Source: a virus. From it: DNA of 30,277 bases. A program made the translations under genes and the position numbers. The DNA lies in the IMG/VR virus record IMGVR_UViG_3300025687_000205, positions 1 to 30,277 of that record; one strand, written 5' to 3'. Under the pieces are notes generated by a model, which searched no databases, was not told the DNA's origin, and saw only the letters and a list, made by a program, of their open reading frames with translations. Within the stretch, counting starts at the first letter, position 1, and each line of letters begins with the position of its first letter. Of the stretch, positions 1 through 30,277 are shown piece after piece.

Positions 1-236
1 TCCGTTGTTGTGCGACTTGATGCACGGGTGAATGTAATCTTTGGATCAAGGGTGATGCTACCATCTGAATTTGCAGAACTGGCAAACAACAGTTCTAAGG
101 AGGGAGCCGTGAATGTATTCAATGCTCCCTCTGTAATACCATCAAAACTCCCAATTCTATTCTGATAAACCTTTACATCCTCCAATGTAGGAGAATGCAA
201 CTCTGGAGAACGTAATGTAGGTTTATATAGATACAT
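1..236 (-). CDS. Probable tail fibre / lectin-type virion protein, partial
   Basis: This is an open frame of 78 codons that starts at an ATG at 234..236 and runs off the left edge, so only the N-terminus is visible. The protein begins MYLYKPTLRSPELHSPTLED and later contains LDPKITFTRASSRTTT. A D-P-x-I-T-F-T-R-A-S stretch is common near the start of phage structural proteins that carry concanavalin-like lectin or fibre domains; that link is from family knowledge. The upstream minus-strand sequence AGGGAAGAGTATT offers a modest ribosome binding site. It follows the 101-aa gene by 15 bases, so it belongs to the same transcription unit. The remainder of the protein lies outside the window, so a domain call beyond virion or fibre protein is inference. 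Confidence 0.6.
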   Translation of the reverse strand, partial: MYLYKPTLRSPELHSPTLEDVKVYQNRIGSFDGITEGALNTFTAPSLELLFASSANSDGSITLDPKITFTRASSRTTT

Positions 237-251
237 AATACTCTTCCCTAA

Positions 252-557
252 TTATTCCCAAGAAGAAATATGAATGTCATAAGTTTTGCCAGCATCAAAT
301 GATGTTGGAGTGAACTTAAACTTATCATACATTCCATAGGTTAGCTTAACTAAGTCTGCTGAAGTTAGGTCGATAGTACCAATATCTACGAAGGTTTCAC
401 TATTAACACCAGCCCCACTAATTGTTAGGGTTCCTGTAGTAGGAGTAGCACTAACTTCAATACTGAATTGGTGATTAATAGCTTCATCACTGACATCTAG
501 GGTTACAGCTCCCCCAGCTTGGGTATTACCAGTGCTACTAATTCTATCTAGTCTCAT
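252..557 (-). CDS. Small beta-rich putative virion protein (101 aa)
   Basis: The protein is unrecognised by name. It has alternating Ser/Thr/Val/Ile-rich strands, no cysteine, no signal peptide and no membrane segment. Its C-terminal part reads FKFTPTSFDAGKTYDIHISS, which suggests an immunoglobulin-like or similar beta-sandwich. The start ATG is one base after the TGA of the peptidase gene (TGACATG), and GGGGGA lies a few bases upstream. It sits between the lysin and a fibre-like gene. A small structural role, for instance a fibre-associated or decoration protein, is a reasonable guess, but the sequence does not prove one. It resembles the 108-aa protein at 16361..16687 in size and composition. 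Confidence 0.6.
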   Translation of the reverse strand: MRLDRISSTGNTQAGGAVTLDVSDEAINHQFSIEVSATPTTGTLTISGAGVNSETFVDIGTIDLTSADLVKLTYGMYDKFKFTPTSFDAGKTYDIHISSWE

Positions 558-558
558 G

Positions 559-924
559 TCATTTCCCCCATCTTGCTCTGTTGTCTCTTACGTCAATATG
601 TACAAACCTTTCATATTCCCCAATACCAAATGTATTAGGAAACTTACTATCAAAATATTCATACACGTCATGTGCAGGCATAGCCCATACAATAATATCT
701 GCAGCTTCCCCTGTTAAATGCCTACTATTAACACTCCCTCCTACATTCTTATTATGCTTCTCACACCTAGTTCCTGAAGTTATGTATACAGGGACTCCAA
801 CAAATCCTCTAAACTCTTCTAACACTTCCCTTAATTTCTTATTAGGAATGTATAGGCCACAGCCACACCTACATTCAAACTCTTCATCTGTGAAATGAGA
901 TTGTTTAGAAATGTTTCTTGACAT
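559..924 (-). CDS. M15 family peptidase, likely endolysin
   Basis: This is a zinc peptidase of the D-Ala-D-Ala carboxypeptidase / L-Ala-D-Glu endopeptidase type (peptidase M15, VanY-like small form), expected to cut peptidoglycan cross-links at lysis. The visible motifs are FECRCGCG near the start, VYITSGTRC, S-R-H-L-T-G-E-A-A-D-I with zinc ligands His and Asp, and RFVHIDVR with the third zinc-ligand His. Counted from an upstream ATG at 939 these residues are H74, D81 and H114. I prefer the ATG at 922..924 (121 aa) because GGGA lies nine bases before it and because small M15 lysins usually open close to the CxCG motif. The ATG at 939 has no convincing ribosome binding site. The gene overlaps the holin-like gene by 20 bases (35 with the longer start), forming a lysis pair. 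No signal peptide is present, so export would depend on a holin. Confidence 0.85.
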   Translation of the reverse strand: MSRNISKQSHFTDEEFECRCGCGLYIPNKKLREVLEEFRGFVGVPVYITSGTRCEKHNKNVGGSVNSRHLTGEAADIIVWAMPAHDVYEYFDSKFPNTFGIGEYERFVHIDVRDNRARWGK

Positions 925-1342
925 ATTCAATAGTCCCATAAACTAAAACCATCACTAACACAAATCCCCCTCCAACAATAGAGCTTTGAATAAGTTTTGT
1001 AATTCCTCCATCAACTCTCTCCTTCCATTTATTCTGAATATACATCTTCTCTTCAGCCCAAGCACACACCTCTGCTTTAGGAAGGCTTAGTTGTAATGTC
1101 TCAACACTACGCTGCATAACCCCTACACTCTCAGAAAGGGTTTTAATATTCTCTGATGTTATTCTTATTTGTTCTTCTTCATCTTCCATATGTTCTTTTA
1201 GGATATGTTTAACATCTGCAATAGAATTCGATAAGTCCTCTATTGCTTGTCTATTAACCACCCTCCCTTCCTCTGCTGCCATAAGCATTGTCAGGAGTTG
1301 TTTATAATCATCCCGTAACATACTGAATTCAGATTCACTCAT
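905..1342 (-). CDS. Tail-anchored coiled-coil membrane protein, holin-like candidate
   Basis: This 145-aa protein has a long charged helical region (about residues 5 to 115, probable coiled coil with a D-E-E-E-Q-rich middle). It is followed by a single hydrophobic segment at about 117 to 138 (SSIVGGGFVLVMVLVYGTIE) and a short basic tail, KKHF. That layout resembles the haemolysin XhlA group of lysis-associated proteins, which are usually shorter. Its overlap with the M15 peptidase gene supports a lysis role as holin or accessory protein; a spanin-type role is less likely because there is no N-terminal signal or lipobox. The start ATG is preceded by AAGGGGAATAAT, a good ribosome binding site. 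The stop codon TAA lies inside the following gene. The function is inferred from topology and neighbourhood only. Confidence 0.6.
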   Translation of the reverse strand: MSESEFSMLRDDYKQLLTMLMAAEEGRVVNRQAIEDLSNSIADVKHILKEHMEDEEEQIRITSENIKTLSESVGVMQRSVETLQLSLPKAEVCAWAEEKMYIQNKWKERVDGGITKLIQSSIVGGGFVLVMVLVYGTIEYVKKHF

Positions 1343-1353
1343 ATTATTCCCCT

Positions 1354-4300
1354 TTAGGAATTGTTAGTTCTTTCTAGTAGGGAAGGAATGTTTGATGTAA
1401 CAAGACCTCCTTCAGCATACCCAACAGCCTCCTCAATTCCCTCTAATCTACGTTCCCACTTTCTTTCTCTTCTTTCTTTAAGCTTCTCCTCTCTGGCTAA
1501 CATTCTTTCAAACCCTGATCCAAAGTATGTATTATATAATTTAAGCCACCCTACATTCATAATCCTATCTCTCTCATCTGGAGTTATACCCTCTTCTCCA
1601 GCAAACACAGCACTTCCTAATGAAAATAGATTATCAAATATCCCCATTGGAGTAGAGACAAGACTTCCCAAACCTTTCAGGACATTTCCAGAAGCAACTT
1701 GATCCGCTAGGTACTCTGACATTCCCAATGTTTTAACAGCATTAGCAAATACTTCTACAGGAAGAGATTCTAAATCCTCTGTAATAGCCACTTGATTAGG
1801 TTCTACATCTCCTGTAACCACTCCTGGGCCGTATAACATTGCTCTTTTAGTTTGATTTGAAACTAACCCTGATGCTCCCAATACCATAGTTATATATGTT
1901 AGATTTTGTAATCCAGTTTTTACATTCCCTTTCTGTATTTCGTCAATACTATCCATCTTCACTCTATTTACCCAACGTAACATAAAACTTTTTAGGTAAT
2001 ACAAAAATCTAAGATTTGGATTTTCCAAATACTGTCTTGAGAATTGAGCAGGAGTAATAGGCTGAAGCTTTGCTAGGTCTATGAAGATAGCTGTTTTAAT
2101 GTCCTGATTTATTCCTCCTCTATTCAGAACATCTACCATAGAATCTAGGGCTTCTTCTGGGAAATACTTACCAATCCTTTCTCGTAAAGCTTGTACCCCA
2201 GCTTCTCCACCTTGCGCTAATTCTTTATAGGCACTATAAGTAGAATTAAGGAATACATCTTTTCCTAGTAAGTCTACAAATCTAAACCCTCCAGTTTTTA
2301 ACATAAAGTTTGCAAACTGTTTAGTTCCTATAGTAGACACATATTCCTCCGACCAATGATTTACAAACCCCCAATCTTTAGCAGAAATATTTTTATCTAC
2401 CCCAGCCGCCTTAATAATTCCTTTTATATTATTCTTCACTCCATTTAGATAAGATGGGGTTAACATATCACCAATCTGTGTGGCAGCGGCTAGAGGATTT
2501 CCTAGAACAACCCCGGTAGACATGTCCCTAATGACTTGTAAAAATCTCCAAGGAGGAACTTCCCCCTTCCCAAATAGAGCAGTTAAGGCATTCTTAACTT
2601 CATACATCTCTCTCTTCGTTAGATCAGGATGATGTTGAACAATGAGAGATTCTATAGCATTATCTAGTGACACTAAGACCTTTTGCTTTATAACCTTACC
2701 ATCAGCAGTCTCAATGAAGTTGTAAGCCTTCTCTCCAAACAATCTACTCTTACTCACCTGTTCTAAGTTTCTTTGAATAAATGTGTGCATAGTTCTTACA
2801 GGATCAGAGTAGTATTGTCGCAGTTGTTTAGGAACTTTTGTGAGAACTCTATCACGTCCAGAACTTGTAATAGTATCAAGGTTAACTTTTCGTCCTTCTA
2901 ACATCTCCTGAACTAAATATGATTTTTCAATATCTGAAGGAGGGCGTCCCATCTTCTTTTCAAATTTATTAAATACTTCTGGGAGAGCTAATTCCCCTTC
3001 TTTAATTGGAAAATGTTTAACAAGCCCTTGATAGTCAGTGACGAATCTCGGAAGATAATCCTCTTGTAGTTCTGATATAATCTTAGCATCAACCATCTGC
3101 TGGCCAATATCTTCTACAATAGGTTTTACTTTATTCATGTACACCGCTACGCCAGCGTCTCCAACAGTATCCTTTAACCAGTTTACTACTGCAGTATGGC
3201 CATCTAACCATACATCAGAGAATTCTTTATATTGTTGTACAGAAGTATTGCTTCTAAGATATGAAGCAAACTCATCAAACATACTTAGGTTTTTAGTAAC
3301 CTCTTCTCTGCTAGATTGAAAGTGTTCCATAATCCTTCCATACACTCTAGGAACATAGGCAGCTAATGTAGCATCTACCCCTTGTATAGTTTCTTTATAC
3401 ACACTGGGCTTTCCAATTCCTTCCATGCTTTCTATAATAGAAATAGCTTCTCCTTCTGTTCTAGCCAAACGTAATGGCCTTGAAGTAACATGCTTGCTGA
3501 ATGCAATCTTATCTGTGATCCCAGGACTAAAACTTCTAATGGTTGCTTTTAGAGTTTCATCAGCCCCCAATCCATTCCTCACATTCTCTGCCCATCTATA
3601 TTCAAATTCATCCAACACTTTGTTAGCAAGCTGCACTTTAACTGAAGTTCTATTACTAGCAGATCTCCACATTCTTCTAAATACAGATGGAGCTATAAAT
3701 CCTGCGGCTGCTCCAGCTATACCTCCAACAATACTTCCACCCTCTTCTGTTGCAAATCCTACTGCAGTGCCTACACCAGCTAATGCTCCCCTAACCATAA
3801 GCTCTGGGCTAACAAACCCTTCTTGATTCTTTTTAGGAATAATAGAAGGCCTCGCCGCCTCTCCAGTTTCTTTTGCTACAACTCCATAACCTCCTTCAAC
3901 AGCTACAACTTTATGTGTCTCTGGAGTAATTCCAAGCTTAGTAGTAAAATTACTATTTAATGCAGCTCTAGCAGACTTCTCTGTCTCATATACACCCTTC
4001 TTAGTCGCAGCAACTACCTTCTCCCCACTCTCTAAAACAAGCTCTGGGAATATAGCTTCTACTACCTTATCATCCACAGCTTCAGCAGCCTTAGTAGACT
4101 CATCTACATATTTAGGAAGTCCGCTAAATAAATAATCATCTACCACCTTTTTAACTTTTGCTGCTTGTTCTTCAGACAAGGCTTTTGGTTGGGGAGATGT
4201 AGTCTTTTTAATCTTACCATTTATCCGTGTAACTCCAGCTAATAATGGAGAAGCAGTTTCTTCTACAACACCTTCCACTCCCTTCTCTACATATTTTGGT

Positions 4301-5475
4301 AAGCCCGCTATCATGTAATTATCTACAGTTTTCTTAACACTCTCTGCCTGTGCAGGTGTTAGTTTTGTATTACCCCTAGCTTTAGGTTTAGCTTTTCCTC
4401 CTTTAGTCTTAGTACCAAGACCTAGCGTGAAAGCCATATTACGTTTTTCTTCTAAAGCTTTTTTATGGAAGCCTATAATCTCATCTACAACATCATCAAC
4501 TTTAGGAGAGTCGAGTCTACTTCCAGCAAGTATAGAAGCTTTCCTAGCTTCAATAAAATTATTAATATGTCTTTCTACATCAACAAGCTCCATAGCTTTT
4601 ACAGAAGCATTCTCATACCGCTTAGGATCACTAAGTTTACTAATCAACTCGGCCTTCTGTTCCTCAGAAACATCATCCATAATTCGTGTTTTATCTACGT
4701 GCCATTGTTCAACAATAGCTAAATCCTCATCAGCTTGTCTTGAGATTCCTCTATTTCTAAAATATGCCCCTGCTGATGAGGCAGCTAGTCCTACTCCACC
4801 AAACAATAGGGCATTATCCAATCTACTCTCATCTTCTTCTACATAATACATGGCACCATAAGTACCACTTGCAGCTCCAGAAACTCCAATAGCTTTATAT
4901 AATTCTCTTTTAGCAGCAGCCTTAGCTGGAGCACCTACTACTCCAGCAGTCTTCATAGCATTATATACTGTGACAGCCTTCGCTGTATTTCCCATTGGGA
5001 CAGTCCATCCAATGGGCTCCATCACTGCTCCCGTAATCTCTGCTCCTGCCGAATAGTATTGGGACTCTCTTAGTTTAGAATATACTTCATCCTCAGCTTT
5101 AAGCTCTGCCTGCATCTCATCACTACCTGCAAGCTGAAGAATGCCCCTAGTAGCTCCTGTAATTCCCCTCTGCCAACTTACCATAGTACCTGCTGTATCC
5201 TTACTAATAGGAACCCCAAACACATCTTTAGGGAGATGCTCCCCTACATCTTGAAACTCTCCTATCTCTTGTAGAGCCTTGATAGAATCAGGATCACCAT
5301 ACTTCTCGGCCAATAGCTTTAACTTCTTTGGGTCAGAAATAGCTTTATAGTAATCATCTTCTCTTCCCTCCTCCATAAATACTTCATATACAACCTGTCT
5401 TATTGGACTTCTAGTAGGTTCAGTGGTAGTTGAATCCACAGACTCTGTATCATCTGGTGTTAATAAACTATCCAT
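1354..5475 (-). CDS. Giant internal virion / DNA-ejection protein (1373 aa)
   Basis: This large protein has no enzyme motif that I recognise. It is mostly charged helix. Gly/Ala-rich hydrophobic stretches lie at about 176-238 and 558-598 (LAGVGTAVGFA, IVGGIAGAAAGFIA) and could be membrane-active. Two copies of a 27-residue module lie at about 372-398 and 433-459, both containing GLPKYV, joined by a basic linker. The C-terminus has the motif YAEGGLV (about 1353-1359). Size, position after other large virion genes and before the lysis genes parallel the T7 gp15/gp16 ejection proteins, but I see no lytic transglycosylase motif in it. The ATG overlaps the preceding stop as TAATG and has GGGGAGGAATA upstream. 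Assignment as an ejection protein is inference. Confidence 0.6.
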   Translation of the reverse strand: MDSLLTPDDTESVDSTTTEPTRSPIRQVVYEVFMEEGREDDYYKAISDPKKLKLLAEKYGDPDSIKALQEIGEFQDVGEHLPKDVFGVPISKDTAGTMVSWQRGITGATRGILQLAGSDEMQAELKAEDEVYSKLRESQYYSAGAEITGAVMEPIGWTVPMGNTAKAVTVYNAMKTAGVVGAPAKAAAKRELYKAIGVSGAASGTYGAMYYVEEDESRLDNALLFGGVGLAASSAGAYFRNRGISRQADEDLAIVEQWHVDKTRIMDDVSEEQKAELISKLSDPKRYENASVKAMELVDVERHINNFIEARKASILAGSRLDSPKVDDVVDEIIGFHKKALEEKRNMAFTLGLGTKTKGGKAKPKARGNTKLTPAQAESVKKTVDNYMIAGLPKYVEKGVEGVVEETASPLLAGVTRINGKIKKTTSPQPKALSEEQAAKVKKVVDDYLFSGLPKYVDESTKAAEAVDDKVVEAIFPELVLESGEKVVAATKKGVYETEKSARAALNSNFTTKLGITPETHKVVAVEGGYGVVAKETGEAARPSIIPKKNQEGFVSPELMVRGALAGVGTAVGFATEEGGSIVGGIAGAAAGFIAPSVFRRMWRSASNRTSVKVQLANKVLDEFEYRWAENVRNGLGADETLKATIRSFSPGITDKIAFSKHVTSRPLRLARTEGEAISIIESMEGIGKPSVYKETIQGVDATLAAYVPRVYGRIMEHFQSSREEVTKNLSMFDEFASYLRSNTSVQQYKEFSDVWLDGHTAVVNWLKDTVGDAGVAVYMNKVKPIVEDIGQQMVDAKIISELQEDYLPRFVTDYQGLVKHFPIKEGELALPEVFNKFEKKMGRPPSDIEKSYLVQEMLEGRKVNLDTITSSGRDRVLTKVPKQLRQYYSDPVRTMHTFIQRNLEQVSKSRLFGEKAYNFIETADGKVIKQKVLVSLDNAIESLIVQHHPDLTKREMYEVKNALTALFGKGEVPPWRFLQVIRDMSTGVVLGNPLAAATQIGDMLTPSYLNGVKNNIKGIIKAAGVDKNISAKDWGFVNHWSEEYVSTIGTKQFANFMLKTGGFRFVDLLGKDVFLNSTYSAYKELAQGGEAGVQALRERIGKYFPEEALDSMVDVLNRGGINQDIKTAIFIDLAKLQPITPAQFSRQYLENPNLRFLYYLKSFMLRWVNRVKMDSIDEIQKGNVKTGLQNLTYITMVLGASGLVSNQTKRAMLYGPGVVTGDVEPNQVAITEDLESLPVEVFANAVKTLGMSEYLADQVASGNVLKGLGSLVSTPMGIFDNLFSLGSAVFAGEEGITPDERDRIMNVGWLKLYNTYFGSGFERMLAREEKLKERRERKWERRLEGIEEAVGYAEGGLVTSNIPSLLERTNNS

Positions 5476-7796
5476 TATTCCTCCCCTAACAAGTCTCTAC
5501 GAACTTGTGAACGGACATCTTCTGGACTTTCTGCTGATGGAGTTGTACTAAAGTTATTCACATTCTGCTTACTAATAAAGGCCAGAAGCTTATAATATTT
5601 ATCTACATCTATGTTAAGATATTTTGACATCCCCATATTACCTTTAGTGAAGGATGCCGAAGATTCAATTCCTCGCTCTGGTATCCCATCCTTTAATAAC
5701 CTAGCCGCTAGATTTATAGCTTGAGGAGCCGATACAATATCTCTCCTATTTCTTATTAATGTATTAGCAAGAGTTTCCAAACTATCCCGTAGCGAAGCCT
5801 GTTCTGATGTATTAAGATTTACACCAAAAAGGTTCTGCCCTAAACTTTTAACTCTACTCTTTGCCTGTTCTGCTTGTTGATCAGAGATAGCAGTAGTGCC
5901 CAAGTATTTACCTACATCACCTATGAGGTCTTTTTTCAATTCTTCCCATGCCCTATCTTCTGAGGCTTGTTGTTCAACTTGTTGGTCTCGATTCCTCTCA
6001 TATTCGTCATATAACATTTCATCATCAAAAGAAAACACCCTCACTCCAGGAGGTACGTCTTTTCTTGAAGAGTAGATATTACCATTCACATCCCCTACTA
6101 CATCATCAGAATATTTATTTAACTTATCTTTCTTATCCTCCAGCTCCATGTTTAGGAGGATAGTAGCAGTCTCTCGATATTCAGTTTGGGCCTCCACACT
6201 ATCTTTTTGTGTTTCCCATTTATCTTTGGCGTGTAGGAAATTAGCTACAGCTAATTCATATTGAAGCTTTCTATAGTTAGACTGGGCCTCTCTATTAGCT
6301 GCTCCTTCAGATTCCCTACTAGAAATATTAGCTGCATTAATCCCCTCCCTTGATTCTCTATTAGCTGCTCCTTCAGATTCCCTACTAGAAATATTAGCTG
6401 CATTAATCCCCTCCCTTGATTCTCTATTAGCTTGTGCAATTCTTTCCCTGCTTTCAAGGGCTTCCCTAGCGGCATCTACCCGTGCTTGTAATGCCTCTCT
6501 ACTTTGTCCCAATACTTTATTTTTATATTCTTTTTCAAAATCAAATCTCGACTCTAATTGCTCTAGTCTATTAACGCTAGACATATATGAAAGGATATCA
6601 TTACCATCTTCTATAGGAATAAGCCCCTTATTAAGCCCCTCTGTATAAGCAGACGTTCCTTTGATAACAGGGGTAGTTTCAAATGTTTGAGGATCAAATA
6701 ACATAATAGACTGATTAGCTAAGAAAGCTTGTTTCTTAGTTTCAACCCTAGTTCTTTCCTTTCTAAAGCTAGTAGAAGCAGCATTAGCATCCATAACATT
6801 CACTTCACTATATCCATTCTCCTGCCATACGTTGGCCCTATAGTGTGCGTTAGAAGCTCCTACCACTGTTGAGACAACAGATTCCCCATTGTTGTCTGTT
6901 GCTGTAAGCAAGAAGGTTTGTGTTTTTTCACGATATTCATTAGCATCCTTCAAATTATTATGTACAGTAGCGCCATTAGCAGTGTATTGCTGAACAACAT
7001 TTGGTTGATTCAAAACTTGACTTACAGTGCCATCCTCCGCTACAACATATACATAGCTAGGATTAGATTCTTTCTCGTCTTTAGTTGTTGGAGATTTTGA
7101 AACAAAGCTTCCGGGATATTTCTTTGACATTTCTTCCAGTTTATCTGGGTTTGAATCAAAAGAAATAACTTTAGTTTGGGTAGCATTCATTAAATAGAAA
7201 TAATCTGTAGGCTTCTTGGCTCCCCTAACAAGAGGAGAAGCGGAATACTTAGCCCTCTCTGCTATTCTCTTATCCTCATCAGACATACTTTCAGTTTCAA
7301 ATTTAGACAGAGCTTGTAGTCCCTGTCTAATTTCAGGCTCTCTATATTTAGTGGCTACTCCAAATAGTCTACCCACCTTACTAGAAAAATCATCATCAAA
7401 CTTATACCCAGAGGCCAATGCTCCATTCTCAGCAGCTTGTATATATTCATCTAAAGAGGGCGCTTCTGCTTTGTATGTATTAGTCCACTCAGTGATATTA
7501 GGTTTTACATCCTTATCCCATTTAGCTTTAAGTTCACTCAAATCATACTCATGTTCTTTCCCAGCAGGAACCCCCATTATCCTAGCATAGGTAATAAAAT
7601 TGGGACTACTACTGATCTTCTCATACATCTCGCGTTTAGTGTTATAATTCTGCATAGCAGTTTTGTATTGTTCTACAGCAATAGCTTGTAGTTTTTCTCT
7701 ATACTCCTCCTGCTTATTCTCTATCTGCTGTCGTTCCTCCAATCCCTTAGCAGCATTGTCCCCCATTACTTTAAGAAGTGCCCTACCCCAACTCAT
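5475..7796 (-). CDS. Large coiled-coil internal virion protein (773 aa)
   Basis: The protein is rich in Glu, Lys, Arg, Gln and Asn and is largely predicted helical by eye, with no recognised enzymatic motif. A perfect 22-residue tandem duplication sits at about residues 456-503 and contains ANRESREGINA and ANISSRESEGA, that is, 11-residue subrepeats typical of a right-handed coiled coil. I choose the second of two adjacent ATGs (7794..7796). AGGAGGT ends five bases before it but only two bases before the first ATG, and the choice gives a TGATG stop-start overlap with the 219-aa gene. It lies between the 219-aa and 1373-aa genes, in the position where T7-like phages place core or ejection proteins. 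That role is inferred from context. Confidence 0.6.
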   Translation of the reverse strand: MSWGRALLKVMGDNAAKGLEERQQIENKQEEYREKLQAIAVEQYKTAMQNYNTKREMYEKISSSPNFITYARIMGVPAGKEHEYDLSELKAKWDKDVKPNITEWTNTYKAEAPSLDEYIQAAENGALASGYKFDDDFSSKVGRLFGVATKYREPEIRQGLQALSKFETESMSDEDKRIAERAKYSASPLVRGAKKPTDYFYLMNATQTKVISFDSNPDKLEEMSKKYPGSFVSKSPTTKDEKESNPSYVYVVAEDGTVSQVLNQPNVVQQYTANGATVHNNLKDANEYREKTQTFLLTATDNNGESVVSTVVGASNAHYRANVWQENGYSEVNVMDANAASTSFRKERTRVETKKQAFLANQSIMLFDPQTFETTPVIKGTSAYTEGLNKGLIPIEDGNDILSYMSSVNRLEQLESRFDFEKEYKNKVLGQSREALQARVDAAREALESRERIAQANRESREGINAANISSRESEGAANRESREGINAANISSRESEGAANREAQSNYRKLQYELAVANFLHAKDKWETQKDSVEAQTEYRETATILLNMELEDKKDKLNKYSDDVVGDVNGNIYSSRKDVPPGVRVFSFDDEMLYDEYERNRDQQVEQQASEDRAWEELKKDLIGDVGKYLGTTAISDQQAEQAKSRVKSLGQNLFGVNLNTSEQASLRDSLETLANTLIRNRRDIVSAPQAINLAARLLKDGIPERGIESSASFTKGNMGMSKYLNIDVDKYYKLLAFISKQNVNNFSTTPSAESPEDVRSQVRRDLLGEE
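6291..6432 (-). repeat. Perfect 66-bp tandem duplication within a virion gene
   Basis: The segment 6291..6356 is repeated without any mismatch at 6357..6422, and the first ten bases recur a third time at 6423..6432. The unit length is 22 codons, so the reading frame is kept. It encodes two copies of a 22-residue block made of two 11-residue halves. Exact identity at nucleotide level indicates a recent slippage or recombination event. Confidence 0.95.
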
Positions 7797-8455
7797 CATA
7801 CACCTCCTGCATTTGAAGCTGCTACGTCATCCATCTTCTCAATTACATTTCCTCCTAATAAGGAACGTAATTTATTATCTGCATTCTCCTTAACAGCATC
7901 CCCAGTCTTTCTAGTCTTTTCACTGTCCACCTTAGATGCAATATCTTTATTCATATCCATCTCTGTTTTAATAGAAGAGGAATTAATCTTATTCATAATT
8001 AATTGTGACATTCCCTCACTAAGTTCTTCTTCCTCTTCAAAGACATAATCAATCCCAATCCTCTCTGCCATTCCTACTAGGAATAACATAATAGGCTCCA
8101 AGACAAGGAGCATAATATCTACATTATACTTTCCCTTAAACACTCCCATCTTAGCAATAAGCTCTGTGAGGGTTTCAATAGGAACCCCATCCCTCACCAT
8201 CCCCATAACAAAACTAAATGTTTGTTGTTGAAACAATTCATTAATTACATATTCTGTAGCAGACAGATAGTCTGTATATTCAGGTGGACGTTCCCAAGGC
8301 ATGGGGTTTTCTGGATCAGATGTTAGGGAAATTCCAGGAACAATCTGATCTGAAGGTTTTGTCATAGGTTCTACAGCCTTCCCCATAGAAGTTCCCTGTA
8401 TTGGAGCATTCTCTTGTTGAGGCATAGGTGGAGATGTAGGTATTTGTTGTTCCAT
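7796..8455 (-). CDS. Conserved-type phage protein of unknown function (219 aa)
   Basis: Residues 1 to 60 are Pro/Gln/Met-rich and probably disordered. A middle segment beginning near MPWERPPEYTDYLSATEY is followed by a helical part with two hydrophobic stretches, ending in VDIMLLVLEPIMLFLVGM (about 112-130). After that come an acidic run (FEEEEELSE) and a charged C-terminal helix. The middle reminds me of small proteins seen in virion modules of marine podoviruses, but I cannot name a family. The hydrophobic stretch could be a membrane helix or a buried helix. The gene has a good ribosome binding site (TAGGAGAATAGA) and shares a TGATG junction with the next gene. A minor virion or ejection-associated role fits the neighbours. 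Confidence 0.55.
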   Translation of the reverse strand: MEQQIPTSPPMPQQENAPIQGTSMGKAVEPMTKPSDQIVPGISLTSDPENPMPWERPPEYTDYLSATEYVINELFQQQTFSFVMGMVRDGVPIETLTELIAKMGVFKGKYNVDIMLLVLEPIMLFLVGMAERIGIDYVFEEEEELSEGMSQLIMNKINSSSIKTEMDMNKDIASKVDSEKTRKTGDAVKENADNKLRSLLGGNVIEKMDDVAASNAGGV

Positions 8456-8467
8456 TCTATTCTCCTA

Positions 8468-10357
8468 TTAGGCTACTTTAAGAGAGCTTAAAAGCTGTGC
8501 AAGATATTGATTAGCTGTCACCCCTTGAACAGGAGTCCACCTATTCCCTAACTCCCCTACTGAGGCTTTTCCACTTGCTCCACTTATAGAAGCCCCTATA
8601 CTAACACTCTCAAAATTAGGCATTGGATCATCTTTAGAAGAAGCCATAGCAGAGCCAGCCTTCCCTAAACCAGAGAATAACTTACTCCAATTAATCTTAG
8701 AGCCACCTCCAGACTTTGCACCCGAAGATCCAGACTTTGCACCCGAAGATGCTGAAGAAGTTGACATAGCCTTCTGCTCTCCCTCCCTCCATCCTTCTAT
8801 TGGAATATCACTTCCCATCTCATAATTCTCTCTAACAGCTTGTAGATGTGAACCATACTGCTCAGTATCTAAAGGTTCAATCTGTCCAATATCCCCATCT
8901 ATATTCTGTTCAGCAAGCATCTCTCCTTGTGGAGTTAATGGGTTAATACCTGCATCTAGCATTTCAGTGTTAGTGTCATAATAAGAGGAACCATCTAAAT
9001 TACTTCCACTCCAATCATCTACAACTTCTACAGTGTCGAAACTATCCCCACCACTCCAGTCGTCTGCTGTGTAATAGTCTCCACCATAGTCTGGAATATC
9101 AAGGTCTGCTGTCATCTTACTCTGCTGTGGAGCCTCCATTGTCTTAGCTCTCTTACTAGCAAGAAGTTCATCTAGGTTTTGTTCTTCTGGCGTTAACACT
9201 CTTGTTCCATCAGTAAGGTTGGAGGAAGGCTTAGGCATTGTAGCTCTTAGCTGTACGATCTTAGTTTGAACATCCGCCTTCACCACGGCTTGCTTACTAT
9301 CAAACACCACCCCCTGCCCAGAGCCCAATCGTTCACCAAGGGTTACAGCCAGCTTTGTTCTATTCTCTGAAGGAGCAGCTTCTACAGCATTAATGGCTTC
9401 TGCTAAATCCTCTGGGTTATGTCCTAGAGAATTAGTAAGTCTATATGAAGCTTCGATTGGAGAAGTTGTAGAGGTTACAGATTCTTCTATAGCTGTGATT
9501 CCAATCTCTGCTAATGTAGCTGTATCTAATGTTCTCCAAGGGTCATCATCATTATCTACATACCCTCCCGTAGAGAAGTATTGAACATCATTATCATTGG
9601 AAGCTACTAACAAACTATCTCCCTGTTGTCTTACATTATATTGCGTAGTGTTTCCATCAGTTCCAACAGTGTCAGCCATAGAATTAACAGCAATATCTAC
9701 AGGCTGTGTAGTGTCATTATTTGTAAACCATCCCCTAACTGTAGTAGCCATTTCTTTCATTCCATTCCAAACAGCATCCCCAGCTTGGTTGACGACAGGA
9801 CGTACGCCCCCAGTGATAGCTCCTCGCACAGCACCCTCTGAGCCTCCCATAATCCCCCCTGTAACAGCTCCTCTAGCAGCTCCTGCCACCACTTCACTTC
9901 CTCCTATGGTTGGGTATTCTGCGCCCATATAACCACCCGCAGCTCCTGCTACAGCGCCTCTAACAGAGCCTGTCTGTATGCCCCCCTTAACGGCACCAGA
10001 CGCCGTAGCAGTGGTAGCCTTACTCCATCCTGCAGCTTGGCCATAAGCGCCTACACCAGCTCCTACAGCGCCTGATACAGCGCCTCTAGCAAACCCTTTC
10101 CCAAACTTCCCTCCATTAGCATAAGAAGTTATACCTCCTATTGTTCCTTGTACAACGGCACTCCCTACGACTGTAGCTGCTGTTCCAGTAAATCCTATAG
10201 CACTCCCAATGCCAGCAGCGAATCCCTGCATCCCCGGAATAAACATCATAGCTATTGCTATAGCAGGAGCAGCCTTCTTTATCACCTTACCCACTCTCTT
10301 AACTACTTTCTTTAGTCCTTTTCCAATCTTCTTAACACCCTTATACACCTTACTCAT
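8468..10357 (-). CDS. Glycine-zipper protein with basic amphipathic N-terminus, putative ejection pore component
   Basis: The first 28 residues contain 12 Lys/Arg spaced with Val/Ile/Leu/Gly (for example KKIGKGLKKVVKRVGKVIKK), like an amphipathic membrane-binding helix. A hydrophobic stretch AAPAIAIAMMFIPG follows. Residues about 45 to 190 are Gly/Ala-rich with many GxxxG/A spacings (for example GAVSGAVGAGVGAYG). The C-terminal two thirds is acidic, Ser/Asp/Gly-rich and low-complexity, with a duplicated SSGAKSG. This architecture suits an ejected virion protein that inserts in the host membrane, analogous to T7 gp14 in role; homology is not shown. The ATG overlaps the acetyltransferase stop as ATGA, with AGGAGAACAGTT upstream. 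The total length is 629 aa. The function is inference from composition and context. Confidence 0.55.
   Translation of the reverse strand: MSKVYKGVKKIGKGLKKVVKRVGKVIKKAAPAIAIAMMFIPGMQGFAAGIGSAIGFTGTAATVVGSAVVQGTIGGITSYANGGKFGKGFARGAVSGAVGAGVGAYGQAAGWSKATTATASGAVKGGIQTGSVRGAVAGAAGGYMGAEYPTIGGSEVVAGAARGAVTGGIMGGSEGAVRGAITGGVRPVVNQAGDAVWNGMKEMATTVRGWFTNNDTTQPVDIAVNSMADTVGTDGNTTQYNVRQQGDSLLVASNDNDVQYFSTGGYVDNDDDPWRTLDTATLAEIGITAIEESVTSTTSPIEASYRLTNSLGHNPEDLAEAINAVEAAPSENRTKLAVTLGERLGSGQGVVFDSKQAVVKADVQTKIVQLRATMPKPSSNLTDGTRVLTPEEQNLDELLASKRAKTMEAPQQSKMTADLDIPDYGGDYYTADDWSGGDSFDTVEVVDDWSGSNLDGSSYYDTNTEMLDAGINPLTPQGEMLAEQNIDGDIGQIEPLDTEQYGSHLQAVRENYEMGSDIPIEGWREGEQKAMSTSSASSGAKSGSSGAKSGGGSKINWSKLFSGLGKAGSAMASSKDDPMPNFESVSIGASISGASGKASVGELGNRWTPVQGVTANQYLAQLLSSLKVA
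8709..8750 (-). repeat. Perfect 21-bp tandem repeat, two copies
   Basis: Bases 8709..8729 and 8730..8750 are identical. The unit encodes seven residues (SSGAKSG type) in the low-complexity C-terminal region of the 629-aa protein, so the copy number can vary without breaking the frame. Confidence 0.9.
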
Positions 10358-10833
10358 AACTGTTCTCCTAAAGGCATAGAAGCAGTTGAGCCTACAATGG
10401 TAAAGCCTAGCTTCTCATATAGCTGAGTTGTTCTACCAGAGCCTATTCCTGATATAGTGGAGATGTGAGCATGTTTAGCTCCTTTATGTTCTCCCCATGC
10501 AATCATATTCTTTATCATCTTTGGCCCAACCATACCGCCCCTATACTTAGGAGCTACGTAAGTTAAAATATTCTCCAAAACCTGACATGAAGAATTAAAG
10601 AAAGCCCCTGTCACAATAGCAGCTATCATTCCCCTAGCCTCTCCAGTTGGGGCTACATTCAATTCTAAATACCCACTATAGTCTGCAAAGAAACTTTCTA
10701 CAAACTCTTCACTACTCTCCTTATAAAAAGGAATATGTTTGTAGAGAGGAGTTTCTTCCCAGTAAGTATTTAACAACTCCCCTCCCTTCTTCACAATTTC
10801 TTCTTTTGTTAAGGGTTGGTTAATGATAATCAT
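10354..10833 (-). CDS. GNAT-family N-acetyltransferase in the virion module
   Basis: This 159-aa protein carries a GNAT fold signature. Beta-strand-rich residues at about 55-95 are followed by V-A-P-K-Y-R-G-G-M-V-G-P (R98-G103, the acetyl-CoA pyrophosphate-binding motif A) with an adjoining helix. LYEKLGF at 138-144 is the usual motif B near the C-terminus. The substrate is unknown. It lies between two virion genes. Its start forms TAATG with the preceding stop and has no clear ribosome binding site, so it is probably translated by reinitiation after the 1422-aa gene. Its stop overlaps the next start as ATGA. Tight coupling suggests co-production with virion proteins. T7-like genomes carry small internal-virion genes at a comparable place; whether this protein enters the particle is not known. 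Confidence 0.85.
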   Translation of the reverse strand: MIIINQPLTKEEIVKKGGELLNTYWEETPLYKHIPFYKESSEEFVESFFADYSGYLELNVAPTGEARGMIAAIVTGAFFNSSCQVLENILTYVAPKYRGGMVGPKMIKNMIAWGEHKGAKHAHISTISGIGSGRTTQLYEKLGFTIVGSTASMPLGEQL

Positions 10834-13800
10834 TAGGATGACATAAGCCCTATAATGCTAAATAAACTAGAAAGCTGTGAAGTTTTCTCTGACTCGCTCT
10901 GATCACTCTTCCAAATATTTATAGCCTGTTGATTCCAGAAGTTTGCTGTATTATATTGTCTCTCTTGTAAATCCAAACTACGGGAAGCAATACTTGTTTG
11001 TGCAGCAATAGAGGCATACCCAACATCATTAGCCTTTGTATTTTGTACATCAATAAAATTCCAATACGCCTGATCTCGCACTTCCTGCCATAATGCTCCC
11101 ATAGCTTGGTTAGAAAGCTGAAACTTATTTGCTGCATCCGCTTGGGCAGCAGCATTCTTAGCGGCTGTATTTAATGTATTAATCTGCCTACGCCATGCCA
11201 TATTAGCTTGATCAATCTGATATGACATTTGATTATTAAATTGTTCCCTAAGCATATCATTCTTAGCATCAATATCAGCTTGCTTCGTAGCTTCTTGGTA
11301 TAGAGTTTTAGTTAAGTCTGTAGAAAGCTGGGCTTGTGACGTAGCTAATGCAGCCCTTCTATCTGCATTCTGTTGGTCTATGGTTTGTGCCATAGTCATC
11401 ATATATTGATCTACTTGATTCTGACTCTGCGCATTAAATTGTCTAGCTGCATTCTTAGCGGCTTGATCACTTAATACTTTTGCTTGTGCCGCTTGTAGGT
11501 TTAGTTCTCTAGCTCTCTGCTCATTCCCTAAGTTTGTAATGTCCAGCTTATATAATTTCTCTGCATTATCTTTAAGGAGGGTTTGTGCAAATGTAGCATT
11601 AGACAAATCTACATTAGCTTGATTAGCAGCATTGAATAGAATTGTTTTCTCTTCATTTGCAAACTCTGTCTCCCATTTCTTCTGGAAGACTGCTGCATCC
11701 TGCTGCACCATAGGCATAGCACTCTGAACAATAGCACTATACAAACTATCCCTAGCAACACTGCTATTCCGGGCAATCCCTCTTGAAGCTAACATCCCCT
11801 CCACTTGATCAACAACAGGCATAGCCCAATCAGGAACCTGTCCTGTACCAGAGTCAGGGAAAAATTTAGAGAATTGATAATATGTAGTGGCTTTCTCGTA
11901 TTCTTTATTAGGGTCAAAGGCCTTTCCAGCATTAGCTGGGTCAGACTCAAACACTTCTTTCCTAGTGTCCATAACAGTTTTAGCTGTTGCATCGTCACTA
12001 ATGGAAGCTTTAGCGGCATCAACCTGTGGGCTAGTTGTGCCAACTAATGCTCCATCTGTTAGCCCTTCCTTACCAAGCTTTGCGCCAGTCATGCTAACAT
12101 CCTCTGCCTGTGCAGCATTGTACATACTAGCAGAAGCCCCTTGTGTTATAGGAGTAGTGATAGGAGCATCAGAGGCTTGTGTTGGAAGAGCTGGAGAGGT
12201 TGTTACACTAGAAGTTTGTGCAGAAAGAGTTGGAGTTCCCATTACGCCAGAGGCTTGTGTAGTAGGGGAAGCTCCTTTTAATACATTCTGAAAATTAGAT
12301 TCTGGTTTAGGGAATGTAGAGTCAGTAGAAGGAGTAGATATTCCTGCTTTAGCATCTAACCTCCTTTGTTTTAGATAATCAGAAGAAGGCTCTATTGTTT
12401 GTGGAATACTCTCACTTGGGCCACCTACCTTATTAGTTCTACTTCCATCCGTAAAGTATCCTCCTTGTCCATCTGGAGTCATGACTTGAGAAAACAGCAT
12501 TCCTTGTGAAGCTCCACTAGAAGTATTAGTAGTATTAGCTTGTGGAGCTGGGGTCTGTTGTTTTACTTGTGGAGCCTGTGGGGAATACCCAAAAGCTCCT
12601 AGCTGTTGTGCCAAATTGGTTGCAGAAGATTGCACAGGAGATTTTTTGTCTAAATTTCCTACAGTATTAAGCCACCCTTGTCTAGCAATCTCCTCACTAG
12701 CTTTTCCAGCATAAGCCTTTGCAGTTGCAATATTATCTTTATTTAGATTATATTTATTTGCATCATCAAAGTATTCGCCTTCCCCTGCAACATAATCTTT
12801 ATGTGCCCCAAGTTGGGTAGCACTAGTAGGTACAACAGGATTGAACGCTTGTTCTCTTAACAGCTTCTCATAATTCTCTTGAGAATGTTCTAGCTTCCCC
12901 GCTTGTAATTGTAGATAAGCACTAATATCACCCTTATCAAAATACTCGTCAATAATAGCTAGGCTGTTGCTATCTCCACCATAATAAGACTTAAAGGTTT
13001 CCTTATCTATCCCAGCAGCCCTCGCCCATTGCCCTAATGCTGTTAGAGATTCTTCATTAGTTCCCCACCTGTTAAGGTGTCCCTCTACGAAGGCATCAAC
13101 GTTATCCCTACTAAACATCCCTCCAGTAGATATATTTCCTCCTTGTTGAATATACTCATCTGGAGTGAGTGGAGCATCCCACGCATAGTCAGGATTAGCT
13201 TGTGTTCTAGTATAGGAAGAGATAGGATCGAATGGAGTTGGTTGACTCCCATCTGGAGCCACTATCATATGCCCCAAGTCTGCAGTATCAACTTGCCCTT
13301 TTTGCCAAGGCAAATCTCCATTATTAAGTCTATTCTGGTACTCTGATGTACCTTTTATCATATTAATTACTTCACCTACAGTACGATCCCCATTTATATA
13401 TTGACCGTATTGATCTTCATTAGGCTTATAGCCTAAGTAATAATTATATAATTGATCTACAGAAAATCTATTTGCAGGTTGTGATTGATAAGCATCTGAC
13501 CACACTACTTCAGTATTCTCAGGAATATTTGTATCATCATTCACAGGAGTATCTCCAGTAGTGTCTGTAGGAGGAGTAGTTGGTGTACTCCCATCTGGGA
13601 GTGGAATATCGCCTCCGCCTCCACCAGTATCAATATCAGAAGGAGGAGAATCACCGATAGGAACACTCCCACTATCAGGTGTAGGCATATCTACTGTATT
13701 TGGAGGTTGGTTATTTGTTATAGAGTTTCCTGTGGAATTTTGATACATTGGGCCAATAGTGTTCTCAAGCCATCCTCCAATATTATCTACATTGATTCCA

Positions 13801-15101
13801 GCAAATCTACCTGTAGTATTTCCATAATCTAATAAAGATTGAGTAATACTTGGTAAATCTTTCCCATACATATACCCTTCTTTAACTGCCTCTACAATAT
13901 AGCTATCCCCTGCTGCACTATCCCCAGACGCATATGCTTTAGCAGCAAGACGAATGTTCTTAGCCTCTCTTGTGGGAGGACGTCCTGTAAAAATATCCTT
14001 ATTTGCATACTCTAAATAGGCATCTCCAAGTGTATTAACTACCCATCCTCCAATTTGTTCATCAGACACTTCAGAGGAAAACATTCCGTTATCCCTAGCA
14101 AAAGAAGTGATAGTGTTTTTTACTTTTTGTAGTGAGTAATCTCCTTCCTCTGCTATAGCTTGTATAGCATTTGACATAGCTTTATCACCAGCAATAAAGT
14201 CCGCACTCCTATACGCATTCAATGCATCATTCATATATTTATATGTAGGTGACTGTGCAGGAGGCGGAGTAGTATCTACAGGTAGATTCTCTGGGGGAGG
14301 AGTTAAATCTGGAGGTTGTTCTATCTGTTGTGGAGTGCTACCAACCATCGTAGCTTTTTCAGAAAACCCACTGTTATTCATCCATGCTATAAATCCCTGT
14401 GGATCAGTATCTCCCCAAGGAACAGATGGAGATATACGCCCTGTATCAGATACATTTTTAATTATCCCTGAAGTAGATTGAGTAGCTACTGTAATAAATG
14501 AATTCAATTGTTGGGAGTCCCACTTCCCATCTCTAATTGCATTATCCATTGCATATCCCATAGGGCCAGCAGGAGCTACATATGTATCCCCAACTTTAAT
14601 ATACCCACTTCTTTCATCGTATGAAACAACTTCTCCATCATAAGTTCTACGAGGAATCATAATAGGTCTAAAGTTTTGTAAATATATTATAGACGAATCT
14701 GACTTTTTAATATACGCCTGTCCAGTGCGGGGAACTACAAATGTATTTCCTCCATAACTCAGCATATAATCCACCAAAGGAACTAACTGTTGTGACTCTA
14801 CATTGGGGTTATATGGGCCGTCTAACTTATCATTTGGATGTAGGGCACCATAAGTATTAGCAATAGTATTATCAATCCAATAGGCTACCGCTTCTCTATC
14901 TGTAACTCCATGTTGTGCTGCCCTATCTTGAATTACAGAAGCGATCTCCTGCTGTGTAGCCCCATACCTCCTAGCAACATTAATAGCTCCAGCAACCTTA
15001 AAATTACCCTTCATAGGTTGATTGGAGGAATATAAGTTCCATGCTTCATCAAGAAGATGTTTAATCTCATTATCAGAATATTGATTACCACTATATGCCA
15101 T
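10833..15101 (-). CDS. Giant multi-repeat virion protein with DUF4214-like segment (1422 aa)
   Basis: Three divergent copies of a roughly 75-residue helical module occur at about 12-85, 288-363 and 383-453. Each ends in a W-x-x-N-T-I/L-G/A-x-x-Y block (YWIDNTIANTY, GGWVVNTLGDAY, GGWLENTIGPMY). They are separated by a beta-rich insert and Pro/Thr linkers. Residues about 545-592 (LYNYYLGYKPNEDQYGQYIN, then VGEVINMIKGTSEY) resemble a DUF4214 repeat. The next several hundred residues are low complexity. The C-terminal 450 residues are Ala/Gln/Asn-rich coiled coil starting after MLASRGIARNSSVARDSL, a pattern I associate with internal virion proteins of podoviruses. The ATG has GAGGA eight bases upstream. 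It probably forms part of the head core or ejection machinery; that role is inference. Confidence 0.65.
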   Translation of the reverse strand: MAYSGNQYSDNEIKHLLDEAWNLYSSNQPMKGNFKVAGAINVARRYGATQQEIASVIQDRAAQHGVTDREAVAYWIDNTIANTYGALHPNDKLDGPYNPNVESQQLVPLVDYMLSYGGNTFVVPRTGQAYIKKSDSSIIYLQNFRPIMIPRRTYDGEVVSYDERSGYIKVGDTYVAPAGPMGYAMDNAIRDGKWDSQQLNSFITVATQSTSGIIKNVSDTGRISPSVPWGDTDPQGFIAWMNNSGFSEKATMVGSTPQQIEQPPDLTPPPENLPVDTTPPPAQSPTYKYMNDALNAYRSADFIAGDKAMSNAIQAIAEEGDYSLQKVKNTITSFARDNGMFSSEVSDEQIGGWVVNTLGDAYLEYANKDIFTGRPPTREAKNIRLAAKAYASGDSAAGDSYIVEAVKEGYMYGKDLPSITQSLLDYGNTTGRFAGINVDNIGGWLENTIGPMYQNSTGNSITNNQPPNTVDMPTPDSGSVPIGDSPPSDIDTGGGGGDIPLPDGSTPTTPPTDTTGDTPVNDDTNIPENTEVVWSDAYQSQPANRFSVDQLYNYYLGYKPNEDQYGQYINGDRTVGEVINMIKGTSEYQNRLNNGDLPWQKGQVDTADLGHMIVAPDGSQPTPFDPISSYTRTQANPDYAWDAPLTPDEYIQQGGNISTGGMFSRDNVDAFVEGHLNRWGTNEESLTALGQWARAAGIDKETFKSYYGGDSNSLAIIDEYFDKGDISAYLQLQAGKLEHSQENYEKLLREQAFNPVVPTSATQLGAHKDYVAGEGEYFDDANKYNLNKDNIATAKAYAGKASEEIARQGWLNTVGNLDKKSPVQSSATNLAQQLGAFGYSPQAPQVKQQTPAPQANTTNTSSGASQGMLFSQVMTPDGQGGYFTDGSRTNKVGGPSESIPQTIEPSSDYLKQRRLDAKAGISTPSTDSTFPKPESNFQNVLKGASPTTQASGVMGTPTLSAQTSSVTTSPALPTQASDAPITTPITQGASASMYNAAQAEDVSMTGAKLGKEGLTDGALVGTTSPQVDAAKASISDDATAKTVMDTRKEVFESDPANAGKAFDPNKEYEKATTYYQFSKFFPDSGTGQVPDWAMPVVDQVEGMLASRGIARNSSVARDSLYSAIVQSAMPMVQQDAAVFQKKWETEFANEEKTILFNAANQANVDLSNATFAQTLLKDNAEKLYKLDITNLGNEQRARELNLQAAQAKVLSDQAAKNAARQFNAQSQNQVDQYMMTMAQTIDQQNADRRAALATSQAQLSTDLTKTLYQEATKQADIDAKNDMLREQFNNQMSYQIDQANMAWRRQINTLNTAAKNAAAQADAANKFQLSNQAMGALWQEVRDQAYWNFIDVQNTKANDVGYASIAAQTSIASRSLDLQERQYNTANFWNQQAINIWKSDQSESEKTSQLSSLFSIIGLMSS

Positions 15102-15113
15102 CTGAATATTCCT

Positions 15114-16352
15114 CTAAATCTCTGCTCCCCACTCTACAACAACTTCTGCTGTAGCAGTGGAGGAAGTACATGAGACAACTAGATATTCTCCATGTACAAT
15201 AAAAAATTGGATTGTTTCCCTAGAAGGGTTAGTCACTTCAGCCCTGACGTATTGTTCAACTGGGATAGATGTTATAAAACGCATAGAAGAGGTTGTTATG
15301 GAAGTAGCTCTTACGGCTGTAGCATCCATATCAGTACTATCTGTTTCGACATAACTTCCATTTCCTAAAGGCTTAAATGTAGCTCCGGTTATAGCACTAC
15401 TATCTCTAGTAACCCATACCTTAAATGTAGCTTTCTTGCTGCACGTAACAGTAATGCGAGCTAGTCTAATGTCCCTACTATTAAACTTACTATTGATTGT
15501 TTGAGGTTGTTTGATGCAAATCACAGGTGCATTAGTGCCATTCACCGAGACAGCTTCAGCATAAACACTCTCATACTCCTCTGTATCATTTCCACCACCC
15601 TCTGAAGTTAGGTCTACACATCCACAAATAATAGTGACAGCTTCTGTGGTATAGGTAGATTTGAAGGCTACACATAAAGCACTATCTTGTGTAGAAAGAG
15701 TAGTTAGAGTTCCAAGAAGATTAAAAACGTGAACACACTGTAGCTTACCAGTGGAAGGATTGCCAATAAAAAACTTAACATTTCCAACCCCTCTCCATTG
15801 CATTTGAATGTCATAGATATTCCCCTTACTAAAATCAATACTGAATGGAATACTAATCTCTTCTTCTTGTACATCTACTCCATTATATCTTCTAACAGCA
15901 TATAAGGTTCCTGTTCCTCCATTAGGCTTAAGCCTAAAGAAAAGTCCTTCACTGCTATTAAACAATCCAAAGTCTCTTACCCCATCAGCATCTGGGGAAG
16001 GAAAAAGGATGGAGGCGGAGTATTTCTGCCCTCTATTTGGTTGATACCTAGCATGTCTCCTATGTACTAATGTTCTATTAGTAGTTGAAGAGGAGATATA
16101 GGCAGCTCCTCCAGAGCTATATATATCACTACTACTAGTTACTTCTGTTCCATTCTCATACAGGAGCCATTGTGTTGGAGGAATATCAAAAGTGAATAAT
16201 CCATGAACCAAACTCTTGTCTAACACTACCTTCTGTGTTCCCCAAGCATCAGTAACTAAATCCCCCATACCAAGGGTTAGTTCTGCTGCTTCTAAGTTTC
16301 CTATCCCACTATCTTTATTATACTCTCTTGTAGCTGAAATAGAGTTAAACAT
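15114..16352 (-). CDS. Beta-rich virion protein, possible lectin-like domain (412 aa)
   Basis: The protein is dominated by short beta strands with few helices. The middle region (about 85-270) has the look of a concanavalin/LamG-like jelly roll: RFGL-type strands such as VRDFGLFNSSEGLFFRLKPN, then KGNIYDIQMQWRGVGNVKFF. The C-terminal 130 residues form a second beta domain containing SIPVEQYVRAEVTNPSRETI. There is no signal peptide or membrane segment. It lies between the 108-aa beta protein and the 1422-aa protein in the tail/ejection region. The start ATG follows AGGGAATATA. Similar proteins are usually annotated as minor structural or tail proteins. A carbohydrate-binding role is possible but unproven. 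Confidence 0.6.
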   Translation of the reverse strand: MFNSISATREYNKDSGIGNLEAAELTLGMGDLVTDAWGTQKVVLDKSLVHGLFTFDIPPTQWLLYENGTEVTSSSDIYSSGGAAYISSSTTNRTLVHRRHARYQPNRGQKYSASILFPSPDADGVRDFGLFNSSEGLFFRLKPNGGTGTLYAVRRYNGVDVQEEEISIPFSIDFSKGNIYDIQMQWRGVGNVKFFIGNPSTGKLQCVHVFNLLGTLTTLSTQDSALCVAFKSTYTTEAVTIICGCVDLTSEGGGNDTEEYESVYAEAVSVNGTNAPVICIKQPQTINSKFNSRDIRLARITVTCSKKATFKVWVTRDSSAITGATFKPLGNGSYVETDSTDMDATAVRATSITTSSMRFITSIPVEQYVRAEVTNPSRETIQFFIVHGEYLVVSCTSSTATAEVVVEWGAEI

Positions 16353-16360
16353 TATATTCC

Positions 16361-16687
16361 CTACTTAGAATAGAAGCAGACATGCACATAAGCATTCTTA
16401 TTAGAAATAAAACTCATATAAGTAAGCTCCCCTACATATCTAATAACAGGGCCGGGTTCTCCCCCTGTCTTTGTAAAAGTAGAGGAAGTAGGGATGGTAG
16501 CGGCTACATCATAATTAACCCACACATCTCCTCCAACAAAAGATATAATGGCAATCTCCGCTCCTGTAGGAATAGTTAGGGATGAGGCAGTGTTAGCTAC
16601 AAGCTGTGCAGAATAAATATCTGTGGAAGGTTTTAACCCATCCTCCAGCCCTAAGAATTGACTACCAACACTCTCAAGCCTAACCAT
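16361..16687 (-). CDS. Small beta-rich putative virion protein (108 aa)
   Basis: The protein is unrecognised by name. Strand-like segments include SSLTIPTGAEIAIISF, DVWVNYDVAATIP, PGPVIRYVGELTYMSFIS and AYVHVCFYS, which suggest one compact beta-sandwich domain. A hydrophobic-Tyr C-terminus (VCFYSK) could pack in a larger assembly. It has a clear ribosome binding site (TAGGAGAAAGAT) and sits between the 235-aa and 412-aa genes, downstream of the tail spike. A minor tail or head-completion role is plausible from context only. Confidence 0.6.
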   Translation of the reverse strand: MVRLESVGSQFLGLEDGLKPSTDIYSAQLVANTASSLTIPTGAEIAIISFVGGDVWVNYDVAATIPTSSTFTKTGGEPGPVIRYVGELTYMSFISNKNAYVHVCFYSK

Positions 16688-16696
16688 ATCTTTCTC

Positions 16697-17404
16697 CTAG
16701 AATAGGGTTACATCTAATGTAATGGTTTCATTATCCCACCCCTTTAGTTCTCCTAAAGGATAGATGTTCCCATCATTCTCTATCCAATATACTTTCTCAT
16801 CCTCACATACAGCAATTAATAGAGCATGACAATCTTTCTTTCCATTCGCTCTATTCCCACAAATAGTGGCAAACCCTATAGCTGTATTCCCCGGAGTTGT
16901 GCGCTGGAACAACCCCCACAGATACCCCGCCTTCTCATCACAATCATGCACTTCCTCTTCCCAACGATCAGGAGCGAAGTCAAGCTCCTTCAACACTCTC
17001 GACAGATCCTCAGCAGCAGGAAGCATCAGGTTTGCATCGGTGAAGATCGGGGTGCGTTTGATCTCAATCTGCTTGGCCATCAGGGCGTGAATGTCCCGAT
17101 GGTGCATGGTGCGAGTGGGTTTAAGCTCTACCCGATTGGTGAGCGTTTCAACATGATGCAGAATCTCGGCAATGGTGTCGAAGTACCAACGGTGCTTCTC
17201 AAGTACCGGGATCAACTCTTCCAAATCCTTGAGCGTCACCGCACGCTGTTTGAGGTACATCTTCACTCCGGGGATAAATCCCAGAATAGAGTCAGAAGAC
17301 GGGTGCAGCCTCACCCACTGCGCAATATCAGGATACTTATTCTCTATAGCATCAGCTAGTTCTGCATTACTCTTCTGCTTTATTAATGTATGGAGGAGAG
17401 TCAT
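16697..17404 (-). CDS. Putative Cys/His-domain protein with GC-rich foreign core (235 aa)
   Basis: The N-terminal 145 residues are helical and charged. The C-terminal part contains EEVHDCDEKAGYLWGLFQ (C155), AIGFATICGN, KDCHALLIAV (H193) and VYWIENDGNIYPLG (N210/D211). A Cys, then His, then Asn/Asp order on alternating strands is reminiscent of transglutaminase-like or papain-like cysteine hydrolase folds found in some phage virion accessory proteins. Catalysis is not proven. The ATG overlaps the tail-spike TGA as ATGA, so translation is probably coupled. The middle of the gene is clearly richer in G+C than its two ends and its neighbours (32 of 60 bases in 16981-17040 and again in 17041-17100), and uses CTG, CGC and CGG codons that are rare elsewhere. 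This suggests that part of the gene was acquired. Confidence 0.6.
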   Translation of the reverse strand: MTLLHTLIKQKSNAELADAIENKYPDIAQWVRLHPSSDSILGFIPGVKMYLKQRAVTLKDLEELIPVLEKHRWYFDTIAEILHHVETLTNRVELKPTRTMHHRDIHALMAKQIEIKRTPIFTDANLMLPAAEDLSRVLKELDFAPDRWEEEVHDCDEKAGYLWGLFQRTTPGNTAIGFATICGNRANGKKDCHALLIAVCEDEKVYWIENDGNIYPLGELKGWDNETITLDVTLF

Positions 17405-19575
17405 ACAGCTTCTAATGCCTCAATCTTACTAGCAAGAAGATTAATAATTTCTTGCTGATCTTGAATAGATTTCACCATAAGTGGAATTAAAGCAGTTGGA
17501 GTAATTGTCCAAGGTTCTACAGCAGGATCAGCTCCGCCAACTGTTACAGCTTTTGGATAAGCATCATATAACTCCTGTGCAATGAATCCTGTTGAAGCAT
17601 CTCCAGAATTTTTCCATGTAAAATCTCTTACTTTAATAGCTAATAAAGACTGTAATCCGAGTGTAGAGTAGGTTATGTTTTCTTTAAGTCTTGCATCTGA
17701 CGTTGAGAATAAAGCTGGAGTCCCTGCATTATTATATAAGCCTCCCACAGATGAACCATTCTGGAAAAAATCAATCCAAGTGCTGCTTGTAGTAGCAGTA
17801 GTAGAGCCTTTATCTAGTTGTATACACTTCGTATCACCTGTTGTAGAGGTGTTAATTATTTTATATACATAGTTGGTTGTAGCTGCAGTTCGTTGTTCAT
17901 TTCCTTTTGTATCATCAGTAATTAATATAGGGGATACTGACAGATTAGACACTCCACTAGTGATAATAGAATAGTCAAAGTTATTATTTACAATACGAAT
18001 ATCTGTTACATAGCCAGAAACAAAGGTCTTTGAATCATCATCAAGTGGATCAAAAGCCCCATTATATTCATAGATAACATATCCATATGTAGCTGCAGTA
18101 TCCTCCAACTTATTCGTATTATTTGCTATTAGAATTCCACTAACAGGATATACATCACTAGCCCCAACTTCAATCAACCCATTTGCAGAACTATAGGTTG
18201 AACCGGCTACAGTTTGATTATTAATATCCCTAAATGTGTTGTTAGAAACATTCAAATTTACTGTATAACCAGATGTTAAATCTGTTCTAGCTCTGTATAC
18301 AAAGATAGGAGCACTATCAGTATTCTCTACATAATTAGAAATAAAGTTATGGTCACAACTATATGCGGTAAAGAATACTCTCCCTATATTATAAAAGTGA
18401 TTATTTACTACAAATAAAACTGAGGCTCTAGTATAAATAGAACTATGGGAACATCCTTCAAAGTAGTTATTCAGGATTCGTAAGTCTGAAACTTTATCAT
18501 AAAGATAAATGTGGTGTTTGAATCCCACATTACCTCCAGTATTACCGGTGAAGTAATTATTAATTATGTCACTATTTAAAGCAGTTTCTGCAGACATTCC
18601 TATAAAATATAAAGCGGTACTTGTACTTCCAGCAACTCCACTATCGAATCTACAATCTTTAATTGATGCAAATCTAGCAGAAGCTCTAATACAATCAATA
18701 CCAGATTGTGCTACATCAAAACTTAAACCAATTATACTAATATTATCTATGTTAGTAGTAGTTGCTGTACTAGTTGTAAATCCATTAGTTTGTACCATAG
18801 CATTTCCACTAAAAGCTGAAGCTACCGTTTTTAATACAGAAAGATTACCTCCTTTAAAATTATCCCCTATCAGGGTTTGATCTTCATATATAGTAAGAGT
18901 TGTTCCAATAACATAAGATGATCCTGTGTCTGGAAAATAAATACTACGTGTTGTGAAAGTATCTAACGCAGCTTGTATAGCAGTGGAATCATCCGTGCTT
19001 CCATCTCCTACAGCCCCAAACCATTGTACATTAATTTTATCCCCTACATCTGCTCTAACCCATACTCCTGTACCTACATTTGCACTTGTATATGTAGGAG
19101 TAGTCATATCAACATCTGGGTCAATAACAGTACCACCATCATGGTCTGTTTTATTTTTACTTCCATTCCATATAAAAACACCACCCCCTAGATTAGAATC
19201 AGAAATATACTCTTTTAAGAAAGAGATATTTCCTGTAGTTGAGGAGGAAGGGAAACTGTTAATATTTGGGGTAGTTAAACCATCAATACTTCCAATATAT
19301 GCTACTCCATTAATATATAAATCCTTAAACTTTTTACTATCACTCCCTAGATCAAGTACGTTTGTAGTTTTTGGAAGGGCATTCGTGGCAGAAACTACTA
19401 TATCATAAGTAGGGCCAATCTTAGTAATTGGTGCTCCTTCTGCTGCAGTACCATCATGGGTATGTCCTGTGGAATTATTAAACGCATTTACTATAGCATC
19501 AAATTCATTATTAGTATCTGAAGCTTCAATGGTGTCACCACTTGTATATGTCTCAACTCTAGTATATCCAGTCAT
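17401..19575 (-). CDS. Tail spike: virion-anchoring head, pectate-lyase-like beta-helix, S74 chaperone
   Basis: Residues 1-50 (with FNNSTGHTHDGTAAEGAPI) form the conserved N-terminal segment that phages use to attach spikes to the virion. Residues 74-99 (LDLGSDSKKFKDLYINGVAY) are a common linker module. FGAVGDGSTDD at 186-196 marks the start of a Pectate_lyase_3-type right-handed beta-helix, followed by repeated NN-x-F/I rungs (for example ILNNYFEGC, VVNNHFYNIG) to about 560. The C-terminus has the intramolecular chaperone of the endosialidase/S74 type, with SDARLKENI (S626, catalytic Ser with Lys nearby) and GFIAQEL. Autocleavage before S626 would release about 99 residues after trimer folding. 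It probably binds and degrades a host surface polysaccharide; the exact sugar is unknown. GTGAGGATAGT gives a good ribosome binding site. Confidence 0.88.
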   Translation of the reverse strand: MTGYTRVETYTSGDTIEASDTNNEFDAIVNAFNNSTGHTHDGTAAEGAPITKIGPTYDIVVSATNALPKTTNVLDLGSDSKKFKDLYINGVAYIGSIDGLTTPNINSFPSSSTTGNISFLKEYISDSNLGGGVFIWNGSKNKTDHDGGTVIDPDVDMTTPTYTSANVGTGVWVRADVGDKINVQWFGAVGDGSTDDSTAIQAALDTFTTRSIYFPDTGSSYVIGTTLTIYEDQTLIGDNFKGGNLSVLKTVASAFSGNAMVQTNGFTTSTATTTNIDNISIIGLSFDVAQSGIDCIRASARFASIKDCRFDSGVAGSTSTALYFIGMSAETALNSDIINNYFTGNTGGNVGFKHHIYLYDKVSDLRILNNYFEGCSHSSIYTRASVLFVVNNHFYNIGRVFFTAYSCDHNFISNYVENTDSAPIFVYRARTDLTSGYTVNLNVSNNTFRDINNQTVAGSTYSSANGLIEVGASDVYPVSGILIANNTNKLEDTAATYGYVIYEYNGAFDPLDDDSKTFVSGYVTDIRIVNNNFDYSIITSGVSNLSVSPILITDDTKGNEQRTAATTNYVYKIINTSTTGDTKCIQLDKGSTTATTSSTWIDFFQNGSSVGGLYNNAGTPALFSTSDARLKENITYSTLGLQSLLAIKVRDFTWKNSGDASTGFIAQELYDAYPKAVTVGGADPAVEPWTITPTALIPLMVKSIQDQQEIINLLASKIEALEAV

Positions 19576-19585
19576 ACTATCCTCA

Positions 19586-21166
19586 CTAAATTCTCTTACC
19601 CATTGTTAATACAGCAGTTAGACCATTGATAGTAAAAGAAGCTGCTGCAGCTTCAGATATAAATAATAAACTTATAACATGTCCACTTCCTTCTAATAAT
19701 ATTTTTTGATTTTGAATTAGAGTACTCCCATAAGTAGCACTACCATAAGTAGCCCCCCCATATACACTCCCGGAAGATATAGCGGTTATACTCACTGGAG
19801 TAGGCTGCCCCACTCCACTATCTTCAAAATCATACTTAGCTGTTATATTTAAAGCAGATGATGGTATACTTCCCTCCCCCACTATAGTAAGATATATATA
19901 GTGAAGAGTTTTCATAACTGAGGGATCATCAAGATTGAAGTAAGGTGTTTGATAATAACTTTTAATCACACTACCATCGAAAGTATCTCCAGTTTCTTGT
20001 TGAAACACATATCCATGTAAATCTCCATGATAAATTCTTTCATACTTATCCACAGTAATTTGTGAAGCACTTGTATATGATTCGATTCCTTTTAACTCAC
20101 TCCACTCCCACATTAATCCTTGTTCACCATATTTTAAGGTTCCACAAATTCCCCGCTGTTTCGCTGTAGCAAACCCTGAATTAATGTAGAAAAGTCTATA
20201 TTGGTTTTTATTTCTAATAACTAAACTAGAAATATTATTATCAATTGCAGATTGTCTAATATCTGGAAGTAAAAGTTCTATAGGAGTAGAGATAGTGGTG
20301 AGAGCAATATCCCCAATCTTAGTAGTAGCACCCAGTGTTCTAATCCCATCATGTGCTAGAAACACTAAGTCTCCACCAATCTCCTGAATACTCTCCTTAG
20401 ACATACAACCTATATTCTTTGTGACAGGTTGTATTTGTAACTGAGCAGCTACATCTATTCCTTCTACTACATAAATACTATTCCTACAAAAAACAAAAAG
20501 CCTCTCACGGAAGGCTTTGAGTCCCACAATAACATCAGTGAGTTCTATATACCCTGCACTAGACTTAGTGAAGTCATCTAATGTAAACCTCCCACTCCAA
20601 TATAGAACATTAGGAGCACTGCTATTTCCTGCAGCAATCAACCTATCTTTATACACCTCTACAATAGAAGCAGCAGCAGGGGCTGCAGTTGTAGCAGGAT
20701 CAAGGGTTGTGTATGTATAAGTAGGAGTTGTTGGATTTGTAATAGTTAGCTTTCCAATATGGTTAGTACCATCAGCTAAATAAATAGTTCCATATGTATA
20801 ATTACTACTATCTCCTTCATATAGAGCAATGCTATATCTACCAGCACTACTTCTAGGAGAGGCAGCATTTACATCTGTCCATGTTCCACCATCTGTTGAG
20901 AAATATACTTGTGACCCCTGACACCTAACAATACCAGTGGCATAAGGGAAAAGCCCCAATACAGGGCTATCTGCTGGTGGTGTATAGGATCCACTATTAG
21001 CTCCCCATTTAGCATATCCATTAATTCTTCTATACCCTCCATCAATAGAGGCTTCATAATTTTCTAAGCGAATAGCTGCACCCGGATTTTTATACATCTG
21101 GTGGGGATTCTTTTCTCTATCCAGTCCTCCCTGACAGGTTATGTTAAGTACGGCTTCTTGTCCCAT
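19586..21166 (-). CDS. Tail / DNA-stabilisation-type protein (526 aa)
   Basis: The protein opens with a segment containing GLDREKNPHQMYKNPGAAI and GGYRRINGYAKWG. This type of N-terminus occurs in podoviral proteins located between the head-tail adaptor and the spike. The rest is beta-rich with repeated four-strand motifs (VLGLFPYATGIVRC, GLKAFRERLFVFCRNSIYVV, DLVFLAHDGIRTL), suggesting a beta-propeller. By order and fold type it corresponds to the P22 gp10-like stabilisation / hub or T7 gp12-like nozzle position; direct homology is not demonstrated. The ATG overlaps the adaptor stop as TAATG, without a convincing ribosome binding site, so termination-reinitiation is likely and would keep adaptor and nozzle in proportion. 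Confidence 0.7.
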   Translation of the reverse strand: MGQEAVLNITCQGGLDREKNPHQMYKNPGAAIRLENYEASIDGGYRRINGYAKWGANSGSYTPPADSPVLGLFPYATGIVRCQGSQVYFSTDGGTWTDVNAASPRSSAGRYSIALYEGDSSNYTYGTIYLADGTNHIGKLTITNPTTPTYTYTTLDPATTAAPAAASIVEVYKDRLIAAGNSSAPNVLYWSGRFTLDDFTKSSAGYIELTDVIVGLKAFRERLFVFCRNSIYVVEGIDVAAQLQIQPVTKNIGCMSKESIQEIGGDLVFLAHDGIRTLGATTKIGDIALTTISTPIELLLPDIRQSAIDNNISSLVIRNKNQYRLFYINSGFATAKQRGICGTLKYGEQGLMWEWSELKGIESYTSASQITVDKYERIYHGDLHGYVFQQETGDTFDGSVIKSYYQTPYFNLDDPSVMKTLHYIYLTIVGEGSIPSSALNITAKYDFEDSGVGQPTPVSITAISSGSVYGGATYGSATYGSTLIQNQKILLEGSGHVISLLFISEAAAASFTINGLTAVLTMGKRI

Positions 21167-21939
21167 TATACAAATACCAATCTATCATCAGAGATATAAT
21201 CAGGAGTTGCTTGCATCTCTTGCTGCCTCATAGCTCGTAACCCATCCTCCCAATCTTTTAATGACAAAGAAGCTTGTTGAGGATTCTCCTTTCTCTGCCA
21301 AGCATAATACCTAGCTCTGGCTACTAATACAGGGATATATTGATCTGGGATTACAAAGGCATCATCCTCTGCACTGAGGGCTACAGGACGTGTATATGCG
21401 TAGAAATATATCCTGTATTCCTTGTCAGGAGTTGGAGAAAGCCCTACCCGTCTGTTGTCAGGACTTCTAATAACACGTCTAGGTACTCCATATTGGGGAG
21501 ACCCACTTCCCTTATCTCTAAGTTCACTCTCAAAGAAATAATCTTTCCATTTCTCTGTAGGAATATATACTAGGTTTTGGTAGGTATAGGGAGTTGATTC
21601 TCCTACAACACCTTCGGTGGTTAATACCATCTTCTCCCAATCCACAGCTCCATAGTCATCATTAACTGTTGTAGCGGAAGGGTTTAGAAGATACCACTTA
21701 GTTCCTGCTACAGTAGAGATATAAACATTACCATACCCATTGGCTTGAGGAGAATCTACAGAAAGCCAAGGCCATTTGTATACAGGAGCATTAATATCGA
21801 AATATGCTCTATTAACAAATAGCTTTACAGCATTCTGGATATTTGTAGCAGAGGCAAAGTTAGTGGAAGTGAGTTGCACTTCATTTAGTTCAGATAGAAT
21901 TTCATTAACAACTGTTCTAAATGTAGTGGCCATACTCAC
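21166..21939 (-). CDS. Head-tail adaptor protein, SU10/gp4-like (257 aa)
   Basis: This protein forms the ring that joins portal to tail. The N-terminus has the usual adaptor pattern of a helix beginning TFRTVVNEILSELNE, then NAVKLFVNRAYFDIN (helix carrying the conserved Asn-Arg-Ala-Tyr). This is followed by beta strands with YIPTEKWKDYF, SGSPQYGVPRRVI, VGLSPTPDKEYRIYFYAYTR and a C-terminal helix VARARYYAWQRKENPQ. This series matches what I know of the SU10 adaptor domain family. Two starts are possible: GTG at 21937..21939 (GAGGG four bases upstream) or ATG at 21931..21933; I keep the GTG for its spacing. It follows the capsid gene after the 88-base gap and directly precedes the nozzle-like gene. 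Confidence 0.75.
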   Translation of the reverse strand: MSMATTFRTVVNEILSELNEVQLTSTNFASATNIQNAVKLFVNRAYFDINAPVYKWPWLSVDSPQANGYGNVYISTVAGTKWYLLNPSATTVNDDYGAVDWEKMVLTTEGVVGESTPYTYQNLVYIPTEKWKDYFFESELRDKGSGSPQYGVPRRVIRSPDNRRVGLSPTPDKEYRIYFYAYTRPVALSAEDDAFVIPDQYIPVLVARARYYAWQRKENPQQASLSLKDWEDGLRAMRQQEMQATPDYISDDRLVFV

Positions 21940-21968
21940 TAAACCCTCTATTACTAACTATTACTAAT

Positions 21969-22013
21969 AAGAAAGAAAGTATCCCTACTTGTAGAGCAGG
22001 GCATCCTTGCCCT
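21969..22013 (-). terminator. Possible terminator or processing hairpin after the capsid gene
   Basis: On the minus strand the gap after the capsid TAA holds AGGGC-AAGGAT-GCCCT (21998..22013, five-base-pair stem). An overlapping alternative stem (CCCT ... AGGG with inner CTAC/GTAG) comes next, and then the pyrimidine-rich ATACTTTCTTTCTT. The T tract is not immediately next to the first stem, so this is a weak intrinsic terminator candidate. The place is right, since T7 has a leaky terminator just after its capsid gene. Confidence 0.35.
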
Positions 22014-22027
22014 TAGGTAGTTATGGT

Positions 22028-23017
22028 TTAGTCGATATACATAATAGAGGCAGCTAGTCCTTCTGGACGTAACACCTTACGACCCCACACATGTAGACCA
22101 CGGACAATATCACTGAAGGTAGTGGTGGAACGGATAGTTTCTACCTTAGTTAGTGCAGTGGCAGAAGCAGTGGAAGCCATGTGTCCAGCAAGCACTACAT
22201 ACCCAGTGGTGGTGAAGGCAGTACCTTCAGACGTTGGGGTAGGTAGATTATTGCTCTTGTACATATTAAATCCACGAAGCTTACCAGAGGCCACTAGCCC
22301 ATTGCGTAGGCTACCACTGCCACCATTGTAATCTACAGAGATTAGCTTGGAGCTAGTGAGTAGTAGCTGCTCATAGAACTCTGGGCCAGCCACAAACCAG
22401 CGCATGTCATCTGGCACATTAGCAGCATCTAGGTAACGTGATAGACGAGCCATGACATTTAGTGGATCAACTTCACCACTATCAAAGCCTACATCGATAG
22501 GGCCAGCCTCTGAGGCATTACTACCATATACATGGGTAGTGCTTCCACCAACACCATAAGTGGTATCAGCCTCTAGGGTAGTCCAGATATAGCTAAGGAT
22601 ATCTGAATCAACAGCATCCTTTAGCTTATAACCTGCACGGTCAGTGGCGATAGCCTGCCAGTTTACATGGCTAAACTTATCTTCTAGGTCATCAATCTCA
22701 AACTGGAAGTACTTAGCCTTATCAATGATAAGGGTTAGTTCTTGGTCAGTTAGGCCAGTACCTGATAGAGTAGTACCACGCAGATAGTCTGATACGTTGA
22801 TATCCGGTTCTTTAATGATATTAACGGTATCACCATACTGTGAGATTTCACCAGTATAGTCTGTGTTGGTAATAGCCTCACATACCGCTGAGTTACGATA
22901 GGCAATCTGAACCTTCTTAGAGAAGATTTCAGGAACCCAGAAGTTATTTGTCTGTCCTGCAGTAGCCGAATTAAAGTTAGTCCGGTTTGCAGTGGTTGTA
23001 TTCTCAAAATGTGCCAT
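22028..23017 (-). CDS. Major capsid protein, HK97/P22 coat-like (329 aa)
   Basis: Placed directly after the scaffold, this 329-aa protein has the hallmarks of a podoviral major capsid protein. The N-terminal arm is Asn/Thr-rich, with NNFWVPEIFSKKVQIAYRNS. It continues with GDTVNIIKEPDINVSDY (E-loop region), ELTLIIDKAKYFQFEIDDLED, PDDMRWFVAGPEFYEQLL (peripheral domain), GFNMYKSNNLP and VRGLHVWGRKVLRPEGLA. This order is typical of coat proteins in P22-like and marine podovirus groups. The ribosome binding site (TTAGGAGAATAGAG) is strong, and a perfect palindrome sits just before it. The gene is richer in G+C than most neighbours (33 of 60 bases in 22381-22440), consistent with codon selection for high expression. 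There is no protease gene nearby, so maturation probably does not use a dedicated protease. Confidence 0.9.
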   Translation of the reverse strand: MAHFENTTTANRTNFNSATAGQTNNFWVPEIFSKKVQIAYRNSAVCEAITNTDYTGEISQYGDTVNIIKEPDINVSDYLRGTTLSGTGLTDQELTLIIDKAKYFQFEIDDLEDKFSHVNWQAIATDRAGYKLKDAVDSDILSYIWTTLEADTTYGVGGSTTHVYGSNASEAGPIDVGFDSGEVDPLNVMARLSRYLDAANVPDDMRWFVAGPEFYEQLLLTSSKLISVDYNGGSGSLRNGLVASGKLRGFNMYKSNNLPTPTSEGTAFTTTGYVVLAGHMASTASATALTKVETIRSTTTFSDIVRGLHVWGRKVLRPEGLAASIMYID

Positions 23018-23031
23018 CTCTATTCTCCTAA

Positions 23032-23047
23032 GTAGCTATATAGCTAC
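23032..23047 (-). promoter_or_regulatory. Perfect 16-bp palindrome / mRNA hairpin before the capsid RBS
   Basis: GTAGCTATATAGCTAC is its own reverse complement. It spans the scaffold stop codon and ends just before the TAGGAG ribosome binding site of the capsid gene. In RNA it would form a six-base-pair stem with an ATAT loop. It could protect or define the 5' end of capsid mRNA, or bind a dimeric protein; the function is not known. Confidence 0.45.
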
Positions 23048-23937
23048 CCTCTTACAACCCTCCCTTCTTGATAAGCCTTGTCTATTTCTTTAGACAGCTT
23101 CTCATATTCAGAGAGAGATAGGGCAGCAATCTCATTGGTTGTCCACATCTTCTTCTGTCCTTTCGGTACAGAAGATTTTGCCTTTACGTTAATTGATGCA
23201 GCAGCATCTGCCACATTAGTTTTAGATTGCACTTCATTCTGTGTAGAGGCAGGAATATTCCTATCTGCTTTATATAGCTTAATTGCTTTAATAGCTAAGG
23301 AGGCATTATCAGGATTATTAAATACCCAACGCTGAATCTCATCAGGTTGTTCAGAGGCCCACTCTTGGAAGTCATCACTATTAGTAATTGATTTCCAATC
23401 AGGCATCTTAGTATTTAACTCAATAATAGCCTTCTCTTGCTTACTCTTGGCTAGTTCAGATTGTAGTGTTTCTAGCTTAGAGGCAAGTTCCTTACTCTTA
23501 TCCTCTGCTGATAGATGGGCTACACTCTCAACTACTTCATACAAATCTTTATATGTATTCTTAAATTCTTCTAGTTCTTCCCTAGTTTTTGGTACTGTAT
23601 ATTTTGGAGAACTACCATCTACCAATTGTTTATATTCATTCAGCTTCTTATCATACTGCCTTCGTAAATCACTATACCGTTTCTGCCAATTAACTTTCTT
23701 ATACTTCTGAGGCTTCTCTTCTGTAATATTCTCAACACTTTCTACATTACTTTCTACATCATCACTAGCTTCTACATTCTCTACTTGCTCCTCCTCTGGA
23801 GCTTTATTCTCCTCTGGATCATATAGAGCAGAATCCATACTCTTAAATCCACGTTCTAGTTCTGCAAGTTCCTCCATATCTTTCCGTAGTCTATTACGTT
23901 GATATGGATTTGGGGTATAGCTTTCTTCTGCAATCAT
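23044..23937 (-). CDS. Capsid scaffolding protein (297 aa)
   Basis: The protein is highly charged, almost entirely helical and lacks cysteine. It has a long Glu/Asp/Val-rich region (EEEQVENVEASDDVESNVES), a Lys/Gln coiled coil (about 80-190), and a C-terminal basic part with KGQKKMWTTNEIAALSLSEY before a final GRVVRG. A short basic helix-turn-helix at the C-terminus that binds coat protein is characteristic of podoviral scaffolds, and the gene immediately precedes the coat gene. I choose the ATG at 23935..23937, the third codon of the longest frame. GGAG at 23945..23948 lies seven bases upstream of it and only one base from the first ATG (23943). It is expected to be absent from mature virions. 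Confidence 0.82.
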   Translation of the reverse strand: MIAEESYTPNPYQRNRLRKDMEELAELERGFKSMDSALYDPEENKAPEEEQVENVEASDDVESNVESVENITEEKPQKYKKVNWQKRYSDLRRQYDKKLNEYKQLVDGSSPKYTVPKTREELEEFKNTYKDLYEVVESVAHLSAEDKSKELASKLETLQSELAKSKQEKAIIELNTKMPDWKSITNSDDFQEWASEQPDEIQRWVFNNPDNASLAIKAIKLYKADRNIPASTQNEVQSKTNVADAAASINVKAKSSVPKGQKKMWTTNEIAALSLSEYEKLSKEIDKAYQEGRVVRG

Positions 23938-23983
23938 ATACATTCTCCGTAGGGGCTTATAAAAGGTAGCCTACTTGAAAATA

Positions 23984-24011
23984 GAGGGGCCGTATAATAC
24001 GGGTAGTCCTC
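23984..24011 (-). terminator. Hairpin followed by TATTTTC in the gap before the scaffold gene
   Basis: The minus strand has GAGG, a spacer, CCGTA-TTA-TACGG, a spacer and CCTC, followed by TATTTTC. The inner stem is perfect over five base pairs and the outer one over four. It begins three bases after the stop of the 482-aa gene. It could be a weak intrinsic terminator or a stabilising structure that separates portal-side from capsid-side expression. The remaining bases to 23943 hold no promoter that I can recognise. Confidence 0.4.
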
Positions 24012-24014
24012 TGC

Positions 24015-25463
24015 TTAATGCTTACGCTTTACCAACCCACCACACTTAAAATTCATGTCTGGGTTTTCAGGCATTCCATCTGCCTTAGCTTCAGCATCTT
24101 CCATCATCTTCTGGAGCTTATCTACTCCAATCTGTTCTACAGCCTTAGCTGTAAACACAAATTCACCATCACTCAAACGAGCTGGGATGTCATCTGAAGT
24201 GGGGCCACCCTCTCCTTCCACCTGCCCTTCCCAGTCTAAGGGAAGCATTCCTACAACTTTCTCTAGTACAGGGTAGGTTGAAAAGGCTTCTTCTAGCTCC
24301 ATCACTTCATTTTCTTCCAACATGTCTCCTACATTTGTCATAATGACATCCATCCCTGTTCCGCCAATATCGGCACCATCCTCCATTCCTTTAGTTAATA
24401 AACTATCCATGTCTCCCTCCCCGCCTTCCATGCCCATAGAAGCCCCTGTAGGGGCCATAGGAGGCATATCTCCTCCTCCTCCTTGTTCCCCCATAGGGGG
24501 CATAGGCATAGAGCCTCCAGAGGGCATAGGAGGCTGTCCCATTGGGGGCATAGGGGCCACACTTCCTCCTCCAGAAAACCCTTGCACAGGGCGCGAAGCA
24601 GCTCCAAACTTATTTCCCATAGATTTATTTGGAGTAGGAGTAGGTGTATTCATAACTAAGCCTCCATCGGCATATGAGTTTTGTTCTGAAAGTTGTTGGC
24701 AAGCAGCTTGATCGCCATACTCACAAGCTTTCTGTAAGACAGAGTAGCCACTTTGTTCCATAGAAGCCGCAGTAGTAGATGGGAGTTCATTCCATGAATT
24801 TGTTGGCGCACCCGTTGTATATTCATAGGCAGCAGTACCTGTTACAGAACTAATCTCTGGGGTAGATACTGTGGATGTTTTTGGTATTATACTTTGTATT
24901 GATTTGGAGGATGTATTAGTATTTGATGATCCTGTTTTACTAGCACTACTCCCAGTATCACTCTGATTATCAGAAGTCTGAGCAGTGTTGACTAACAAAG
25001 AAGGAGACACTGTTTCATCAAAGGTGTTTCTTCTCTCCGCTGAGGAAGAAAGTATTTGATCTTTCTGTGCTTGGTTGGCAAGTCTGTTTTGTATATCTTC
25101 CTCTGTGTATATAGAAGCCATATCCGTGGGATGTAATATAGGGCTTGTTCCATACTTAGGATTAGTTTCATCTTCAAAGGGATTGTATGTAATATTACCT
25201 TTTTCATCAAAGATATACCCTTGCTCTGTGTAAAACTTAATATAATCCTCATATTGTTTCTCTTCTTTAACTGCTTTATTCCATATATGATCCGACACAG
25301 GCGCTTTTTCATTAACTTTATTAACAGCTTTCTTTGCCCAAACTCCTGCTTTTTCATTTACGGCTCTATCCCAAGGAGTAAGTGAGGCAGCTCCAGGAAG
25401 TTCAAAGGAAGCATCAATCCCTTTTTTATAGATACCATGTGCGTTTTTAAGTAGCTTACTCAT
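24015..25463 (-). CDS. Gly/Pro/Met-rich virion-type protein with DGEFV motif (482 aa)
   Basis: The protein is unrecognised by name. The N-terminal 130 residues are charged and helical (KKAVNKVNEKAPVSDHIWNK). The middle (150-330) is Ser/Thr then Pro/Gly/Met low complexity, including YADGGLV at 264-270 and PMPPMG repeats. The C-terminal 63 residues contain PTSDDIPARLSDGEFVFTA (DGEFV at 432-436) and end in CGGLVKRKH. A segment with I-P-A-x-L-S-D/P-G-E-F/Y-V is widespread in phage virion proteins, including tape-measure proteins, but its function is not established. The gene lies between portal and scaffold, with a strong ribosome binding site (GGAGGAGATGTAAT). It could be a head-internal protein or one delivered with DNA; both are guesses. 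Confidence 0.6.
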   Translation of the reverse strand: MSKLLKNAHGIYKKGIDASFELPGAASLTPWDRAVNEKAGVWAKKAVNKVNEKAPVSDHIWNKAVKEEKQYEDYIKFYTEQGYIFDEKGNITYNPFEDETNPKYGTSPILHPTDMASIYTEEDIQNRLANQAQKDQILSSSAERRNTFDETVSPSLLVNTAQTSDNQSDTGSSASKTGSSNTNTSSKSIQSIIPKTSTVSTPEISSVTGTAAYEYTTGAPTNSWNELPSTTAASMEQSGYSVLQKACEYGDQAACQQLSEQNSYADGGLVMNTPTPTPNKSMGNKFGAASRPVQGFSGGGSVAPMPPMGQPPMPSGGSMPMPPMGEQGGGGDMPPMAPTGASMGMEGGEGDMDSLLTKGMEDGADIGGTGMDVIMTNVGDMLEENEVMELEEAFSTYPVLEKVVGMLPLDWEGQVEGEGGPTSDDIPARLSDGEFVFTAKAVEQIGVDKLQKMMEDAEAKADGMPENPDMNFKCGGLVKRKH

Positions 25464-25464
25464 A

Positions 25465-25653
25465 TTACATCTCCTCCCGTAATACCTTCTCTTTAAGGCC
25501 TTTAATCTTTACCATGAGCTTCAAAGCTCCTTGCACCCTATACAAATCATTTTCATTCTCAGTGAAAGTTAGGACAGAAAGTCCTTGCTCTCTCTCTTTC
25601 TCTATCCATTGTAGAAAATCCAGCCATTGTGGATGTGTAACTAACCCTTTCAT
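25465..25653 (-). CDS. Small protein downstream of portal (62 aa)
   Basis: The protein begins MKGLVTHPQWLDFLQWIEKE and ends LMVKIKGLKEKVLREEM. It appears to be two helices with a conserved-looking centre (YRVQGALKLM). Short proteins with a H-P-x-W-x-x-F-L helix and a Y-R-x-Q-G motif occur next to portal genes in several podoviruses, but they have no known function. The ATG overlaps the portal TGA as ATGA, so it is translationally coupled with portal. There is no membrane segment or signal peptide. A portal-associated or packaging role is a context-based guess. Confidence 0.7.
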   Translation of the reverse strand: MKGLVTHPQWLDFLQWIEKEREQGLSVLTFTENENDLYRVQGALKLMVKIKGLKEKVLREEM

Positions 25654-27902
25654 TGCATAGCCCCTTGTGGAGGCATAGCCATTCCTTGTGCATTACCACT
25701 AAAACCAGCTTCTTGAGGCATAGGAGCCTGCCCTACTCCCATTTGTCCTGCCCCTGCCCCTGTTGGGTCTTGTGGATTGGCACCGGGAGGTGGTTGCATA
25801 GCTGGTTGTTCTGGCATCATGCCTGTAAGCATAGCCATAACCTGCTGCATATCAGGATCATTGATTAATTCATCAGGATCAATGTCCATACTGTACGCAA
25901 CTTCCTTAATTAGGGTGGGCATCTTGATGAAGGGAATAAGAGCTGGGTTTTGTGCCACCTGCATGAGGGTCATAAGCCTCTGACTCCTCACTTCCTTCTG
26001 CATTAGGCTATGAACACCATTCGCCTTAACCTCCAAGTCTCCTCTAATCCCCAATTCCCCCTCATAAAATGCCATATTCCACTGAAAGAAGGCTTCTCCT
26101 AGGGGTTTTAGTAGAAAATCATCCAGATTTGTAACTACAGTTTTAATATTCTGGGTAGCTGCCCCCATTAACATAGACATTCCACTAGCTGTACGGGTCA
26201 TTCCACTAACCCCAGTTTGTCCATGACTGTATGAAGGCATTCCTGTAGCCTCATCAGCCAATTGTCTAAACTTATCGAACATTTGCATGTGTTCTGTAGC
26301 TGTAGAAGGGAACTTAATACCATAAATACTCTGTCCGGGTACTCCAGATACACGCTTAAACACCTTTCCGGGGTAGATTTCCATGCTTTCTCCGGGGGCT
26401 AAGGCGTTCTCATCTACATCAAATACTAGATTTCCTGCTAGAGCTAGGTTGTCTATAGCCATCCTAGCATGTCCATTCATAATCATTTGACTATCTTCCA
26501 TATTTTCAGCAATACCAATGCCGAAAATACTATATGGATTACGTTCATAAGGGAAAACAAGGTATGGGATACGCGCTGGAATGAATGGATTAACTACAGC
26601 CCTCAAAACTCTGTTATCACAAACCCAAACATTCACCTGTACTTCCTCCATGTCAGCAAATACCTCTGTATCAATCCCTGTTCCTTCCAAACTATCCTTA
26701 TCCATCATCCCCCAATACTCCAACACTTCCCATCTTTCATTCACGACAGTGTTATTAGCATCATCTGAGCGAATGGAAAGCTCAAAATCTTCATTAACAT
26801 AGTTGGGGCCATCAGAAATAGCCATCCCAATTTGCTCTTCATCGAAATAAGGGAGGTTGGTGAGGAGTCTCATCTCACTTTTATTCAACTTATGACGCTG
26901 AATAAACCATTCACACTCTTCTTTTGTACGTGCTTCCATATCTGGATAGGCATCCCACACACTAACCCACTCTAGTCTAGGTACTCTAACAGTTTCTGGA
27001 GCATACTCACGCTCTCCTGTTTCATTAGTAACCCACTTATGTAGAGTTTTATTGTAATTGAATGGGCCTTTCAATACCCCAGTGCCTAAAAGACATGCTT
27101 CAAATAGGGCAGAACGTAGTTCTACACTTCCATTGCTCTCTTCAATCTGATCATGAATAAGCTTTTCCATCTTTCTAGCAGCTAGTTTAGCTGGAGAGAC
27201 TGTTGGTTTCTGTGGATCAGGTGAGATTCCTGCTGTTAATGTGGCTTCTCCCCCTCCCTCTGTAGACATTTTATCAATTTCTGCCTGTAGAGATTCCATC
27301 TCTAGGCTTAAATGTGTAGCTCCGGGAGGAAGTTCTTTGCCATCTCCCTTCCATCCTAGTTTGTTATAGATGGAGAATGGAGCATTAGTAGCGGAAGAAG
27401 TGGGGCTAGTATCTTCTAGCAATACTCCTCCCTCAATATCTGCTGTTTTATTATTATCTGTATTCCCTTCTCCAGCATGTGCCCACTCTGCCACACCCTC
27501 GGGGAGCTTTGTAGCCTGCACTGTTAGAGGAAAACTACTTCCTCCAAAAACAATCTCCACTAATTGTCCATATCCAGCCAAAACTTTATTCTTCGTAGCC
27601 TTAATAAAAACCCTACTCTTCTCACTCTCCCTAAACCTAACATTCTTCCCGTACACTCCTCTGTAATTCTGAAAAGCTCTGAGCCATCTCTCCTCATGAA
27701 TCTCCCTATCTTGTTTAGCCTTCTGAAACTTCTCCATAATCTTTGCTGCTACAGCAGAATAGAAGGGATTTCCTTCTTGATTAGGATCAGAGAATTCATT
27801 TTCAAGGGCAGTGTAGAGAGAGTCTGCTGTAGGAGGAGACAACATATCATCCTCATACTTAGGCTCTGCTCCTAATAAACTACTAATATCCGAATTGGGC
27901 AT
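25650..27902 (-). CDS. Portal protein, P22-like (750 aa)
   Basis: This is the dodecameric channel through which the terminase pumps DNA. The length and motifs match P22-type portals. RVFIKATKNKVLAGYGQLVE lies near residues 97-116, followed by PLTVQATKLPEGVAEWAHAG, the wing and stem regions with RIPYLVFPYERNPYSIFGIG, and then MIMNGHARMAIDNLAL and MPSYSHGQTGVSGMTRTAS (helical/crown region). The C-terminal 60 residues are Pro/Met/Gln/Gly-rich and probably flexible. The longest frame starts with GTG at 27903..27905, immediately followed by ATG at 27900..27902. I choose the ATG, with GGAG eight bases upstream. The start overlaps the last codons of the terminase gene by about 20 bases, so the two genes are coupled. 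Confidence 0.9.
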   Translation of the reverse strand: MPNSDISSLLGAEPKYEDDMLSPPTADSLYTALENEFSDPNQEGNPFYSAVAAKIMEKFQKAKQDREIHEERWLRAFQNYRGVYGKNVRFRESEKSRVFIKATKNKVLAGYGQLVEIVFGGSSFPLTVQATKLPEGVAEWAHAGEGNTDNNKTADIEGGVLLEDTSPTSSATNAPFSIYNKLGWKGDGKELPPGATHLSLEMESLQAEIDKMSTEGGGEATLTAGISPDPQKPTVSPAKLAARKMEKLIHDQIEESNGSVELRSALFEACLLGTGVLKGPFNYNKTLHKWVTNETGEREYAPETVRVPRLEWVSVWDAYPDMEARTKEECEWFIQRHKLNKSEMRLLTNLPYFDEEQIGMAISDGPNYVNEDFELSIRSDDANNTVVNERWEVLEYWGMMDKDSLEGTGIDTEVFADMEEVQVNVWVCDNRVLRAVVNPFIPARIPYLVFPYERNPYSIFGIGIAENMEDSQMIMNGHARMAIDNLALAGNLVFDVDENALAPGESMEIYPGKVFKRVSGVPGQSIYGIKFPSTATEHMQMFDKFRQLADEATGMPSYSHGQTGVSGMTRTASGMSMLMGAATQNIKTVVTNLDDFLLKPLGEAFFQWNMAFYEGELGIRGDLEVKANGVHSLMQKEVRSQRLMTLMQVAQNPALIPFIKMPTLIKEVAYSMDIDPDELINDPDMQQVMAMLTGMMPEQPAMQPPPGANPQDPTGAGAGQMGVGQAPMPQEAGFSGNAQGMAMPPQGAMQ

Positions 27903-30277
27903 CACTAGGACTCCAAGTGTGAGTATGAATATGGAATTGTTTATGGGCTGCTGTTGCAGCAGAAGGACGAGACATAACTAAATATCTTAAAGCATCATAT
28001 GCATGATCCTCTGCTTTAGTATCTACATCTTCACTATTAGTTTCTGATAATGGCAGAGTGTATAGTTCTCTAATAAGATTCTTGCACGTAGAAAATATTT
28101 GAAGCTTTGGTCTCCCAAGCTCTCCATCAGGCATAATCCTTCTTTTTAGCCTCTGATGAATAGCAACCTTCCCTGCAATTCTATTCTTATCAGCAGGACG
28201 CAGCTTTAGCATGTAAGGTTCTCTATTCAATGTCTCTCCAATTGTTGGGCCTGTATATCCTGTTCTATTCCATGCTGCTGTATCCAAAACCCCAGGAATA
28301 CTCCTACGTTCCTCTGCTTCTAATTCTACAATACGTTGTCCTAAATCTTCCCCTGTAAGTCCTTTCTGATAAAGCTCTTTGTATATAATCAATGTGTCAT
28401 CTGAAGGATCGAGTGCCCCCCATACAACAGCAGAAGGAGAGGCATATCCATAATCAACTCCTTTCACCCTAACCCATGATGGAGGGATAGTGAATGGGTC
28501 TATTACATGATGGTAGTTTGAGAATTCTGGGAATGCTGCCCCTTCATTAATATTCCAATCTCCTTCTAACAATCTCCTTCTCTGTACTTCTGGAAGAGAG
28601 CGTAGCATTCTTTCATAATTTCCATCCTTAGCTAAGTAAGGGTTATCATGTAATGTAGCTGGAATAAACTTACGTGTAAGTCCATCTGCTCCTACAAAGG
28701 TAGTATTAGGAGAAGCTGGATCAATATATCTACTCTTAACCCACATATGCCCCACGCCCCCAGGGTTTGTAGTAGCACGTAGATAACATTCAATCTCAGG
28801 GTCTGTTGTTCTTAAACGTGAGGCTAAGTAGTTCCAAGGAAACTCTGTGGCCAAGTGGGTAAGCTCATCAAAAGCAATGAGGGAATACGCCTGTCCCTGA
28901 TATCTGTATACATCAGCATCCCTCTCCAAATATCCAAACTCTATTGTAGCTCCTGAAGGGAATATCCATCTCTTCTCCACTTCCTTGTATTTACATCCGG
29001 GAACAGCTTGTGGGTAAAGCTCCCTTGTCTTATCTATAATTTCCCTAAGCTCTGGCATTGTCTTTCTTAGAATTAATGCTCTATGTGCAGCCCTATGAAT
29101 ATAACGAAGAGGGTCAATGATTAACGCGTAGCTATTATGTGTAACGATATAATCAGTAGTACAATATAGCCCCTCTACCCCACTGACAGTAATACACCTA
29201 CCTGTAGCAGTAGTAGATAGTTGTTCTACTCCCACTACTCTTTTACTTATCTCTTGTGTTGGTCTATTAGTTTTCTTTCTAGGAAGATTAAATAATTCTG
29301 AATCATTCCTACTTTTAATGTATAATTCATACACTATATGACACACAACTATCTCACCTTCCTTATCTCGATACTTACCCTCCTTAGTAGAAATACTAAC
29401 TACACAACCTAAACTACGTAATACCTCTGCCATATCATAAGCAAGAGTTTTACTTATAGAAGTGTAATAACATCCATTCTTATCTGGTGCTGAGTACCCA
29501 TCTGTATCCATTAACCCCCTAACCAACTCCCATCTCTCTTTAAGAGGAGCATACTTATACACCCTAGGGATAAACTTATTACTGCTTCTAGTACCAAATA
29601 GTTTATGTAGGACAAGCTTCTCTTCAATCCATTTTCTAGTGTGTCCTCTAAAACGAATCATCTGTCCCTTATACACTACATCATCTCCATATGGGAGATA
29701 TTTTGATAGGTGCTCTTGGTCATCTTCGTGCGAAGCAATTGTTATAGATTTAGATGTAATACACCCATCTCCTAATAATACTCCCATTAGATAAGCAGGG
29801 ATTTTATCTTTCTCTTTCGTTGTTGTGTTGAACACAATAGGTTGTGTTACTGGAATTTGTGGGCTCTCACCTTTATCCAGCCAGTCACGTAATGTTCTAG
29901 TTTCTACTACTTCTCTGCTATTATAGCCAGTGATTCTCTCTCCATCCTTCTTAACACTCTTCCTTGCTCTCCATGCTTGCCACAAATGATCCTCATGAAC
30001 ATCTACAAATGTTCCATCAGAGAAACTAACACGAGTGGGATTATATGAAATCCAAGGGTGTAATTGTATAATCTTCTGTACACCCCCTGACGGATTAGAG
30101 ATTAAATCCCCAACTTTAACATCCTCTATTTTCTTCCATCCAAAGGGAGTGGAGATAGAATCCCCACGCTTAACCACTTTTCCTCCTCCTGCTTGTCCGC
30201 CATAGAGAACATCTGTTTCAGGAGCAGCTAGAAAATCTGTCTGTGGGCCTGCATTTGGTTGGAATACAACCTTCTCC
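27883..30277 (-). CDS. terL: Terminase large subunit interrupted by an intein, 5' end beyond the window
   Basis: This is the packaging ATPase/nuclease. The frame runs open to the right edge: 33 codons (ending VLYGGQAGGGK) precede the intein, so a start at 30177 would be wrong. After splicing, Walker A reads GGQAGGGK-S. The C-extein (29133 leftward, 416 aa) contains the Walker B LIAFDELTH (near 28859-28881), the coupling motif ATTNPGG (near 28756-28776) and nuclease-domain acidic residues in VKGVDYGYASP, GVLDTAAWN and DHAYDALRYL (RNase H-like, Terminase_6C type). The spliced protein visible here has 449 residues, and the missing N-terminus is probably short, judged from usual TerL sizes. The final codons overlap the portal gene. 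Until the intein is removed, the Lys and Ser of the P-loop are 348 residues apart, so ATPase activity should depend on splicing. Confidence 0.93.
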   Translation of the reverse strand, partial: EKVVFQPNAGPQTDFLAAPETDVLYGGQAGGGKVVKRGDSISTPFGWKKIEDVKVGDLISNPSGGVQKIIQLHPWISYNPTRVSFSDGTFVDVHEDHLWQAWRARKSVKKDGERITGYNSREVVETRTLRDWLDKGESPQIPVTQPIVFNTTTKEKDKIPAYLMGVLLGDGCITSKSITIASHEDDQEHLSKYLPYGDDVVYKGQMIRFRGHTRKWIEEKLVLHKLFGTRSSNKFIPRVYKYAPLKERWELVRGLMDTDGYSAPDKNGCYYTSISKTLAYDMAEVLRSLGCVVSISTKEGKYRDKEGEIVVCHIVYELYIKSRNDSELFNLPRKKTNRPTQEISKRVVGVEQLSTTATGRCITVSGVEGLYCTTDYIVTHNSYALIIDPLRYIHRAAHRALILRKTMPELREIIDKTRELYPQAVPGCKYKEVEKRWIFPSGATIEFGYLERDADVYRYQGQAYSLIAFDELTHLATEFPWNYLASRLRTTDPEIECYLRATTNPGGVGHMWVKSRYIDPASPNTTFVGADGLTRKFIPATLHDNPYLAKDGNYERMLRSLPEVQRRRLLEGDWNINEGAAFPEFSNYHHVIDPFTIPPSWVRVKGVDYGYASPSAVVWGALDPSDDTLIIYKELYQKGLTGEDLGQRIVELEAEERRSIPGVLDTAAWNRTGYTGPTIGETLNREPYMLKLRPADKNRIAGKVAIHQRLKRRIMPDGELGRPKLQIFSTCKNLIRELYTLPLSETNSEDVDTKAEDHAYDALRYLVMSRPSAATAAHKQFHIHTHTWSPSDAQFGY
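29134..30177 (-). mobile_element. Class 3 intein with LAGLIDADG endonuclease in the terminase P-loop (348 aa)
   Basis: The insert starts with Val (VVKRGDSISTPFGWKKIEDV, block A region) and ends IVTHN, followed by Ser+1 of the extein. Block B reads VDVHEDHLW: H64 at the B10 position and W66 at B12. Block F holds C328 in GRCITVSG, and T346 precedes the terminal His-Asn. The W-C-T triplet with a non-nucleophilic residue 1 is the published definition of class 3 inteins, in which the block F Cys makes the first branched ester. Endonuclease motifs are YLMGVLLGDG (129-138) and LVRGLMDTDG (218-227), both with the catalytic-type acidic residue, so the endonuclease looks intact. The insertion site is the Walker A K/S junction, a highly conserved homing target. 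Confidence 0.9.
30177..30193 (-). promoter_or_regulatory. Ribosome-binding-site-like P-loop codons before the intein GTG
   Basis: On the minus strand the Walker A codons read GCAGGAGGAGGAAAA and are followed at once by GTG, the first codon of the intein. This is a near-ideal Shine-Dalgarno sequence four to five bases from a legal start codon. It may be a coincidence of glycine/lysine codons, but it could allow separate initiation of the intein plus C-extein. The annotated terminase start must not be placed here, because the frame continues upstream with conserved P-loop residues. Confidence 0.45.

Follow-up and report, generated by a model that had tools for sequence, protein, structure and literature searches.

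We analysed a window of 30,277 nucleotides, i.e. positions 1–30,277 of the IMG/VR record IMGVR_UViG_3300025687_000205, which derives from a marine virus of bacteria. Near the end of this window, the minus strand carries a single open frame of 797 codons in which a terminase large subunit (TerL) is interrupted by an in-frame insert of 348 residues. The flanking gene matches PHROG 979 (E=4.6e-48) and Pfam Terminase_6N (E=1.3e-7), and the part downstream of the insert, the C-extein, also matches PHROG 2 (terminase large subunit). The nearest isolate sequence is the terL of Pelagibacter phage HTVC115P (64% identical), followed by those of Roseobacter, Pelagibacter and Puniceispirillum phages of the HMO-2011 type, with HMO-2011 itself at 45%. 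The genes for the portal, the major head protein and the tail follow TerL, and the same window encodes an endolysin. Judged from homology and from this structural gene neighbourhood, the host gene is the terminase large subunit of an HMO-2011-type phage. A GNAT-type acetyltransferase gene (PHROG 1249) is found amid the virion structural genes, at positions 10354–10833 on the minus strand.

An insert-free version of this same virus is represented by the 14,016-bp contig IMGVR_UViG_3300025647_000654 (L088), whose TerL locus (L005) is hereafter called the empty allele. The interrupted gene comprises the following features:

30178–30276, minus strand: N-extein of TerL, 33 visible residues ending in GGQAGGGK, the window ending 100 nt upstream of the intein; the complete N-extein is visible in L005
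29134–30177, minus strand: putative class 3 intein with an embedded LAGLIDADG homing endonuclease, 348 aa, delineated from the translation, invariant residues, the empty-site allele L005/L088 and the AlphaFold2 model with its PDB matches
29953–30177, minus strand: N-terminal splicing half, residues 1–75, with block A from V1 and block B with H64 (B10) and W66 (B12), from the 6BS8 alignment and invariance
29266–29805, minus strand: predicted homing endonuclease domain, residues 125–304, with the motifs YLMGVLLGDG (Asp137) and LVRGLMDTDG (Asp226); Pfam LAGLIDADG_3 (E=2.3e-9) and PI-SceI match
29134–29265, minus strand: C-terminal splicing half, residues 305–348, with block F including C328 (F4) and block G with T346-H347-N348, aligned to C118/T137/H138/N139 of 6BS8
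27886–29133, minus strand: C-extein of TerL, 416 aa starting with SYALIID, i.e. the remainder of the ATPase domain and the nuclease domain (PHROG 979/2, Terminase_6N, HTVC115P terL 64%)
29124–29133, minus strand: candidate gene-conversion tract on the C-extein side, AGCTACGCGT in the window and AGTTTTGCCC in the empty allele, from a base-by-base comparison with L005/L088
30178, minus strand: sixth difference, the base just upstream of the intein, AAA in the window and AAG in the empty allele

The layout of the insert reads GGQAGGGK / VVKRGDSISTPFGW...HEDHLWQ...GRCITVSG...DYIVTHN / SYALIID, slashes marking the junctions, with V1, H64, W66, C328, T346, H347 and N348 as key residues and Ser at +1; the Walker A motif of TerL is thus split between its Lys and its Ser (GGQAGGGK/S). 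The coordinates, reading frame and residue numbers given in an earlier note, made from the sequence alone, proved exact on re-translation, and its placement of the insert precisely between K and S was borne out by both the translation and the empty-site allele. Among 80 related TerL loci fetched from IMG/VR, 77 display an uninterrupted GGxAGGGK-S, two (L006 and L007, on the contigs of L003 and L002, respectively) carry an insert at exactly the same point, and the last one, L005, is the same virus with the insertion point empty. The insert is confirmed as real, exactly bounded and not due to chance. A separate 764-aa ORF starting from the GTG codon of the intein was also considered and rejected, because the boundary is set by the empty allele and the frame, instead of beginning at this codon, extends upstream through the conserved N-extein.

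Both alleles are metagenome assemblies. On the upstream side, the window contig breaks off (position 30277) exactly 99 nt before the base at which the two alleles first differ. This end looks like a k-mer-length break of the assembly graph where the alleles part, a feature that could also betray a chimera in which intein reads from another phage were joined into the window contig. Such an artefact appears very improbable, considering that the insert is in frame with an exact K/S boundary, that the independent contigs L002 and L003 show the same site and orientation, that the third-position composition is gene-like (GC3 of 0.276 for the intein versus 0.286 for the gene), and that a break of this kind is precisely what two coexisting real alleles would cause. 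A k-mer-length break at the point of allele divergence would mean that both alleles were present in the sample from which the window was assembled.

Class definitions were drawn from PMC3196547, PMC6195587 and PMC7664689. Class 3 inteins are defined by the lack of a nucleophile at residue 1 and by the WCT triplet, namely Trp at B12, Cys at F4 and Thr at G5 (PMC3196547, PMC5050341). In the window intein, residue 1 (A1), whose position is fixed by the empty-site allele, is Val and not the Cys, Ser or Thr nucleophile that class 1 requires for the N-S/O acyl shift, while the block B His, the terminal His-Asn and Ser+1 are all present (H64, H347, N348). A phmmer alignment to PDB 6BS8 pairs H64/W66/C328/T346 with H65/W67/C118/T137; in Msm DnaBi1, the class 3 intein of Mycobacterium smegmatis DnaB, W67/C118/T137 have been published as the WCT triplet, and H65 likewise as an active-site residue (PMC6195587). 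H64, W66, C328, T346, H347 and N348 are invariant in a 38-member alignment of relatives in which residue 1 varies, and the Lys at -1 is invariant in a companion alignment including that position. The family profile scores 6RIZ, a gp41-1 intein engineered with C1A, F65W and D107C (76 bits), above 6QAZ, the wild-type class 1 gp41-1 (62 bits).

A Cys at F4 also occurs in some class 1 inteins, so that a block F Cys alone is not diagnostic of class 3 (PMC3196547). One could thus propose that C328 is incidental and that splicing starts from residue 1, as in class 1, or by direct attack of Ser+1 on the N-terminal junction, as in class 2. Class 1 is excluded because Val1 cannot make the acyl shift, and class 2 has been reported only from KlbA inteins (PMC3196547). 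Both assignments, which we hold to be extremely unlikely, are further countered by the invariance of C328, W66 and T346 in the 38 relatives and by the wider family, where the triplet stays constant while residue 1 is freely exchanged, Ser/Cys taking the place of Ala/Val/Ile/Leu/Gly and vice versa.

An AlphaFold2 model of K-intein-S, built on 38 alignment rows, reached a mean pLDDT of 94.3 and a pTM of 0.92. The window intein is predicted by this model to have the HINT fold. The nearest solved structure to the whole model is PI-SceI (Z 27.6, 333 residues, 3.3 Å), and, for the splicing domain, class 3 DnaB inteins come closest, first 6BS8 (6BS8_C: Z 18.8, 1.5 Å, 123 residues) and then 6RIY/6RIX (Z 18.6/18.3). 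The runners-up, Prp8 inteins (Z 17.9) and gp41-1 (Z 17.5), follow by a narrow margin, so the class is decided by the residues and not by the fold alone. Class 3 inteins have been described as a monophyletic clade apart from class 1 (PMC3196547); our tree covered 89 members, all relatives of the window intein, and the probable membership of this intein in that clade hence rests on the published statement and on structure.

We assign a probability of about 93% to the reading that a class 3 intein of full length, equipped with a LAGLIDADG homing endonuclease, interrupts the large terminase of a marine phage of the HMO-2011 type at the P-loop K/S. The earlier note had claimed the full class 3 triplet W66/C328/T346 with Val1, and this is upheld by the 6BS8 alignment, by the invariance in 38 relatives and by the class 3 identity of the nearest splicing-domain structures; the profile alignment that it had suggested for locating W66 and C328 at B12 and F4 was run and placed them on W67 and C118 of 6BS8. 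Its mention of a whole endonuclease also agrees with our data, both LAGLIDADG motifs being intact. Its description of class 3 as a minority class holds for inteins in general but not for this phage family, where the H-x-W motif, the block F Cys and THN are found in 75 out of 75 relatives sampled from IMG/VR.

Both catalytic Asp residues of the LAGLIDADG motifs (D137 and D226) are invariant across the 38-member alignment, as is D224, and the best match of the endonuclease profile is PI-SceI. Compared with L002, dN and dS amount to 0.28 and 1.5 for the endonuclease and to 0.21 and 2.05 for the TerL extein, synonymous sites being near saturation; the extein and each of the two intein domains show a dN much lower than dS. 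These values indicate purifying selection on endonuclease and extein alike, as expected of an endonuclease still in use. They also bear on the idea of a decayed, splicing-defective passenger intein, which would leave the window TerL dead or complemented by a co-infecting phage. A decayed class 3 intein, Arth_1007, has been published (PMC3196547), the relative L107 has internal stops, and the almost identical intein-free virus could provide complementation; against this, the frame is open over 797 codons, all the catalytic residues are present and dN remains far lower than dS throughout, so that we give this idea hardly any credence.

By analogy with the class 3 literature (PMC7664689, PMC6195587, PMC3196547), C328, assisted by its catalytic partners H64 and T346, would attack the peptide bond between Lys and Val1. 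The N-extein would then be transferred to Ser+1, N348 would cyclise with the help of H347, and a final acyl shift would yield the native K-S bond and restore the Walker A motif. The Lys and Ser of this motif are the residues binding nucleotide and magnesium. Since the intein separates them, unspliced TerL should fail to bind ATP properly and to hydrolyse it, and the phage would consequently need splicing. The endonuclease, for its part, would cut empty P-loop alleles of co-infecting phages, the repair of which would copy the intein in.

Relatives of the window intein were found by tblastn in 778 phage records, and a scan of genome contigs yielded 80 relatives in bacterial genomes and MAGs, at 26–37% identity. 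Among the 75 sampled IMG/VR relatives, 73 have Lys at -1, nearly all of these sitting in P-loops, the +1 residue is Ser in 24 and Thr in 51, and residue 1 is non-nucleophilic in 65. The ten others combine a full WCT triplet with Cys1 (L126, L141, L152, L160, L168) or Ser1 (L135, L144, L146, L171, L172); L172 (Ser1) and L174 (Ala1) are 96% identical, and residue 1 switches between nucleophile and non-nucleophile about eight times on the tree of relatives. These Cys1 and Ser1 members offer a natural mutagenesis series for transitions between class 1 and class 3. In L107, the splicing residues are otherwise kept and the in-frame stops reflect a decayed copy or a sequencing error. P-loop TerL inteins with class 3 residues were also found in the sampled phage records of CL131, ThioMD04, HokkenD, StellaBean, CMP1 and ViaConlectus. 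The TerL intein of Vibrio phage JA-1 (L189) has the block F Cys and THN but Asn for Trp at B12 (EDHINI), and is a WCT-incomplete member of the family. Several phage records (e.g. NC_028972, NC_048668 and OP947166) label intein-bearing TerL and helicase genes as ‘DarB-like antirestriction’, which is probably a recurrent misannotation through intein similarity.

The similarity of the inteins and that of their host terminases do not run in parallel. After L002, the inteins nearest to that of the window are L104 (51% identical) and L004 (48%), whose terminases are, respectively, 33% identical to the window TerL and hardly alignable with it; L108 and L127 have terminases 45–47% identical to the window TerL and inteins only 33–39% identical. 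The intein and TerL trees conflict, with AU p values of 0.003 for the intein tree held to the TerL grouping and 0.002 for the TerL tree held to the intein grouping, values to be read with care in view of several long branches.

Over the 12,013 bases shared outside the intein, the window and L088 differ by seven substitutions, in addition to the 1044-bp intein itself. Six of them are clustered within 11 nt of the insertion site, at -1, +3, +5, +6, +9 and +10, and the seventh lies more than 10 kb away; the site reads AAG/AGTTTTGCCC in the empty allele and AAA/intein/AGCTACGCGT in the full one. Were seven substitutions scattered randomly, the chance of finding six in any 11-nt stretch would be < 1e-13. 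Four of the five codons touched by the tract are changed synonymously, the fifth replacing Phe by Tyr, and selection on splicing is thus no explanation for the cluster. From this comparison, the clustered substitutions are read, together with the intein, as the footprint of one recent gene-conversion event, with a minimal tract of 11 nt, which would be an underestimate if the donor sequence did not differ beyond these bases. An intein-free allele of the same gene and a precise insertion, which characterize a mobile intein, are both found in this pair (L005/L088). Exact-pattern scans of IMG/VR for more empty or full variants of the site returned nothing beyond contig 3300025647_000654.

As to the direction of the event in this pair, gain by homing is somewhat likelier than loss, because homing drives empty alleles to full ones. 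The reverse course, in which the intein was inherited vertically from a common ancestor with L002/L003 and recently lost from L005 by recombination with an intein-free phage, has in our estimate a little less than an even chance. The nearest TerL relative, L002, carries an intein at the same site, and its amino-acid identity to the window is 71.6% for the intein and 77.8% for the C-extein; this about equal divergence makes vertical descent followed by loss in L005 possible, and fits it about as well as a recent gain. At three of the four informative tract positions, moreover, the window agrees with L002 and not with L005. Conversely, an active homing endonuclease pushes empty to full and loss would need conversion against this drive, the whole intein tree conflicts with the TerL tree, and the tract evidence is equally compatible with a donor from the same clade. 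Within the favoured reading of gain, a more specific scenario is that the window and 3300025647_000654 capture homing under way within a single natural population of marine phages, with a divergent phage as donor and about a dozen flanking bases copied in repair; we put this forward tentatively, as a possibility well short of even odds. If true, the conserved P-loop codons alone would be homology enough for class 3 inteins to jump between the terminases of different phages.

The interest of the locus lies mainly in the natural allele pair, as two viruses that are nearly the same over 12 kb, except that just one of them has the intein, form a before/after pair. This pair provides target site and flanks in their native form along with the conversion footprint, and would allow homing, the length of the tract and the cost of carrying an intein in a packaging ATPase to be measured with natural instead of built alleles. 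Our search of the literature on natural intein-free/intein-bearing pairs in viromes retrieved no usable report. For inteins in HMO-2011-type phages, no literature report was found either, and the word ‘intein’ is absent from PMC9038755.

As an element, the insert is ordinary and extends a large phage family by another P-loop class 3 intein. The emphasis initially put on its novelty was too strong, since both class 3 inteins located in TerL and those located at the P-loop K/S are kinds already published. Msm DnaBi1 is a class 3 intein at the P-loop with Ser at +1 (PMC6195587). With Msm DnaBi1 and Mch DnaB1 (6BS8, 6RIX; PMC6195587, PMC7664689), the window intein shares the P-loop K/S site, a non-nucleophilic residue 1, the WCT triplet, the THN end and the splicing fold (1.5 Å over 123 residues). 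However, these are bacterial DnaB mini-inteins without endonuclease, whereas the window intein has a whole one, and the Asp of their block B DxxH motif is replaced by His in the window intein (HEDH). The closest counterparts come from IMG/VR and occupy the same site: L002/L003, with an intein 71% identical and a host TerL 77% identical to those of the window, and L004/L104, with inteins 48–51% identical. The TerL inteins of Aphanizomenon phage CL131 and Thiohalocapsa phage LS06-2018-MD04 likewise combine P-loop K/S, WCT, LAGLIDADG and THN/S, but are only about 30% identical to the window intein and belong to other phage groups. In CL131 (L090, MG209611), this P-loop class 3 intein lies in the annotated terminase; the passages on inteins found in the paper describing the genome deal only with one in a dCTP deaminase.

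Inteins of mycobacteriophages are found most often in TerL. Of its sites a–g (Kelley 2016, PMC5050341), two (a and b) are P-loop sites, and class 3 members are named at TerL1-c, -d and -e (PMC5050341). The window intein resembles the mycobacteriophage TerL inteins in residing in the ATPase domain of a phage terminase, but is only about 23–26% identical to them. Mycobacteriophage TerL of the Terminase_6 type has been reported only with an insertion in the C-motif (site f) (PMC5050341), whereas the Terminase_6-type TerL of the window is hit in the P-loop, which makes this site a small extension of what is known. Finally, PI-SceI, the yeast VMA intein, is the best match of the window intein both for whole-length structure and for the endonuclease profile, but differs by its class 1 splicing, an identity of about 18% and a larger endonuclease part.
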